Origin: Leucobacter zeae | GTDB lineage: Bacteria; Actinomycetota; Actinomycetes; Actinomycetales; Microbacteriaceae | Direction: 5' to 3' | Assembly (NCBI RefSeq): GCF_016758175.1 | Contig: NZ_QYAB01000001.1 | Coordinates: 1,509,162-1,573,161 of the forward strand | DNA length: 64,000 nucleotides | Shown here: positions 1-64,000 of the stretch, in pieces | Numbering within the stretch: position 1 is the stretch's first letter | How the letters are laid out: the number at the start of each line of letters is the position of its first letter | Made by a program: the position numbers and the translations under genes | Notes under the pieces: model-generated | The model's input: only the letters and a program-made list of their open reading frames with translations | What the model was told of the DNA's origin: nothing | Databases searched by the model: none

Positions 1-541
1 GACTCGGGCGCACTCGGCCCGCAGCTGGATGGGCCGCAACGCCATCCACCGCGCCGGGGCGCTGCTCGCGCGGCTCGAGGCGTACGAGGCCGAGCGCGTG
101 GTCGTCGACGGGCTCGAGTACCGCGAAGGGCTGAACGCGGTGCGGGTCGAGGGCGGCGTCGCGGGCAACGTCATTCCCGACCGCTGCGAGATCGAGGTGA
201 ACTACCGGTTCGCTCCGAGCCGCAGCACGGACGAGGCCGTCGCCTTCGTGCGCGACTTCTTCTCCGACGCCGACGAGGTGCGGATCGTCGATCTCTCCCC
301 GGGAGCCCGGCCCGGTCTCGACGCTCCGCTCGCTCGGCGCTTCGTCGACGCCGTCGGCGCCGAGCCGACCGCCAAGCTCGGGTGGACCGACGTGTCGCGC
401 TTCTCGGCGCTCGGCATCCCCGCGGTGAACTTCGGGCCGGGCAACGCCCTGCTCGCCCACGCGGATGACGAGCGGGTGCCTGTCGCCCAGATCGAGAGCT
501 CGTACGCGGCGCTTCTGGCCTGGCTCACCGCCGCTGAATGA
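1..541 (+). CDS. dapE: Succinyl-diaminopimelate desuccinylase, C-terminal part (5' end outside window)
   Basis: This is the C-terminal ~180 residues of an M20-family metallo-deacylase that removes succinate from N-succinyl-LL-diaminopimelate in lysine and peptidoglycan-precursor synthesis. The frame is open from base 2 and begins TRAHSARSWMGRNAIH, the actinobacterial DapE segment that opens the dimerisation (lid) domain. The tail NFGPGNALLAHADDERVP carries the final zinc-ligand histidine. The Met at base 29 is internal, not a start. DapE lying before the DUF3117 gene repeats the mycobacterial order. Another M20 peptidase is possible, but the AHSAR..NAIH signature fits DapE well. Confidence 0.88.
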   Translation, partial: TRAHSARSWMGRNAIHRAGALLARLEAYEAERVVVDGLEYREGLNAVRVEGGVAGNVIPDRCEIEVNYRFAPSRSTDEAVAFVRDFFSDADEVRIVDLSPGARPGLDAPLARRFVDAVGAEPTAKLGWTDVSRFSALGIPAVNFGPGNALLAHADDERVPVAQIESSYAALLAWLTAAE

Positions 542-636
542 TGCGTCCCCGCGTCACCGGGCGACGCACGATTTCGCGCTCGGGCGCTCGTGACCGGTAA
601 AATGGTTCCGAACCACCAAACTTGCAAGGAGGCGTC

Positions 637-807
637 ATGGCTGCAATGAAACCGAGGACTGGGGATGGACCCATGGAGGCGGTGCGGGAGAGCCGCCTGA
701 TCGTGGTCCGTGTCCCGCTCGAGGGCGGTGGACGTCTTGTGGTCTCGGTCAACGACCAGGAGGCCGCGGAGCTGCGCGACGTGCTCGCGGGCGTCCTCGA
801 CGGATAG
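637..807 (+). CDS. DUF3117 small protein
   Basis: A 56-residue protein starting MAAMKPRTGDGP with the core RVPLEGGGRLVVSVN, the hallmark of actinobacterial DUF3117 (Rv1211-type). Its function is unknown. It has no membrane segment or signal peptide. The start is fixed by an AAGGAGG ribosome-binding site six bases upstream; a longer reading from 622 would put that site inside the gene. A TAAAAT hexamer at 598-603 could be its -10 element. Two strong hairpins follow, so it is probably a monocistron. Confidence 0.9.
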   Translation: MAAMKPRTGDGPMEAVRESRLIVVRVPLEGGGRLVVSVNDQEAAELRDVLAGVLDG

Positions 808-813
808 CGCACC

Positions 814-847
814 GTCGAACCGCCGACGGTGCCGTCGGCGGTTCGAC
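814..847. terminator. Hairpin terminator after DUF3117 gene
   Basis: A perfect 14-bp inverted repeat (GTCGAACCGCCGAC at 814-827, complement at 834-847) with a 6-base loop lies 7 bases after the DUF3117 stop. There is no U-run, as is usual in high-GC actinobacteria. Confidence 0.7.
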
Positions 848-850
848 ACT

Positions 851-883
851 AGAACGGCCCCCGCCGATGGCGGGGGCCGTTCT
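851..883. terminator. Second hairpin terminator between convergent genes
   Basis: A perfect 15-bp stem with a GAT loop follows the first hairpin after 3 bases. It sits between the convergent DUF3117 and O-methyltransferase genes and could act for both strands. Confidence 0.7.
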
Positions 884-938
884 CGTGTTCCGGGTCAGGG
901 CGCTCCCGGCGCGCGACCGCGCGGGGCCTGCCCGTCGC

Positions 939-1616
939 TCAGTCGTCGAGGCGCACGAGCGTGAGCACGCCGTCGCCAGCCGGCGAGAGCATCGGCGCGA
1001 TCGCGGGGGACTCCGCGACCAGCGAGAGCAGGTCGCGCATGGACTGCGTGGCCTCATCCCTGGCGGCGGGATCGGGGACGCGCCCGTGCGAGAAGGCGCC
1101 GGGCACCACGATGCAGCCGCCCGGCCGCACGATCCCGAGCGCGTGCTCGAAGTACTCGAGCAGCTGCGCCGGGTTCGCGTCGATGAGGACGAGGTCGTAC
1201 GAGGCGAGGTTCAGGCGGGGGAGCACGTGCAGCGCGTCTCCCTCGACGAGCCGGAGCCGCGAGGCGGCGATGCCGGCCGAGGCGAAGATCCCCTTCGCCT
1301 CGCGCAGATGCTCGGCCTCCACCTCGATCGAGGTGAGGGTGGCCTGATCGGCGTAGCGGAGCAGCGAGAGCCCGCTCACCCCGACACCCGTGCCGATCTC
1401 GCAGATCGCCTGCGCCCGCGAGAGCACGGCGACGCCCGAGAGCTGCGCCGAGACCGACCGGCTGACGGGCTCGATGCCGAGCTCGAGGGAGAGGCGGCGG
1501 GCGCGGACGAGGGCTTCCGTCTCGCCCGGGTACTGCTCGGCGTACTGCCAGTTGCGTTCGAGCTTGCTCACGATCTCCTCCGTGCCGGAACCCGGCGGCC
1601 CGTCGGAGCCGCCCAT
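939..1616 (-). CDS. SAM-dependent O-methyltransferase (Rv1220c-like)
   Basis: A 225-residue class I methyltransferase of the caffeoyl-CoA/catechol O-methyltransferase type. Visible are motif I (EIGTGVGVSGL, near residue 70), the acidic strand-end TSIEVEAEHL, and motif DLVLIDANP near residue 140. The natural substrate is not known. The ATG was chosen because TACTCT (complement of 1623-1628) ends six bases upstream, a leaderless arrangement without a Shine-Dalgarno site; the frame is open further upstream to 1787 but that part looks non-coding. In mycobacteria the homologue lies beside sigE and tatB; here tatB follows divergently with no sigE between. Confidence 0.88.
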   Translation of the reverse strand: MGGSDGPPGSGTEEIVSKLERNWQYAEQYPGETEALVRARRLSLELGIEPVSRSVSAQLSGVAVLSRAQAICEIGTGVGVSGLSLLRYADQATLTSIEVEAEHLREAKGIFASAGIAASRLRLVEGDALHVLPRLNLASYDLVLIDANPAQLLEYFEHALGIVRPGGCIVVPGAFSHGRVPDPAARDEATQSMRDLLSLVAESPAIAPMLSPAGDGVLTLVRLDD

Positions 1617-1740
1617 CGTCCCAGAGTAGGGCGTTCCGTCGCGCGCGCGTCGCGCACACGCGAGGAACCCGCGAAACCGGGGCGCGGCGCAAGCGGATCC
1701 CGCGGCGATTTCACCGCGGTGGACCGGTAGCATGGTCGGG

Positions 1741-2151
1741 ATGGGCCTCACGATAGAGAAGATGATGGTGATCCTGGTGATCGCCATGTTCGTGCTGGGC
1801 CCCGAGCGCCTCCCGGTCTACGCCAAGAAGCTCGGCGAGCTCGTGCGGAGCGTCAAGCGCATGGCGGACGGGGCCAAGGACCGCTTGAAGGACGAGATGG
1901 GTCCCGAGTTCGAGGACGTCGACTGGAAGCAGCTCGACCCGCGCCAGTACGACCCGCGCCGCATCATCAGGGACGCGCTCGTCGAGGACGAACGCGAGGC
2001 CCGCATCGCCGAGCGGCGCGCCCGAACGGCGGAGGCCGCGGAGGCGCGACGCGCCCGCTCCGGAGCGGGCGCCGACGGCGAGCACGGTGGCGCGGACGGG
2101 GCGGAAACGGGGTCGGCTCGGGGCCTGCGCTACGACGACGAAGCCACCTGA
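1741..2151 (+). CDS. tatB: Twin-arginine translocase subunit TatB
   Basis: A 136-residue TatB-type protein with one N-terminal membrane helix (about residues 4-20), the hinge GPERLP, an amphipathic helix (YAKKLGELVRSVKRMADG) and a charged, disordered tail. With TatA and TatC it moves folded twin-arginine proteins across the membrane, and it binds the signal peptide. The start was put at the ATG at 1741 rather than 1732 because TAGCAT (1728-1733) sits seven bases upstream and no ribosome-binding site is present; this implies a leaderless message. Identity is strong; the exact start is inference. Confidence 0.88.
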   Translation: MGLTIEKMMVILVIAMFVLGPERLPVYAKKLGELVRSVKRMADGAKDRLKDEMGPEFEDVDWKQLDPRQYDPRRIIRDALVEDEREARIAERRARTAEAAEARRARSGAGADGEHGGADGAETGSARGLRYDDEAT

Positions 2152-2170
2152 GTCCGTATCGCGCGCCCGG

Positions 2171-3343
2171 TCAGCGGAGGCTGATCCCGAGCGGCCGACC
2201 CGCGAGCCCCCTGCCGATCCGAGCCACGCGATCCGCTACGCGGAGCAGCTCGGCGGCTGCCGGATCCTCGGGGTCCGCGAGCACCGCGGGCTCGCCCGCG
2301 TCACCGCCGGCGCGGAAGGCGGGGCTCAGGGGCACGCTCCCGAGGAGCGGCACGTCGCCGTGCTCGGCATCGCTCAGGCGCTCCGCCACCAGTGCGCCGC
2401 CGCCCGAGCCGAAGACATCGACCACGGTGCCGTCGGGCTGGGCGAGTCCCGCCATGTTCTCGACGACGCCGATGACCCGCTGACCGGTCTGCCTGGCGAC
2501 GAGCGCGCTCCGCACGGCGACATCGGCCGCCGCCTCCTGCGGCGTCGTGACGACGAGCACCTCGGCCTGCGGGAGCAGCTGGCCCACGCTGATCGCGATG
2601 TCGCCGGTCCCCGGCGGGAGATCGAGCAGCAGCACGTCGAGATCGCCGAACCAGACGTCGCGCAGGAACTGCTCGATCGTGCGGTGCAGCATCGGCCCGC
2701 GCCACGAGACCGCGGTCGTGCGCGGATCCTGGTCGCCGAGGAACATGCCGATCGAGATGACCTTCACGCCGTGCGCGACCGGAGGGAGGATCATGTCGTC
2801 GACCCGGGTCGGCTGGGCGATGGCACCGTCGCGGCTCAGTCCGAGGATGCCGGGGATGGAGAACCCGAAGACGTCGGCGTCGACCAGGCCGACGGAGAGA
2901 CCGCGAGCGGCGAGGGCGACGGCGAGGCCCGCGGTGAGGGACGATTTGCCGACCCCGCCCTTGCCGCTCGTCACCGCGATCACCCGGGTGAGCGAGTCCT
3001 TGCCGAACTGCTGCGGGCGCGCACCCCGGTCGCCGCGCACGCGCTCGGTGAACGCCCGGCGCTCCGCGGGCGACATGACACCGACCTCGACGGCGGCCGC
3101 CGTCACGCCAGGGGCGGAGGCGGCCGCTGCCAGGACGTCGGCCTCGATGCGCCGCGCCGCGGGGCAGCCGGCGATCGTGAGGAGGATCGAGACCTCGGCC
3201 TTCCCCTCGGCGTCGGCGCGCACCCGTCGCACCATGCCGAGCTCGGTCACCGGGCGCAGGATCTCGGGATCGCGGACGCCGTCGAGCGCGGCCCACACGC
3301 CCCGCTCGATCTCGTTCGCGTCCTCCCTCGCGACGTCAGGCAC
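2171..3343 (-). CDS. mrp: Mrp/NBP35-family iron-sulphur cluster carrier ATPase
   Basis: A 390-residue protein. The N-terminal MIP18/DUF59 domain (about 10-95) contains Cys60 in TIAGCPAARR. A deviant-Walker P-loop ATPase follows with GKGGVGKS at 127-134. Family members carry and transfer Fe-S clusters. The CxxC pair near the C-terminus of E. coli Mrp is absent: the corresponding segment reads ENMAGLAQPDGT, as in mycobacterial homologues. This leaves open how a cluster would be bound. It is the last gene of a leftward operon and overlaps the DUF1003 gene by 8 bases. Confidence 0.9.
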   Translation of the reverse strand: MPDVAREDANEIERGVWAALDGVRDPEILRPVTELGMVRRVRADAEGKAEVSILLTIAGCPAARRIEADVLAAAASAPGVTAAAVEVGVMSPAERRAFTERVRGDRGARPQQFGKDSLTRVIAVTSGKGGVGKSSLTAGLAVALAARGLSVGLVDADVFGFSIPGILGLSRDGAIAQPTRVDDMILPPVAHGVKVISIGMFLGDQDPRTTAVSWRGPMLHRTIEQFLRDVWFGDLDVLLLDLPPGTGDIAISVGQLLPQAEVLVVTTPQEAAADVAVRSALVARQTGQRVIGVVENMAGLAQPDGTVVDVFGSGGGALVAERLSDAEHGDVPLLGSVPLSPAFRAGGDAGEPAVLADPEDPAAAELLRVADRVARIGRGLAGRPLGISLR

Positions 3344-3911
3344 CGTGCTCCCGATCGGGTCGCTCGGCCGACGCGGGGCCGTCCTCGGGAGCGGGACGGG
3401 CCGCCTCGCGTTCCTTCTCGCGCTCCTCCTCGAGATCGGCGAGCAGGGCGCGCAGCTCGGCGCGCACGAATTCGCGGTCGGGCAGGTCCTTCATCGCGAG
3501 GCGCAGGGCCACGACCTCCCTGGCGAGGAACTCGGTGTCGGCGAGGTTGCGCTCCGCGCGCTGGCGGTCCTGCTCGATCTGCACGCGGTCGCGGTCGTCC
3601 TGGCGGTTCTGCGCGAGCAGCAGCAGCGGGGCCGCGTACGAGGCCTGCAGCGAGAGGATCAGCGTGAGCGCGGTGAAACCGAGCGCGGCCGAATCGAACC
3701 GGCCCCGTTCGGGGCCGTAGGTGTTCCACGCGAGCCAGGCGATGCAGAAGAACGTGAGCAGCAGGAGGAACCAGGGGGTGCCCATGCCGCGGGCGATGCT
3801 CTCGGTCCAGCGGCCGAAGCGCTCGTTGCGCCCGTCCCGCGGGGCCTTGACCGCGCGAGCGCCGGCTGCGAGCGGAGCGTCCAGATCCCGCTTGCGCGTG
3901 AAGAGGCTCAT
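3336..3911 (-). CDS. DUF1003 membrane protein
   Basis: A 191-residue DUF1003-family protein. Two membrane helices (around residues 45-65 and 78-98) flank a short loop with WNTYGPERGRFD. A charged coiled-coil tail (about 105-180, rich in Glu, Arg and Lys) would project into the cytoplasm. The function is not established. The start ATG overlaps the stop of the MgtE-like gene in an ATGA, and its own end overlaps mrp, so all three are translationally coupled. The CBS/Mg-domain partner suggests a role in cation sensing or transport, which is inference. Confidence 0.88.
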   Translation of the reverse strand: MSLFTRKRDLDAPLAAGARAVKAPRDGRNERFGRWTESIARGMGTPWFLLLLTFFCIAWLAWNTYGPERGRFDSAALGFTALTLILSLQASYAAPLLLLAQNRQDDRDRVQIEQDRQRAERNLADTEFLAREVVALRLAMKDLPDREFVRAELRALLADLEEEREKEREAARPAPEDGPASAERPDREHGA

Positions 3912-5200
3912 GCGCCCAGCCCCCGTCCCGTCCCGGTCTGCTGCCCCGCGGGCTCGTCGTCGGCGTGCCGCCAGTCGTCGGGCAGCAGGTGGTCGAGCAC
4001 GTCGTCGACCGTGACCACGCCGACGAGGCGGTTCTGGTCGTCGACGACCGGCATCGCGACCATGTCGTAGCTCGCGAGCCGGCGCGAGACCTCGGCAGCG
4101 CTCGCCCCGACCGAGACTGGTTCGATCTCGGTGTCGATGAGCGACACGAGGCGCTCGTGCGGCGGGAAGCGCAGCATGCGCTGGAAATGCGCCATCCCGA
4201 GATACTCGCCGGTCGGCGTCTCGTACGGCGGGTGGGTGACGTAGACGGCCGAGGCCATCGCGGGCGGGATCTCGGCCCGGCGGATCATCGCGAGCCCTTC
4301 CGCGACGCTCGACTCCGCCGACAGCACGATGGGCGACGGGCTCATCAGGCCGCCCGCGGTATCGGCGTCGTACTCGAGCAGGCGGCGCACGTCCTCGGCC
4401 TCCTCGGGCTCCATGAGGTCGAGCAGCTCCTCGCCCTTGGCGGTCGGCAGCGCCGAAATGAGGTCGGCGGCGTCGTCCGGCTCCATGCGATCGAGCACGT
4501 CGGCGGTGCGATCCGGGGGCATCTGCGCGAGCAGCGCCAGCTGATCGGGCTCGCTCATCTCCTCGAGCGCATCGGCGACGCGGTCGTCGGCCAGCTCTCC
4601 GACGACCTCGAGCATGCGCTGCCCGGGCAGCTCGAGCAGCGCCTCGGCGAGGTCGGCCGGTTTCAGGTCGACCATGGTCTGGATCAGGAGTTCGGCCGAT
4701 CGCGATCCCTCTCCGGTCGACGGCATCGCGATCTCGGGCCACCGCACGATCCGGGAGTCGCCGCGGCTGAAGGGCGCTGCCGGCTTCGGCAGCCGCACGA
4801 ACACCTCGGTGACGAGCCACTCGCCGGTGCGGGAGCGGTCGATCGCCGCGTCCTCGATGCGCGCGTTCGGCGCCGGGGCGCCGGGGCGCTCGGGCACGAG
4901 CTGCACGTCGCGGCCGATGAGCTCGGCGATCATGCGGGTCTCGCCGCCGCGCTGCTCGAACCGTCTCACGTTGATGAGGCCCGTGGTGATGACCTGGCCC
5001 GAGCCGATCGAGGTGACCCGGCCGATGGGTACGAAGACCCGGCGTTTGCCCGGGATCTCGACGATGAGGCCGACGACGCGCGGGGCGCCGGCGGAGCGGA
5101 AGACGATCAGCACGTCGCGCACCTTGCCGATGCGCTCGCCGACCGGATCGAACACGCCCCGCCCCGCGAGGCGCCCCACGAATACCCTCGAAGAACTCAC
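3908..5200 (-). CDS. Soluble MgtE-N/CBS-domain protein with PRC-barrel (MgtE-like, no channel)
   Basis: A 430-residue protein. A PRC-barrel-like N-terminal domain (residues 1-~110; RVFVGRLAGRGVFDPVG) is followed by an MgtE-N superhelical domain (~170-285; repeated MEPDDAADL/LPGQRMLEVV units) and a tandem CBS pair (~290-415). The membrane channel domain of true MgtE magnesium transporters is missing, so it cannot transport by itself. It resembles mycobacterial Rv1232c. The GTG start has TACCGT six bases upstream (leaderless pattern). Its partner is probably the co-translated DUF1003 membrane protein. Confidence 0.85.
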   Translation of the reverse strand: MSSSRVFVGRLAGRGVFDPVGERIGKVRDVLIVFRSAGAPRVVGLIVEIPGKRRVFVPIGRVTSIGSGQVITTGLINVRRFEQRGGETRMIAELIGRDVQLVPERPGAPAPNARIEDAAIDRSRTGEWLVTEVFVRLPKPAAPFSRGDSRIVRWPEIAMPSTGEGSRSAELLIQTMVDLKPADLAEALLELPGQRMLEVVGELADDRVADALEEMSEPDQLALLAQMPPDRTADVLDRMEPDDAADLISALPTAKGEELLDLMEPEEAEDVRRLLEYDADTAGGLMSPSPIVLSAESSVAEGLAMIRRAEIPPAMASAVYVTHPPYETPTGEYLGMAHFQRMLRFPPHERLVSLIDTEIEPVSVGASAAEVSRRLASYDMVAMPVVDDQNRLVGVVTVDDVLDHLLPDDWRHADDEPAGQQTGTGRGLGA

Positions 5201-5291
5201 AGCTCTACGGTATCGCTCCGGGAGCCGCCGATCGGGCGAAATCCATCAAAAGGTTGAGGCCAGGAGCGCCGGGCGACGCGAGACTGGGACC

Positions 5292-6521
5292 ATGCACGAC
5301 ACGAGCACCGACATCGCGCGCCGCACGCTCCTCGGGGCCGCGGCGCTCGGCGGGCTGGGCCTCGCGCTCTCGGGGTGCGCCGCCGAGGAGCATGCCCCCG
5401 CGCGCGCCGGCCTCGGGCGCCCTGACGCCGAGCGCCCGAGCGCGCATCCGGGTCCGTCGCCCGAGCCCGAGTCGGGCGCTCGGGCCGCGGGAACGCTGCT
5501 GCTCGCCACGCTCGCCCGCGGCGACGAGATCGCGATCATCGACCCGGCGCTGCAGGGCACCGGGGCCGTCGTCGACACCGTCAGGGTCGGTGCAGCGCCC
5601 TGGGGAGCCGGGGTGTCGCCGGACGGCCGCACGGCATACGCGGCGACGGCCGAGGGGCTCGCCGTCGTCGATCTCGCGTCCCGCACTCGCACCGGGCTCG
5701 TGCCCTACCGGCATCCCGCCCCCGCGATCTCGAGCAGCGAGTACCGGGCCGGCGGGCTCGGGCTCGCGGTCGCGCCCGACGGCTCCCGCGTCTACGTCGC
5801 CGTCACCGACGGCAGCCTGTCGCCCGGTTCGTCGTTCCTCGAGGTCTACGACGTCGAGACGGCCGCGTTCACGGCTTCGGTCGCCGTCGGGATCCGGCCC
5901 TTCGACGTGCTCGTCGCCCCGGACGGGGCGTGGGCCGCGACCGTCGATCACGACGGATTCTCCGTCACGGTCGTGGATGCGCGGACGCTCGATGCCACGA
6001 CGCATCGGGTCGCGCCGTTCGGGCGGGCCGGCGGGCTCGCCTCGTGGGAGAAGCCGCACTACGGCGCGGTCGCGGACGACGGCGCGATCCTGCTGCCATA
6101 CCAGGGGCTCGTGGTCGCCCGACTCGATCCCGTGAGCGGCGAGATCACGATGCTCGAGAGCCGCGCCGACTCCCACGCGCACGGCACCGCGCTCGCGGGC
6201 CCGCGGCTCGTGACGGTCGGCACCGGGGCGTTCGGCAACGCGCGGAGCGGACCGAATCTCTCGATCCTCGACCTCGAGACCGGTCGCGAGCGGATCGTGC
6301 CGCTCGACCCGCCGCACGAGACGGTCGCGATCTGGCGCGATGCGTCCGGGGCCGAGTTCGCCGCGGTCGCAGGCGGCAACACCCGGGACGCGGGATGGGA
6401 CGGGATCACCGTGGTGCCGCTCGATGCGACTGCCGAGGAGGCGGAGACCCACCGCCGGATCCCCACGCCGGGCTATCCGCAGGTCGTCGTCGGTTTCGCC
6501 GACCGCTCCGGCGTCGGCTGA
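5292..6521 (+). CDS. YVTN/beta-propeller lipoprotein, twin-arginine exported
   Basis: A 409-residue secreted lipoprotein. The N-terminus has a twin-arginine motif (ARRTLLG, Arg10-Arg11), a hydrophobic stretch and a lipobox LSGC with Cys29, then a Pro/Glu-rich linker. The rest shows YncE/YVTN-type propeller blades (VRVGAAPWGAGVSPDGRTAY; VAVGIRPFDVLVAPDGAW). Such propellers bind ligands or partners outside the cell; no enzymatic residues are evident. The ATG follows GAGACT by six bases, a possible leaderless start. Ligand unknown. Confidence 0.82.
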   Translation: MHDTSTDIARRTLLGAAALGGLGLALSGCAAEEHAPARAGLGRPDAERPSAHPGPSPEPESGARAAGTLLLATLARGDEIAIIDPALQGTGAVVDTVRVGAAPWGAGVSPDGRTAYAATAEGLAVVDLASRTRTGLVPYRHPAPAISSSEYRAGGLGLAVAPDGSRVYVAVTDGSLSPGSSFLEVYDVETAAFTASVAVGIRPFDVLVAPDGAWAATVDHDGFSVTVVDARTLDATTHRVAPFGRAGGLASWEKPHYGAVADDGAILLPYQGLVVARLDPVSGEITMLESRADSHAHGTALAGPRLVTVGTGAFGNARSGPNLSILDLETGRERIVPLDPPHETVAIWRDASGAEFAAVAGGNTRDAGWDGITVVPLDATAEEAETHRRIPTPGYPQVVVGFADRSGVG

Positions 6522-6602
6522 ACGGCTCCGCGCTCGCGCGTCGGATCCGCGTTCGCCAGGGTGTCACCGGCGCCGCACAGCGCGCCGTGGGAGAATCGGG
6601 GC

Positions 6603-7097
6603 ATGAGCACCCCAGGCCCCATGCGATCCTCCCGCGTCCCGCTGATGCCCGAGATCCCCCGCGGGGAGATCGTATCGACGTACGACCGATACGAGGACGC
6701 GCGTCACGCCGTCGATCTGCTCGCCCGCGCCGGCTTCCCCGTGCAGCGCATCAGCATCGTCGGCAACGACGTGCGCAGCGTCGAGCGCGTGACCGGTCGG
6801 CTCACGTACGGCAGGGTCGCGCTGATGGGGGCGCTCTCCGGCGCCTACCTCGGCCTCTTCCTCGGCCTGCTGCTCTTCATCTTCCAGCCAGACAACACCG
6901 CGATCCTCGGCGTGTTCGTCGCCGCGGTCGCGATCGGCGCCGGATTCGGCATGCTCTTCGGGGTGCTCTCCTACGCGATGAACCGCAACCGGCGCGACTT
7001 CTCGTCCATCATGCAGATGGTGGCATCGCGGTACGACCTCGTGACGGAGCCCGAGCTGCTGCACGAGGCGAGGCGCGTCCTCACGTCCGCGGCGTGA
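6603..7097 (+). CDS. General-stress-protein-17M-like membrane protein
   Basis: A 164-residue protein. The soluble part EIVSTYDRYEDARHAVDLLARAGFPVQRISIVG matches the GSP17M/YflT-type domain. It is followed by two glycine-rich membrane helices (roughly 75-97 and 99-122) and a cytoplasmic tail. Related proteins are annotated as stress-related in actinobacteria; mechanism is unknown. The start lies six bases after GAGAAT (6591-6596). Its TGA overlaps the GTG of the next gene, indicating translational coupling. Confidence 0.8.
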   Translation: MSTPGPMRSSRVPLMPEIPRGEIVSTYDRYEDARHAVDLLARAGFPVQRISIVGNDVRSVERVTGRLTYGRVALMGALSGAYLGLFLGLLLFIFQPDNTAILGVFVAAVAIGAGFGMLFGVLSYAMNRNRRDFSSIMQMVASRYDLVTEPELLHEARRVLTSAA

Positions 7098-8332
7098 GCG
7101 CCGACGGAACCGCGGCGCCGGAGCCAGGTGACGGCGCGACCTCCGCGCGGAAGCCGAAGCGGGGAGCCGCCGGACTGCTCATCGCTGCGCTCGTGATCGG
7201 CGTCGTCTTCGGCACGGGCCCGCTCGTGCGCTACCTGAAGGCGCCGGCGATCTCCGAGAGCTTCGGGATCGAGGACGCCGTCGTCGCGCTGCGGCTCGAC
7301 GCCAGGGACATCTCGTACCTCGTGCTCGTGAACGAGGAGGGACAGACGCGCTCGGTGCGGGTCGAGGAGCGCGGCTTCGAGAACTCGAAGCTCGCCTGGT
7401 CCGAGCTCGGCCTGAGCACCGGCGGACCGCGGGAGGAGTACCTGCTGCACGCGGACGGACTCTCGAAGTTCCCGGTCCCGGACATGCCGCCCTCCCCGTC
7501 CGAGCAGGAGCGCATCGCGACCGACACCGGCTTCACGATGCTCGCGAGCTCGGCGAACGGCGCGCGGGCCGTGTTCGTCGATGCCGCGAACGACTCGCTC
7601 ACCGCCGTCGATGCCGGGTACGCGACGCCCGCGCTGGCGGGCTGCGGGGACGCCGCGCTCATGGTCGGCGAGCGCGGGGTCGACGAGGCGACTCCTGAGA
7701 CTCGGGACTTCGACCGCTACGGGATGTTCGACGACGTCGAGGCGCTCGCGTGCGACGGCGATCGCCTGTTCGGGCTGGGCGGGATCTCGGACGACGCCCG
7801 ACCGCGCGAGGCGCTGCGCGTGTGGGATCGCGCCGGCGGGGCCCCGCGCGAGTTCGAGGTGCGCTATCCCGAGGCGGTCAACGGGTGGGCGTCGACGCCC
7901 TTCGTGTCCGAGGGCCGGCTCGTCTGGGCGGCCGACTGGAAGCTGTGGTCGATCGCGGTGCCGGAGCTCGAGGCCGGATCCGCGGCGGATGCGGACGGCG
8001 GGGCCCCGGTGCTCGAAGCCGTCGAATCCGCCGACCTCGGCGGGTCGGTGGGAACCGACGACCCGTTCGCGTACGACACGGTCGTGGGCATCGACGACGG
8101 CGTGCTCGCGCCGGCGGCCGGTCGCGCCTACAGCGTCGCGGCCGACGAGGAGTGGGTCAAGCGGCGCAGGGGCGGGTCGTACGACAAGCTGAACGGTCTG
8201 GCCGTGTTCAGCATCGACCCGCGCACGGGGGAGCGCCGCATCGAGATCGAGGTCGATGACATCGACTTCCCCCGCCGCGACCTGCACGTCCACGCGATCG
8301 CCGTCGACCCCGAATGGGCCGCGGGGCGCTGA
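7094..8332 (+). CDS. Membrane-anchored protein of unknown function
   Basis: A 412-residue protein that I do not recognise. After a basic N-terminus it has one membrane helix (about residues 22-42, LLIAALVIGVVFGTGPLV) and a large extracytoplasmic region with repeated short strands, such as GDRLFGLGGISDD and GRLVWAADWKLWSI. This suggests a beta-propeller, which is inference only. The GTG start overlaps the stop of the stress-protein gene (GTGA), so the two are co-translated and may act together. Confidence 0.75.
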   Translation: MSADGTAAPEPGDGATSARKPKRGAAGLLIAALVIGVVFGTGPLVRYLKAPAISESFGIEDAVVALRLDARDISYLVLVNEEGQTRSVRVEERGFENSKLAWSELGLSTGGPREEYLLHADGLSKFPVPDMPPSPSEQERIATDTGFTMLASSANGARAVFVDAANDSLTAVDAGYATPALAGCGDAALMVGERGVDEATPETRDFDRYGMFDDVEALACDGDRLFGLGGISDDARPREALRVWDRAGGAPREFEVRYPEAVNGWASTPFVSEGRLVWAADWKLWSIAVPELEAGSAADADGGAPVLEAVESADLGGSVGTDDPFAYDTVVGIDDGVLAPAAGRAYSVAADEEWVKRRRGGSYDKLNGLAVFSIDPRTGERRIEIEVDDIDFPRRDLHVHAIAVDPEWAAGR

Positions 8333-8355
8333 CGCGCCCGGTTCCGGAGCACCGC

Positions 8356-9309
8356 ATGCCCCCTCGTTCCCCGCTGCCCCAGCGACTCGGCCTCGACGCC
8401 GCCTGGTTGCGCACGCCCGACACGGATCGCGCGAACCCGCACCCGTGGGCGACGATGCGCGACTGGCTGCACGAGCGCCTCTCGCGGCACATCGACGTCG
8501 ACGCGTTCCTCGCCGACGAGCGCTTCGTACTCGAAACGGGCGAGCCGCTGCGCGCGTCTGCCGTCTACCGCCCGCACACCTTCGTCTGGTTCTACCGGGA
8601 CCTCCCCGAAGAGGCGAGCGTGCCAGGCGAGATCGCGGTCGTGCACCGCGACGACCGGATCGTCGTGATCGACAAGCCGCCGTTCCTCTCCTCGATCCCG
8701 CGCGGCAGGCACGTCAGCGAGAGCGTGGTCGTCCGCATGCGGCACGCGCTCGGCCTCCCGGAGCTGTCGCCGATGCATCGGCTCGACCGGGTCACGTCGG
8801 GTCTCCTGATCCTCGCGACGGAGCGGCGGTGGCGCGGCGCCTATCAGAGCATGTTCATGCGCGGCGAGGTCTCCAAGACCTATCTCGCCGCAGCGGCGGT
8901 GCGCGACGACCTCGAGCTCCCCGTGACCGTGCGCACCCACCTGCGCAAGCGCCACGGCACCTGGCAGGGGGAGGAAGTGCCCGGTGCCGAGCCCAACGCC
9001 GAGTCGGTCGTCGAGCTCCTGCGGGAGCTGCCGGATGGCGCGGGCCGCGCGCGCCGGGGCGTCTACCGGCTCACGCCGCGCACCGGGAAGACCCATCAGC
9101 TCAGGCTGCACATGCTCGGCCTCGGGATCCCGATCGAGGGCGACCCACTGTATCCCGAGATCCTGCCCGTGGCCGTCGACGACTTCTCGACTCCGCTGCA
9201 GCTGCTCGCGAGCGAACTGCGGTTCCGCGATCCCGTCGACGGCACCGAGCGAGAGTTCGTCAGCTCGCGACCGTTTCCGCTCGCGCCGGAGCCCGATCGA
9301 ACCCGTTGA
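8356..9309 (+). CDS. RluA-family pseudouridine synthase
   Basis: A 317-residue RNA pseudouridine synthase. The catalytic motif HRLDRVTSG contains the conserved Asp that attacks the target uridine. Also visible are VVHRDDRIVVIDKP and the C-terminal RTGKTHQLRLHM. The ATG at 8356 was preferred to the in-frame one at 8314, which lies inside the upstream gene. The N-terminal ~85 residues precede the catalytic domain and differ from the usual S4 domain. Which RNA position is modified cannot be told from sequence. Confidence 0.88.
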   Translation: MPPRSPLPQRLGLDAAWLRTPDTDRANPHPWATMRDWLHERLSRHIDVDAFLADERFVLETGEPLRASAVYRPHTFVWFYRDLPEEASVPGEIAVVHRDDRIVVIDKPPFLSSIPRGRHVSESVVVRMRHALGLPELSPMHRLDRVTSGLLILATERRWRGAYQSMFMRGEVSKTYLAAAAVRDDLELPVTVRTHLRKRHGTWQGEEVPGAEPNAESVVELLRELPDGAGRARRGVYRLTPRTGKTHQLRLHMLGLGIPIEGDPLYPEILPVAVDDFSTPLQLLASELRFRDPVDGTEREFVSSRPFPLAPEPDRTR

Positions 9310-10264
9310 CCTCGCGGCCGAGGTGCCGATAGAGCCGCAGCATGGTCATCCGGTTCTGCACGTCGAGTTCGGGCACCAGGCGGGTCAGGGCGATCTCGGC
9401 GTCGAGGAGCCCCCGCCGATCACGCGCGCCGATCGCCACGATCAGGTTCGCCGGGCCGGTGGAGCTCGCCGCGAACTGCACCGACGGCACTGAGACGAGC
9501 CGGTCGAGCGCGGTGGCGAGGCGCTGCGCCGGGACCTGCAGGAACAACCAGTTCACCGCGGGGTACGGGTTGAACCGCTCGGACATGTCGGCGCGGAGCT
9601 GCAGCCTCCCCTGCTCCCGCAGGCGCGCGAGTGCGTCGGCCGCACGTTGGCCGCTGACCCCCACGCGCGCTCCGAGCTCCGCGGCCGACATGCGCGCATC
9701 GCTCTGCAGCGCTTCCCGTATCGCGGTGGCGAGCAGGGGATCGATGCGCTTCGCTGAGGCCTCACGGGCGGCCCGAGGGGCTGGGATGCGCGCGACCTGG
9801 GCTGCACTGAGCGCCTGGATCGTCCAGTCGGAGCCTTCCTTGGCCACCTCGCTCACGAGGTGCGACCTGACCGCACGGATCTCAGGGATCTCGCCGATCT
9901 CGCCGAGGAGGAACCGCGCGAGCGCATCCTCGTCCTGCGCGAACAGCGTGACGAAGAGATCGCACGCACCCGTGGCGAGCTCGATCGACGCGACTCCGGG
10001 CAGCGCCGAGATCGCCCGAGCCGCTGCGACCACCTGACCCGGGAAACTGTCGACCTCGATGAGCGCCAGGGCCTCTCGTCGCTGCAGGCCCTCCATCGCG
10101 CTGAGCCACACGACCCCGCCGTCGACGAGGCGCTGCCATCTGCGAGCGAGCGTGTGCGCGTCGACGCCGAGCACCTCGGCGAGCGCGTTCCAGCGAACGC
10201 GCGGGTCGACCTGGAGTGCATGAATGATCTGCAGATCGAGCTCATCAATGGCGATATCGGACAT
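9260..10264 (-). CDS. Double Lrp/AsnC-family transcriptional regulator
   Basis: A 334-residue regulator made of two fused Lrp/AsnC units. The first HTH (residues ~5-55, LDLQIIHALQVDPRVRWNALAEVLG) has a RAM-like ligand domain behind it. The second HTH (~185-230, LLATAIREALQSDARMSAAELGARVG) is followed by another RAM-like domain. GAGGGAG upstream of the ATG is the ribosome-binding site. It is divergent from an MFS transporter and an amidohydrolase, the likely targets. Its 3' end overlaps the convergent pseudouridine synthase gene by 50 bases. Confidence 0.85.
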   Translation of the reverse strand: MSDIAIDELDLQIIHALQVDPRVRWNALAEVLGVDAHTLARRWQRLVDGGVVWLSAMEGLQRREALALIEVDSFPGQVVAAARAISALPGVASIELATGACDLFVTLFAQDEDALARFLLGEIGEIPEIRAVRSHLVSEVAKEGSDWTIQALSAAQVARIPAPRAAREASAKRIDPLLATAIREALQSDARMSAAELGARVGVSGQRAADALARLREQGRLQLRADMSERFNPYPAVNWLFLQVPAQRLATALDRLVSVPSVQFAASSTGPANLIVAIGARDRRGLLDAEIALTRLVPELDVQNRMTMLRLYRHLGREVNGFDRAPARAETVAS

Positions 10265-10279
10265 CAGTGCTCCCTCGAT

Positions 10280-10302
10280 TGCGGAGAATGCGCATCTTCG
10301 CA
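10280..10302. promoter_or_regulatory. Palindromic operator candidate between the Lrp-type regulator and MFS gene
   Basis: An imperfect 23-base palindrome: arms TGCG/CGCA around ATGCGCAT, offset by one base. It lies 16 bases before the regulator start and 73 bases before the MFS start. The position suits autoregulation plus control of the transporter. No experimental motif is available to me, so this is a candidate only. Confidence 0.35.
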
Positions 10303-10374
10303 GAATTCCTGCAGCATCTGTCAGAGTACCGATTCGTTCCCGCATTCACCCCACGCCCGTCAGGAATCGACCTC

Positions 10375-11850
10375 ATGCCCAGAGACAGCGCCGTCGCCCC
10401 CCACCTCCGACCGCAGGGGAGAGCCCGGCTCCTCGTCCCCACATTCCTCGCCGTCGAACTCTTCGCAGGCCTCATCCAGGGGTGGATCATGCCGCTCCTC
10501 GGCGAGATCGCGCGTTTCCACGGCGTTCCCGCAGGCTCGATCAGCCTGTACTTCATGATCACGATGCTCACTTCGGCGATGTGCGTCCCGTTCTTCTCGA
10601 TGCTCGCAGATCGCTACGGGAAGCGCGCCCTCCTCGTGATCGCCGTCGTGCTCACGGCGGTCGGCAGCGCCATGATCGCGTTCGCCCCCTCATTCGCGTT
10701 CGTGCTCATCGGCGCCGCCGTCCAGGGGCCGGTGGCGGCCTTCCTGCCGATCGAAATGGGCATCCTGAAGGAGCAGCGCCCCGCGCAGGCGAACCGCATC
10801 GTCAGCGCCCTCGTCGGCACGCTCACGCTCGGTATCGCTCTCGGCAGTCTGCTGAGCGGAGCCATCATGGACGCGACGGGCGACCTCGCGCTCACGCAGG
10901 CGATCCCCGCGATCCCGCTCTTCCTGCTGGCGGCCGCCGTGCACCTCAGCCTGCCGCGGGACACGGGCAATCGGCAGAGCTCGGTCGACTGGCTCGGCGC
11001 GATCCTGTTCAGCGCGTCGCTCGGCGCACTGATGTACGGACTCACCGCTGGCACGGAGCTCGGTTGGTCGCATCCCGCCACGCTCGCCGCGCTCGTCGGA
11101 GGCGCGGCCGGAGCGGTCGGCTTCGTCGTGCTCGAGTCGCGCATGGAGTCGCCGCTGCTCGACTTCACCGTACTGCGCCGCGTGAAGCTCGGCATCCCGA
11201 TGGTCCTCGGATTCCTCGTCGCGCTCACCGCGTTCGGCATGTCGACCCCCACGACGCTCTACCTCACCGCGCAGCCCGGCGAGGTGGGCTACGGGACCGG
11301 GATGAGCACGGGCAACGCCGGGCTCATCGTCTCGCTCGTGTTCGTGTGCTCGAGTCTCGGAGCGTTCGCCGCCCCGCTCGCCGTGCGCCTGCTCGGCACG
11401 TCCCGCGCCGTCGCCGTCGCGGCGATCGTCTCAGCCGCCGCGCTCCTGATCTTGACCACAGCGCCGGCCTCTCCCGCGATCGTCACCCTGCTGCTCGCGC
11501 TGAACTCGTTCGCTTCATGGGTGGCGCTCGGGATCCTGCCCGGCGTGATCGTCGCCCGCGCGCCGCTCACCGTCGCGACGACGCTCTCGGGGCTGTACAA
11601 CTGCCTGCGTTCGCTCGGCGGCTCGGTCTCCGGCGCGCTCGTCGCAGCGGTCATGGCGACGCTGATGCTCGCGCAGGAGGGTCCTGATGCCGTCGCAGTG
11701 CCGGCGGTGAGCTCGTTCCAGGTGATCTGGAGCGTCTTCGCCGGCTGCCTGGTCCTCTCCGCGGTGCTCGCGCTCTTGCTCGGCCGCCACCGGTCGGACC
11801 GCACCGAAGCCGTGATCACCGCTCCGCCCGAGCCCCTCGTCACGCACTAG
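10375..11850 (+). CDS. MFS transporter (DHA2-like)
   Basis: A 491-residue integral membrane protein with about 12-14 hydrophobic helices and the MFS cytoplasmic loop ADRYGKRALL between helices 2 and 3. The overall pattern fits drug/proton antiporters, but the cargo is unknown. The chosen ATG gives the usual length; the in-frame start at 10267 would add residues from the regulator's control region. It probably forms a unit with the M20 amidohydrolase 70 bases downstream, under the divergent Lrp-type regulator. Confidence 0.82.
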   Translation: MPRDSAVAPHLRPQGRARLLVPTFLAVELFAGLIQGWIMPLLGEIARFHGVPAGSISLYFMITMLTSAMCVPFFSMLADRYGKRALLVIAVVLTAVGSAMIAFAPSFAFVLIGAAVQGPVAAFLPIEMGILKEQRPAQANRIVSALVGTLTLGIALGSLLSGAIMDATGDLALTQAIPAIPLFLLAAAVHLSLPRDTGNRQSSVDWLGAILFSASLGALMYGLTAGTELGWSHPATLAALVGGAAGAVGFVVLESRMESPLLDFTVLRRVKLGIPMVLGFLVALTAFGMSTPTTLYLTAQPGEVGYGTGMSTGNAGLIVSLVFVCSSLGAFAAPLAVRLLGTSRAVAVAAIVSAAALLILTTAPASPAIVTLLLALNSFASWVALGILPGVIVARAPLTVATTLSGLYNCLRSLGGSVSGALVAAVMATLMLAQEGPDAVAVPAVSSFQVIWSVFAGCLVLSAVLALLLGRHRSDRTEAVITAPPEPLVTH

Positions 11851-11920
11851 CGGTACCCCGCCCCCGTCCAGCGTACGACGTCGTTGGCCCCCTCCGATCC
11901 CCACTAGAGAAAGCAGCACC

Positions 11921-13147
11921 ATGCACAGCGCATCACCCCTCCAACAGCGTGCCGAGCAGGCGATCCGCGGAGCGGCCTCCGGGCTCCTCGAGCTCAGCCG
12001 GTCGATCGGCGACGATCCCGAACCCGGGTTCCAGGAGCATCGCGCCGCCGCGCGGGTCGCATCCGCGCTCCTCGACGCGGGGTTCGACGTGCAGGCGGGC
12101 GTCTACGGACTGCCCACCGCCATCGAGGCCGGGTATGGAACGGGGGAGGCGACCATCGTGGTGGTCGGCGAGTACGACGCGCTCCCGGAAGTGGGGCACG
12201 CGTGCGGGCACAACATCATCGCGGCGGCCGGCGTCGGCGCCGCGATCGGGCTGCGCGAGGTCGCCGACGAGCTCGGATGCCGAGTCGTATTCCTCGGAAC
12301 CCCCGCAGAGGAGAACGGCGGCGGCAAGGTGATCATGCTCGAGCGGGGCGCGTGGGACGACGCCACATTCTCGCTCATGGTGCACGCTGCGGGCGCCGGC
12401 CAGGTCCGCACGTCCGGCGGGAGCAGCCAGGCGCTCGACTACAGCGTCGTGACCTTCCACGGAGCCCCTGCGCACGCGGCATTCGCTCCGCAGGAGGGCA
12501 TCAACGCGGGCAGCGCGGTGACGCTCGCGGAGGTCGGCATCGGCCTCCTCCGACAGCACCTCCCGCGCGATGTGGTGGTGTCCTCCATCGCCACGACGGG
12601 GTCGGCCGTCAACGTCATCCCCGAGTCCGCGACCATGGAGCTCGAGATCCGCGGAAACTCCGCCGAGTCGTGGGAGACCGCCAAGACCCGGGTTCGTCAG
12701 GTCGTGGCGGGCGCCGCGCTCGCGGCGGGCTGCACCTACGAGGTCGACGTCCCCAGTCCGGGATACGCGCCGCTCGAGCAGGACCCCGACCTCTCGGAGC
12801 TCTTCGACCGCGCGCTCGCCGCCCTCCGCGGCGACGATCCGTCCGAGTGGGACTCGGGGATGAAGCTCGGTTCGACGGACATGGGGGATGTCTCCCGATA
12901 CCTCCCGGCGATCCACCCGATGATCGCACTCGAGGGGACGTCCGCGACGCCGCATCAGCATGAGTTCGCCTCGGCGGCGGTGTCGCCCGCGGGCGACACT
13001 GCCGTGATCCACGGTGCGATCGCGCTGGCCTGGGCGGCGATCGGCGCGCTGGAGGATACGCAGGTGCGCGCGCGACTCCTCGCGGCTCAGCGCGATCGCG
13101 CGCCGCACCCGCGCGGCCACTGGTTCGACGCACCTATTCCGGCGTAG
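11921..13147 (+). CDS. M20D-family amidohydrolase/aminoacylase-like peptidase
   Basis: A 408-residue M20 metallopeptidase-fold enzyme that would hydrolyse an N-acyl amino acid or amide. Visible are the metal/catalytic motif GHACGHN, PAEENGGGK with the catalytic Glu, the lid-domain histidine in GAPAHAAFAP, and STDMGDVS near the C-terminus, typical of the AbgB/IAA-amidohydrolase branch. A weak AGAAAG ribosome-binding site precedes ATG. Being next to an exporter and an Lrp-type regulator, it may process or detoxify a conjugated amino acid; the substrate is unproved. Confidence 0.85.
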   Translation: MHSASPLQQRAEQAIRGAASGLLELSRSIGDDPEPGFQEHRAAARVASALLDAGFDVQAGVYGLPTAIEAGYGTGEATIVVVGEYDALPEVGHACGHNIIAAAGVGAAIGLREVADELGCRVVFLGTPAEENGGGKVIMLERGAWDDATFSLMVHAAGAGQVRTSGGSSQALDYSVVTFHGAPAHAAFAPQEGINAGSAVTLAEVGIGLLRQHLPRDVVVSSIATTGSAVNVIPESATMELEIRGNSAESWETAKTRVRQVVAGAALAAGCTYEVDVPSPGYAPLEQDPDLSELFDRALAALRGDDPSEWDSGMKLGSTDMGDVSRYLPAIHPMIALEGTSATPHQHEFASAAVSPAGDTAVIHGAIALAWAAIGALEDTQVRARLLAAQRDRAPHPRGHWFDAPIPA

Positions 13148-13174
13148 CCGTCCGGCCGTGACGGCGGCGGGGCC

Positions 13175-16100
13175 CTAGCCGTCGCGGAGCAGCTTCTGAA
13201 TGCGCTGGGCCGAGACGGGCTCCGCGGTGCGGAGCTGCTGCGCGAGGAGGCTCACGCGGAGCTCTTCGATGAGCCAGCGCGCGCGCTCGAGCCGCTCGGG
13301 GGCGTCCGCCGGGAGCGGGACCGTGCCGCCTGCCTCCGCGTAGAGCGCGGCCATGCGGTCCACTTCGTTCTGCCAGGCCCGATCGCGACCGGCGTTCTCC
13401 GAGAGCCCCCGCATGCGCACCTGCACGGCCTCGAGGTACACGGGCAGGCGCCCGAGCCGGTCGAGACCCGTACGCGACACGAAGCCGTCCCCGCCCGATC
13501 CGGCCCAGACGAGCCCGTCGATCTGCCGAGCGGCGTCGGCGACCTGGCCGAGCACCTGGATCGACTTCGCCGCGTCGACGGCCTTGCGGGCGAGGCGCGC
13601 CGCGTCGAGCACGCGCGCGGTGAGCGCGATCGCGCCGTAGATGTCGTCGATGAGGGATCGCGCGTAGTCGTTCGCGATCGCCTCGAACACGGTCTCCGAC
13701 CAGACGAGACCGTCGGGCGCGTGCCTGCGGATCGCCCGGTCGGCGACCGCGAGCGAGACGTCGGCGATCGCCGCGTCGAGGCTGCGGTACGGCCCGGCGC
13801 CGAGCAGCAGCTTCTCCTGGTTCGAGAGGTGCTCCCTGACGTAGCTCGCGGGGGAGGGCGAGCTCAGCACGAGCAGGCGGCGCACGCCGCGGCGCGAGAG
13901 GCGCGCCTGCTCGGCCGCGTCGGCCACGAGCGCGAGGTCGACGCCCGTGCGCCGGTCGACGATCGCCGGGTAGGCGCGCACGACACCGGCTCCGGCACCA
14001 CCCCTGCTCTTCGCGAAAGCCGTGTCGACGTGCCGGGGCAGCTCCCCGAACTCCCACCGGGTCGCGCCCTTCCGCTCGAGGTCGCTCTTCGGCAGTGCGG
14101 CGGCTGCGACCTTCGCGACGCCCTCGGTGGCGCGCTCCTTGTGCGCGGCCTGCAGCTGCGCGAGGTCCTTGCCCGACCCGATGGTGCGCCCGCGTCCGTC
14201 CACGACGCGGAACGTCGGAGTGAGGTGGGCGGGGAGGCGCTCGGGATCGAAGTCGTCCGCGGTCACCTGCACGCTCGTGCGACGCCGGATCTCGGCGGCG
14301 AGCAGCTCGGTCAGCGCCGGGCCGGCGGAATCGGCCGCGGCCGGTCCGCCCGCGGATTCGGCCGCATCGAGCTTCGGGCCGACGGTGGCGAGCAGGGTGC
14401 GCGCCCAGTCGGCGGCCGGAACGACGTGCTTGCGGATCGCCTTGGGCAGCGTCTTGATGAGCGCCGTCACGAGCTCCTCGCGCAGTCCGGGCACGAGCTT
14501 CTCGAACGCCGACCCGTCGAGCCTCGGCAGGAGCGGCAGGGGCACGTTCACCGTCACGCCGTCGTCGTCGGCCGTCGGATCGAATCGGTACTTGAGCCGC
14601 AGCGTCTGGTCGCCGTGCCGCCACTGGCGCGGGAACTCCGCCTCGTCGACCGCCTCGGCGTCGTCTTCGAGCAGGTCCTCGCGGCGCAGGTGCAGGAACT
14701 GCGGGTCGTCCGCCCGCTTCGTGCGCCACCACCCCTCGAAGCTGCGGGTCGAGTCGACGTCGGCCGGGATCCGCTCGTCGTAGAACTCGAAGATGGTCTC
14801 GTCGTCGGAGACGATGTCGCGCCTGCGCGTGCGCTCCTCGAGCTGTTCGAGCTCCCGGCGCAGCTGGCGGTTCGCGCGGTCGAACGCCTGGGGCGAATCC
14901 CACTCCCCGTCGACGAGCGCGTGGCGGATGAACAGCTCCCTGGCGTGGGGACGGTCGTACCTGGCGAGCTGCACTCGCCTGCGGTCGACGATGGGCACGC
15001 CGTAGAGCGTGACCCGCTCGTACGCGACGGCGGCGCCCTGGTTCTTCTCCCAGTGCGGCTCGGAGATGCTCCGCTTCGCCAGCGGACCCGCGAGCTCCTC
15101 GGCCCACGCGGGATCGACGACGGCGTTGGAGCGCGCGAAGAGCCGCGAGGTCTCGACCAGTTCGACGCTCATCACGACCTCGGGCGGCCGCTTCGCGAGC
15201 ACGGAGCCGGGGTAGAGCACGAACCGCGTGCCCCGCGACCCCATGAACTCCTGGGCCGGCTTGCGCTTCACCGCGCCTGCGGCGCCCCGCGCCTGCCGGG
15301 GCGCGCCGCGATCCTGCCGATCGTCGCGCACGCCGAGCTGCGAGAGGAGTCCGGCGAGGATCGACCGGTGGATCGACTCGCTCGATCCGCCTGCGGCGGG
15401 CGGTGCCCCGTCCTCCTGCGCGAGCCTGCCGCCCCGGTCCTCCTGCGCGAGCCTGCGAGTCGCAGGATCCACCCGCGGCGCCTTCGCGATGCGCGAGAGC
15501 TGGCGATACAGGTCCATCCACTCGCGCACACGGAGGAAGTTCAGGTACTCCGCCTTGCAGAGCCTGCGGAACGCGCTCGACGAGAGCGCCTCCTGCTGCT
15601 CCTGCAGGTAGTTCCAGAGATTCAGCAGGGTCATGAGGTCGCCCTGGGGATCGGCGAAGCGCGCGTGCAGCTGGTCCGCCTGCGCGCGCTTCTCCTGCGG
15701 GCGCTCGCGTACATCCTGGATCGTGAGTCCGGCGACGATCGCGAGGACCTCGGGCACGACCCCGTGCGTCCGCGCCTCGACCACCATGCGGGCGAACCGG
15801 GGCTCGATCGGGAGCCGGGCGAGCTCCCGGCCGATCCGGGTGATCACGTGGCTGCCGCGGGACGCGCCGTGCGCGGCTCCGTCGCGACCCTTCCGGCCGC
15901 GGCCGCCGCGATCCCGGCCGCCGCGCACCGTCTCCACGGCGCCGAGCTCGGCGAGCAGCCCGAGGCCGTCGGCGATCCCGCGCTGGTCTGGCGGGGTGAG
16001 GAACGGGAACCCCGCGATGTCGCCGAGGCCGAGCGAGAGCATCTGGAGGATGACCGAGGCGAGTCCCGTGCGGCGGATCTCGGGCTCGGTGAACTCGGGT

Positions 16101-17260
16101 CTCGACGCGAAGTCCTCCTCGGAGTAGAGGCGGATCGCGATGCCGGGGCTGGTGCGGCCGGATCGCCCCGAGCGCTGATTCGCGCTCGCCTGCGAGACCG
16201 CCTCGATCGGCAGGCGCTGCACCTTGCTGCGCGCGGAGTACCGGGAGATGCGCGCCGTGCCTGCGTCGATCACGTAGCGGATGCCCGGCACGGTGAGCGA
16301 GGTCTCCGCGACGTTCGTCGCGAGCACGATGCGCCGCGCCCCGGCATTCGCTCCGGTCGGGCGCTCGAACACGCGGTGCTGCTCGGCGGCGCTGAGCCGG
16401 CCGTACAGCGGCAGGATCTCGACGGGGCGCGCCCGATCCCGCCCGACGCGCCCCCGGAGGGCGTCGGCCGCGTCGCGGATCTCGGCCTCGCCCGACAGGA
16501 AGACGAGCACGTCGCCGCGGTCCTCCCGCGAGAGCTCGTCGACCGCATCGCCGATCGCGTCGAACAGGTCGCGCTCGATCCGGCGGACCTTCGCAGCGCC
16601 GCCGCGGGGGTCGGGGACCTCGGTCTCCTCGACCAGCGGGCGATAGCGCAGCTCGACGGGGTAGGTGCGGCCCGACACCTCGATGACGGGGGCGGGCTCG
16701 TCGGTCCGCGCGTCGGCGAAGTGCCGTGCGAACGATTCGGGGTCGATCGTCGCCGACGTGATGACGACCTTCAGGTCGGGCCGTCGGGGGAGCAGGGTCC
16801 GCAGATACCCCAGCAGGAAGTCGATGTTGAGCGAGCGCTCGTGAGCCTCGTCGATGATGATCGTGTCGTAGGCCGTGAGGTCGCGGTCGCGGTGGATCGC
16901 GTTGAGCAGGATGCCGTCCGTCATCAGGCGGATGCGGGTCTGCTCCGACACTTTGTCGGTGAAGCGGACCTGGTAGCCGACGAGCCCGCCGAGCTCCGAT
17001 CCGAGCTCCTCGGCGATGCGCTCGGCGATGGTGCGGGCGGCGATCCGGCGAGGCTGCGTGTGGGCGATGCGCTCGCGTCCGAGCGAGAGCGCGATCTTCG
17101 GCAGCTGCGTGGTCTTGCCCGAACCGGTCTCGCCCGCCACGATGACGACCTGGTGGTCGCGGATCGCCTCGGCGATCTCCTCGCGCATCTGCGAGACGGG
17201 GAGGTCCGCGGGGAAGTCGATGCGCACGGCGGGATTCGCTGGGGTCGCGGGATTCGGCAT
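13175..17260 (-). CDS. hrpA: ATP-dependent RNA helicase HrpA
   Basis: A 1361-residue DEAH-box helicase of normal HrpA length. Walker A GETGSGKT is at 43-50 and DEAH at 137-140. The helicase C-terminal domain has QRSGRSGRTSPG, followed by HA2/OB regions and a long DUF3418 C-terminal half. HrpA homologues unwind RNA and rescue stalled or collided ribosomes in E. coli. A short low-complexity segment near residue 605 contains a repeated RLAQED unit, encoded by a near-exact ~22-bp direct repeat (about 15413-15470). GGAGGG lies just before ATG. Confidence 0.93.
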   Translation of the reverse strand: MPNPATPANPAVRIDFPADLPVSQMREEIAEAIRDHQVVIVAGETGSGKTTQLPKIALSLGRERIAHTQPRRIAARTIAERIAEELGSELGGLVGYQVRFTDKVSEQTRIRLMTDGILLNAIHRDRDLTAYDTIIIDEAHERSLNIDFLLGYLRTLLPRRPDLKVVITSATIDPESFARHFADARTDEPAPVIEVSGRTYPVELRYRPLVEETEVPDPRGGAAKVRRIERDLFDAIGDAVDELSREDRGDVLVFLSGEAEIRDAADALRGRVGRDRARPVEILPLYGRLSAAEQHRVFERPTGANAGARRIVLATNVAETSLTVPGIRYVIDAGTARISRYSARSKVQRLPIEAVSQASANQRSGRSGRTSPGIAIRLYSEEDFASRPEFTEPEIRRTGLASVILQMLSLGLGDIAGFPFLTPPDQRGIADGLGLLAELGAVETVRGGRDRGGRGRKGRDGAAHGASRGSHVITRIGRELARLPIEPRFARMVVEARTHGVVPEVLAIVAGLTIQDVRERPQEKRAQADQLHARFADPQGDLMTLLNLWNYLQEQQEALSSSAFRRLCKAEYLNFLRVREWMDLYRQLSRIAKAPRVDPATRRLAQEDRGGRLAQEDGAPPAAGGSSESIHRSILAGLLSQLGVRDDRQDRGAPRQARGAAGAVKRKPAQEFMGSRGTRFVLYPGSVLAKRPPEVVMSVELVETSRLFARSNAVVDPAWAEELAGPLAKRSISEPHWEKNQGAAVAYERVTLYGVPIVDRRRVQLARYDRPHARELFIRHALVDGEWDSPQAFDRANRQLRRELEQLEERTRRRDIVSDDETIFEFYDERIPADVDSTRSFEGWWRTKRADDPQFLHLRREDLLEDDAEAVDEAEFPRQWRHGDQTLRLKYRFDPTADDDGVTVNVPLPLLPRLDGSAFEKLVPGLREELVTALIKTLPKAIRKHVVPAADWARTLLATVGPKLDAAESAGGPAAADSAGPALTELLAAEIRRRTSVQVTADDFDPERLPAHLTPTFRVVDGRGRTIGSGKDLAQLQAAHKERATEGVAKVAAAALPKSDLERKGATRWEFGELPRHVDTAFAKSRGGAGAGVVRAYPAIVDRRTGVDLALVADAAEQARLSRRGVRRLLVLSSPSPASYVREHLSNQEKLLLGAGPYRSLDAAIADVSLAVADRAIRRHAPDGLVWSETVFEAIANDYARSLIDDIYGAIALTARVLDAARLARKAVDAAKSIQVLGQVADAARQIDGLVWAGSGGDGFVSRTGLDRLGRLPVYLEAVQVRMRGLSENAGRDRAWQNEVDRMAALYAEAGGTVPLPADAPERLERARWLIEELRVSLLAQQLRTAEPVSAQRIQKLLRDG

Positions 17261-17379
17261 GATCCCTCCATTATCCCGGGTCCGGGCCGGAAGGTCCCCG
17301 CCGCGTGTCGGAAGCCCGGCGTAGACTGACGCGGAACGCCGGGCACGACCCGCCCGGAGCGCACTCCAGGAAGGGAACC

Positions 17380-18216
17380 ATGACCGCTCTGCAGATCCCG
17401 AACATCACCCTGAACAACGGTACGTCCATCCCGCAGCTCGGCTCGGGCGTCTACCTCGTCGCGCCGGGGGAGGCGGAGGGCGTGGTCTCCTCGGCGCTCG
17501 AAGCCGGCTACCGCCACATCGACACGGCCACGATCTACGAGAACGAGGCCGAGGTCGGCCGTGCCATCGCATCGAGCGGGATCCCGCGCGACGAGCTCTT
17601 CGTGACGACGAAGCTCTGGAACAGCGACCAGACCCGGGCGGCGGAGGCGTTCGACGAGAGCCTCGACCGGCTCGGCCTCGACCGGGTCGACCTGTACCTC
17701 ATCCACTGGCCGCAGGCCATGTTCGGGGAGGCGCTCGGCGCCTGGAAGTCGCTCATCGAGATCGCCGAATCCGGCCGCGCTTCGGCGATCGGCGTCTCGA
17801 ACTTCGAGATCTCCGACCTGCAGCAGCTGCTCGACGAGACCGGGGTCGTGCCCGCCGTGAACCAGATCGAACTGCATCCGCTGCACCAGCGCCGCGAGCT
17901 CGTCGCGTTCTGCGCCGAGCACGGCATCGCGATCGAGGCCTGGGGCCCGCTCGCGCAGGGCAAGTCCGACCTCTTCGAGCGGCCCGAGATCCTCGCGGCC
18001 GCCGCGGCCCACGGCAAGACCCCCGCGCAGGTCGTGCTCAGGTGGCACGTGCAGCAGGACCGGATCGTCTTCCCGAAGACGACCCGCAGGGAGCGCATGC
18101 TCGAGAACGCCGACATCTTCGACTTCGCGCTCGAAGCCGATGAGATGGCCGCGATCGACGCCTACGAGGCGGGCACGAACCTCGGACCCGACCCCCGCAC
18201 CTTCGACGTGCGCTGA
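17380..18216 (+). CDS. Aldo/keto reductase (2,5-diketo-gluconate reductase type)
   Basis: A 278-residue NADPH-dependent TIM-barrel reductase. The tetrad is visible: Asp in GYRHIDTATIYENE, Tyr in that motif, Lys in VTTKLWN, and His in LYLIHWP. The cofactor motif IVFPKTTRRERMLEN lies near the C-terminus. It reduces aldehydes or ketones of unknown identity. The start is set by AGGAAGGG seven bases before ATG. A -10-like TAGACT at 17322-17327 leaves a leader of about 46 bases. The malate dehydrogenase gene follows after 21 bases, probably in one transcript. Confidence 0.92.
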   Translation: MTALQIPNITLNNGTSIPQLGSGVYLVAPGEAEGVVSSALEAGYRHIDTATIYENEAEVGRAIASSGIPRDELFVTTKLWNSDQTRAAEAFDESLDRLGLDRVDLYLIHWPQAMFGEALGAWKSLIEIAESGRASAIGVSNFEISDLQQLLDETGVVPAVNQIELHPLHQRRELVAFCAEHGIAIEAWGPLAQGKSDLFERPEILAAAAAHGKTPAQVVLRWHVQQDRIVFPKTTRRERMLENADIFDFALEADEMAAIDAYEAGTNLGPDPRTFDVR

Positions 18217-18225
18217 ACGAGCTGA

Positions 18226-20775
<2,550 letters not shown>

Positions 20776-20790
20776 GGTCCGAGCACCGCA

Positions 20791-20831
20791 CCGCGAGCCC
20801 GCCCCGGCCTGATGCCGGGGCGGGCTCGCGG
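20791..20831 (+). terminator. Strong hairpin terminator after argG
   Basis: A perfect 18-bp stem (20791-20808 with 20814-20831) and a CTGAT loop begin 15 bases after the argG stop. Immediately behind it an 8-bp unit GCGCTGGT occurs three times in tandem (20841-20864, last copy with one change). Confidence 0.8.
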
Positions 20832-20879
20832 CGTATCGCGGCGCTGGTGCGCTGGTGCGCTGGGGTGCTGGGGGTCGAA

Positions 20880-20939
20880 CCACTACCGACTCGCCGACTT
20901 GGCATCGGGGCCGATGCTGTTTCGGCGCGGAGGTAGTGG
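20880..20939. repeat. Palindromic intergenic element, family A copy 1
   Basis: A 60-bp imperfect palindrome: CCACTACC (20880-20887) pairs with GGTAGTGG (20932-20939), and the centre GCATCGG/CCGATGC (20902-20908/20911-20917) is also paired. The same outer and inner blocks occur at 36461-36520. It lies between argG and whiB1. Confidence 0.6.
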
Positions 20940-20989
20940 CTCGGCGGGACGGGAGCGGGCCGGCGAGTCGGGAGCCGCTCGGACATGAA

Positions 20990-21029
20990 CGAACCCCGCC
21001 ACCGATCCGATGATCGGCGACGGGGTTCG
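20990..21029 (-). terminator. Hairpin terminator after whiB1
   Basis: An 18-base stem with two mismatches, CGAACCCCG...CGATC against GATCG...CGGGGTTCG, with a CGAT loop. It begins 17 bases beyond the whiB1 stop on the minus strand. Confidence 0.65.
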
Positions 21030-21045
21030 CAGTAGGCAGGTCGCG

Positions 21046-21294
21046 TCAGGAGGCGCGGCGCGCGCGGGCCGCGCGGCGCTTGAGGGCGCGGCGCTCATCC
21101 TCGCTGAGGCCGCCCCAGACGCCGGAATCCTGACCGGTGTCCATCGCGTACTGCAGGCACATCTCGGTGACGGTGCAGCGTGCGCACACCGACTTCGCGC
21201 GCTCGATCTGCTCGACCGCGGGACCCGTGTTCCCGACGGGGAAGAAGAGCTCCGGGTCTACCGTAAGGCAGGCGGCCTGTTCGCGCCAATCCAT
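21046..21294 (-). CDS. whiB1: WhiB-family iron-sulphur transcriptional regulator (WhiB1-like)
   Basis: An 82-residue WhiB protein. Four cysteines (9, 37, 40, 46) bind a 4Fe-4S cluster. GVWGG (58-62) forms the family turn, and a basic C-terminus (ALKRRAARARR) contacts DNA. The sequence MDWREQAAC..DPELFFPVGN and TGQDSGVWGGLSEDERRALKRR closely follow WhiB1, which binds the principal sigma factor and senses nitric oxide in mycobacteria. A clear AGGAGG ribosome-binding site precedes ATG. A comparatively AT-rich upstream stretch of almost 200 bases suggests several regulatory inputs. Confidence 0.92.
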   Translation of the reverse strand: MDWREQAACLTVDPELFFPVGNTGPAVEQIERAKSVCARCTVTEMCLQYAMDTGQDSGVWGGLSEDERRALKRRAARARRAS

Positions 21295-21377
21295 CTGTGT
21301 TTCCTCCTGATTTGCAACGTACGCGCGCGAAATCGACCGGAGGCTGGATAGCCTAGATCTCGCGCCGTAACTTCCTA

Positions 21378-21399
21378 ACGTGGCTGAGAATGCTCACGT
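21378..21399. promoter_or_regulatory. Palindromic operator candidate upstream of whiB1
   Basis: Inverted ACGTG (21378-21382) and CACGT (21395-21399) arms lie 12 bases apart in the whiB1 / membrane-protein divergent region, with TGAG/CTCA inside. The 22-bp span resembles a CRP-family site in size, and mycobacterial whiB1 is Crp/cAMP regulated, but the arms are not the CRP consensus. A TATATA block occurs nearby at about 21425-21430. Confidence 0.3.
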
Positions 21400-21489
21400 C
21401 GGCGTGCGCGAAACTCGACGGAATATATAGTTCCACGGTTCGAGATGCAAATCAATAGGTAATCTGTAATTCATTGGAAAGATAGGTTT

Positions 21490-21894
21490 ATGCCGACGTC
21501 ACCCTCCGATCAGCCGCGTTCACGTGCGGGATGGGCAGTGCTCACCGTGCTGCTCGTCCTCGAGGGGGTGCTGCTGGCCTGGGTCGCCCTGATCGCGATC
21601 CTCGCGTCGTTCGGCTCGCACGGCGTGCAGATGCAGGTGGTGAGCCTGCTGATCATGGCCTTCGCGGTGCTCGGCTGGATCGTCGCGACGCTCATCGGCG
21701 CCCTGCGCTCGCGGGTCAGCTGGGTGCGCGGATCGGCGCTCACCATCCATGTGCTGCTCTTCGCGGCGGGCACCGGGTGCCTGCAGCTCGCGATCGGCCC
21801 GTGGTGGTTCGGCTTCGGCATCGTCGCCGCGGCGCTGCTCGGCTTCGCCGCGGCGATCCTCGCCAGGCCGCGGACGGGCGTGCCCGCGGCCTGA
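21490..21894 (+). CDS. Small integral membrane protein, unknown
   Basis: A 134-residue protein with four predicted membrane helices (about 16-38, 47-68, 78-98, 103-124) and short, charged N- and C-termini. I see no motif that names a family. No Shine-Dalgarno sequence is obvious before the ATG; TAGGTT sits right in front of it. It faces whiB1 divergently across an AT-rich region and converges on bcp with only 6 bases between stops. Confidence 0.7.
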   Translation: MPTSPSDQPRSRAGWAVLTVLLVLEGVLLAWVALIAILASFGSHGVQMQVVSLLIMAFAVLGWIVATLIGALRSRVSWVRGSALTIHVLLFAAGTGCLQLAIGPWWFGFGIVAAALLGFAAAILARPRTGVPAA

Positions 21895-21900
21895 ACGGGG

Positions 21901-22374
21901 TCAGACGCCGAGGATCCTGCGGATCCGTGCGACGTGCCCGGTGGCCTTCACGTTGTAGAGGGCGTGCTCGATCCGGCCCTCGGCGTCGATCACGAAGGTC
22001 GACCGGATCGCGCTCGTGACGATGCGGCCGTAGCTGTTCTTCTCGCCGTAGGCCCCGTAGGCGTGGTGCACCGCGATGTCGGGGTCGCTGAGCAGCGGGT
22101 AGGTCAGCGCATCGCGATCCGCGAAGCGGCGCTGGCGCTCGACGTCGTCGCGCGAGACTCCGAGCACGCGGTATCCCGCCGCCTGGAGCGGCTCGAGCGA
22201 ATCGCGGAAATCGCAGGCCTCCTTCGCGCATCCGGGGGTCATCGCCTCGGGGTAGAAGAACAGCACGACCTTCTCGCCGCGGAAGTCCGAGAGGGAGACG
22301 TTCCGGCCGTCCTGATCGGGGAGCGTGAACTCGGGGGCGGGCTGTCCGGCTTCGAGGATGATGCGTTCCGTCAT
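21901..22374 (-). CDS. bcp: Thioredoxin-dependent peroxiredoxin (Bcp/PrxQ)
   Basis: A 157-residue peroxiredoxin that reduces hydrogen peroxide and organic peroxides. The peroxidatic cysteine is in YPEAMTPGCAKEACDF, and the second cysteine five residues later is the PrxQ-type resolving position. LPDQDGRNVSLSDFRGEKVVLFFYP is the thioredoxin-fold entry. The ATG lies six bases after TAGGGT (complement of 22381-22386), again without a leader. It fits with the nearby redox regulators SigH, RsrA and WhiB1. Confidence 0.93.
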   Translation of the reverse strand: MTERIILEAGQPAPEFTLPDQDGRNVSLSDFRGEKVVLFFYPEAMTPGCAKEACDFRDSLEPLQAAGYRVLGVSRDDVERQRRFADRDALTYPLLSDPDIAVHHAYGAYGEKNSYGRIVTSAIRSTFVIDAEGRIEHALYNVKATGHVARIRRILGV

Positions 22375-22442
22375 GGTTCCACCCTAGCGGCCGGGCAGCG
22401 CGCTCCCGGGCCCGGCTGCGGCGCCTCGGGCCGCCCGCGCGC

Positions 22443-23504
22443 CTACTTGAGGAGTCGTCTGAGCGACTCCACGCGGAGCGCCCCGGTCTCGTCCAGTCGG
22501 CCGTCGGCGATCGCGGCGTCGAGCTCGCAGTCGGGAGCGCCCTCCTGGTGCGTGCACCCGCGCGGGCACCCGTCGATGATCTCGGCGAGGTCGGTGAACC
22601 CGCTCAGCACGCTGCTCGGCGTGACGTGCCCGAGGCCGAACGAGCGCACGCCCGGGGTGTCGATCACCCACCCGGAGGACGGCGCCCCAGGAGTGCCGGA
22701 CGTGTCGGCGCGGAACGCGACCGAGGACGAAGAGGTGTGCCTGCCGCGGCCCGTGACCTCGTTCACGTGTCCGGTCGCGCGGTCGGCCTCGGGCACGAGG
22801 GCGTTGATGAGCGTCGACTTGCCGACGCCGGAGTGCCCGACGAACACGGTCGTCCTCCCGGCGAGCGCCGAGCGGATCTGCTCGAGCGGCCAGGCGCCGG
22901 GGGCCGAGCGGAACACGGGGACATCGAGCCCGGCGAAATGGGCGAGGAACGGGTCGGGATCGGCGAGGTCGACCTTCGTGATGCAGATGAGCGGTGCGAT
23001 GCCCGCGTCGTATGCCGCCACGAGGTAGCGATCGACCAGGCGCACCCGCGGCTCGGGGTTCGCGGCGGCGACGACGATGAGCATCTGATCGGCGTTCGCG
23101 ACCATGACGCGCTCGACGGTGTCGCTGTCGTCGGCGCTCCGGCGCAGTACCGTGCGCCGTTCCTCGATGCCGACGATGCGCGAGAGCGTCCCGGCGTCTC
23201 CGCTCGTGTCGCCGACGAGCTGCACGCGGTCGCCGATGACGATCGCGCTGCGTCTGAGCTCACGGGCCCGCGCGGCGCTGACCGTGCGCTCGGCGCCGTT
23301 CTCCGGATCCGCGCCCGCGACGACCAGCACCGTGTATCGGCCGCGGTCGACGCCCGTCACCATGCCGACGACGGCGTCCGAGTGCTCCGGCCGGCGCTTG
23401 GTGCGGGGCCGGTTGCCCTTCGGGTTGGGACGTTCGCGAACGCGGTGGTCGGCGTACTCCCCGTACGGGACGTCGTCATCGTCGTCCGGTGCGAGCCAGC
23501 TCAT
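22443..23504 (-). CDS. rsgA: Ribosome small-subunit GTPase RsgA
   Basis: A 353-residue circularly permuted GTPase that helps mature the 30S subunit. An N-terminal OB-fold (about 40-120) is followed by G4 TKVD, G1 GHSGVGKST, G3 DTPG, and a C-terminal zinc knuckle built from Cys/His in DGCPRGCTHQEGAPDCELD. The first 40 residues form a charged extension. Its ATG overlaps the aroA stop by 4 bases, so aroA and rsgA are co-translated, as in mycobacteria. Confidence 0.94.
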   Translation of the reverse strand: MSWLAPDDDDDVPYGEYADHRVRERPNPKGNRPRTKRRPEHSDAVVGMVTGVDRGRYTVLVVAGADPENGAERTVSAARARELRRSAIVIGDRVQLVGDTSGDAGTLSRIVGIEERRTVLRRSADDSDTVERVMVANADQMLIVVAAANPEPRVRLVDRYLVAAYDAGIAPLICITKVDLADPDPFLAHFAGLDVPVFRSAPGAWPLEQIRSALAGRTTVFVGHSGVGKSTLINALVPEADRATGHVNEVTGRGRHTSSSSVAFRADTSGTPGAPSSGWVIDTPGVRSFGLGHVTPSSVLSGFTDLAEIIDGCPRGCTHQEGAPDCELDAAIADGRLDETGALRVESLRRLLK

Positions 23505-25060
23505 GCGTCCCCGCCGTCGAAGCCCGCAGGGCCGCCGAGGTCCGAACCGCCGATCGACTGCTCGATGAACGCGGCGCCGCCCGCGGCGAGGCCCGCCAGG
23601 CCGAGGCCGCCGAAGGGGTCGCGGGCAGGCGCTCCCGAGTCAGTCACGGCGACGCTCGCCTGCGCGGCGGGCGGATCGACGCCCAGCATCCGGTGCCAGA
23701 GCTCGGCGAACTGGGGGAGGGTCTTCGACGTCGACGCGATGTCCTCGACCTCGACCCCGGGGACTGCGAGCCCGATCACCGCTCCGGTCGTGGCCATGCG
23801 GTGGTCGGCGTAGCTGTGCCAGACGCCGCCGTGCAGCGCCGCCGGGTGGATCGCGATCCCGTCCTCGAGCTCCTCCGCGCGCCCGCCGAGCCCGTTCACC
23901 TCGGTGACGAGCGCCGCGATGCGATCCGTCTCGTGGTGCCTGATGTGGCCGATACCCGTGATCGTGCTCGGTGCTCCGTCAGTGCCGTCGGAGCCGTGCG
24001 CGGCGAGCGCTGCGAGGCCCACGAGGGTCGGCGCGAGCTCGCCAGCCTCGGGGACGTGCAGGTCGACCCCGCGGATCGCGCCGGACTGCGCGACGGTGAG
24101 TCCGCCGTCCGCGCTCCGCTCCGTCGTCGCCCCGAACGCCGTGAGCAGCGTGCGCAGCGAATCGCCGACCTGCGTCGTCGCCTCCGGCCAACCGGGCACC
24201 GTGACGCGTCCCCGCGTCGCGATCGCCGCCGCGAGGAACGGGGCGGCGTTCGAGAGATCCGACTCGATGCGGATCTCGCGCGCGCCGATCGGCCCGGGAG
24301 CGACGGTCCACTCGCCCGCGGCGGGGGAAGCGGCGTCGACGCCGCGCGCCCGCAGCGCCGCCAGCGTCATCTCGATGTGCGGCACGCTCGGCAGACGCTC
24401 TCCCGTGTGCACCACATGCACGCCCTCGGTGAAGCGCGCGGCCGAGAGCAGGAGGGCCGACACGAACTGGCTCGAGAGCGATGCGTCGATCTCGACCCTG
24501 CCGCCGCGGAGCGATCCGGCCCCGTGGACCGTGAAGGGGAGGAGGCCCCGGCCCTCGTCCGCGATGTCGGCGCCGAGCCGACGGAGCGCGTCGAGCAGCG
24601 GCCGCATGGGGCGCTTGCGCGCGTAGGGGTCGCCGTCGAAGGCGACGGGTCCGAGTGCGAGCGCGGCGACGGGGGGCACGAAGCGCATGACCGTGCCGGC
24701 GAGACCGCATCCGATGCTCGTGGATCCCGTGAGCTCCGCGGTCGGCACGACCCGCAGGTCCGGCCCGAACGGGCTCCCCGTCGGGATCTCCTCGATGACG
24801 ACTCCGAGCGAGCGGAGCGCCTCGATCATGAGCGCGGTGTCGCGCGAGTGCAGGGGCGCGCGGATGATGCCAGGCGCATCGGCGAGCGCGGCGAGCACGA
24901 GCTCCCTGCCCGTCAGCGACTTCGAGCCGGGCAGCGGTGTGCGCGCGGCGATCGGTGCGCTCGCGACCGGAGCGGGCCAGAGCGCGGCGGCGGCGTCCAG
25001 GGCCTCACCCCGGCCGGTCTCCTCGCCGTCCTTGCCGCGATTCATCTTTCCCACCAGCAT
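23501..25060 (-). CDS. aroA: 3-phosphoshikimate 1-carboxyvinyltransferase (EPSP synthase)
   Basis: A 519-residue enzyme of the shikimate pathway that joins phosphoenolpyruvate to shikimate 3-phosphate. Visible motifs are [48 protein letters not shown] and [10 protein letters not shown]. The C-terminus carries an extra Gly/Ala-rich tail of some 60 residues beyond the usual end, ending in [13 protein letters not shown]. The start at 25060 has GGAGGTAAGGG upstream; 25045, behind GGTGGGAAAG, is an alternative. The reading frame stays open to 25177 but that part overlaps the sigH promoter. Confidence 0.92.
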
Positions 25061-25161
25061 GGTTCGTCCCTTACCTCCGGCTTTGCGTGACGCCTCAGAG
25101 TCTAGCCGGGCCGCCCCACCGGACGGATGGCGCGCAGCGCGCAGGGCTAGGATCGGGTGGT

Positions 25162-25824
25162 GTGAGTGATACCGCAACGCAGGAGGCCCTGGAACGCCGC
25201 TTCACGGAGGAGGCGCTCCCGCTGCTCGACCAGATGTACGGCGCCGCCATGAAGATGACGCGGAATCCGCAGGACGCGCAGGACCTGGTGCAGGAGACCT
25301 TCCTCAAGGCCTACTCCGCGTTCGGCTCCTTCCAGGAGGGCACGAACCTCAAGGCCTGGCTGTACCGGATCATGACGAACAGCTACATCAACACCTATCG
25401 GAAGAAGCAGCGCGAACCGTACCTCGGCGCCGTCGACGACCTCGAGGACTGGCAGCTCGGAGGCGCCGAATCCACGACCGCGATGTCGGCGCGCTCGGCC
25501 GAGGCCGAGGCCATCGACCGCACGCCCGCCACGATCGTGACGGACGCGCTGAACGCGCTGCCCGAGGACTTCCGGATGGCCGTGTACCTCGCGGACGTCG
25601 AGGGCTTCAGCTATCAGGAGATCGCTGATATCGCCGGGATCCCGATCGGAACGGTGATGAGCCGGCTCCACCGCGGCCGCTCGAAGCTCCGCCAGGCGCT
25701 CGGGGAATACGCGAACGAGCAGGGCGTTGGACTCAGTACGAAGCAGGCCACGGGCGAGAAGCGGGCGGGTGCGAAGAAGCAGTCCGCCGCGACGAAGTCA
25801 GATGCGAAGGGAGATGCGCGATGA
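25162..25824 (+). CDS. sigH: ECF sigma factor SigH/SigR family
   Basis: A 220-residue group 4 sigma factor. Region 2 reads [20 protein letters not shown] and region 4 [27 protein letters not shown] Lys/Ala-rich tail of about 35 residues follows region 4. SigH/SigR homologues drive the thiol-oxidative stress regulon (thioredoxin, mycothiol genes). The GTG start lies eight bases after TAGGAT (25148-25153), a near-leaderless arrangement; no GGAAT-type autoregulatory promoter is obvious in the ~100 bases shared with aroA. The stop overlaps the rsrA start by 4 bases. Confidence 0.93.
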
Positions 25825-26075
25825 GCGATTGCGGCTGCGAGAAGGCGAAGGCGAACCTGTACGAGCTGCTGCGCGGTGAGCTCTGCGCCGAGGAGTCGGC
25901 GCCCATCCGCGAGCACATCGACCGGTGTCCGCATTGCCAGGACGAGCAGAGCGTCTGCGCGAGTCTGACCGACGTCGTGAAGCGCGCCTGCGAGGACGAG
26001 CGGGTGAGCAACTGCCCCCCGAGCGAGCTGCGCGACGCGATCCTCAAGGGGCTGCAGGCCCGGTCGGCCGTCTGA
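25821..26075 (+). CDS. rsrA: Zinc-containing anti-sigma factor RsrA (mycothiol-system type)
   Basis: An 84-residue zinc-associated anti-sigma factor. The ZAS motif H-x3-C-x2-C is His32, Cys36, Cys39 in EHIDRCPHC, with further cysteines at 4, 6 and 22. In the family, disulphide formation releases zinc and frees the sigma factor. It begins inside the last codons of sigH (ATGA overlap), which keeps the two proteins near equal amounts. Confidence 0.93.
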
Positions 26076-26092
26076 GCGCCGCTCCGGCGCAC

Positions 26093-26124
26093 GCCGCCCC
26101 GACGGCGCCGGCCGTCGGGGCGGC
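26093..26124. terminator. Bidirectional hairpin between rsrA and hydrolase gene
   Basis: A perfect 14-bp stem (GCCGCCCCGACGGC at 26093-26106, complement at 26111-26124) with a GCCG loop lies in the 55-base gap between two convergent genes. Confidence 0.75.
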
Positions 26125-26130
26125 GGTGCG

Positions 26131-27033
26131 TCAGCGGCCGAGCGTCTGCGAAACCGCCCGGGCGAGTTCGACGGGAGCGGCCTCGTGCAGGTTGTGCGGT
26201 CCATCGATCTCGATGACGTGCGCGCTCGGAACCCGATCGCACCACTCGGCGAGGAGAGCGGGGCCGACCATGCCCCGCGACGCGGTGACGAGCGTCACGG
26301 GGGCGTCCACACGGTCGAGCGCGCCCCAGACCTCGGCGTAGGGGCGCGCCGCGTCGCTCGAAGCGCTCGGCAGGTGCGCGAGGTGGTGCGCCCACTCGAG
26401 CCGGCCGTCCGCGCGGCGCCGGGTGTTGAGTGCCACGCCGCGCGCGAGCGAAGCGCGGTCGGATCCGATCCCGAACCGCACCGCGCGGTCGACGACCTCG
26501 TCGATATCGGCGAAGTCGCGCTGCCCCGCGATGAACTCGGATACGGCCGTCGCGTCGCGCTGCGGTGCGAATCCGGGCGTGAGGTCCACGATCACGAGTC
26601 GCTCGACGCGACCCGGGTGCGCGGCGGCGACGAGGGCAGCGGTCATGCCTCCGAGCGAGTGGCCGAGGAGCGTCACCGGGCCGGTGGCCATCGCCGCGAG
26701 CGCTTCGCCGACATCGTCCGCGAGACGATCGGGGGAGTAGGTCGCATCGGCGCGCCAGTCGCTGCGCCCGTGGCCCGGCAGGTCGAGCGCGAGAGCGGGA
26801 ACCGGCGACGCGTCCGTGTCGAGGGCGAGGAGCATCGGGTCGAAGCCGTGCGCGTTGAGTCCCGCCCCGTGCAGCAGCACCACCTCCGGCGGTGGCCCGG
26901 GTCTCCAGGAGAGCCCGCTGACCCGCCGCCCGTCGGAGAGCTCCGTTCCGACCCGCCGCACCTCGGGGATCGGGTCGGGGCGGCCGACCCGCCGTGCATC
27001 CCCGGTAAGGAACCGGAACTCGTCGTCGTCCAT
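26131..27033 (-). CDS. Alpha/beta hydrolase
   Basis: A 300-residue alpha/beta-hydrolase-fold protein. It shows the oxyanion segment VVLLHGAGLNAHGF, the nucleophile elbow GHSLGG with catalytic Ser, an acidic residue in the GRVERLVIVDLTPGF region, and a C-terminal His in DGPHNLHEA. Substrate unknown: ester or related C-X bond hydrolases all share this fold. The ATG follows TAGCCT (complement of 27040-27045) by six bases, so it is probably leaderless and separate from the upstream arginase-like unit. Confidence 0.87.
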   Translation of the reverse strand: MDDDEFRFLTGDARRVGRPDPIPEVRRVGTELSDGRRVSGLSWRPGPPPEVVLLHGAGLNAHGFDPMLLALDTDASPVPALALDLPGHGRSDWRADATYSPDRLADDVGEALAAMATGPVTLLGHSLGGMTAALVAAAHPGRVERLVIVDLTPGFAPQRDATAVSEFIAGQRDFADIDEVVDRAVRFGIGSDRASLARGVALNTRRRADGRLEWAHHLAHLPSASSDAARPYAEVWGALDRVDAPVTLVTASRGMVGPALLAEWCDRVPSAHVIEIDGPHNLHEAAPVELARAVSQTLGR

Positions 27034-27042
27034 GCCGTCAGG

Positions 27043-27435
27043 CTATCGCGACCGACGCGGCAGGTACCCGCCGTCCTCGAGCCCGGCCTCGATCTCGAAG
27101 CGGTTGCGCAGCGGGTCCCGTCCCGCGAGGACGTAGAGGAACGGCAGCGCGAGGCCGTACCGCAGCCACTGCTCACGGTGCACGCGCTCGTGGCGCAGCA
27201 CGCGCGGTCCGGCGTTGCGGTCGGTCAGATAGCACGCTCCGACGCAACTCCCGCCCCGGCCGAAGGTCCACTTCGGCATGCCGCGGAACACCCAGAGCCC
27301 CTCGACGCGCTCGACGCGCCCCGTGCTCCAGATCGACCCCCACGCGAAGCCCACGCAGGTGGCGTAGAGATAGCCCACCCTGGCGAGCGGCCACCTGCGG
27401 CGAGGGCGCGCCCCGGCATCCTCGCGCGCCGTCAC
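27043..27435 (-). CDS. Small HExxH-motif protein, unknown
   Basis: A 130-residue protein of unknown function. The motif HERVH at residues 82-86 has the form of the HExxH zinc site of metallopeptidases, and NRFEIEAG further on offers a possible third ligand (Glu115). A hydrophobic patch near 92-104 could associate with membrane. Cysteines at 27, 64 and 68 are unexplained. Its start overlaps the arginase-like stop by 4 bases, so both are co-translated. Whether it is an active peptidase is not shown. Confidence 0.72.
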   Translation of the reverse strand: MTAREDAGARPRRRWPLARVGYLYATCVGFAWGSIWSTGRVERVEGLWVFRGMPKWTFGRGGSCVGACYLTDRNAGPRVLRHERVHREQWLRYGLALPFLYVLAGRDPLRNRFEIEAGLEDGGYLPRRSR

Positions 27436-28292
27436 CTGCGGGATCCCGAAGTCACGGCGCCCAGCAGACGCAGGATCGTGGGGAGATCCTCCGCCGCCAT
27501 GCCGGCGTCCGCCGGTGCGAACTCGCTGATGGACGCGCCCGCGAGCGGCACCGCGGACACCGCGGCGCGGACCGCGGCCGTGAGCTGCGCGATCGACAGC
27601 CCGAACGGCACCGGAGCATGGGCGGCGGAGAACTCGGCGGGATCGAGCACGTCGACGTCGATGTGCACATACACGCGCGTCGCCCCGATCTCCGCGAGCC
27701 TGCCGGAGACCAGCTCGGCCAGCGCCCCGGGACCGTCGAGATCGATCGAGGGCGCGACCACCGCGATCCCTCGGCGTTCGAGCTCCTCGTCCTCCTCGGG
27801 GTCGCTCGCGCGCGTGCCGACCAGGGTCAGGCCTGCCGCGTCGATGGGGTGCTGCGAGGCGAGGTCAGGGGCCCCGTCGCCCAGTGCGTGCCGGAGCGTC
27901 ATGCCCGACGCGGCGCCCGACGGCGACGTGCTCGGATGCTGCAGGTCGGGGTGCGCGTCGAACCAGAGCACGGCGAGCCCCTCGGCGCCGTGCGCCCGTA
28001 CCGCGGCCTCCAGACCCGGGAGCGCAGAAGCGCAGTCGCCCCCGAGGATGATGGGCACGCCCGTCGCCTCGGCGAGGGCCTCTCGGGCGGCGTCGCGGGC
28101 GCGGAGCAGACTGCTCAGCCGTGCGATCGGGGTACCCATCGCATCGCCTGCCTCGAGCGGCACGGCGATCTCGCGCCGCGCCGAGGCGGGGAGATCCTCG
28201 AACAGGGCTCCGGCGCCTTCTGCGAGCTGCATCGCCCGCGACGACGAGGATCCCTGCCACTGGGGCATGACGAGAAACACAGGATTCGACAC
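27432..28292 (-). CDS. Arginase/agmatinase-family protein (ureohydrolase fold)
   Basis: A 286-residue protein of the ureohydrolase superfamily. Metal-site motifs WFDAHPDLQHP and HIDVDVLDP are present. The first motif, normally GGDHS, reads GGDCAS, so the usual histidine ligand is a cysteine. This makes the assignment to arginase proper doubtful; a related guanidino or amidino substrate, or an altered metal site, is possible. The GTG start (28292) is chosen because AGGAGG lies five bases upstream; the in-frame ATG at 28319 lacks such a signal. Confidence 0.82.
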   Translation of the reverse strand: MSNPVFLVMPQWQGSSSSRAMQLAEGAGALFEDLPASARREIAVPLEAGDAMGTPIARLSSLLRARDAAREALAEATGVPIILGGDCASALPGLEAAVRAHGAEGLAVLWFDAHPDLQHPSTSPSGAASGMTLRHALGDGAPDLASQHPIDAAGLTLVGTRASDPEEDEELERRGIAVVAPSIDLDGPGALAELVSGRLAEIGATRVYVHIDVDVLDPAEFSAAHAPVPFGLSIAQLTAAVRAAVSAVPLAGASISEFAPADAGMAAEDLPTILRLLGAVTSGSRR

Positions 28293-28361
28293 CGGAACCT
28301 CCTCGGTACTTCGACCCATTCAGAATACGCCCGCCGGGCACTCGCCGAGCCGCGATTTCGC

Positions 28362-29207
28362 CTAGGTCGCGGGATCCACCGTCACGAAGTCGATGAGGTG
28401 CTCGACCCGCCCGACGAGGTCGGGCTCGAGGTCCCGGAAATCGCGCACCCGCCCGCGGATCCGGGACCACGCCTCGGCGATGTCCGCCTGCTCGTCGGCG
28501 GGCCAGCCGAGTGCGAGGCAGATGCCCTTCTTCCACTCGATGCTCCGCGGGATCGACGGCCATGCGTCGAGCCCGACGCGGGCCGGCTTCACCGCCTGCC
28601 ACACGTCGACGAACGGATGACCGACGATGAGCACGTGCGCCCCGTGGGGTCCGCGCGCGATGGCGTCGGCGATCCGGGTCTCCTTGCTGCCGCGCACGAG
28701 GTGGTCGAGCAGCACTCCTGCCCGACGCGAGGGGCCCGGGCCGAACTCGGCGAGGACCTCTTCGAGGTTGTCCGCCCCCTGCAGCATCTCGACGACGACG
28801 CCCTCGACCCGCAGGTCGTCCCCCCACACCTGCTCCACGAGCTCGGCGTCGTGCTTGCCCTCGACGAAGATCCGGCTCGGCATCGCGACCCGGGCGCGCC
28901 GCTGCTCCACCGCGAACGAACCGGAGGCCGTTCGCGCGCGAGCGGCTGGCCTGCGCTTCGGCGGGCCGAGCCGCACGGGCTCGCCGTCGATGAGGAAGCC
29001 GTCGGTGATCGGGAAGGATCGGACCTTGCCCCTGAAGTCCTCGAGCTGCACGAAGCCCTCCCTGGCTCCGACCACCGCTCCGCACCATTCGGACTCGCTG
29101 TGCTCGACCACGAGCCCCTTGGCGAGCGGCACCTCGCGACGCTGCACGGGGCCGCGCCGCGGCTTCATGCGGGCGACGGGGTCGGAATCGTAGCGCGAGT
29201 CGAACAC
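28362..29207 (-). CDS. DUF3097 protein (Toprim-like)
   Basis: A 281-residue actinobacterial DUF3097 protein. A small N-terminal beta-rich part (QLEDFRGKVRSFP) precedes a central domain beginning RIFVEGKHDAELVEQVWGDDLR. Its VEGKHD glutamate and later acidic DHLV resemble a Toprim fold, hinting at nucleic-acid processing, but no activity is known to me. The GTG start follows TAGGCT by exactly six bases on the minus strand. This promoter overlaps that of the divergent MFS gene. Confidence 0.85.
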   Translation of the reverse strand: MFDSRYDSDPVARMKPRRGPVQRREVPLAKGLVVEHSESEWCGAVVGAREGFVQLEDFRGKVRSFPITDGFLIDGEPVRLGPPKRRPAARARTASGSFAVEQRRARVAMPSRIFVEGKHDAELVEQVWGDDLRVEGVVVEMLQGADNLEEVLAEFGPGPSRRAGVLLDHLVRGSKETRIADAIARGPHGAHVLIVGHPFVDVWQAVKPARVGLDAWPSIPRSIEWKKGICLALGWPADEQADIAEAWSRIRGRVRDFRDLEPDLVGRVEHLIDFVTVDPAT

Positions 29208-29231
29208 CCCACGAGCCTATAAGCTGGCGCG
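29208..29231. promoter_or_regulatory. Overlapping divergent leaderless promoters
   Basis: The 24-base gap between the DUF3097 and MFS start codons contains minus-strand TAGGCT (complement of 29214-29219) and plus-strand TAAGCT (29220-29225), back to back. Each ends six bases from its GTG. The -35 regions must therefore lie inside the opposite gene's coding sequence, and the two polymerases would compete. Confidence 0.6.
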
Positions 29232-30560
29232 GTGAGCGCGGGGGAGACGGACGGCGGGTCGGGGCGGGACCGCCGACGGTTCCGTTCGCTGCTCGTCGAT
29301 ACGACGCCGCTGCGCGAGAGCCCCGCCTTCGCGAAGCTGTGGACCGGGACCTCGGTCGCGCAGATCGGCGCCCAGGTCACGATCGTGGCGGTCGGGCTCC
29401 ACATCTACGACATCACGCGTTCGACCTTCGCCGTCTCGCTCGTCGCGCTGTGGGCGATCGGTCCGATGATCCTCGCGGGATTCGTGGGCGGAGCTCTTGC
29501 CGACGCCTTCGACCGACGTCTCGTGGCGCTCGTCACCTCCATTGCCGCATGGGCGAGCATCTGCACGATGGCGCTCATCGCGTTCCTCGGCGTCGAGACG
29601 ACCTGGCCGTACTACGCGCTCGCCGCAGTGAACGCGGCCTCGGCGACGATCATGGGGGCGACGCGCGGCGCGATCCTGCCGCGCATCCTGCCGCCGCAGC
29701 TGCTGCCCGCCGCCGCCGCGCTCTCCGGGATCACGATGGGGCTCGCGATCACGGTCGGGCCGGCCGTCGCCGGCGTGCTCGTCGCCTCCGTCGGCTTCGC
29801 CTGGACCTATCTGCTCGACGTCGTGCTCTTCACGGGGGCGTTCCTCGGGATCCTGAGCCTGCCGCGGATGCGGCCGGACGGCGAGTCCGCGCATCCCGGG
29901 CTCGGCTCCGTGGTCGAGAGCCTGCGATTCCTGAGGCGCGCGCCGAACGTGCGCGCGACGTTCGTGTGGGACCTCATCGCCATGATCCTCGGCACGCCGC
30001 GGGTCGTGTTCCCCGCGGCCGGGGCGCTCGTGCTCGGCGGTGGTCCCGTGACGGTCGGGGCGCTCACCGCCTCCTTCGCGATGGGCGCGCTGCTGAGCGG
30101 ACTCTTCTCGGGGCCGCTCGGCGGGGTGCGCAGACAGGGTCGGGCCGTCACGCTCGCGATCGCGGTGTTCGGCGTCTGCACCGCGTTCTTCGGGGTCGTG
30201 CTGCTCGTGACCGGGGTCGTCGGGAACCCGTCGGACGGCCCCGTCGTTCCGGCGATCGTGCTCGCCGGCATCGCGCTGGCGGGAACGGGCGCCGCCGACA
30301 ACGTCAGCGCGGTCTTCCGCACCACGATCCTGCAGACGGCCGCTCCGGACGATGTCCGCGGACGCATGCAGGGGCTCTTCTACGTCGTCGTCGCTGGCGG
30401 CCCGCGCGTCGGCGACCTGCTCGCGGGAGCGCTCGCGACCGCGATCGCCCTGTGGGCGCCGGCGCTCTTGGGCGGGGTGCTCATCGCGGGCATCATGCTC
30501 GTGCTGCTCCGCACGGCACGGGGGTTCCAGGCCTACGACGCGCACCGGCCGACGCCCTAG
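29232..30560 (+). CDS. MFS exporter (EntS/MFS_3-like)
   Basis: A 442-residue transporter with about 12 membrane helices starting near residue 40 and a long cytoplasmic N-terminus. The signature FVGGALADAFDRRLVALVTS is the helix 2-3 loop of the EntS-like branch, which includes siderophore and drug exporters. Cargo is unknown; no siderophore genes are nearby. The start is the GTG six bases after TAAGCT, without a ribosome-binding site. Confidence 0.82.
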   Translation: MSAGETDGGSGRDRRRFRSLLVDTTPLRESPAFAKLWTGTSVAQIGAQVTIVAVGLHIYDITRSTFAVSLVALWAIGPMILAGFVGGALADAFDRRLVALVTSIAAWASICTMALIAFLGVETTWPYYALAAVNAASATIMGATRGAILPRILPPQLLPAAAALSGITMGLAITVGPAVAGVLVASVGFAWTYLLDVVLFTGAFLGILSLPRMRPDGESAHPGLGSVVESLRFLRRAPNVRATFVWDLIAMILGTPRVVFPAAGALVLGGGPVTVGALTASFAMGALLSGLFSGPLGGVRRQGRAVTLAIAVFGVCTAFFGVVLLVTGVVGNPSDGPVVPAIVLAGIALAGTGAADNVSAVFRTTILQTAAPDDVRGRMQGLFYVVVAGGPRVGDLLAGALATAIALWAPALLGGVLIAGIMLVLLRTARGFQAYDAHRPTP

Positions 30561-30640
30561 CCCCCGCCGCCTCGTCCTCCCGCCGCCGCGGTGTCGCCCG
30601 GGCGCGGTGCGGGGCGCGGTCGGCTGCTACGGTGCTGTCC

Positions 30641-31732
30641 ATGCGCACCGAAGCCGAAACCCCGCTCATCCTCGCTCGACGAGACGGAGCGATCACCCGG
30701 ATCACGCTCAACCGGCCGCGCGCCATCAACGCCCTGAACCGCGAGATGTTCATCGGACTCGAGGCGGCGCTGCTGGCCGCGTTCTCGGACGGCTCGGCGG
30801 GGGTCCTGCTCGACGGCGCGGGCGAACGGGGGTTCTGCGGCGGCGGAGACATCAAGGAGCTCTCGGGCGGGTCCGGTCGCGAGATCCTCGCCATCGAGTA
30901 CCGCGTCGATCACCTCATCGCGACCGCGCCCATCCCGGTCGTCGGGTTCATGGACGGGGTGACCATGGGCGGCGGCATCGGGCTCACCGGGCACGCCGCT
31001 CACCGCGTGGTCACGGAGCGCAGCCGCCTCGCCATGCCCGAAGCGCGGATCGGGATCGCTCCCGACGTCGGCGGACACCTGCTCCTGGCGCGCGCGCCCG
31101 GCCGGCTCGGCGAACTGCTCGCGATCACCGCGGGGGAGATGACCGGCGGCGACGCGATCGCGCTCGGCTTCGCCGACCGGTTCGTGCCGTCGGATCGGCT
31201 CGAGGCGCTCGGCGCGGCGCTCGCCGCGGGCGAGGAGCCGGGGAGCGCGTGCTCGCGGTTCGCCGAGCCGGCTCCGGAGTCGGCGCTCGCTGCGGCGCGC
31301 GCGTGGTGGGACCCGATCGCGGAGGCCGCGCTCGGGGCGGGGCACGCGCCAGCGTCCGAGGACCCGGTGGGCGCGGCGCAGCGGCTCGTCCGGGTCCTGG
31401 AGCACCGTGCTGCGGACTCGGAAGCGGTGGCCCGCGCGGCGGCCGTCGTGCGCACGATGTGTCCCACGTCGCTGCCCGTGACGCTCGCGCAGATCGACCG
31501 CACCCGCCGGCTGGCGCTCGGCGTCGCGGAGGTGCTGGCGGACGACCTGCGGGTGCTCGGCCGGCTCGCCGCGCGCCCGGATTTCGCCGAGGGGGTGCGC
31601 GCGCAGGTCATCGACAAGGACCGGAACCCGGCGTGGTCTCCCGCTCGGCTCGAGGACGTGGACCATGCGGAGGTCGCTGCGATACTCGCTCCAGCGCTCA
31701 CGGCGCACGAACCCCCGCTCGTGCTGCGGTAG
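30641..31732 (+). CDS. Enoyl-CoA hydratase/isomerase family; 3-hydroxyisobutyryl-CoA hydrolase-like
   Basis: A 363-residue crotonase-fold protein. The oxyanion-hole motifs are GFCGGGDIKEL and MDGVTMGGGIGLTGHA. The C-terminal signature RPDFAEGVRAQVIDKDRNPAWSP is that of 3-hydroxyisobutyryl-CoA hydrolase, an enzyme of valine breakdown that frees 3-hydroxyisobutyrate. Length also fits that subgroup rather than simple enoyl-CoA hydratase (~260). TACGGT (30628-30633) lies seven bases before ATG. No other valine genes are in the window. Confidence 0.88.
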   Translation: MRTEAETPLILARRDGAITRITLNRPRAINALNREMFIGLEAALLAAFSDGSAGVLLDGAGERGFCGGGDIKELSGGSGREILAIEYRVDHLIATAPIPVVGFMDGVTMGGGIGLTGHAAHRVVTERSRLAMPEARIGIAPDVGGHLLLARAPGRLGELLAITAGEMTGGDAIALGFADRFVPSDRLEALGAALAAGEEPGSACSRFAEPAPESALAAARAWWDPIAEAALGAGHAPASEDPVGAAQRLVRVLEHRAADSEAVARAAAVVRTMCPTSLPVTLAQIDRTRRLALGVAEVLADDLRVLGRLAARPDFAEGVRAQVIDKDRNPAWSPARLEDVDHAEVAAILAPALTAHEPPLVLR

Positions 31733-31747
31733 GCGAGCGGCCCGCGA

Positions 31748-32104
31748 TCAGTGCGGATCGCCGATGCAGAACTCGTTGCCGTCGGGGTCCGCGAAGGTGT
31801 CCCAGCTGAAGTCCTCCTCGCCCCGTCGCCCCAGATGGGTGGCGCCCGCCGCGACCCACTCCGCGACAGCGGCCTCGCGGTCGACCGCCGTGCCTCGGTC
31901 GAGATCCAGGTGCAGGCGGTTCTTGCCCGGTGTCGGTGCGTCGACCTTCTGGAAGCCGAGCGCGACGGGCAGCTCGGGAGCGCGCACCATGCAGAACCAC
32001 CCGTCCGCATCGTGCACGATCTCGCCGCCCAGACGCTCAGCCCACCAGTGCGCGAGCGGCCGCGGCTCGGCGGTATCCATCGTGATCATTCCCAGTCGGA
32101 TCAT
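31748..32104 (-). CDS. VOC-family (glyoxalase-like) protein
   Basis: A 118-residue two-module VOC protein of the Glyoxalase_6 type, with LGMITMDTAEPRPLAHWWAERLG at the front and FADPDGNEFCIGD at the end. NRLHLDLDRG carries the potential metal-binding His. Members include antibiotic-binding proteins and lyases; no specific role can be assigned. AGGAG lies before ATG. Confidence 0.87.
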   Translation of the reverse strand: MIRLGMITMDTAEPRPLAHWWAERLGGEIVHDADGWFCMVRAPELPVALGFQKVDAPTPGKNRLHLDLDRGTAVDREAAVAEWVAAGATHLGRRGEEDFSWDTFADPDGNEFCIGDPH

Positions 32105-32191
32105 CAGCGCTCCTGTTCGTCGAATCGGATGCCCCTCACGCTACCGGCGACCGCCGACATCGGCGAGACCCGTTGGCGCTAGGCTGGGTCG

Positions 32192-33067
32192 GTGATCGAT
32201 GCCTGGAACCCGAGCGGACCCGACCACGTCCACTCGGGCGACAACCTCCCGTTCCTGCGCTCGCTGCCGGACGGAGCGTTCCGGCTCGTCTACCTCGATC
32301 CGCCGTTCAACACGGGCCTCTTCCGGCAGGCGGAGCGGATCCGCGGGGTCCGCACGAGCGGCGACGACGCAGGCGGCCGTCTCGGGTTCCGAGGCCAGGG
32401 ATACGCGGTGACCCGCGAGCGCACGCTCGCCTTCGACGACCGCTTCGTCGACTACTGGGAGTTCCTGGAGCCGCGCATCGAAGAGGCCTGGCGGCTCCTC
32501 GCGCCGGACGGCACGCTCTACCTGCACCTCGACTACCGCGAGGTGCACTACGCGAAGGTGCTGCTCGACGCGCTCTTCGGGCCCGACTGCTTCCTCAACG
32601 AGATCATCTGGGCCTACGACTACGGCGCGCGCACCCGTCGCAAGTGGCCAGCGAAGCACGAGAACATCCTGGTCTACGCGAAGGACCCCCAGAACTACTT
32701 CTTCGATTCCGAGTCGGTGGATCGGGAGCCGTACATGGCGCCCGGCCTCGTCACGGCCGAGCGCGCGCGCCGAGGCAAGCTGCCGACGGACACCTGGTGG
32801 CACACGATCGTCTCGCCGACGGGCAAGGAGCGGACGGGGTATCCGACGCAGAAGCCGGTCGGGATCCTGCGTCGGATCGTGCAGGCCTCGTCGCAGCCGG
32901 GCGACTGGGTCCTGGATCCGTTCGCGGGCAGCGGGACGACGGGCGCCGCGGCGGCGGAGCTCGGCCGCCGCTTCGTGCTCTCCGACGACAACGACGCCGC
33001 GATCGAGGTCATGCGGAAGCGCTTCGCCGGCCGGGCCGTGCGCTTCGACGCGGCCGAGCCCGCCTGA
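32192..33067 (+). CDS. Orphan DNA methyltransferase (beta class, N6-adenine or N4-cytosine)
   Basis: A 291-residue site-specific methyltransferase. Catalytic motif IV is DPPF (residues 36-39). The SAM-binding motif FAGSGTT lies near residue 245, so the order IV before I is that of the beta class. A variable region between them (roughly 45-210) would read the target sequence. GYPTQKPVGILRRI matches motif X/I context. No restriction endonuclease gene is adjacent, so it is an orphan, perhaps regulatory. GTG follows TAGGCT (32180-32185) by six bases. Confidence 0.9.
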   Translation: MIDAWNPSGPDHVHSGDNLPFLRSLPDGAFRLVYLDPPFNTGLFRQAERIRGVRTSGDDAGGRLGFRGQGYAVTRERTLAFDDRFVDYWEFLEPRIEEAWRLLAPDGTLYLHLDYREVHYAKVLLDALFGPDCFLNEIIWAYDYGARTRRKWPAKHENILVYAKDPQNYFFDSESVDREPYMAPGLVTAERARRGKLPTDTWWHTIVSPTGKERTGYPTQKPVGILRRIVQASSQPGDWVLDPFAGSGTTGAAAAELGRRFVLSDDNDAAIEVMRKRFAGRAVRFDAAEPA

Positions 33068-33095
33068 CGACCGGTCTCGCCGGTGCCTGCGCAAC

Positions 33096-33800
33096 TCACC
33101 GGGTGCCGGCAGCCCGCGCCAGCAGCGCGCGGTGGAGCGCGGGATCGCCGCTGAGCTCGGGGTGGAAGGCCACGCCGGTCGCGGTTCCGAGCGGCCGGCC
33201 GGAGTCGGGACCGGCTTCGGCCGGTGCCCCCGGGTCGCTGCGCGCATCGGCGTCGGGATCCGCCGACGTGACGGCGACGATCCGACCGCCCGACGTCGCG
33301 ATCGCCCGTGCACCCGGACCGACCGCGCGCACCTCGGGCGCGCGGATCAGCGCGCCGCGGACCAGCCCGCCCGGGCCCGACCCCCGGACCCCGTCGACGG
33401 CGAACCCGCCCTCGGCCGACGCGAGCTGCGAGCCGAAGGCGTTGCGCCCGACCTCGACGTCGAGGAACCCGAGGCCCCGCTGCCCTGGCGCCGGGTCGTG
33501 GATCCGCGCGGCGAGCAGGATCAGCCCCGCGCAGGTGCCGAGCGTCGGCACACCGGAGCCGATCGCGGAACGCAGCGGCTCGCGCAGATCGAGGACGTCG
33601 AGCAGTCGGGAGATCGCCGAGGACTCCCCGCCGGGGAGGATGAGCGCGTCGACCCGCGACCCGTCGGATCCCGCGAACTGATCCGGCTCGCGGACGGCGA
33701 CGGCGCGTGCGCCGAGCGCCTCGACCATCGCGATGTGCTCGGCGACGCCGCCCTGCAGCGCGAGCACCCCGACGGTCGGGGCACCGGGGAGGCGGCTCAC
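33096..33800 (-). CDS. pdxT: Pyridoxal 5'-phosphate synthase, glutaminase subunit
   Basis: A 234-residue class I glutamine amidotransferase that supplies ammonia to PdxS. Visible are [23 protein letters not shown], the catalytic cysteine in [10 protein letters not shown], and the His-Glu pair in FHPELSGD. It is longer than usual (about 190-200) because of a Pro/Ala/Asp-rich insertion just before the His motif (about 175-205). The GTG overlaps the pdxS stop in GTGA, giving coupled synthesis of the two subunits. Confidence 0.94.
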
Positions 33801-34789
33801 CAGCCGCGCTCGGACAGGCGATGCGGAGCCGGAAGGTCTGCGACGTTGATGCCGACCATGGCCTCGCCGAGCCCGCGCGACGCTTCGGCGATGGCGCGGG
33901 GGTCGTCGAACCGGGCGGTCGCCCGCACGATCGCGGCGGCGCGGGCTGCCGGGGACCCCGACTTGAAGATCCCGGAACCGACGAACACGCCGTCGGCCCC
34001 GAGCTGCATCATCATCGCCGCATCGGCCGGGGTCGCGACCCCGCCCGCCGTGAAGAGCACGACGGGGAGCTCGCCGGTGCGCGCGACCTCGGCGACGAGG
34101 TCGTACGGCGCCTGCAGATCCTTCGCCGCGACGTAGAGCTCGTCGGCGTCGAGCGATCCGAGCCGCGCGATCTCGCGCGTGATGGTGCGGATGTGCTCCG
34201 TCGCCTCCGAGACGTCGCCGGTGCCGGCCTCTCCCTTCGAGCGAATCATGGCGGCGCCCTCGGCGATCCGGCGGAGGGCCTCGCCCAGGTGCGTCGCACC
34301 GCAGACGAAGGGCACGGTGAACGCCCGCTTGTCGATGTGGTTCACGTAGTCGGCGGGGGAGAGCACCTCGCTCTCGTCGATGTAGTCGACGTCGAGCGCC
34401 TCGAGCACCTGCGCCTCGACGAAGTGGCCGATGCGGGCCTTCGCCATGACCGGGATCGAGACCGCGGACTTGATGCCGTCGATGAGGTCGGGATCGCTCA
34501 TGCGGGCCACGCCGCCCTCGGCGCGGATGTCGGCAGGTACGCGTTCGAGCGCCATGACGGCGACGGCGCCTGCGTCCTCGGCGATCCGCGCCTGCTCGGG
34601 GGTCACGACGTCCATGATCACGCCGCCCTTGAGCATCTCGGCGAGCCCTCGTTTGACGAGCGGAGAGCCGATGCCGGTGCCGGTGCCGGTGTCGGTGCCG
34701 CTCCCGGTGCGGTGCGCGGGCTGCGAGTTCTCGATGGTGCGGGTCGATGCGGTCTGGGTTCCGGTGTGCGCAGGAGTCATGCCGTCCAT
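33797..34789 (-). CDS. pdxS: Pyridoxal 5'-phosphate synthase, lyase subunit
   Basis: A 330-residue TIM-barrel synthase that makes PLP from ribose 5-phosphate, glyceraldehyde 3-phosphate and ammonia. The N-terminal ~30 residues are a Thr/Gly-rich extension containing a GT repeat. The core begins [19 protein letters not shown]. Substrate-site segments [28 protein letters not shown] and [11 protein letters not shown] are present. The start is uncertain between 34789 and 34780. It is transcribed away from pdxR. Confidence 0.95.
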
Positions 34790-34804
34790 ACTCTCGATGC
34801 GATG

Positions 34805-34847
34805 TGGTCCTGTGCAAGATCCACTCCATGCGACTCGGAATAGACCA
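34805..34847. promoter_or_regulatory. pdxS-pdxR divergent control region
   Basis: The 86-base gap holds inverted TGGTC (34805-34809) and GACCA (34843-34847), and an internal imperfect pair GTGGTCC / GATCCAC (34804-34810 and 34818-34824). MocR-type PdxR regulators bind repeated sites here in other actinobacteria. The exact operator is a guess. Confidence 0.4.
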
Positions 34848-34875
34848 ATTGCCGCTCGGGTGGCATGCTGGAGGC

Positions 34876-36375
34876 ATGCAAGACTCGGTTCCCCCGGCCG
34901 TGGCGAGGAGCGCGATCCGCGTTCCGGCGCGCCTGCCCATCGTGCTCGACCGGTCCTCCGGGCTCCCGCTCCCCGCGCAGCTCGCAGCGGCGCTGCGGGA
35001 GGCCATCGACGCGACGACGCTCCGCCCGGGCGAGCACGTTCCCGCGACCCGCGAGCTGGCGCGGCGTCTCGGGATCTCGCGGGGCGTCGTGGTGTCGGCG
35101 TACGAGCAGCTGATCGCAGAGGGATATCTCGCGGCGGTGCACGGTCGCGGGACGCAGGTCAACCCCGAGCTCCCCGCCGCGCAGCCGGCCGCCGCCCGGA
35201 CGGCGGCCGTTCCCTCGGGGCCGGCCGCGACCGGCGAAGCCTCCGCCCGGGCGGAACTCCGCGATCCGGATCGGCGGACGGCGGCACCGCTCGCTCCGGG
35301 CGTGCCGATCACGGACACCGTCGTGGGGCCGGCCTGGCGTGCGGCGTGGCGGGCGGCCGCCGCGCGGGTCGACGCGATGGCTCCGCCGCTCGGCGCGCCC
35401 GAGCTCCGGACCGAGATCGCCGACCACCTGCGCCGGATGCGGGCGACCGCCCGCGACCCACGGGACGTGCTCGTGACGGCCGGAACGCGCGACGGGCTCG
35501 GGCTGCTCCTCACGGCGCTCGGCGGCGCGGGCGGGCGCGAGATCGTCGTGGGGGTCGAGGATCCGGGCCTGCCGTCGTTGCGCGGCGTGGTGTCCCGCTA
35601 CGGCGCCAGGGTCGTGGCGCTGCCGGCCGACGAGCACGGGCTCGACACCGCACGGCTGCCCGACGGCGTGCTCGACGTGGTGATCGTGACGCCGAGCCAC
35701 CAGTACCCCCTCGGAGGTTCGCTGCCGCTCCCGCGCCGCCGCGAGCTGCTCGCGTGGGCGCGCCGCACCGGGGTGGTGATCGTCGAGGACGACTACGACT
35801 CCGAGCTGCGGTACACCGGCAGCCCGCTGCCGACCCTCGCCGCGCTCGACGATCCCGTCGGCGGAACGGTCGTGCTGCTCGGCACGTTCTCGCGCACCGT
35901 CGCCCCCGCGCTCTCGGCCGGATACCTGCTGGCCCCGGAGGGACTCCGGTCGCTCATCGAGCCCGTGCGCCGCGAGCTCGGCGGACCCGTGTCGAGCACG
36001 GTCCAGGCTGCGCTGGCGGCCTACCTCGCGAGCGGCGAGCTGCGCCGGCACACGGCGCGCATGCTGCGCCGGTACGCCGCGCGCCGCGACGCCGTGTCCG
36101 AGCGGCTCGTCGGGGCGTCGGCCTTGCGGGTGCGGCCCATGGACGGGGGGCTCCACGCCGTGCTCGAGTTCACGGCCGGGGGCGCCTCGCGGCAGGACGC
36201 CGTGCTCGCGCGCACCCGCGCGGAGGGGCTCGGTGCTGAGGCGCTGGGCAACTACTGGCAGCGGAGCGACGCCGGCGACGGGATGTCGGGGCTCGTCATC
36301 GGGATGGGCGGATCGGACGACGGCGAGTTCGATCGTGCGCTCGTGCGGCTGCGCGCGATCCTCGACGGTCGCTGA
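34876..36375 (+). CDS. pdxR: MocR/GntR-aminotransferase regulator PdxR
   Basis: A 499-residue fusion. The N-terminal GntR winged helix (about 20-95; [31 protein letters not shown]) is joined through an Ala-rich linker to a fold-type I aminotransferase domain. That domain contains the PLP-site segment [11 protein letters not shown] and [17 protein letters not shown], where the usual Lys after SKT-like motifs is not obvious. MocR proteins sense PLP and regulate pdxST, which is divergent here. GGAGGC lies just before ATG. Confidence 0.92.
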
Positions 36376-36460
36376 GCGCGCGGGTCGAGTGCGGCAGGCG
36401 CGTCGTGGGTGCAGTTGTGGCACCCCGACCCACTACGGGCACTGCACCTTTCGCCGTGAG

Positions 36461-36520
36461 CCACTGCCGGCCCGTCGAGCTGGCATCCGCCCCGATGCCA
36501 GCTCGACGGGCCGGTAGTGG
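36461..36520. repeat. Palindromic intergenic element, family A copy 2
   Basis: A 27-bp stem with a single mismatch (36461-36487 with 36494-36520) and a CGCCCC loop lies between convergent pdxR and the DUF488 gene. It shares CCACT(A/G)CCGGC, TGGCATC and GGTAGTGG with the element at 20880-20939. A partial extra copy, CCCACTACGGG, starts at 36429. It could also terminate both genes. Confidence 0.65.
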
Positions 36521-36540
36521 GTCAGCGGGCGCGGAGCGGG

Positions 36541-36924
36541 TCAGCGGAGACGGGCGATCAGCGCGGCACGCAGCACGACCGCGTGGTTCGTGCGCTCGTC
36601 CTTCGCGCCGAAGAGCAGCGTCAGCCTGGGGTGGCTCCGCGCGAGGCCCGCGAGCTCGTCGAGCGCCTCCGATGCCGGCGGGGAAGCGAGCTCGCGCTCG
36701 TAGTCGGCCGAGAACGCCGCGAAGTGCTCCGGCGAGTGCGCGTCCGGATCCGCGTGCCAGGTCTTGCGCAGTGCCGCGCTCGGCGCGACCTCTTTGGCCC
36801 AGACGTCCACCGCGGCGCGCTCCTTCGTCAGGCCGCGCGGCCAGAGCCGATCGACGAGCACGCGCACGCCGTCGGCCGCATCGACGGGCTCGTACACCCG
36901 CTTCAGCGAGATCACCGCGGTCAT
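36541..36924 (-). CDS. DUF488 family protein
   Basis: A 127-residue DUF488 (YeaO-like) protein: VYEPVDAADGVRVLVDRLWPRGLTKERAAVDVWAKEVAPSAALR is its strongly conserved half. The later segment RLTLLFGAKDERTNHAVVLR is also typical. Its biochemical role is not established. The start is given by GAAGGAGGCGCC directly before ATG. It is divergent from the DtxR-family gene. Confidence 0.88.
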   Translation of the reverse strand: MTAVISLKRVYEPVDAADGVRVLVDRLWPRGLTKERAAVDVWAKEVAPSAALRKTWHADPDAHSPEHFAAFSADYERELASPPASEALDELAGLARSHPRLTLLFGAKDERTNHAVVLRAALIARLR

Positions 36925-37047
36925 GGCGCCTCCTTCGGATTCCGACGCGTCGTCATCAGTGTCCTCCAGCGCGCTCGGCGCGGCAAGCCCCGCCCCGGGC
37001 GCCGCGGACGTCCGACCGCCCCGCCCGCGAGCCGATAGGCTGGGAGG

Positions 37048-37716
37048 GTGAGCGTTGACGATCTCTCGCCGAGCATGCAGAACTACCTCAAGGTCATCTG
37101 GGGGCTGCAGGAGTGGTCCGACGCACCCGTTTCGAACTCGGCGATCGCCGAGGCCGCCGGTGTCCGGCTGTCGACGGTCTCGGACGCCCTGCGCAAGCTC
37201 GCGGACCAGGAGCTCATCGGCCACGCGCCCTACGGTGCCGTGACGCTGACCGAGCTCGGGCACGAGCACGCGGTCTCAATGATCCGCAGGCACCGGCTCA
37301 TCGAGACCTTCCTGGTGCAGCTGCTCGGATACGAGTGGGACGAGGTGCACGACGAGGCCGACCGGCTCGAGCACGCCGTCTCGGACGAGCTCATCAACCG
37401 CGTCGATCGAGCGCTCGGCTACCCCACGCGCGACCCGCACGGCGATCCGATCCCGAGCGCGGACGGCAGGATCCACCGGCCCGACGCCGTCGTGCTCGCC
37501 GAGGCCGCAGGCCCGGGACGGGTGCGCGTCGAGCGCATCTCGGATGCCGACAACGGCATGCTGCAGTACTTCGCGAGCCGCGGGCTCGTGGTGGACGCCG
37601 AGATCGAGCTGCTGCCGAGCGAACCCTACGCCGAGACCGTGACGGTGCGGGTCGGGGCCGAGACCATCGGGCTCGGCCCCGCCGCCGCAGCGTCGGTGTG
37701 GGTGTCGAGGAGATAG
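37048..37716 (+). CDS. DtxR-family metal-dependent regulator (MntR/IdeR-like)
   Basis: A 222-residue metalloregulator. The N-terminal winged helix (NYLKVIWGLQEWSDAPVSNSAIAEAAGVRLSTVSDALRKL) is followed by a dimerisation/metal domain with HRLIETFLVQLLGYEWDEVHDEADRLEHAVSD and GRIHRPDA. A C-terminal FeoA/SH3-like domain completes it (about 150-222). It would repress metal uptake when bound to Mn(II) or Fe(II). No transporter is adjacent. TAGGCT (37036-37041) lies six bases before the GTG, a textbook leaderless start. Confidence 0.9.
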   Translation: MSVDDLSPSMQNYLKVIWGLQEWSDAPVSNSAIAEAAGVRLSTVSDALRKLADQELIGHAPYGAVTLTELGHEHAVSMIRRHRLIETFLVQLLGYEWDEVHDEADRLEHAVSDELINRVDRALGYPTRDPHGDPIPSADGRIHRPDAVVLAEAAGPGRVRVERISDADNGMLQYFASRGLVVDAEIELLPSEPYAETVTVRVGAETIGLGPAAAASVWVSRR

Positions 37717-37727
37717 GGATCGGCGGC

Positions 37728-37755
37728 TCCTGCGACTCGCTCCGCTCGCGCAGGA
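37728..37755. terminator. Hairpin between DtxR-family gene and SMR pair
   Basis: TCCTGCG (37728-37734) pairs with CGCAGGA (37749-37755) across a loop that is itself GC-rich (CTCGCTCCGCTCG). It lies between convergent genes and is a modest terminator candidate. Confidence 0.5.
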
Positions 37756-37825
37756 TGACGTGAATACCGCTGGTGCGGGATAACGGGAGCGGGGCTCGCG
37801 AGGGACGGCCGGAGCGGAGTCCGCG

Positions 37826-38215
37826 CTATGCGGCGGGCTTCGCGGGGTCCTTCGCGAACTTGAGGCCGATCACGCATCCGATGATCCCGGCGATGAAGAG
37901 CAGCTTGAGCGGCGATACGGACTCGCTGCCCAGCAGCATCGAGGCGACGACGGTGAGGGCGGCCCCGAGCCCGGTCCAGATCGCGTAGGCGACGCTGATC
38001 GGCAGCCCGCGCATCGCGTAGCCGAGACCGATCATGCTCAACGGGCACGCGACCGCGAAGACGAGGGTCGGCACCAGCCGCGTGAATCCCTCCGAATCGT
38101 GCATCGCGATCGCCCAGACCGCTTCGAGCACCGCGCTCGCGAACAGCACGACCCAGTGCGCGGGACGCGCGATCTTGGCTTCGCGGCTCTGCGCCGCGGG
38201 GAGTGCGCGAACCAT
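37826..38215 (-). CDS. SMR-family exporter, second subunit (guanidinium-type pair)
   Basis: A 129-residue four-helix small multidrug resistance protein. Helix 1 holds the essential glutamate in SAVLEAVWAIAM, and GLPISVAYAIWTGLGAALT is the Gdx/SugE-like helix 3 motif. It has about 20 extra N-terminal residues compared with its partner. Its ATG lies 1 base beyond the stop of the first SMR gene, so they are co-translated and likely form a heterodimer like YkkC/YkkD. The upstream riboswitch implies export of guanidinium. Confidence 0.9.
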   Translation of the reverse strand: MVRALPAAQSREAKIARPAHWVVLFASAVLEAVWAIAMHDSEGFTRLVPTLVFAVACPLSMIGLGYAMRGLPISVAYAIWTGLGAALTVVASMLLGSESVSPLKLLFIAGIIGCVIGLKFAKDPAKPAA

Positions 38216-38216
38216 C

Positions 38217-38537
38217 TCAGCTCACCGCCTTGAGCCCGACGACGCAGGCTATCAGCCCGAGCAGCAGTACCACCTTGATCACGGACGCCCGCTCCTGCCG
38301 GGTGATCATCGCCCAGGCCGCCGTGAGCACGGCCCCGATCCCGACCCACACGGCGTACGCGGTGCCCACGGGGATCGCGGACATCGCGTAGGCGAGCCCG
38401 ACCATGCTGGCGACGAGCGCGCCGAAGAAGACCAGTGTGGGGCGGAGGCGCTTGAACCCCCGCGAGGCGTCGAGGGCCGTGGCCCAGACCGCCTCGAGCA
38501 TTCCGCTCAGAATCAACACGACCCATGCCCATGACAT
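38217..38537 (-). CDS. SMR-family exporter, first subunit (guanidinium-type pair)
   Basis: A 106-residue four-helix SMR protein, the standard family length. The essential glutamate is Glu14 in LSGMLEAVWATAL, and IPVGTAYAVWVGIGAVL matches the Gdx (SugE) signature. The start ATG at 38537 has GAGAGG seven bases upstream; an earlier frame reaching 38690 runs through the riboswitch and is not coding. Translation is probably controlled by that guanidine-III aptamer, whose pseudoknot ends next to the GAGAGG. Confidence 0.92.
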   Translation of the reverse strand: MSWAWVVLILSGMLEAVWATALDASRGFKRLRPTLVFFGALVASMVGLAYAMSAIPVGTAYAVWVGIGAVLTAAWAMITRQERASVIKVVLLLGLIACVVGLKAVS

Positions 38538-38550
38538 GGCGCGACCTCTC

Positions 38551-38592
38551 TGGCAGTCGTCAGTGTGCGGGTACTGCTCCCTCGTCCGCACC
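38551..38592 (-). ncRNA. Guanidine-III (ykkC-III) riboswitch
   Basis: On the minus strand upstream of the SMR pair lies GTGCGGACGAGG, then GAGCAG, TACCCGCAC, and GACGACTGCC. Stem P1 is GUGCGG (38586-38591) with CCGCAC. A pseudoknot forms between GCAG (complement of 38574-38577) and CTGC (complement of 38553-38556). The ACGAGG, GUACC and GAC-purine-A elements match the known Thermobifida fusca guanidine-III aptamer. The 3' strand ends one or two bases before the GAGAGG ribosome-binding site, so guanidinium binding should alter translation. Confidence 0.85.
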
Positions 38593-38809
38593 CCGGTCGC
38601 GGGGTCTGCCTCAAGTGTCGCACACCTCGACGGACTCCGTGCCCAGGAGCTGCACAGGGTACGCGCGGTGCCGATCGGGGGCGCCGCCACCCCGGATCCG
38701 ACGGGGTTCCAGCGCGTCGGATGAGAAACTCACCGCTCGGCATGCTCCATGGGGGATAATCGGAGATGCGCCGGTTCGGCGCAGACGACGGGGGATCGAG
38801 AGGAGCGCG

Positions 38810-39466
38810 GTGTTCGGCTGGTCCAAGAAGCAGCGCAAGCGCAAGACGTCGCGGCCCCCGCGCAAGCTGCCTCGTCGCGTGCTCGCCCCGGTCGAGGAGA
38901 TCGCCGAGCAGGGACTGCTCGTCGCGGACGTCGCGGTGCGGATGACGGTGAAGAACGCGATCATCATGAACGCGCTGAAGCGCCACGTCGACTACGACGG
39001 CGCGCAGATCGTCGACATGGTCCGCGAAGCGACCGAGGATCTCGCCGTCGAGCGCGAGAAGGACGCCACCCACATCTCCCGCATGCGCAACGAGATCCGG
39101 GACACGGGTCGCAGCTCATGGAGCGAGTCCGACTACGGCAACGACGACAACCGCACCCTGCGCCATCGCCAGGAGGTGTACGAGCGCGTCGCGGCCGAGC
39201 TGCGCGCCCGGGCCGCCGATGACGCGTACCTGCAGGCGACGGCCGAGCGCGCGCGCTCGATGGCGTGGGACGAGATCGGCGACTCGCTGAAGGAGCGGGC
39301 CACGCACCCGTACTACAGCGGGGGAGACAGCGACGAGTACCGGGATGCCCGCGAGGGCAGGATCCAGCAGCTCATCGAGAAGGACCTCACGCAGCTCATC
39401 CAGCAGCAGAACGGCAAGCCGGCGAAGGGGTGGAAGGCCCGCCGCAAGGAGCGCTCGGGCGACTGA
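38810..39466 (+). CDS. Hypothetical charged, helical protein
   Basis: A 218-residue soluble protein that I do not recognise. A very basic N-terminus (KKQRKRKTSRPPRKLPRR) precedes a predominantly helical, charged body rich in Arg and Glu, with probable coiled-coil segments around 75-150 and a basic tail. Nucleic-acid or membrane-surface binding would fit but is inference. The GTG start is supported by AGGAG five bases before it. Codon use matches the neighbours. Confidence 0.75.
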   Translation: MFGWSKKQRKRKTSRPPRKLPRRVLAPVEEIAEQGLLVADVAVRMTVKNAIIMNALKRHVDYDGAQIVDMVREATEDLAVEREKDATHISRMRNEIRDTGRSSWSESDYGNDDNRTLRHRQEVYERVAAELRARAADDAYLQATAERARSMAWDEIGDSLKERATHPYYSGGDSDEYRDAREGRIQQLIEKDLTQLIQQQNGKPAKGWKARRKERSGD

Positions 39467-39531
39467 GGCGCGTCCGGTCGGTCGGGTCCGCGCCTGGGGC
39501 GCCCCGGGCCGGCAAGCGGTTCGACTGCCTT

Positions 39532-39924
39532 CTAGCCGCGCTCGAGCAGCTCGGGGTGCTTCGCGAGGTAGCCCTCGATGAACCAGCACGACGCGAGCAC
39601 GCGCCGGTCGCCGATGGCATCGCCCGTGAGGGCGCGCCGTGCGAGCAGCCCGGAGAGCCCCGTGCCCCGCAACGCGGGCGCGACCACGGTGTGGTCGAAG
39701 TCGATGATGCCGGGATCCTCCGTCGACCCAGCCCCGCGCAGCGTGTAGTGCGCTTCGCCCACGAGCCGCTCCGCGCCGGTGCCCGATCCGTCGCCGGTGC
39801 CCGGCCGTCCGTCCGCGCCCGATCCGGCGTCGGCTGCGTAGAGGGCGTACCTGCTCCGCTCCGGCTCGTGGGCGAATCGGAAGCCGTCGGCCGCGGCCTG
39901 TTCCTCGTTCTGGTACCTGGACAT
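39532..39924 (-). CDS. GNAT-like N-acetyltransferase (COG2388 type)
   Basis: A 130-residue small acetyltransferase-like protein. DHTVVAPALRGTGLSGLLARRAL is the acetyl-CoA-binding motif A, and CWFIEGYLAKHPE matches the end of the YjdJ/COG2388 family. A Gly/Asp-rich insertion (GADGRPGTGDGSGTGAE) interrupts the N-terminal half. Substrate unknown. The ATG lies six bases after TATGGT (complement of 39931-39936). Confidence 0.82.
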   Translation of the reverse strand: MSRYQNEEQAAADGFRFAHEPERSRYALYAADAGSGADGRPGTGDGSGTGAERLVGEAHYTLRGAGSTEDPGIIDFDHTVVAPALRGTGLSGLLARRALTGDAIGDRRVLASCWFIEGYLAKHPELLERG

Positions 39925-40005
39925 GGCCACACCATACTCCGCCGGGCTGGGGCTGCTGCCAGGCGACCCCGACGAGCGCCTCGGGCGGAGCGATATCCTC
40001 GAGTG

Positions 40006-40575
40006 ATGCGCAGAACGACTCGGTACGGCGCTGCGGCGTGCGCGGTGCTCCTCCTCCCGGCGCTCGCCGCGTGCTCGGCGCCGGAGCCCGAGCCGCCCCG
40101 GGAGCTGACGATCAGCGACGCCGGCGGCGTCTACCTCGAGGCCGTCTGCCCCGTGAACGACGCCTGGGACCTGGCGGATGTCGAGGTCGACCGCCTCCGC
40201 CTCGCCGTCGCCCGCGGCGAGGTCGACGCCGACACCGAGCCGTTCGCCGATGCGATCCGCACCGTCGCGCAAGCCGATGTTGCGGCCGCCGAACGCCTCG
40301 GATCGGAGCGCCAGATCTGGCCGGGGCACGCGGCGGACGCCGTCGCAGCGGTCGTCGAGACCCTGGAGGCCGAGCGCGCTCAGGCGCGCAGGGTCGCGAA
40401 GCTCGACGCCGAGGAGATCGCGGCGTACGAGTGGGCCGGTGCGGCCGAGAGCGCCGCGGCTTCGGCCGCAGCGCGGAAGGCGCTCGAGCTCCCCGACGAC
40501 GGTGCGGCCGCCTGCGCCCGATGGGCCGAGCAGCGGACCGGCGAGTCGGACTCGACGGAGGCTGAGGATGACTGA
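40006..40575 (+). CDS. Lipoprotein, unknown
   Basis: A 189-residue exported lipoprotein with a signal peptide and lipobox LAAC (Cys23), followed by a Pro/Glu stretch and an Ala/Glu-rich, probably helical body. No domain is recognised. TATCCT (39994-39999) lies six bases before the ATG, so it is probably leaderless. Its end overlaps the start of the SAHH-like gene by 8 bases, suggesting one transcript; a functional link is unproved. Confidence 0.75.
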   Translation: MRRTTRYGAAACAVLLLPALAACSAPEPEPPRELTISDAGGVYLEAVCPVNDAWDLADVEVDRLRLAVARGEVDADTEPFADAIRTVAQADVAAAERLGSERQIWPGHAADAVAAVVETLEAERAQARRVAKLDAEEIAAYEWAGAAESAAASAAARKALELPDDGAAACARWAEQRTGESDSTEAEDD

Positions 40576-42406
40576 GACGAGGGGGCCGGTGGCCATGCAC
40601 GACGGAGGAGCGATGCCCGAAGGCCCCGCCAGGCTTCGCGTGGAGCGCGCGCTGCGGGCGGCTGCGCGCGCCGGCAACCGCCTGCTCAGCGGCGGCGTCG
40701 CACGGGTAGAGGTCACGGCCGAAGACGATCGCCGAGTGCTGGTGGGCGCGCTGGCCCGCTCGGGCGTACGGTGCGCTGCCGACGCTGCGGCGCCGGCAGA
40801 CTTCGTGTTCGTGGATCGCGCGCACGGGGGAGACGCGGCCACGGCCGGGCCGGAGGCCGGCACCGTCGCGACCGAATCCGGCGTCGCACCGCACGGAGCG
40901 GGAGGCGGCCTGCCCGCGGTCGTGGTGGGGCTCGACGGGTCCCTCCGATCGTCGCGGAGCGATGACGCGCCTGCGCGGATCGCCTGGGCGGCGAGGGGCA
41001 TGCCCGCCACCTCAGCGCTCGCCGAGCGCCTCAGAGCTGCGAACGCCGGGCGCTCGCCGCGCATCGCCGTGAGCCTCGTGCTCGAACCGAAGACCGCGGC
41101 GTTCACCCTGGCGCTCGCGGAGGCCGGCTGCGAGGTCGCGCTGTTCAGCGCGACCTCCGAGACCGACACGGAGGTCGCCGCAGCGCTCGCCGCCGACGGC
41201 CGGGTCGCGGTGTTCGCCCCGACGGCTCCCGTCGACCCGCACTCAGCGCCGAGCGAGCCGAACGCTCCGGGCGCCGGCACGCGCGCCGCTGAGTTCGAGG
41301 CGGCGGAGGCCGACTCAGCCGCGGTCGACGTGGCCGCGGTCGACGCCGCGCACGCCGCCGGAGTGCTGGCGTGGGGCCCCGAGTTCCTGATCGACGACGG
41401 CTCGCACCTGATCCGACTGGCCCACACCGAGCGACGCGAGGCCCTGCGCGGACTGCGCGCGGCCGCCGAGGAGACGACGAGCGGCGTGCGACCGCTCCAC
41501 GAGATGGCACGCGACGGCATGCTGCGGATCCCGGTCGTCTCCGTCAACGACGCGCGTACGAAGACCGGCTTCGACAACCTCATCGGCACCGGACAGTCGT
41601 GCGTCTTCGCGATCGCCGACCTGCTCGACGCGGCGGGCTGGTCCCCGCGGCGCGGTGGATCCCGCGGCGACCGCGCGGGATCCACCGGTGGCGTGGATGC
41701 CGCCGCCTCAGCGGGCTATCCCGGCGTAGCCGGCACCCGGTGGACGATCGTGGGCTACGGCCCAGTCGGGGTCGGCACCGCGCGTTTCGCAGCGGCCCTC
41801 GGCGCGCGCGTCGCGGTCGTCGAGCGCGACCCCGTACTGGCGCTCGCCGCGCTCCACGACGGCTTCGAGGCGCGCACCGCGGCGGATGCGCTGCCCGACT
41901 CCGACGTCGTGGTGAGCGCGACGGGCGTCTGGCACACGCTCGATGCGATGGATCTGGCCGCGGTGCCCGACGGCGCAGCGGTCGCCGTCGCCGGGGGGAT
42001 CGACGACGAGCTCGCGCTCGACGCCCTCCGCGCGCAGGGTTGGACCGAGCGCCGGATCGCCGACGGGGTCGACGAGTGGATCGCCCCGGGCCGAGACGCG
42101 GGACCGCTCGTGCTCGCGCGCGGCGGCGGAGTCAACTACACCGCGGCGGAGGGGAACCCGATCGAGGTGATGGATCTCTCATTCGCCACCCAGCTCGCGG
42201 CGCTGGTCGGTCTGCTCGAGCGCGCCCCCGCACCGGGCGTGCATCCGCTCGGTTCCACGGCGGAGCGCGCGGTCGCCGACGCGGCGCTCGGCGCTCGCGG
42301 CGGCCGGGCCGCGGAGGGGGCGGCTCCCGCCAGGGCCGGGGGAGCGGCGCAGCCGTGGACGGTGCACCGCTACCGCGCGCACGCCGACGGCACCGAAACG
42401 CCCTAG
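40568..42406 (+). CDS. Divergent S-adenosylhomocysteinase-like NAD-binding protein
   Basis: A 612-residue member of the SAHH superfamily. Clear matches are EETTSGV (301-307), VNDARTKTGFDN (326-337, keeping the catalytic Asn327, Lys332, Asp336), GTGQS (340-344), the NAD motif GYGPVG (396-401) and AEGNPIEVMDLSFA (527-540). However the three substrate histidines of SAHH are replaced: the position in GMPATSA is Gly144, GHFD reads GGID (Gly477), and GHP reads GNP (Asn530). The N-terminal 140 residues are also unusual. A substrate other than SAH, or loss of hydrolase activity, is likely. A deaminase gene follows. Confidence 0.78.
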   Translation: MTETRGPVAMHDGGAMPEGPARLRVERALRAAARAGNRLLSGGVARVEVTAEDDRRVLVGALARSGVRCAADAAAPADFVFVDRAHGGDAATAGPEAGTVATESGVAPHGAGGGLPAVVVGLDGSLRSSRSDDAPARIAWAARGMPATSALAERLRAANAGRSPRIAVSLVLEPKTAAFTLALAEAGCEVALFSATSETDTEVAAALAADGRVAVFAPTAPVDPHSAPSEPNAPGAGTRAAEFEAAEADSAAVDVAAVDAAHAAGVLAWGPEFLIDDGSHLIRLAHTERREALRGLRAAAEETTSGVRPLHEMARDGMLRIPVVSVNDARTKTGFDNLIGTGQSCVFAIADLLDAAGWSPRRGGSRGDRAGSTGGVDAAASAGYPGVAGTRWTIVGYGPVGVGTARFAAALGARVAVVERDPVLALAALHDGFEARTAADALPDSDVVVSATGVWHTLDAMDLAAVPDGAAVAVAGGIDDELALDALRAQGWTERRIADGVDEWIAPGRDAGPLVLARGGGVNYTAAEGNPIEVMDLSFATQLAALVGLLERAPAPGVHPLGSTAERAVADAALGARGGRAAEGAAPARAGGAAQPWTVHRYRAHADGTETP

Positions 42407-42416
42407 AATCGTGCGG

Positions 42417-43727
42417 GTGACTTCCGCAGACCCGATCGTCGTCCACAGCGCGGCCCTCGTCTTCCCCGTGACCAGCCCCCGCGTCGTCGACGGGGCCGTC
42501 GCGGTGCGCGGGGACCGGATCCTGCATGTCGGCGACCGACGCTGGGTGCTCGACACGCTCCGCGACCGGGGAGCGGCGTTCACGGAGGAGCGCTGGGACG
42601 GGGTGCTCACGCCGGGGCTCGTCAATGCCCACACGCACCTGCAGTACACCCGTATGGCCGAGGTCGCGGCGCGGGACTACACCGGCTTCGACGACTGGGG
42701 CGATGCGTTCGACCGGGTCTACGGACGCGGCGGGCACGACTGGCGGGCGGCGGCGGCGGAGGGCGCGGGCATGAGCCTCGCCGCGGGCGTGACGGCTGCG
42801 GCGGACGTCGTGACGGACCGCGAGGCGCTCGGCGCGCTGCACGACGCGGGGATGCACGGCATCGCCTACTGGGAGGTCTACGGCGCCAGCAACGACGGCT
42901 GGGACGCCGCTGCGAAGCACGGCGTCCGCGAGCAGATCCGCGCGATCCCGACCCCGCCGGGCGCCGGGGTTTCGCCCCACGCGCCCTACTCGCTCGATGT
43001 GCAGCCGCTGCTCGAGCTCCCCGACATCGTGCGCGAGGAGGGGCTGCGCCTCCACATCCATCTCGCCGAGGCGCACATGGAACGCGAGTTCGACGGGATC
43101 GACGGCTTCGCGGGCGCCGGATCCACGGGCCACGGCGCCTGGCCCGAGCTCGGCGCCGATAGTTTCCGGGCCCTGAGGTCGCACGGCATCGGGGTCTCGT
43201 CGACGCAGTTCGTCGACCACCTCGGGGTGCTCGGGCCCGACTGCCACATCGCGCACGGCGTCTACGTGAGCGCCGAGGATCGTGCACTGCTGCGCGCCCG
43301 CGGCACGAGCGTGGCGCTCTGCCCGCGATCGAACGAGGTCATCGGACTCGACATGCCCCCGGTCGCGGCGTACCTGCGGGAGGGCAACCCGATCGCCGTG
43401 GGCACTGACTCGCTCTCGTCGTCGCCGTCGCTCGATCTGCTCGCCGACGTCGGCGCGCTCTACCGGGTGGCGCGGAAGCAGGGCTACCGGGGTGACGACC
43501 TGCACCAGCGCCTGTTCGGCGCGGCGACGCTCGGCGGAGCGGCCGCGCTCGGTCTGAACGTGGGCAAGCAACGGATCGGGCAGCTCGGCGTCGGCGCGAT
43601 GGCCGATCTCGCGTACTTCGACGTGCCCGTGCGCAACCCCGACGCAGCGCTCGCGGAGCTCGTGGAGGCGGGGGCGGGGCTCGCGAGGCGCACCGTCGTC
43701 GGCGGCGTGGAGAAGTTCCGCGCCTGA
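42417..43727 (+). CDS. Amidohydrolase, SAH/MTA deaminase-like (TRZ/ATZ family)
   Basis: A 436-residue metal-dependent deaminase of the adenosine/guanine deaminase-like amidohydrolase group. Metal and catalytic residues are visible: His72 and His74 (NAHTHLQ), His215 and Glu218 (HIHLAE), His280 (IAHG) and Asp331 (GTDSL). Related enzymes deaminate S-adenosylhomocysteine, methylthioadenosine or aminofutalosine. The GTG at 42417 is preferred over 42411 because TAGAAT (42404-42409) lies seven bases upstream. It stands 10 bases after the SAHH-like gene. Confidence 0.83.
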   Translation: MTSADPIVVHSAALVFPVTSPRVVDGAVAVRGDRILHVGDRRWVLDTLRDRGAAFTEERWDGVLTPGLVNAHTHLQYTRMAEVAARDYTGFDDWGDAFDRVYGRGGHDWRAAAAEGAGMSLAAGVTAAADVVTDREALGALHDAGMHGIAYWEVYGASNDGWDAAAKHGVREQIRAIPTPPGAGVSPHAPYSLDVQPLLELPDIVREEGLRLHIHLAEAHMEREFDGIDGFAGAGSTGHGAWPELGADSFRALRSHGIGVSSTQFVDHLGVLGPDCHIAHGVYVSAEDRALLRARGTSVALCPRSNEVIGLDMPPVAAYLREGNPIAVGTDSLSSSPSLDLLADVGALYRVARKQGYRGDDLHQRLFGAATLGGAAALGLNVGKQRIGQLGVGAMADLAYFDVPVRNPDAALAELVEAGAGLARRTVVGGVEKFRA

Positions 43728-43748
43728 CGCCGCCCCGCTCGGCGGCGT
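43727..43748 (+). terminator. Hairpin terminator after deaminase gene
   Basis: An 8-bp stem ACGCCGCC / GGCGGCGT with a CCGCTC loop begins at the stop codon. It separates the deaminase from the ABC transporter genes. Confidence 0.6.
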
Positions 43749-43879
43749 CGCGCGCGCCGGGCCCGGCACTGTGACCGGGTGTGACGGCGCATTCGATCCG
43801 CGCCCCGCGGGTCTCGTACAATGAACCTCGGCCCGCTCGGCACCCGCCGCGCGCACCGCACGTCCTGCAAGGAGCACCC

Positions 43880-44716
43880 ATGTCACGCACTTCCCGCCTC
43901 GTCGCCGCCGCAGCCGCCGGCGCCGCAGCGATCCTCCTCCTGACCTCCTGCTCGAGCGGCGGCTCCGACGCCGGCGCGGCCTCGGACGGGGTCGGGGCGG
44001 TGACCGAGGGCAAGCTTACGGTCGCGACCGGCGAGCCCGCATACGCGCCGTGGGTGCTGAACGACGACCCCGAGAGCGGGGAGGGCTTCGAAGCTGCGGT
44101 CGTCTACGCCGTCGCCGAGGAGATGGGCTACGCGAAGAGCGATGTCGTGTGGACCCGCTCGGGCTTCGAGGCGGCGATCGCCCCCGGCCCCAAGGACTGG
44201 GACCTCAACGTGCAGCAGTTCTCGGTCGACGAGCAGCGCAAGAAGGCCGTGGACTTCTCGTCGCCCTACTACGTCACGACGCAGGCCGTCGTGGCGGCGC
44301 CAGGCACGAAGGCGGCCGATGCGAAGAGCATCGCCGACCTGAAGGACGCCGCGATCGGCGTCGCCTCGGGCACCACGTCGCTGCAGGTCGCCGAGGAGGT
44401 GCTCGGCGAGACCCCGCAGGTCTTCAACAGCGTCGACGACGCCGTCGCCGCCCTCACGAGCGGGCAGATCGACGCGCTCGTCACGGACCTGCCCGGCGCG
44501 TTCTACGTGCGCGACGCCCAGCTCGAGGGCGAGGGCACGATCGTCGGCCAGCTCGAGTCGGACGCGGGCGGCGACGAGTTCGCCTTCGTGCTGCCGAAGG
44601 ACTCGGCGCTGACGGCCGAGGTGTCGAAGGCAGTCGACGCGCTGCGCGAGGACGGCACCCTCGACGAGCTCGCCGCGAAGTGGATCGCGGACCAGGGCGC
44701 CCCCGTCCTCGAGTGA
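43880..44716 (+). CDS. ABC transporter substrate-binding lipoprotein (polar amino acid type)
   Basis: A 278-residue family 3 solute-binding protein with a signal peptide and lipobox LTSC. The mature part begins with a Ser/Gly linker, then KLTVATGEPAYAPWVLND, DWDLNVQQFSVDEQRKKAVDFSSPYYVT and a GVASGTTS segment at the ligand cleft. Homologues bind amino acids or opines; the ligand cannot be read from sequence. AAGGAG lies before ATG. It heads a three-gene importer operon with overlapping junctions. Confidence 0.9.
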   Translation: MSRTSRLVAAAAAGAAAILLLTSCSSGGSDAGAASDGVGAVTEGKLTVATGEPAYAPWVLNDDPESGEGFEAAVVYAVAEEMGYAKSDVVWTRSGFEAAIAPGPKDWDLNVQQFSVDEQRKKAVDFSSPYYVTTQAVVAAPGTKAADAKSIADLKDAAIGVASGTTSLQVAEEVLGETPQVFNSVDDAVAALTSGQIDALVTDLPGAFYVRDAQLEGEGTIVGQLESDAGGDEFAFVLPKDSALTAEVSKAVDALREDGTLDELAAKWIADQGAPVLE

Positions 44717-45603
44717 CCCGAGTGACGACCGTTCCGGGCGCGGCCCCGTCGGGGCCCGCGACGTTCTCCCCGTCCGCGATCGAGCTCGAGCGGCGGGCGT
44801 TCCGCAGCGCCCGCAAGCAGCGCTCGATCCTCGTCAGCCTGGCCAGCACGCTCGTGTTCGCCGCGGTGATCGTCCTCCTCCTCGTCAACAGCCCCGGCTG
44901 GGGCAAGGTCCGCGAGACGTTCTTCGACCTCGGCGTCGCGGTCGACGCGTTCCCGCGCGTCATCGAGGGGCTCTGGCTCAACATCCAGGTGCTCGTGATC
45001 GCCGCCGTCGGCGTCGCGATCCTGGGCACGCTCCTCGCGGTCGCCCGCACGCTCAAGGGGCCGGTGTTCACGCCGATCCGGCTGCTCGCGGCGGGCTACA
45101 CCGACCTGTTCCGCGGCATCCCGGTGCTGCTCGTGCTCTACCTCGTGGGCTTCGGCATCCCCGGCCTCAACCTCGTCGGCAAGATGCCGGGGCAGTTCTG
45201 GGGCACGATCGCGCTCATCCTCTGCTATTCGGCGTACGTCGCCGAGGTGCTGCGCGCCGGCATCGACGCCGTGCATCCGTCGCAGCGCCTCGCCGCACGG
45301 TCGCTCGGGCTGAGCCACGGCAAGACCCTGCGCATCGTCGTGCTGCCCCAGGCCGTGCGCAAGGTGACCCCGGCGCTCATGAACGACTTCGTGTCGATGC
45401 AGAAGGACGTCGGGCTGATCTCGGTGCTCGGGGCGGTCGACGCCGTGCGCGCCGCGCAGATCGAGGTCGCTTCGGCCTACAACTTCACGCCCTACGTGCT
45501 CGCCGGCCTGCTCTTCGTGCTGCTGTCGTGGCCGTTCATCCGGCTCACCGACTGGCTGACGGCGCGCGCGCAACGGCGCGAGCAGATCGGAGGGGTCGTA
45601 TGA
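44713..45603 (+). CDS. ABC transporter permease (amino acid type)
   Basis: A 296-residue HisM/GlnP-like permease with about five to six membrane helices after an ~40-residue cytoplasmic N-terminus. RGIPVLLVLYLVGFGIPGL and the EAA loop RAGIDAVHPSQRLAARSLGLSHGKTLRIVVLPQA are characteristic. The GTG overlaps the binding-protein stop (GTGA), though GTG at 44722 is possible. Only one permease is present, so it probably works as a homodimer. Confidence 0.9.
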   Translation: MTRVTTVPGAAPSGPATFSPSAIELERRAFRSARKQRSILVSLASTLVFAAVIVLLLVNSPGWGKVRETFFDLGVAVDAFPRVIEGLWLNIQVLVIAAVGVAILGTLLAVARTLKGPVFTPIRLLAAGYTDLFRGIPVLLVLYLVGFGIPGLNLVGKMPGQFWGTIALILCYSAYVAEVLRAGIDAVHPSQRLAARSLGLSHGKTLRIVVLPQAVRKVTPALMNDFVSMQKDVGLISVLGAVDAVRAAQIEVASAYNFTPYVLAGLLFVLLSWPFIRLTDWLTARAQRREQIGGVV

Positions 45604-46385
45604 CCACGACCGGCCAGCAGACCGCGGCACCCGTGCTCGAGGTACGCGACGTGCACAAGCGCTTCGGCGACCATCCCGTGCTCCGCGGCATCGACCTCGC
45701 CGTCCGGCGTCACGAGGTCGTCGTGCTCATCGGAGCCTCGGGGTCGGGCAAGTCGACGCTGCTCAAGACGATCAACCTGCTCGAGCAGGTCGACGACGGG
45801 CAGATCCTGCTCACCGGATCCGACGGCGCGATCGAGGACATCACCGATCCTCGGGCCGACGCGGACCGCGTGCGCGCGCGCATCGGGGTCGTCTTCCAGC
45901 ACTACAACCTGTTCCCGCACATGAGCGTGATCGACAACGTCACGCTCGCGGCGCGGCGGGTGTTCGGCACGCCCCGGGCCGAGGCCGAGCGGCGCGGGAT
46001 GGAGCTGCTCACCCGCATCGGCCTCGCCGACAAGGCCCGGGAGTACCCGGACCGGCTCTCGGGCGGCCAGCAGCAGCGCGTCGCGATCGCGCGCGCCGTC
46101 GCGACGGATCCGGAGCTGCTGCTGCTCGACGAGATCACGAGCGCGCTCGACCCGCAGCTGGTCGGGGAGGTGCTCGACCTGGTGCGCGAGCTCAAGGCGA
46201 CGGGTTCGACGATCGTGATGGCCACCCACGAGATGTCGTTCGCCCGGCGGGTGGCGGACCGGGTGGTCTACCTCAAGGACGGCGTGATCGTGGAGTCGGG
46301 CCCGCCCGAGCAGATCTTCGAGCGGCCCGAGCGCGAGGAGACGCGGGAGTTCCTCGCGCGGCTGAGCGACCCCTTCTCCGCCTGA
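45600..46385 (+). CDS. ABC transporter ATP-binding protein (amino acid type)
   Basis: A 261-residue ATPase with Walker A GASGSGKST, the ABC signature LSGGQQQR, Walker B LLLLDEITSALD and the switch His in THEMSF. An insertion with Asp and Arg (GAIEDITDPRADADR) lies between Walker A and the Q-loop FQHYNLFPHMSV. It powers the adjacent permease. The ATG overlaps the permease stop by 4 bases. Confidence 0.92.
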   Translation: MTTTGQQTAAPVLEVRDVHKRFGDHPVLRGIDLAVRRHEVVVLIGASGSGKSTLLKTINLLEQVDDGQILLTGSDGAIEDITDPRADADRVRARIGVVFQHYNLFPHMSVIDNVTLAARRVFGTPRAEAERRGMELLTRIGLADKAREYPDRLSGGQQQRVAIARAVATDPELLLLDEITSALDPQLVGEVLDLVRELKATGSTIVMATHEMSFARRVADRVVYLKDGVIVESGPPEQIFERPEREETREFLARLSDPFSA

Positions 46386-46480
46386 GCGGCGCGACGCAAT
46401 CGTCCGACCCGTCCGCGCACAGCGCACACCGGCGGGTCGGGGATGCGCGCTGGCGCGATTCTCGGTAAGGTGGATCCCTT

Positions 46481-47950
46481 ATGTCTGCGACCCCCGACAA
46501 TCACACCGACTCCATCCCCGTGCCCCGGACCCCCGCCGCCATCGATCCCGCAGGCATGCGGGTGATCTGGCTGCTGCTCATCGCCGCCTTCGTGGCGATC
46601 CTCAACGAGACGACGATGGCGATCGCGATCCCCGAGCTCAACAAGTCGCTCGGGATCCCGCCGGAGCTCGGTCAGTGGCTCACGAGCGCCTTCATGCTCG
46701 CCATGGCCGTCGTGATCCCGACCACCGGCTTCCTGCTGCAGCGGTTCACGACGCGGCAGGTGTTCCTCGCCGCGATCGGCTCCTTCGTGCTCGGCACCGC
46801 GATCTGCCTCGTCGCGCCGGGGTTCGTGATGCTGCTCGTCGGCCGCGTCGTGCAGGCGGCGGGCACCGGCGTGATGATGCCGCTGCTCATGACGACGATG
46901 ATGAACGTCGTCCCCGCGCATTCGCGCGGCCGCATGATGGGCCGCGTCGGACTGGTGATCAGCCTCGCACCGGCCCTCGGCCCGACCCTCTCCGGCGTCG
47001 TGCTGGACTCGCTCGGGTGGCGCTGGATCTTCGGGATCATCCTCCCCATCGCCGTCATCGCGATGCTCCTCGGCGCGAAATGGATGACGAACCTGGGCGA
47101 GACCAGGCAGGCGCCCATCGACGTGCTCTCGATCGTGCTCTCGGCGCTCGCATTCGGCGGCATCGTCTTCGGCCTGAGCCAGCTCGGTGCGCACGGCGCC
47201 CCGGTCGGCGGGATCCCGCCCGCCGTCGTCATCGCGGTCGGCGTGGCGTTCCTCGCGCTGTTCGTGTGGCGTCAGCTCGTGCTGCAGCGGGTCGAGGACG
47301 CGCTGCTCGACCTGCGGGTGTTCCGCTCGCGGAACTACGTCGTCGCGGTCGTGATCATGGCGATCGTCGCGCTGTCGATGTTCGGCACCTTCACGCTGCT
47401 GCCGCTGTACCTGCAGGACGTCGCCGGCCTCGATCCGACCCAGGCGGGGCTCGTGCTGCTTCCCGGATCGGTGCTCATGGGGCTGCTCGGACCGATCATG
47501 GGGCGCATCTACGACGCGCGCGGGCCGAAGACGCTGCTGCTGCCGGGCACGATCCTCATCTCGGGAGCCATGCTCGTGTACTCGACGGTCGGCACCCACA
47601 CGCCGATGCTGTTCCTCATGTTCGTGCAGATCGCGATGTCCGTCGGTCTCGCGGCCTCGTTCACGCCGCTGTTCACCGCCTCGCTCGGCTCGCTCGACCG
47701 CTCGCTGTACTCGCACGGTTCGGCCGTGCTGAACACGCTGCAGCAGGTCGCCGGCGCCGCGGGCACCGCCGTGCTCATCTCGATCTATTCGTCGTACCTC
47801 CACGCCGGGGAGGCCGCGGGGCTCTCGACGGCGGACGCGGGCGAGCCCGGCACCCACGCGGCGTTCCTCGTCGCCGGGTGCATCGCGATCGTGCCGATCG
47901 TGCTCGCCCTCTTCATCAAGAAGCCCGAGGAGGAGCCCGCGGCGCACTGA
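46481..47950 (+). CDS. MFS exporter, DHA2 (EmrB/QacA) family
   Basis: A 489-residue transporter with about 14 membrane helices. AILNETTMAIAIPELNKSLGI is the DHA2 helix 1 signature, and RVVQAAGTGVMMPLLMTTMMNVVP and GLVISLAPALGPTLSG (motif C) identify a drug/proton antiporter. Substrates cannot be predicted. A TAAGGT hexamer lies nine bases before the ATG and no strong ribosome-binding site is visible. It may be separate from the ABC operon 95 bases upstream. Confidence 0.88.
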   Translation: MSATPDNHTDSIPVPRTPAAIDPAGMRVIWLLLIAAFVAILNETTMAIAIPELNKSLGIPPELGQWLTSAFMLAMAVVIPTTGFLLQRFTTRQVFLAAIGSFVLGTAICLVAPGFVMLLVGRVVQAAGTGVMMPLLMTTMMNVVPAHSRGRMMGRVGLVISLAPALGPTLSGVVLDSLGWRWIFGIILPIAVIAMLLGAKWMTNLGETRQAPIDVLSIVLSALAFGGIVFGLSQLGAHGAPVGGIPPAVVIAVGVAFLALFVWRQLVLQRVEDALLDLRVFRSRNYVVAVVIMAIVALSMFGTFTLLPLYLQDVAGLDPTQAGLVLLPGSVLMGLLGPIMGRIYDARGPKTLLLPGTILISGAMLVYSTVGTHTPMLFLMFVQIAMSVGLAASFTPLFTASLGSLDRSLYSHGSAVLNTLQQVAGAAGTAVLISIYSSYLHAGEAAGLSTADAGEPGTHAAFLVAGCIAIVPIVLALFIKKPEEEPAAH

Positions 47951-47997
47951 GCGCAGGGGCTGCGGTGCGCCGCCGCCCCGGGGCACCGGAGGGACGG

Positions 47998-48912
47998 TCA
48001 GTCGAGCGCGGCGATCGACCGGCGCACCGCCTCAGCGAGCTGCCGCACGGCGGCGGAGGGCCCTCCGGGGCCCGCCGGCGCCGCCAGGATCAGCTCGCGC
48101 GTGAACCGCGCGTCGTCGATGGGGCGCAGAACGACGCCGTCGGGAGCGGTGGCGCCGACGAGGCTCGGCACGATGCCGACCGCCATGCCCGCAGCGATGA
48201 GGCCGAGCACGACCGAGTAGTCGTCGGTGCGGATCGCGACGTCGAGCTGGGTGCCCTCGGCGCGGAAGAGCTCGCGCACGAGGTCGTCGAGGGTATCGCC
48301 CGGCGTGGATCCCATGACCCACTTCTCAGAGCTGAGCGCGAGCAGGGACTCCCGGTCGAACCGCTCCGATCGGGCTGCCGGGTGGTGGGCGGGGAGCGCC
48401 AGGAGCATCGGGTCGGTGAAGAGGTGCGTCGTATGCACGCCGGCGCGGAAGGGGAGCTCGTAGCTTCCGGCCGCGTAGACGAGCGCCGCGTCGAGGGTGT
48501 GCTGATTGACGCCCGTGATGAGCGGCGCGATCTCCTCGAGCGAGGCGTCGAGCTCGATCCCGAGCTCCGCGACACGCATCGAGATCCCGGGCAGCAGGCG
48601 TGCCGCGGCCGTCGGGAACGTCCCGAAGCGCAGCCGGATCCTGCCGAGCTGCGCCAGCTCGCGCACGTCCGTCAGCGCGCGATCCGCGAGGCTCAGGATC
48701 TCTTCGCCGCGCTCGAGCATGAGCATCCCCGCGGTCGTGAGGCGGCTGCCGCGCGTGCTCCGGATCGTGAGGTCGGAGCCGACGAGGCGATCGAGGTTGC
48801 GGAGGTGGTAGTCGACGGTCGGCTGACTCCAGCCGAGGCGGGCCGCGGCCCGGGCGACGGACCCCTCGGCGGCGACGGCGCTGAGCGCTTGCAGCTGACG
48901 CAGGTCGATCAT
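47998..48912 (-). CDS. LysR-family transcriptional regulator
   Basis: A 304-residue LysR-type regulator. The winged HTH covers residues 1-60 (LRQLQALSAVAAEGSVARAAARLGWSQPTVDYHLRNLDRLVG), followed by a type 2 periplasmic-binding-like effector domain. The ATG at 48912 gives the usual MxxLRQL start. It is divergent from the decarboxylase gene, its likely target. Confidence 0.9.
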   Translation of the reverse strand: MIDLRQLQALSAVAAEGSVARAAARLGWSQPTVDYHLRNLDRLVGSDLTIRSTRGSRLTTAGMLMLERGEEILSLADRALTDVRELAQLGRIRLRFGTFPTAAARLLPGISMRVAELGIELDASLEEIAPLITGVNQHTLDAALVYAAGSYELPFRAGVHTTHLFTDPMLLALPAHHPAARSERFDRESLLALSSEKWVMGSTPGDTLDDLVRELFRAEGTQLDVAIRTDDYSVVLGLIAAGMAVGIVPSLVGATAPDGVVLRPIDDARFTRELILAAPAGPGGPSAAVRQLAEAVRRSIAALD

Positions 48913-48965
48913 CGGTACCCCCAAATGTCCTGGATCGACTCCGGGAACCCGGGCCGCTCGGATCA

Positions 48966-48974
48966 ATACAGTAT
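48966..48974. promoter_or_regulatory. Candidate LysR site/promoter between the regulator and decarboxylase
   Basis: The small palindrome ATACAGTAT, followed by ATGG, stands out as an AT-rich island in the 123-base divergent gap. It has the T-n-A dyad form of LysR sites and also contains -10-like sequence (TATACT on the minus strand). Assignment is tentative. Confidence 0.35.
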
Positions 48975-49035
48975 ATGGTCCACGGGAGAGTTTTCAGGGG
49001 TTCTGCCGGGGTGCGATCCCGGCCACGCTGAAAGG

Positions 49036-50658
49036 ATGCTGCACGACAACACCCCGATGACGCACCCGGCGACGACCCCTCGCGCCGACGACGGGTTCGC
49101 ACCGCTCTCCGACGTGTCCGCCGCCCCGGGCGACGCCGCTCCCGCGGCCGCGTTCGCCGCGCGCTTCTCTGAGGATCAAGCGTCGGCCCCCTACGTCCGA
49201 GCGGTCGAGCGGTTTGCGGATTCGAGCCCCGAATCGTTCATGGTGCCGGGTCACGGCAACGACCCGGCGAACGGTGCGGAGCACCTCGCCGAGATCTTCG
49301 GCGAGCGTCTGCCCCGCATGGACGTGCCGCTCATGATCGAGGGGATCGACCTCGGCGACGATTCGCCGCTCGTGCAGGCCCAGCGGCTCGCCGCCGAGGC
49401 CTGGGGCGCCAAGCGCACCTGGTTCCTCACCAACGGGGCCTCCCAGGCGAATCGCACCGCGGCCATCGCGGTGCGCGGACTGGGGGAGCGCGTGCTGATC
49501 CAGCGCAGCATGCACTCGAGCTTCACCGACGGCGTGCTGCTGTCGGGCATGGTCCCGTCGTTCGTGCTGCCGTCGATCGACGAACGGAACGGGATCGCGC
49601 ACGGCCTGACCCCCGAGGCGCTCGACGCGGCCCTGACGCGAGAGGCCGAGGCCGGACGCGCGGTGTCGAGCGTGTACGCGGTCTCGCCGAGCTACTTCGG
49701 GTCGACCGCAGACGTCGCCGGCCTCGCACGTGTCGCCCACGCCCACGATGCCGCGCTCATCGTCGACGGCGCCTGGGGCGCGCACTTCGGGTTCCACCCC
49801 GACCTGCCCGAGTCGCCGGTGCGCCAGGGGGCCGACCTCGTGGTGTCGAGCACGCACAAGCTGGCCGGATCGCTGACGCAGTCCGCGATGCTCCACCTCG
49901 GCCACGGCCCGTTCGCCGAGCGGCTCGAATCGCTCGTCGCGCGCGCCTACTCCATGACCTCGTCCACGTCGACGAGCGGGATCCTCCTGGCCTCGCTCGA
50001 CGCCGCCCGTCGCGCCCTCGTGGCCGGCACCGACCGCATCGGCGCCGCGCTCGAGGCAGCGGTCGAACTGCGCGAGCGGCTGCGCGCGGACGCGCGGTTC
50101 TCCATCATCAGCGACGACTTCGACGCCTACCCCGACATCGTCGCGACGGATCTGCTGCGCGTGCCGATCGACGTCTCGGCGACGGGCCGGAGCGGGCACT
50201 GGTTCCGGGGACGGATGATCCACGAGCACGACGTGTACCTCGAGATGTCGACCGCGACGAGCGTCGTCGCGGTGATCGGTGCGCTCCGCGATCCCGACAT
50301 CGAACGCTTCATCGCGGCGCTCATGCGCGTCGCCGACGAGGCCGCGATCGATTCCGGGGCGAGCGATGCGGGCGTCGGCGCAGCGTTCCCCTCGCTGCCC
50401 GCGCCGGGCGAGCTCCGCATGCTGCCCCAGGAGGCGTACTTCGCTGCGAGCGAGGTCGTGCCCGCGAGCGAGGCCGTCGGACGCATCACCGCTGACACGC
50501 TCGCGGCGTACCCGCCGGGGATCCCCAACCTCGTGCCGGGAGAGGTGATCACCGCGGAGACCGCTGCCTTCCTGCGTGCTGTCGCTGCGTCGCCGACGGG
50601 GTACGTCCGCGGCGCGGTCGACGCCGAGGTCTCGAGCTTCCGGGTGGTCGCAGAATAG
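49036..50658 (+). CDS. PLP-dependent Orn/Lys/Arg decarboxylase-family protein
   Basis: A 540-residue fold-type I decarboxylase. The PLP lysine is Lys275 in SSTHKLAGSLTQSA. Other marks are VPGHGND near residue 70, FLTNGASQANRTAA, and the aspartate of VDGAWGAHFGFHPDLP. It would decarboxylate ornithine, lysine or arginine to a polyamine precursor; which one is not decidable. The first 40 residues are a variable leader. AAAGG precedes ATG. LysR control by substrate or acid is plausible. Confidence 0.88.
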   Translation: MLHDNTPMTHPATTPRADDGFAPLSDVSAAPGDAAPAAAFAARFSEDQASAPYVRAVERFADSSPESFMVPGHGNDPANGAEHLAEIFGERLPRMDVPLMIEGIDLGDDSPLVQAQRLAAEAWGAKRTWFLTNGASQANRTAAIAVRGLGERVLIQRSMHSSFTDGVLLSGMVPSFVLPSIDERNGIAHGLTPEALDAALTREAEAGRAVSSVYAVSPSYFGSTADVAGLARVAHAHDAALIVDGAWGAHFGFHPDLPESPVRQGADLVVSSTHKLAGSLTQSAMLHLGHGPFAERLESLVARAYSMTSSTSTSGILLASLDAARRALVAGTDRIGAALEAAVELRERLRADARFSIISDDFDAYPDIVATDLLRVPIDVSATGRSGHWFRGRMIHEHDVYLEMSTATSVVAVIGALRDPDIERFIAALMRVADEAAIDSGASDAGVGAAFPSLPAPGELRMLPQEAYFAASEVVPASEAVGRITADTLAAYPPGIPNLVPGEVITAETAAFLRAVAASPTGYVRGAVDAEVSSFRVVAE

Positions 50659-50692
50659 CGCCGGGCTGCGGCCCGGCCGCCGCCCGGCGCAT

Positions 50693-50738
50693 ACGACGAA
50701 GGGCCGCCGATCCCCGGGGATCGGCGGCCCTTCGTCGT
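50693..50738. terminator. Bidirectional 23-bp perfect inverted repeat terminator
   Basis: A perfect inverted repeat without spacer (50693-50715 and 50716-50738; centre TCCCCGGGGA) lies between the convergent decarboxylase and small membrane protein genes. It begins 34 bases after one stop and ends 10 bases from the other. Confidence 0.8.
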
Positions 50739-50748
50739 GTCTCGGAGC

Positions 50749-50973
50749 CTACTTCTTCTCGAACAGGTTTCCGATGAGGGTCGAGCCGATGAGCACGACC
50801 GCGAGCAGGATGACGCCGACGATCGAGATCGCGACGATGTCGACCGGATTGCCGGCGGACGAGAACATCGACGCGCCGTGATCCTCGTCGCCGTGCGCGA
50901 GCGCAGGGGTCGCGACGAAGAGCGACGCGAGCACGACGGTGATGGCGGTGGCGATGCGGGTGCGAATCTTCAC
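50749..50973 (-). CDS. Small exported/membrane protein with His/Asp cluster
   Basis: A 74-residue protein: a cleavable signal-like segment (residues 5-26, ending TPALA), a short HGDEDHG cluster and one membrane helix (about 46-68) with a basic tail. The GTG start has CAGGAG six bases before it. The His/Asp cluster could bind a metal. Function unknown; short length and good ribosome-binding site support a real gene. Confidence 0.72.
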   Translation of the reverse strand: MKIRTRIATAITVVLASLFVATPALAHGDEDHGASMFSSAGNPVDIVAISIVGVILLAVVLIGSTLIGNLFEKK

Positions 50974-51081
50974 GGTGTCTCCTGTGGATGTCAGTGCGGC
51001 GCCGGGGCCGAATCGGCCCTGGAGCGGATGGCGCGCGGGCAGACCGCGCGCCGGTTCGCCCCCATCCTATCCCGGATCGGA

Positions 51082-51117
51082 CCGTATGGCGCGCCGTGGT
51101 GACGGTGCGCCATACGG
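51082..51117. repeat. Palindromic intergenic element, family B copy 1
   Basis: CCGTATGGCGC (51082-51092) pairs with GCGCCATACGG (51107-51117), and CCGT/ACGG pair inside. The core GATCGG..ACCGTATGGCG recurs at 53329-53390 on the far side of the DUF885-YchJ genes. Confidence 0.6.
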
Positions 51118-51162
51118 CCCGTCCTCACCGCGCGTCGACGCGGAGCGCAATAGGCTACCAGC

Positions 51163-52869
51163 ATGGATACGACGCGACAGCAGACCGCCATCGACCGGAT
51201 CGCGGAGGGCTGGGTGGACGCCCTCGCCGAACTCGATCCCACGGTCGCGACCTACATCGGGCGCGAGAGCGACCGGCTGCCGGACTACTCGCCGGAGGGC
51301 GCGGAGGCGATCGCGGCGAAGCAGCGCGGCGTGCTCGCGGAACTCGTGGCCTCCCGGCCCGAGGACGAGGTCGACGCCGTGACCCGGGCCGACCTCTCCG
51401 CCGGGATCCGGCTCGCGCTCGCCCAGCACGACGCGGCGGAACCGCTGCGCGACGTGAACGTCATCGAGTCGCCGCCTCAGATCGTGCGCGACGTCTTCGA
51501 TCTGATGCCGACGGATTCCGACGCCGACTGGGAGCGCATCGCGCATCGATTGCGCGCCGTTCCCGAGACGCTCCGCGGGTACTGCGCGTCGCTCGCCGAA
51601 GGCGCCGACCGCGGCCTCGCCCCCGCGATCCGGCAGGTCAAGGAGGTGGCCGCGCAGTCGCGGCGCACCGCGGGGTCGCCCGAGGCGCCCGGCTTCTTCG
51701 GGCGTCTGGCGGCCTCCGCGGAGGGGGTGGCGCCCGCGCTCGCGCTCGATATCGCCGCAGCGGCGGCAGCGGCCTCGACGGCCTACCAGGAGCTCGCCGT
51801 GTTCCTCGAGACCGAGGTCGCGCCCCGCGCCGCGTCCGACGACGCGTTCGGGCGGGATCGGTACGCCCTCGCATCCGAGGCCTTCCTGGGCGCCTCCGTG
51901 GATCTCGACGAGACCTACGAGTGGGGGCTCGACGAGCTCGCGCGGATGCGCGACGAGCAGGAGCGCATCGCGGCCGAGATCCTCGGGGTCGCGGTCGACG
52001 GCGCGTCCTCCCGGGAAGGGCTCGTCGCCGAGGCCGTGGCGAAGCTCGACCGCGATCCGTCGCGCAAGCTCCACGGCACCGAGGCGCTGCGGCGCTGGAT
52101 GCAGGAGACGAGCGATCGGGCGGTCGCCGAGCTCGCCGAGACGCAGTTCGACATCCCCGAGCAGATCCGCGCCCTGGAGTGCCGCATCGCCCCCACGCAG
52201 GAGGGCGGGATCTACTACACGGGGCCGAGCGACGACTTCACGCGCCCCGGACGCATGTGGTGGTCGGTGCCGGAGGGCGTCACCGAGTTCGACACCTGGC
52301 GCGAACTCACGACCGTCTATCACGAGGGAGTTCCGGGCCATCACCTCCAGATCGGCCAGGCCGTCGTCAACCGCGGCACCCTCAACGAGTGGCGCAGGCA
52401 GCTCGCCGGTACCTCGGGGCACGCCGAGGGGTGGGCGCTCTACGCCGAGCGGCTCATGGAGCAGCTCGGATACCTCGACGACCCCGCCGACCGGCTCGGC
52501 ATGCTCGACGGGCAGCGCATGCGCGCGGCCCGCGTGGTGCTCGACATCGGCGTGCACCTGGGCAAGCCGCGCCCGGACGGGACGGGTGTCTGGGACGGAG
52601 ACTACGCGTTCGGGTTCCTGCGCGAGAACGTCAACATGAACGATCCGTTCGTGCGGTTCGAGGTGCTGCGCTACCTGGGCTGGGCCGGCCAGGCGCCCGC
52701 CTACAAGGTGGGACAGCGCATCTGGGAGGACCTGCGCGACGAGTCGGCCGCGCGCGCCGCGGCGGAGGGGCGCGAGTTCGACATCAGGGGCTTCCACCGC
52801 GATGCGCTCGCGCTCGGCGGGGTCAGGCTCGACACGCTGCAGGCGGTGCTGCGCGGCGAGCTCGCGTGA
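51163..52869 (+). CDS. DUF885 family protein (putative metallopeptidase)
   Basis: A 568-residue DUF885 protein, mostly helical like M2/M3-type zinc peptidases. The motif HEGVPGHH (387-394) has the His-Glu of HExxH with a changed spacing that is typical of the family. GTSGHAEGWALYAERLMEQLGY follows and holds another conserved Glu. Peptide hydrolysis is presumed, not shown. TAGGCT (51151-51156) lies six bases before ATG (leaderless). The stop overlaps the YchJ GTG. Confidence 0.88.
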   Translation: MDTTRQQTAIDRIAEGWVDALAELDPTVATYIGRESDRLPDYSPEGAEAIAAKQRGVLAELVASRPEDEVDAVTRADLSAGIRLALAQHDAAEPLRDVNVIESPPQIVRDVFDLMPTDSDADWERIAHRLRAVPETLRGYCASLAEGADRGLAPAIRQVKEVAAQSRRTAGSPEAPGFFGRLAASAEGVAPALALDIAAAAAAASTAYQELAVFLETEVAPRAASDDAFGRDRYALASEAFLGASVDLDETYEWGLDELARMRDEQERIAAEILGVAVDGASSREGLVAEAVAKLDRDPSRKLHGTEALRRWMQETSDRAVAELAETQFDIPEQIRALECRIAPTQEGGIYYTGPSDDFTRPGRMWWSVPEGVTEFDTWRELTTVYHEGVPGHHLQIGQAVVNRGTLNEWRRQLAGTSGHAEGWALYAERLMEQLGYLDDPADRLGMLDGQRMRAARVVLDIGVHLGKPRPDGTGVWDGDYAFGFLRENVNMNDPFVRFEVLRYLGWAGQAPAYKVGQRIWEDLRDESAARAAAEGREFDIRGFHRDALALGGVRLDTLQAVLRGELA

Positions 52870-53276
52870 GCGCGTCCTCCGACGTGCGGATCGGCGCCGA
52901 TGCGCCCTGCCCGTGCGGCGGCGGCGCGTACGGCTCGTGCTGCGGACCGTTTCACGCGGGAGCGCCCGCGCCGACCGCAGAACGGCTCATGCGTTCGCGC
53001 TTCAGCGCGTTCGCGCTCGGGATGGACGCGTACCTCGTGACGACGTGGGCCGAGGAGACGCGTCCGCCCGGCCTCGACACGTCGGACGACGGAATCGAAT
53101 GGCGCCGACTGCTCATCAGGGACACGAGCGCCGGAGGCCCGGACGACGCGACCGGCGTCGTCGCGTTCACCGCCATCGCCCGGGGGCAGGAGGGCCGCAT
53201 CGAGCTGCGCGAGCGCAGCCGCTTCGCGCGCGACGCGAGTGGGCGCTGGGTCTACGTCGACGGATTCGAGGACTGA
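52866..53276 (+). CDS. YchJ-family protein (SEC-C zinc motif plus NTF2-like domain)
   Basis: A 136-residue protein with the zinc-binding cluster CPCGGGAYGSCCGPFH at residues 15-30, then SAFALGMDAYLVTTW and a beta-rich NTF2-like part ending GRWVYVDG. The role of YchJ proteins is unknown. The GTG overlaps the DUF885 stop, which indicates co-translation. Cysteine spacing C-x-C ... CC matches SEC-C type sites. Confidence 0.87.
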   Translation: MSASSDVRIGADAPCPCGGGAYGSCCGPFHAGAPAPTAERLMRSRFSAFALGMDAYLVTTWAEETRPPGLDTSDDGIEWRRLLIRDTSAGGPDDATGVVAFTAIARGQEGRIELRERSRFARDASGRWVYVDGFED

Positions 53277-53328
53277 CCCGAGCCCCGATCCCGGCCGCCT
53301 CCTGCGGGTCGACCGTCCGGCGAGCCGA

Positions 53329-53390
53329 CTGGGATCGGCGAACCGTATGGCGTTCCGGGGCGCGAGCGGCATACGGTTCGCCGATCCCAG
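53329..53390. repeat. Palindromic intergenic element, family B copy 2
   Basis: A perfect 21-bp stem (53329-53349 with 53370-53390) and a 20-base loop. It contains ACCGTATGGCG, as does the element at 51082-51117. It lies between convergent genes and may double as a terminator. Confidence 0.65.
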
Positions 53391-53417
53391 ATGATTCGAC
53401 GCCGGGCCGCCGGCCCC

Positions 53418-54014
53418 TCAGCGGATGTAGACGTCGAGGTGGGTGCCGAAGGTGCCGCGGTCGTAGATCTTGCCGCGATAGCCGAACGGGGTCTCGAAGA
53501 CCGTGCCCTTCGGCGCGTCCCCGGCGAGCACGATGAATCCGTCCGAGTCGCTCACGTATCCGTCGTCGTTCACGTGGCGCCCCGGGATCTCGAGTCCGGG
53601 CCCCGGGAGCACCTGCTGGCTGTAGAAGGTGAACTTGTGGCCGCCCCAGTGCACCGCGCCCGTGAACATGAACTCCTCGAGCGTGTACTCGGCCGCGCCG
53701 CTCACGCCGGGTGCGCTGCCCGAGCCGCGTTTCCCATCGCCCGGCCCGTCCGCCCCGCCCGCTGCGGGCGCTTCGGCCTCGATCGTCGTGTCGAGGGGGC
53801 TCCCCGCTGCCGGCGACGTCTCGAGCTCCTGGCCGCCGTGCCGTGCGAGCTGCGCTTCGACGCTGCTCTCCGAGACCGCGGTGGCGATGGAGTACGGGGC
53901 GAGCGCTGCGCTGCCGACGAACGCGGCGACGGTCGCCGCGGCGCCGATCCCGAGGAATCGGGACCAGCGCGAGACGGCGGGTCGCGCGTCGGGGCGGACG
54001 GGCGGGGAGGGCAT
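53418..54014 (-). CDS. Membrane-anchored protein with 3D/double-psi-barrel-like end
   Basis: A 198-residue protein. After a Pro/Arg-rich cytoplasmic start it has one membrane helix (about 20-42), an Ala/Gly-rich linker, and a C-terminal extracellular domain (about 110-198). That domain ends PKGTVFETPFGYRGKIYDRGTFGTHLDVYI; its spaced aspartates (YD.G, LDVY) resemble the 3D domain of cell-wall-active proteins. A role in wall remodelling is inference. No clear ribosome-binding site is seen. Confidence 0.7.
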   Translation of the reverse strand: MPSPPVRPDARPAVSRWSRFLGIGAAATVAAFVGSAALAPYSIATAVSESSVEAQLARHGGQELETSPAAGSPLDTTIEAEAPAAGGADGPGDGKRGSGSAPGVSGAAEYTLEEFMFTGAVHWGGHKFTFYSQQVLPGPGLEIPGRHVNDDGYVSDSDGFIVLAGDAPKGTVFETPFGYRGKIYDRGTFGTHLDVYIR

Positions 54015-54057
54015 CAGGATCCCGGGGCCCGCCGTGTCGCCGGGCTCGGCAGCAGCA

Positions 54058-55449
54058 TCATCGGCCGCGCGCCCCCTGCACCCAGGCCTCGACCTCGTCG
54101 GCCGTGCGCGGGATGCCTGCGGAGAGGTTCGTGCAGCCGTTCTCGGTCACGACGATGTCGTCCTCGATGCGCACGCCGATGCCGCGCAGCTCCTCGGGAA
54201 CGGTCAGGTCATCGGGCTGGAAGTAGAGCCCCGGCTCGATCGTGAACACCATGCCGGGCTCGAGCACGCCGTCCATGTACATGTCGCGCCTGGCCTGCGC
54301 GCAGTCGTGCACGTCCATGCCGAGGTGGTGGCTCGTGCCGTGCACCATGTAGCGGCGGTAGTACGCCGTGCCGTCGTCCTCGGGCAGCAGCCCCCACTCG
54401 CGGGTGCGGCGCTCGATCACGGCCATCGCCGCGGCGTGCACCTCGTGGAACCTGATGCCCGGCCGCACGATCGCCCGCGCGGCATCGGCCGCTTCGAGGA
54501 CGGTCTCGTAGACCCGCCGCTGCACCTCGGTGAAGGACCCCGAGACGGGCACGGTGCGCGTGATGTCGGCGGTGTACAGGCTGTCGAGCTCGATGCCGGC
54601 GTCGAGGAGCAGCAGGTCGCCGTCGAGCACCGCGCCGTCGTTGCGGATCCAGTGCAGCGTGCACGCGTGCGGCCCCGAGGCTGCGATGGTCTCGTACCCC
54701 ACGGTGTTGCCGTCGAGGCGCGCGCGCTGGTTGAAGACGCCCTCGACGATGCGCTCGCCCCGGGGGTGCGCGCTCGCGCTCGGGAGCGCCGCGAGCACCT
54801 CGGCGAAGCCCGTTGCGGTGGCGTCGACGGCCGCCTGCATCTCGGCGAGCTCGAATGCGTCCTTCACGAGTCGCAGTTCGGAGGTCGCGCGCTCGAATTC
54901 GGCGTCGGCCAGCGTGCGATCGTCGTCGCCGGAGACGAAGGACGCGAGCGGCGCCGTGCGGATCCCGAGCGCAGCGGCGACCTGCGCCAGCGAGGGCCGC
55001 GCCCCGATCCAGAACTCGCCGATCTCGGGGTTCGCGAAGAACTCGTCGCTGTCGCGCCCCGCCCGCTCGCGGAAGTAGAGCGTCGCCTCGTGGGTCTGTT
55101 CCCCCGAGTCCACGGGATCGAGCACCAGGACTGCGCCGGGCTCGCTCTCGGAGCCCCATCCGGTGAGGTGGGCGAACGCGCTGTGGGCCCGGTACTGGTA
55201 GAAGGTGTCGTTGGATCGCTGCTTCATCGCCCCCGCATGCACGACGAGGCGCTCGCCCGGGAACTGCGCGCCGAGGGCGGCGCGGCGGCGGGAGGCGAAG
55301 GGGGCGACGGGCCAGGCGTCGGGGAGGAGCTCGGGCCGGTCGGCCCACTGCGAGGAGATGTAGTCGACGAACGCGTCCGAGCTCGGGGTGGTGCTGCGGT
55401 TGCTGTTGTCGATCTCCACCTCGTGGGTGGTCTGCACGTTCTCGGTCAT
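54058..55449 (-). CDS. pepP: Xaa-Pro aminopeptidase (PepP, M24B)
   Basis: A 463-residue proline aminopeptidase that removes an N-terminal residue before proline. The N-terminal domain (40-195) precedes a pita-bread catalytic domain. Metal ligands are recognisable in LLLDAGIE, YTADITRT, the His in GTSHHLGMDVHD, and the glutamates in FTIEPGLYF and RIEDDIVVTENG. A GAGGAT/GGAGGC stretch precedes the ATG, which could be a promoter end or a ribosome-binding site. It is divergent from the PHP gene. Confidence 0.93.
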   Translation of the reverse strand: MTENVQTTHEVEIDNSNRSTTPSSDAFVDYISSQWADRPELLPDAWPVAPFASRRRAALGAQFPGERLVVHAGAMKQRSNDTFYQYRAHSAFAHLTGWGSESEPGAVLVLDPVDSGEQTHEATLYFRERAGRDSDEFFANPEIGEFWIGARPSLAQVAAALGIRTAPLASFVSGDDDRTLADAEFERATSELRLVKDAFELAEMQAAVDATATGFAEVLAALPSASAHPRGERIVEGVFNQRARLDGNTVGYETIAASGPHACTLHWIRNDGAVLDGDLLLLDAGIELDSLYTADITRTVPVSGSFTEVQRRVYETVLEAADAARAIVRPGIRFHEVHAAAMAVIERRTREWGLLPEDDGTAYYRRYMVHGTSHHLGMDVHDCAQARRDMYMDGVLEPGMVFTIEPGLYFQPDDLTVPEELRGIGVRIEDDIVVTENGCTNLSAGIPRTADEVEAWVQGARGR

Positions 55450-55490
55450 GCCTCCATCCTCTCACCCCGCCCGGCGAATATCATGGGGGG

Positions 55491-56342
55491 ATGGCGCGCG
55501 CGACGGCCCCGGGGGGCTACGACTTCCACACGCACTCGGTGCACTCCGACGGCACGACACGGCCCGCCGAGCTGGCCGCCGAGGCCGCCGCCCTCGGCCT
55601 CGAGGGGTTCGCGCTGACGGACCACGACACCGTCAGCGGCTGGGACGAGGCGCGCGAGGCCTCTCGGGCCGTCGGACTCGACTTCCTGCCCGGTATCGAG
55701 ATCACCACGAAGCACGAGTGGGAGTCCCGGCATCTGCTCGGCTACGGGATCGACCCGCACTCCGGCGAACTGCTCGCGGCGCTCGCGCGCGTGCGCGACT
55801 CGCGCCTGGAGCGGGCGCGGGAGATGGTGCGCCGCGTGGCCGCGGACTACGCGATCACCTGGGAGGACGTCGTGCAGGACGGCGACGCGCGCACGGTCGG
55901 GCGCCCCCATATCGCGGACGCACTGGTCGCGGCAGGCTACTTCGCCGATCGGTCGACGGCGTTCGAGCAGGTGCTGCACCCGGGCTCGCCCTACTACATC
56001 GGCACCTACGCGATCGACACGCTCGACGCGATCGAGCTGGTGCGTGCGGCCGGAGGGGTGCCCGTGCTCGCGCATCCGGCAGCCTTCCGCCAGCGCGCCG
56101 CCGTGCAGGCTGCGGAGCTCGCCGAGCTCGCCGCTGCCGGCCTCTGGGGCGTCGAGCTCGCGCACCCCGAGAACCGTCTCGACTGGATGCCGGAGCTCGA
56201 GCTCGCGGTCGGCGACCTCGGCCTCGAGACGACCGGTGCCAGCGACTACCACGGTGCAGGGAAGCCGAACCGTCTGGGGGAGCAGCGCACCTCGCCCGAG
56301 GTCGTGGCGCGATTGCGAGAGCTCGTCGTCACGCCGCGCTAG
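55491..56342 (+). CDS. PHP-domain phosphoesterase
   Basis: A 283-residue PHP metallo-phosphoesterase similar to RNase AM / 3',5'-nucleoside bisphosphate phosphatases. Metal motifs: DFHTHSVHSDG, LTDHDTVSGW, GIEITTKH, LAHPA and ASDYHG. It could remove phosphates from nucleotide 3' ends or trim RNA; the exact substrate is not decided. TATCAT (55479-55484) lies six bases before ATG. Confidence 0.9.
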   Translation: MARATAPGGYDFHTHSVHSDGTTRPAELAAEAAALGLEGFALTDHDTVSGWDEAREASRAVGLDFLPGIEITTKHEWESRHLLGYGIDPHSGELLAALARVRDSRLERAREMVRRVAADYAITWEDVVQDGDARTVGRPHIADALVAAGYFADRSTAFEQVLHPGSPYYIGTYAIDTLDAIELVRAAGGVPVLAHPAAFRQRAAVQAAELAELAAAGLWGVELAHPENRLDWMPELELAVGDLGLETTGASDYHGAGKPNRLGEQRTSPEVVARLRELVVTPR

Positions 56343-56383
56343 CGGGAGGCGGAGCGGGCGCGATCGCCGGCCCCGCCTCCCGC
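56342..56383. terminator. Hairpin between PHP gene and DEAD helicase
   Basis: GCGGGAGGCGG (56342-56352) pairs with CCGCCTCCCGC (56373-56383) across a 20-base GC-rich loop between convergent genes. Confidence 0.6.
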
Positions 56384-56387
56384 GGCG

Positions 56388-57920
56388 CTACTCGGCGGAG
56401 CCTGCCGCGGGCTCTTCCCCCGCGCTCTGCGACGCCTGCGATGCGCCGTCGGCCGAACGGCCGGATCCGCCTCGCCGGCGGCGCCGGCGGCGGCGAGGGG
56501 CAGCGTCACCCTCTGCTGCGACGTCGAGCGACGCGCCCGGCTCGCTGCCGCCGTCGAGGTCGTGGCCGTGCTGCTCGTGCCCGTGGGCCTCGTGGCGGCC
56601 GCTGCCGCGCGGGTTGGCGCTGCGGGTGCGCCGGCGCGTCCGGGAGCGCGGGCCGTCACCGCCCTCGGAGTTCTCGCCCGAACGCGATCCGCCGTCGCGC
56701 GCCGGGCGCGATGCGGTGCGCTCCTTGACGGGCGTGGCCTTGAGGCGCCCCTTCGACCCCTCGGGGATGTTCAGGTCGGCGAACAGGTGCGGCGACGACG
56801 AGTACGTCTCGACGGGCTCCGGCACGCCGAAGTCGAGCGCCTTGTTGATGAGGGCCCACTTGTGCAGGTCGTCCCAGTCGACGAAGGTGACGGCGATTCC
56901 CGTGCGTCCGGCGCGTCCGGTACGGCCGACGCGGTGCAGGTACGTCTTCTCCTCGTCGGGGACCGTGTGATTGATGACGTGCGTCACGTCGTCGACGTCG
57001 ATGCCGCGGGCCGCGACGTCGGTCGCGATGAGGATGTCCTTCTTGCCCGCCTTGAACGAGGCCATCGCCCGCTCGCGCTGATCCTGGTTCAGATCGCCGT
57101 GCACCGCGGCAGCGTCGAACCCGCGGTCGTTCAGCTCCTCCTGGAGCTTCGCAGCGGCGCGCTTCGTGCGCATGAAGATGACGGTCTTGCCCCGGCCCTC
57201 GGCCTGCAGGATGCGGCCGATGACCTCGTCCTTGTCGAGCGAGTGCGCGCGGTAGATGATGTGCTCGATGTTCGCCTGCGCGGCGCCCTCGTCGGGGTCG
57301 GTCGCACGGATGTGGATCGGGTTGGACATGAAGCGGCGCGCGAGCGTCACGATCGTGCCTGGCATGGTGGCCGAGAAGAGCATCGTGTGGCGCTTCGCGG
57401 GAGTGAGCGAGAAGAGCTTCTCGATGTCGGCGAGGAACCCGAGGTCGAGCATCTTGTCGGCCTCGTCGAGCACCATCTCGCGGACGCCGCCCAGGTCGAG
57501 GAGTCGCTGGTTCGCCAGATCGAGCAGGCGCCCGGGCGTTCCGACGACGATCTGCGCGCCCGCCTTCAGCTGGTCGATCTGGCCCTCGTACGCCTTGCCG
57601 CCGTAGATCGGCACGACGGTCGCCGCGCGATGCTTCGAGGCGAGCTCGAGGTCCTCGAACACCTGCACCGCGAGTTCGCGCGTCGGCACGACGACGAGCG
57701 CCTGGACGCCGGGCTCGGGGTTCTCGCCGACCCGCTGCAGCAGCGGCAGCCCGAATCCGAGGGTCTTGCCCGTACCGGTCTTCGCCTGCCCGATGATGTC
57801 CTGCCCCGTGAGGGCGAGCGGGATCGTCTGCTCCTGGATGGGGAAGGCGTCGGCGATGCCCTGCTCCGAGAGCGCGTCGACCATGTCCTGGTCGACGCCG
57901 AGTTCGAGGAATGTCGTCAC
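56388..57920 (-). CDS. DEAD-box RNA helicase (RhlE-like)
   Basis: A 510-residue DEAD helicase. The Q motif (residues ~15-30), AKTGTGKT, PTRELA, DEAD in MVLDEADKM, SAT, and HRVGRTGRAG are in order. The C-terminal ~110 residues are basic and low-complexity (RRRTRSANPRGSG, RRRRRRRRGG), suited to RNA binding. Mycobacterial rhlE also neighbours a ferritin-like gene, as here. The GTG start lies in a ~140-base gap shared with the divergent neighbour. Confidence 0.93.
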   Translation of the reverse strand: MTTFLELGVDQDMVDALSEQGIADAFPIQEQTIPLALTGQDIIGQAKTGTGKTLGFGLPLLQRVGENPEPGVQALVVVPTRELAVQVFEDLELASKHRAATVVPIYGGKAYEGQIDQLKAGAQIVVGTPGRLLDLANQRLLDLGGVREMVLDEADKMLDLGFLADIEKLFSLTPAKRHTMLFSATMPGTIVTLARRFMSNPIHIRATDPDEGAAQANIEHIIYRAHSLDKDEVIGRILQAEGRGKTVIFMRTKRAAAKLQEELNDRGFDAAAVHGDLNQDQRERAMASFKAGKKDILIATDVAARGIDVDDVTHVINHTVPDEEKTYLHRVGRTGRAGRTGIAVTFVDWDDLHKWALINKALDFGVPEPVETYSSSPHLFADLNIPEGSKGRLKATPVKERTASRPARDGGSRSGENSEGGDGPRSRTRRRTRSANPRGSGRHEAHGHEQHGHDLDGGSEPGASLDVAAEGDAAPRRRRRRRRGGSGRSADGASQASQSAGEEPAAGSAE

Positions 57921-58056
57921 GGTGCGTCCTAACGCTGTGCAGTGCTGCGCACACTCGCGAAGGCGCAGCGGCCGGCGCTCCGATGGCGTCGGCGGTGAAT
58001 ACGTACGACGGCCAGTCTATTCCAAGCCCTGCGCGATCCGACGGTAAGCTGACAGG

Positions 58057-58776
58057 GTGTTCGAGTGGATCCGTGGCCTGCGCAAGAAGAGCGCCCCGGC
58101 GCGCAAGTTGCGCGGCCGCGGCGAGACCGCCGACGCCGAGCGGGTCGAGCTCGCCGAGTTCGCTCCGGGCATCCTCCACTTCCTGGGGCTCACCGCCTAC
58201 CTGCAGCTCGAGCTGTACGAGGCCGCGACACGCGCGGTGACCGGAGCCTCGACGCTCGAATCGAAGGATGTGCTCGCGCGGGTCGCCGGGCAGACGCTGT
58301 CCAAGCATCAGCGCCTGACGGCCGAGATCCGCCGCCGCGGCCACGAGCCGCACGTCGTGATGGCGCCGTTCGCGAAGGTCATCGACGCGTACGTTGCGCG
58401 GATCGAGACGCCCGACTGGCACCAGCACGTGCTCTCGATCTACCTCGTCGGCGGGCTCTTCGACGACTTCTTCGCGAGCCTCGCCAAGGGGCTGAAGGAC
58501 GGGTACCGCTCGGAGGCCATCTCGATCCTGCAGGGCGATACCGCGCGCGACGAGCTCCGCGAGCTGCTCGAGCAGGCGCTGGCCGCGGATCCCGGGCTCT
58601 CGAGCTGGCTCGCGCTCTGGGGCCGCCGCCTGGTGGGCGACACGCTGCTCGTCTCGCGCGACGTGCTCCTGCTCAGCGAGCGGCGGGAGTTCGTGGCGAG
58701 CGAGGTCGAGCCGGTGTTCACGGAGCTGATCGCCGATCACATCCGCCGCATGGACGGCCTCGGGCTCACGGCCTGA
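58057..58776 (+). CDS. Ferritin-like fold protein
   Basis: A 239-residue helical protein of the actinobacterial ferritin-like family found beside rhlE (Rv3210c type). Glu and His residues in LTAYLQLELYEAATRA, LSKHQRLTAEIRRRGHEP and LLLSERREFVASEVEPVF occupy spacings that could form a di-metal site, but the full EX2H pattern is not clear. MiaE-type hydroxylases are distant relatives. TAAGCT (58045-58050) lies six bases before the GTG. Confidence 0.78.
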   Translation: MFEWIRGLRKKSAPARKLRGRGETADAERVELAEFAPGILHFLGLTAYLQLELYEAATRAVTGASTLESKDVLARVAGQTLSKHQRLTAEIRRRGHEPHVVMAPFAKVIDAYVARIETPDWHQHVLSIYLVGGLFDDFFASLAKGLKDGYRSEAISILQGDTARDELRELLEQALAADPGLSSWLALWGRRLVGDTLLVSRDVLLLSERREFVASEVEPVFTELIADHIRRMDGLGLTA

Positions 58777-58789
58777 GCACCCGGCACCC

Positions 58790-60091
58790 GTGGTGAGCCG
58801 AACCGTGGCCGGAGTTCCGACCGTCGCAGGCGAGACCGTGCCCCGCTGCGACTACTTCCTGGCGGGGCGCTGCCGGTCGTGCGCGCTGATCGAGACGCCC
58901 TACGACGATCAGCTGCTCGCCAAGGAGCGCCGGTGCCGGGAGCTGCTGCCGTCGGTGCCCGACGGCGCGTGGCTGCCGAGCGTGCGCGGCGGCGTCAGCG
59001 GCTTCCGCAACAAGGCGAAGCTCGTCGTCGGCGGAGCGCCAGGCGCGGTATCGCTCGGCATTCTCGGCCCCGATGGCGAGGGCGTGGATCTGCGCGACTG
59101 CCTGATCCAGTCCGCCCCGATCCGGTCGGCGATCCCGAGGCTCGCCGCGTTCCTCGAGTCGACCGGTCTGCCGCCCTACTCCGTGCCCCGCAGACGCGGC
59201 GAGGTGAAGTTCGTGCACGTGACCGCCGCGCCGTCGGGGGACCTGATGCTGCGGTTCGTCGGTCGCACGCAGCGCACGCTCGACGTGCTGCGGTCGCGAC
59301 TCGATGCGCTGCGATCGGCGATTCCCGAGGCCGTGGCGATCTCGGTGAACCTGCTGCCGGAGCACAAGGCGGTGCTCGAGGGGGAGCGCGAGGAGATGCT
59401 GTTCGGCTCCTCGCTCACGATCGAGCTGGGCGGGGGAACCGGGAGGCTTCCTGCGGATCCGGCGCGCCCGACCCGTTCCGGCCCGGGTTCGGGTTCGGGT
59501 TCGGATTCCGACGGTGCGACGCGGTCCGGCACCTCGGTCGCGCTGCACCTGCTGCCGCGGAGCTTCTTCCAGACGAACTCCGAAGTCGCTGCGGCGCTCT
59601 ACGCGCAGGCCGCGGAGTGGATGGACCGCTGCGAGCCGTCGTCCATCTGGGACCTGTACTGCGGCGTCGGCGGCTTCGCGCTGCACTGCGCGTCGACGAG
59701 CACGTCCGAGGGGCGGACCGCGGCTCGGGACGTGCTCGGCGTCGAGATCAGTGAGTCGGCCGTACGTTCCGCGGAGCGGAGCGCCCGCGAGGCCGGTCTC
59801 GACGCGAGATTCATCGCGCAGGACGCGACGTCCTTCGCGCTCTCCGCTGCACGCGACGACGCGCCCGAGGCCGTGATCGTGAATCCGCCGCGGCGCGGCA
59901 TCGGGCCGGAGCTCGCCGGCTGGCTCGAAGAAGCCTCCGTGCGGCAGCTGATCTACTCGAGCTGCAACCCCGAGAGCCTGGCGCGCGACCTCGAGGCGAT
60001 GCCGTCGTACGAGGTGCGAGAGGCGCGGGTCTTCGACATGTTCCCCCACACGACCCACATGGAGGTCATGCTGCTGCTCGAACGGCGCTGA
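58790..60091 (+). CDS. rlmC: 23S rRNA (uracil-5)-methyltransferase, RlmC/TrmA family
   Basis: A 433-residue RNA m5U methyltransferase. The Fe-S cysteines are Cys20, Cys28, Cys31 and Cys104. The SAM site is DLYCGVGGFALHCA, and the nucleophile lies in SSCNPESLARDL. NPPRRGIGPEL is motif IV. The N-terminal cluster and absence of a TRAM domain fit RlmC rather than RlmD. A Gly/Ser linker (SGPGSGSGSDSD) divides the middle. The start GTG GTG pair is ambiguous by one codon. Confidence 0.9.
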   Translation: MVSRTVAGVPTVAGETVPRCDYFLAGRCRSCALIETPYDDQLLAKERRCRELLPSVPDGAWLPSVRGGVSGFRNKAKLVVGGAPGAVSLGILGPDGEGVDLRDCLIQSAPIRSAIPRLAAFLESTGLPPYSVPRRRGEVKFVHVTAAPSGDLMLRFVGRTQRTLDVLRSRLDALRSAIPEAVAISVNLLPEHKAVLEGEREEMLFGSSLTIELGGGTGRLPADPARPTRSGPGSGSGSDSDGATRSGTSVALHLLPRSFFQTNSEVAAALYAQAAEWMDRCEPSSIWDLYCGVGGFALHCASTSTSEGRTAARDVLGVEISESAVRSAERSAREAGLDARFIAQDATSFALSAARDDAPEAVIVNPPRRGIGPELAGWLEEASVRQLIYSSCNPESLARDLEAMPSYEVREARVFDMFPHTTHMEVMLLLERR

Positions 60092-60145
60092 CCCGTTCGC
60101 GCCATCGTGCGCCACCGCGAATGCGGATGGTGCGAGGATGGACGG

Positions 60146-61558
60146 GTGAACATCGTACTCGGAGTGACCGGCGGGATCGCCGCATACAAGGCCGCCGCGC
60201 TCGTGCGCCTGCTCGTCGAGGAGGGGCATGACGTCCACGTCGTGCCGACCGAGGACGCGCTGCGATTCGTCGGCAGGCCGACCTGGGAGGCGCTGAGCCG
60301 CAACCCAGTGACCACGTCGGTGCACGAGGACGTGCCCGAGGTGCGGCACGTCGCGCTCGGCCAGCGTGCCGATCTCGTGGTCGTCGCACCGGCGACGGCG
60401 AACACGATCGCGCGCATGACCGCCGGCATCGCCGACGATCTGCTCGGCACGACGCTGCTCGCCACGCGCGCCCCAGTGCTCGTCGCGCCCGCGATGCACA
60501 CCGAGATGTGGCAGCACCCGGCGACCCAGGACAACGTCGCGATCCTGCGCTCGCGGGGGGTCGTCGTCATCGGTCCCGAGAGCGGTCGCCTCACGGGTGC
60601 CGACAGCGGCCCGGGCCGGATGAGCGAGCCCGACGCCATCGCGGAGCGGGTGCGCGAGATGCTCGACGCCGCTGGGAACGCGGGCCGGCTCGACGCCGCC
60701 GAGAACGATGCAGCCGAGGACGATGCAGCCGAGGACGATGCAGCCGAGGACGAAGCTCGGAAAGCGGTCGCGTTCGGGGACGTGCCCCGTGACGCAGCCG
60801 CAGCGACCGAGCGCGCCACGGGCGGCGACGAGCCGATCGCCGTCCCGGAACCCGCCGAGGTCGTGGGGGATCTCGCCGGCCGGCGGATCCTCGTGAGCGC
60901 GGGCGGCACGCGCGAGCCGATCGATCCGGTGCGCTACATCGGCAATCGCTCGAGCGGCAGGCAGGGCGTCGCCGTCGCCGCCGCAGCGGCGGCCCGCGGC
61001 GCGAAGGTCGTGCTCCTCGCGGCGAACATCGACGAGGCGGTGCTCGAGGCGGTCGAGGGCAATTCATCGGTGCGCGTCGTGCCCGTCGGATCGGCAGCGG
61101 AACTCGAGGCGGCCGCTCACGCCGGCTCGCCCGGCGCCGACGTCGTCATCATGGCCGCCGCGGTGTCCGACTACCGGGTCTCCGAGGTGTCCGATCACAA
61201 GATCCGCAAAGAGGATTCGCCGGGCCAGGCGCCGACGCTGACGCTGGTGGAGAACCCCGACATCCTCGCGGCGCTCGTGCGGGAGCGCCGCGAGGGTCAG
61301 GTGCTCGTGGGATTCGCCGCGGAGACGGCGGAGAGCGAGGACGAGCTGCTCGAGCGGGGCAGGCGCAAGCTCGCGCGGAAGGGCGTCGACCTGCTCGCCG
61401 TCAACTCGGTCGGCTGGTCCGAGGGCTTCGAGTCGCACGAGAACACGCTGCACATCATCGAGTCGTCCGGCATGCTCGTGGGCACGGTGTCGGGGAGCAA
61501 GCGCCAGGCCGCCGACGGGCTGCTCGACGCGGTCGTCTCGGAGCTGCGGGACGATTGA
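60146..61558 (+). CDS. coaBC: CoaBC: phosphopantothenoylcysteine decarboxylase / phosphopantothenate-cysteine ligase
   Basis: A 470-residue bifunctional enzyme for two steps of coenzyme A synthesis. The flavin-dependent CoaC half opens with VLGVTGGIAAYKAAALVR; its catalytic His is in VRHVALG, and PAMHTEMWQHPATQDN follows. The CoaB half begins RRILVSAGGTREPIDPVRYIGNRSSG and has KIRKE. A long acidic linker (about 180-240) contains three DAAED repeats. The GTG start was chosen at VNIVLGVTGG; the preceding 13 residues of the open frame are unlike the family. Confidence 0.94.
   Translation: MNIVLGVTGGIAAYKAAALVRLLVEEGHDVHVVPTEDALRFVGRPTWEALSRNPVTTSVHEDVPEVRHVALGQRADLVVVAPATANTIARMTAGIADDLLGTTLLATRAPVLVAPAMHTEMWQHPATQDNVAILRSRGVVVIGPESGRLTGADSGPGRMSEPDAIAERVREMLDAAGNAGRLDAAENDAAEDDAAEDDAAEDEARKAVAFGDVPRDAAAATERATGGDEPIAVPEPAEVVGDLAGRRILVSAGGTREPIDPVRYIGNRSSGRQGVAVAAAAAARGAKVVLLAANIDEAVLEAVEGNSSVRVVPVGSAAELEAAAHAGSPGADVVIMAAAVSDYRVSEVSDHKIRKEDSPGQAPTLTLVENPDILAALVRERREGQVLVGFAAETAESEDELLERGRRKLARKGVDLLAVNSVGWSEGFESHENTLHIIESSGMLVGTVSGSKRQAADGLLDAVVSELRDD
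60706..60750 (+). repeat. Three perfect 15-bp tandem repeats in the coaBC linker
   Basis: CGATGCAGCCGAGGA occurs three times in direct succession (60706-60720, 60721-60735, 60736-60750), encoding DAAED units in the linker between the two enzyme halves. The frame is kept. Confidence 0.9.
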
Positions 61559-61588
61559 TCGCGGCGCTCCGCGATGGGCGGGCGCCGA

Positions 61589-61633
61589 ACGACGCAGACC
61601 TCGCGCACCGATGGTGCGCGAGGTCTGCGTCGT
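61589..61633. terminator. Bidirectional 21-bp hairpin between coaBC and DUF3107 gene
   Basis: A perfect 21-bp stem (61589-61609 with 61613-61633) and a GAT loop lie 30 bases after either stop codon of two convergent genes. Confidence 0.8.
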
Positions 61634-61662
61634 CACGGACCCCGTGCCGGATCCGGAGCGGC

Positions 61663-61887
61663 TCAGCTGATGAAACCGACCTTGCGGCCGCCCTCGCCGC
61701 CGAGCTCGAGGTACGAGACCGATGCCACATCGACGAGGTACTGCCGGCCCTTCGTGTCCGTGAGCGTGACGAACGCCGCGTCCGATCCGGCGGCCTGTTC
61801 GACGAGGCCGCGGATCTCCTCCGCGCTCGCGTCGGTGTCGAACGAGAGCTCGCGGGGGGTGTGCTTGATGCCGATGCGAACTTCCAT
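61663..61887 (-). CDS. DUF3107 small protein
   Basis: A 74-residue actinobacterial DUF3107 protein: MEVRIGIKHTPREL..DTDASAEEI, followed by LTDTKGRQYLVDVASVSYLELG and the GRKVGF end. Function unknown. GAGGAGG lies five bases before the ATG. It is transcribed from its own gap of about 150 bases behind the penicillin acylase gene. Confidence 0.9.
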   Translation of the reverse strand: MEVRIGIKHTPRELSFDTDASAEEIRGLVEQAAGSDAAFVTLTDTKGRQYLVDVASVSYLELGGEGGRKVGFIS

Positions 61888-62036
61888 AGAGGCCTCCTCG
61901 AGTGCTGCGGCGATCGGGGTTCCTCCCGGGCCGCCGTGAACTGGAACTGCTCCGAGTCTACGGTGCCGGAGCGGCGCGGGTCCTGGCGAACGCTCCGCGT
62001 TCGCCAGGGGCGCAGCGGCCGCACGCGCCGCTCGGC

Positions 62037-64000
62037 TCATCGCGGTCGCAGGACGAGCTCGTCCGCCGTCGAAGCGCGGACGGCGGCGGGGGAGTACGAC
62101 CAGGGCGCCTGCGCGCCCGCAGCCCAGTCGCGCGTCTGATCGGTGTAGTTGGGGTGGAAGGCGTGCCCGCTGGCACCGGTGAGGTGATGCCAGGTCGACG
62201 CATCCCAATCGGCGACGTCGACGACCATGCGCATCGACGGCACGCTCGTCGTGGCGAAGCCATCGCCGAGCTCCCAGCCGGTCGCGTTCACGACGCCGGA
62301 CCCGCCTCCGACGGGATAGGGGCCGCGATTGAAGAGCGACTCGACCGGCGCGATCCCGCTCTCGCCGAAGGTGCCGCTCGTGAGCGTGATGGCGTGCAGC
62401 TCGCCCCAGTTCCAGCCGTTCGGATCGCTGCCCTGCGCGCGGGTGATCGTCCGCAGCGCGTCCTCGGCGGCGATCCCGAGCAGCTCCTGCTGCGACGCGG
62501 GTGCGCCGTCGGCGTCTCGCGACCACCAGGGCGATTCGGGATCGTCGAGCAGGCGGTCGAACACGAGGGCCAGCCGGGACTGGTCGTCGCGCGGAACAGC
62601 CGTGCCCGCGCTCCCGAGGAGCTGCCGCGACACTTCGTCCCAGAGCACGTTGGCGTAAGCTGCCGCCCCGGAATCGGCGTCGTTCTGGCCGTCCCACTCG
62701 CGCAGCAGACCCAGGGCCCGCTGCACCTGCTCGTCTCCGGTGTCGAAGTCCGCGTAGGCGCGCTGCAGGGAGGCGGCGACCGGGGAACGGTTGTCCATCT
62801 GGATCTCGGCGAGGTCGGCGGTCGTGACCGGTCCCGCCGCGATCCGGGCCTCGAGCAGTTCGACGATGCGGGCCGCGCGGTAGCCCGTGTCCCAGTCCCT
62901 GCTGAGGAAGTAGGGGTAGCCGTCGTCCACGATCGCGTTGTTGGCGGTGACGATGTACCCGGAGTCGGGGTTGTAGCTCATCGGCTGCTCGTCGAACGGG
63001 ACATACCCCTGCCAATCGTAGGAGCTGTCCCAGCCGGGCTGCGGGAGCCAGCCGTCCCCGGCCCCCCGGATCGGGAGCCTGCCCGGCGCCTGATAGCCGA
63101 TGTTCCCGTCGACGTCCGCATACATCAGATTCTGCGCGGGCACGTCGAACTGCTCGGCCGCGCGCCGGAAATCCGAGAAGTCCTCCGCACGGTTCAGGGT
63201 GAAGATCGCCTCGGGCGTCGTGCCCGCCTCCAGCGCCGTCCAGCGCAGGCTGACGGCGTTCTCTCCCGGAGGGAGGCCGGCGATGCCGTCGGCGCGCGCG
63301 GCCGTCTCCTCCGCACCGGTTCCGACTCCGACCCGCGGGTCGTCGGCGATCGCCGCGAAGTCGTCCGTGAGATCGGAGACGATCGGGCCGTGCCGGGTAC
63401 TGCGGACCTCGATCTCGACATCGTCTCCGCCGGCGACCGAGATGGTTTCGGTGCGCGTCTCGAACGGCAGCTTCTCGCCGTCCTGCCAGTATCCGTCGTC
63501 CTCGACGCGCTCGATGTAGAGATCGGCGACGTCGGTCGTGAGATTCGTGAACCCCCATGCGACGCGCTGATTGTGGCCGATGACGATCCCGGGGAGCCCC
63601 GAGAAGCTGAATCCCGCGACGTCGAAGGGGCACTCGGGAGTCACCTCGGCGCACCTGAGCTGCATCTGGGTCCACACCGACGGCATCGCGGCGCCGAGGT
63701 GCGGGTCGTTCGCGAGCAGGGGCGCTCCGGTGGAGGTGTGGGCCCCGGACACGACCCACCCGTTGGAGCCGACGCCCTCCGCCTGGGCCGACACCAGCGC
63801 GTCGACGCGCTCGACGGTGTCCGCGAGCGGGCCGAGGGCCGCCCCTGCCGATTCCGCGGTCCCGCCCGTCTCCGCGGTCCCGCCCGTTTCCGCGGTCGCG
63901 GCCGTCTCCGCGGTCCCACCCGTCTCCGCGGACGGTCCGGGGGCCGTGCGAGGCCGCGCCGCGGGCGCCCGCTCGGCGGCCGCGGCTCCCTGCAGGTCGG
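62037..64000 (-). CDS. Penicillin acylase family protein, C-terminal part (5' end outside window)
   Basis: About 654 codons of an Ntn-hydrolase precursor, open to the window edge. The beta-chain N-terminal nucleophile is the Ser in GVGSNGWVVSG; LLANDPHLGAAMPSVW follows, and GFSFSGLPGIVIGHNQRVAWGFTN is typical. Beta-chain Asn in QNLMYADVDGNIGYQAPG is the oxyanion residue. Upstream of the nucleophile the spacer contains repeated ETGGTA units. It cleaves an amide such as an acylated beta-lactam, acyl-homoserine lactone or peptide; substrate unknown. The alpha chain and signal peptide lie outside. Confidence 0.9.
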   Translation of the reverse strand, partial: DLQGAAAAERAPAARPRTAPGPSAETGGTAETAATAETGGTAETGGTAESAGAALGPLADTVERVDALVSAQAEGVGSNGWVVSGAHTSTGAPLLANDPHLGAAMPSVWTQMQLRCAEVTPECPFDVAGFSFSGLPGIVIGHNQRVAWGFTNLTTDVADLYIERVEDDGYWQDGEKLPFETRTETISVAGGDDVEIEVRSTRHGPIVSDLTDDFAAIADDPRVGVGTGAEETAARADGIAGLPPGENAVSLRWTALEAGTTPEAIFTLNRAEDFSDFRRAAEQFDVPAQNLMYADVDGNIGYQAPGRLPIRGAGDGWLPQPGWDSSYDWQGYVPFDEQPMSYNPDSGYIVTANNAIVDDGYPYFLSRDWDTGYRAARIVELLEARIAAGPVTTADLAEIQMDNRSPVAASLQRAYADFDTGDEQVQRALGLLREWDGQNDADSGAAAYANVLWDEVSRQLLGSAGTAVPRDDQSRLALVFDRLLDDPESPWWSRDADGAPASQQELLGIAAEDALRTITRAQGSDPNGWNWGELHAITLTSGTFGESGIAPVESLFNRGPYPVGGGSGVVNATGWELGDGFATTSVPSMRMVVDVADWDASTWHHLTGASGHAFHPNYTDQTRDWAAGAQAPWSYSPAAVRASTADELVLRPR
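63855..63926 (-). repeat. Four 18-bp tandem repeats in penicillin acylase spacer
   Basis: Four consecutive 18-bp units (CGCGGTCCCGCCCGTCTC with changes, plus-strand view) encode ETGGTA-like hexapeptides in the segment just before the autoprocessing site. The third unit differs most. Confidence 0.8.

Follow-up and report, generated by a model that had tools for sequence, protein, structure and literature searches.

In Leucobacter zeae, the mRNA of a two-gene operon for a guanidinium exporter very probably begins with a guanidine-III-type riboswitch of a short-bridge form. This reading comes from comparative sequence analysis of a 64,000-nucleotide stretch of DNA, referred to here as the window, and of related loci in other genomes; by analogy with its class, the window RNA is a candidate for guanidinium binding. 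The RNA class and its association with exporter genes are already known; the short-bridge variant, seemingly undescribed as far as the literature we found goes, and a lead to a second carrier family are new. The features of the locus, read 5' to 3' on the minus strand, are as follows.

38640..38657, minus strand: direct repeat CTGTGCA-N4-CTGGGCA with an 11-bp period, a possible promoter-level protein site.
38614..38622, minus strand: extended -10-like element TGCGACACT, with transcription predicted to begin just ahead of P0.
38590..38605, minus strand: hairpin P0, 6 bp (strands 38605-38600 and 38595-38590), from RNAfold at each locus and the Rfam model alignment.
38550..38589, minus strand: guanidine-III aptamer core, short-bridge form, an H-type pseudoknot, from RF01763 and an independent short-form model.
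38586..38589, minus strand: P1 5' strand GCGG, partner of 38567-38570.
38582..38585, minus strand: ACGA core, corresponding to A5, C6, G7 and A8 in T. fusca numbering, from sequence and alignments.
38573..38577, minus strand: P2 5' strand GCAGU, including the ligand-contacting G17, partner of 38553-38557.
38574-38570, minus strand: GUACC block, from sequence.
38571..38572, minus strand: A19-C20, invariant; the bridge G (38561) is the expected partner of C20.
38567..38570, minus strand: P1 3' strand CCGC, partner of 38586-38589.
38558..38561, minus strand: shortened bridge GACG (family consensus GACAAG), from the scoring of 121 loci.
38561-38557, minus strand: GACGA block, from sequence.
38553..38557, minus strand: P2 3' strand ACUGC, partner of 38573-38577.
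38545..38550, minus strand: Shine-Dalgarno-like GAGAGG, 7 nt 5' of the ATG, from sequence.
38217..38537, minus strand: SMR subunit A, 106 aa, Gdx/SugE-like, ATG at 38537, from PF00893, the SugE model and the Gdx-Clo match.
37826..38215, minus strand: SMR subunit B, 129 aa, starting 1 nt past the stop codon of A, from the same three sources.

A gene for an MntR/DtxR-type metal regulator with a FeoA domain (37048-37716, plus strand) lies convergent with the SMR operon.

A scan of the whole window against Rfam at gathering scores gave no matches. In a local scan at E<=10, RF01763 was the sole family matched (27.5 bits, E 3.4e-4, span 38549-38609), and the window copy falls short of its gathering cut-off of 36 bits; the covariance search by which the preliminary description had proposed to check its guanidine-III assignment thus returns the expected family at a sub-threshold score. 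Across the 3.47-Mb genome, the window copy ranks first among 20 RF01763 matches at E<=10 (E 0.00125), the runner-up scoring 21.2 bits (E 0.05). An independent model, built from 22 short-form loci of other genomes with the window copy excluded, scores 70.2 bits on the window copy (E 4.6e-16, a rough value), and the next best match in the window reaches 20.7 bits. The class assignment is further borne out by the presence of the motif in 39/39 Gdx-type loci of the genus and in 71/80 relatives, and the three sequence blocks on which it had been based are readable on the minus strand as ACGA, GUACC and GACGA. The stems required revision. Four base pairs of the proposed 6-bp P1 are conserved; the two outer bases (38591-38590) also close P0, and relatives with C replacing U at the outer P1 positions lose the U-A pair that would lengthen P1. 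P2, described as a 4-bp pseudoknot, comprises 5 bp (GCAGU/ACUGC), and the two-base shortening of the bridge had been missed. The gap between P2 and the Shine-Dalgarno sequence of the Gdx-like pair is 2 nt, and this placement in the 5' UTR of exporter genes fits the class.

We considered whether the segment is instead a chance match, coding sequence or a DNA operator, a reading to which the frame of gene A, open upstream to 38690, lends some substance. The linker of the short form, however, is 8, 9 or 10 nt long among relatives, and such single-base steps break any reading frame, so that the segment is not coding; together with the score of the independent model, this leaves such an origin with practically no likelihood.

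The distribution of the short bridge was determined in two samples. The relatives sample consists of the best 80 of 547 confirmed candidates for gene A in named genomes. The genus sample consists of 54 genomes, 45 of which have an SMR match at E<=0.001 and 39 a Gdx-type match (E<=5.3e-33), weaker SMR matches being excluded. With two other family members, these gave 121 strictly scored loci (80 named, 39 genus, 2 other), of which 80 are canonical, 28 short, 4 other bridge variants and 9 without an aptamer; two Leucobacter genomes are counted twice among the short loci (L100=L009, L102=L010), leaving 26 distinct. The 39 genus aptamers divide into 23 short and 16 canonical. The four short loci of the named set are the two Leucobacter duplicates and two from Agromyces, and one more (L164), from another family member, precedes an SMR gene. 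In the window, GACG connects P1 with P2 where the conserved G29-A30-C31-A32-A33-G34 is expected, and the Rfam alignment matches the consensus GACAAGAC with GAC--GAC; because its bridge is two bases short, we file the window RNA as a variant rather than a plain member of RF01763. The P1-to-P2 linker is 11 nt in 67/80 canonical and 9 nt in 21/28 short loci, a difference of two bases. Further bridge variants (CGCAAAG, CGAAAAG and GACACG) were seen in Bifidobacterium cuniculi (L067), Rhodococcus (L031 and L036) and L033.

In a genus-wide scan run with stricter filters, the RF01763 cut-off was passed by 10/54 genomes, all of them canonical (10/16 canonical, 0/23 short). The two-base deletion is therefore a likely cause of the low Rfam scores, if not the only one, since the canonical locus G047 also scores only 27.5 bits. 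Most members in Leucobacter, where 39/54 genomes have an aptamer before a Gdx-type gene, thus escape a curated model whose cut-off is fixed.

The short form extends to Agromyces and is also found ahead of genes of a family other than SMR. In a tree built from 116 A proteins of the SMR family, the Leucobacter pair clade is set apart from the Agromyces single genes (95/90). The tree also places the canonical loci L106, L107 and L113 among short-form loci, in a topology with few columns and many open forks that gives no reliable number of bridge-form changes. A short-form pattern search of 398 Microbacteriaceae genomes gave matches in at least 110; most look coding by eye, one stretch being repeated in dozens of genomes. 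Among 20 hand-picked candidates, 15 precede CBU_0592-type genes and two precede SMR genes (L163, canonical; L164, short), and L170, L173 and L177 were dropped as not aptamer-like. A literature search brought up nothing on guanidine-III RNAs whose bridge is shortened, a weak indication that no such variant is in print.

The loss of two conserved bases and the low Rfam score are what would be expected of a decayed, non-functional guanidine-III relic. Against decay stands the pattern of conservation. Over the 23 short-form genus loci, mean pairwise identity is 92% in the 40-nt core; in gene A it is 59% at third codon positions, and over the 40 nt preceding the core it is 48%. In an alignment of 22 short loci, 32/41 columns are invariant. 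P1 and all five P2 pairs are standard in 28/28 short-form loci, with not one broken pair, and we regard a relic as highly improbable. The ACGA block and the ligand-contact bases C6, G7 and G17 are invariant in the short-form alignments, as is A19-C20, and C20 faces the bridge G as a C-G pair in 23/23 short rows.

Evidence from compensatory change is more limited within the short form. P1 is paired in 23/23 genus short rows with no variation in its GCGG strand, while several pair types occur family-wide. At one P2 pair both bases differ in 6/23 short rows (U-G for A-U), a cell count reached by 0/500 shuffles; the number of pairs so altered (1) was equalled by 454/500 shuffles. The other short-form pairs are invariant in the genus and hence uninformative, so that covariation inside the short form concerns one pair and perhaps few events. 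Canonical loci show several pair types at P1 positions 1-24 and 2-23 and at P2 positions 16-37, 15-38 and 14-39, and positions 1-24, 15-38 and 14-39 include some non-standard cells; all five P2 pairs form in 69/80 of them and four in the remaining 11.

The guanidine-III RNA of T. fusca (ykkC-III, RF01763, 5NWQ) provides a structural reference. As described in PMC5696562, its ligand stacks on C6 and bonds to the sugar of this residue as well as to G7 and G17; C20 is the partner of G29, and A30, C31, A32 and A33 lie in a stack running into P2. The window RNA resembles it in its H-type pseudoknot, its ACGA and GUACC blocks, its ligand-contact bases, the possible G29-C20 pair and its site before SMR genes. 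Unlike the 5NWQ RNA, it has GACG for GACAAG, with A32 and A33 absent on the most natural alignment, and it scores below the Rfam cut-off. PMC5696562 gives the core bases between P1 and P2 as each >97% conserved, and by our reading the missing A32 and A33 fall within this core. On the model of the crystal structure, guanidinium would be held by G7, G17 and C6 between P1 and P2, locking the pseudoknot. The shortened bridge would be tolerated because G29-C20 and A35-U18 flank only A19 on the facing strand, so that three bases could still cross.

A core altered at conserved positions and fixed in many species might also signal an altered ligand preference, e.g. for substituted guanidines, and there is precedent in variants of guanidine-I and, on the evidence reported, guanidine-IV (PMC9788692). 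We think this unlikely, since the contact bases C6, G7 and G17 are unchanged, the downstream genes are the same as those of the canonical form, including its members within Leucobacter, and the substrate-site residues of the SMR proteins are likewise unchanged. For an aptamer of 40 nt with a known structure, this natural two-base deletion would allow a clean distinction between core contacts that ligand binding requires and those that it does not.

The paired Gdx-like exporter proposed in the preliminary description is upheld by several lines of evidence. Both proteins exceed the PF00893 cut-off of 23.7 bits (A, 72.4 bits, 4.5e-20; B, 74.2 bits, 1.2e-20), and the NCBIfam SugE model is the best-scoring family for each (A, 90.4 bits; B, 85.9 bits). 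As both fall under its equivalog cut-off of 126, we call them Gdx-like rather than SugE equivalogs. A search of the genome with A as query matched no SMR protein other than these two at E<=0.001. Among solved structures, the closest to both in sequence is Gdx-Clo, the SMR protein of 6wk5/6wk9 (A, E 8.4e-19; B, E 3.6e-18). Like Gdx-Clo, A and B keep the equivalents of E13, W16, S42, Y59, W62 and K101 and the GXG motif, which include the residues holding the central glutamates in Gdx (PMC9574504). The E13/W16/S42/Y59/W62 equivalents are kept in 39/39 A and 29/29 B proteins of the genus. Unlike Gdx-Clo, a dual-topology homodimer, the exporter here is encoded by a gene pair, as are about 20% of Gdx proteins according to PMC9574504. 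The two genes lie 1 nt apart, and their products have opposite Arg/Lys biases (A, -5; B, +7; approximate loop limits), as expected for an antiparallel heterodimer. Opposite bias is found in 29/29 paired genus loci (A, -2 to -6; B, +3 to +12; same approximate limits); the bias in 10 single-gene genus loci is +1, and an apparent B at the single-gene loci L119-L125, which is gene A matched a second time, is excluded from these counts. All 23 short-form genus loci are paired, as are 6 of the 16 canonical ones. The two SMR proteins would enter the membrane with opposite topologies, and a single guanidinium pump of the Gdx type, an antiparallel heterodimer of the two, is the most likely product.

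The mechanism by which ligand binding affects expression is less clear-cut. As inferred from the class, exporter levels would rise as guanidinium accumulates, making this an ON switch. The preliminary description had the switch act on translation, on the ground that the pseudoknot abuts the GAGAGG site. In a purely translational mechanism, the ligand would free the ribosome site; the 2 nt between the end of P2 and the Shine-Dalgarno sequence accord with this, and such a mechanism has been proposed for the class (PMC12186494). No conserved sequestration of the ribosome site was found, however, in P0-Shine-Dalgarno duplexes or in folds of the 23 short and 14/16 canonical genus loci. Pairing of the P0 loop with the ribosome site was rejected as a general mechanism: in the window the two are complementary at 7/7 positions with a best own duplex of -18 kcal/mol, yet the average over 23 loci is -11.3 kcal/mol for own duplexes and -11.5 kcal/mol when P0 and ribosome site come from different loci (p 0.63 by permutation). 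Sequestration by the aptamer was likewise not seen in accessibility folds, in which the change runs counter to release: on blocking the aptamer, the predicted unpaired value of the Shine-Dalgarno sequence went from 0.57 to 0.49 in 23 short loci (p 0.08), and from 0.64 to 0.46 in 14/16 canonical genus loci (p 0.017; L108 and L127 excluded as near-copies), these folds being blind to the pseudoknot itself. PMC12186494, citing Richards and Belasco 2021, also reports that RNAs of this class can protect the mRNA against scanning by RNase E. We therefore find an exclusively translational mechanism doubtful; mRNA protection fits the anatomy no worse than translation control and is at least as likely. 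A locked 5' structure would make the mRNA longer-lived, better translated or both.

The upstream DNA suggests further control. A -10-like TGNNANA(C/A)T lies within 110 nt upstream at 23/23 short and 3/16 canonical genus loci; with such an element just upstream, the transcript would begin with P0, followed by the pseudoknot. The exact repeat pattern CTGKGCANNNNCTGKGCA has a single occurrence in the 3.47-Mb genome, at 38640-38657. A looser direct repeat is present upstream of 12/23 short-form genus operons, and reversed copies precede 4/16 canonical loci and 1 short locus. These repeats suggest a site for an additional DNA-level regulator, possibly of OmpR type, a guess from the 11-bp period. 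In Curtobacterium, six loci (L015, L016, L020, L025, L026, L032) have Gdx-type genes that are preceded by inverted repeats, GTCGCACAGTCGTGCGAC being one example, and by no riboswitch, and there a protein regulator may stand in for the guanidine-III RNA.

In other Microbacteriaceae, guanidine-III aptamers, several of the short form, lie directly before genes for ~85-aa membrane proteins of the CBU_0592 family (L158-L162, L165-L169, L171, L172, L174-L176, L203, L207). These aptamer-linked proteins share a motif resembling LLLEGVWAIVS; its Glu is replaced by Asn in 12/12 readable members without an aptamer in the sample. A Gdx SMR is present in 0/10 genomes of aptamer-linked CBU_0592 loci, compared with 74/140 in the sample. 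Their aptamers are distinctive in P2, with at least one non-standard pair in 15/17: 15-38 is C.A, G.G or A.A in 13, and 14-39 is A.C in 2. A non-standard 15-38 occurs in 2/80 canonical and 0/28 short SMR-linked aptamers. At L195 (G189), a degenerate guanidine-III motif, with GGTCGAG and GTATGCC for GGACGAG and GTACCC, precedes a Glu-type CBU_0592 gene and is possibly a further core variant or a relic. A profile search of solved structures with a CBU_0592 alignment gave no match at E<=10, a Pfam search with one protein of this family gave no match, and a literature search for CBU_0592 found no papers. The Glu-type proteins are perhaps SemiSWEET-like, and the aptamer-linked ones are a possible new guanidinium carrier.

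We tentatively propose, as somewhat short of an even chance, that the short-bridge RNAs are a recurrent natural subclass with a rebuilt core, with origins in Leucobacter, in Agromyces and ahead of a non-SMR gene at the least, and that the class also marks a second, hitherto unrecognised carrier, the Glu-type CBU_0592 proteins, which would stand in for Gdx elsewhere in the Microbacteriaceae. This second lead may matter more than the short-bridge variant itself. Following the RNA yields a directly testable candidate carrier family.
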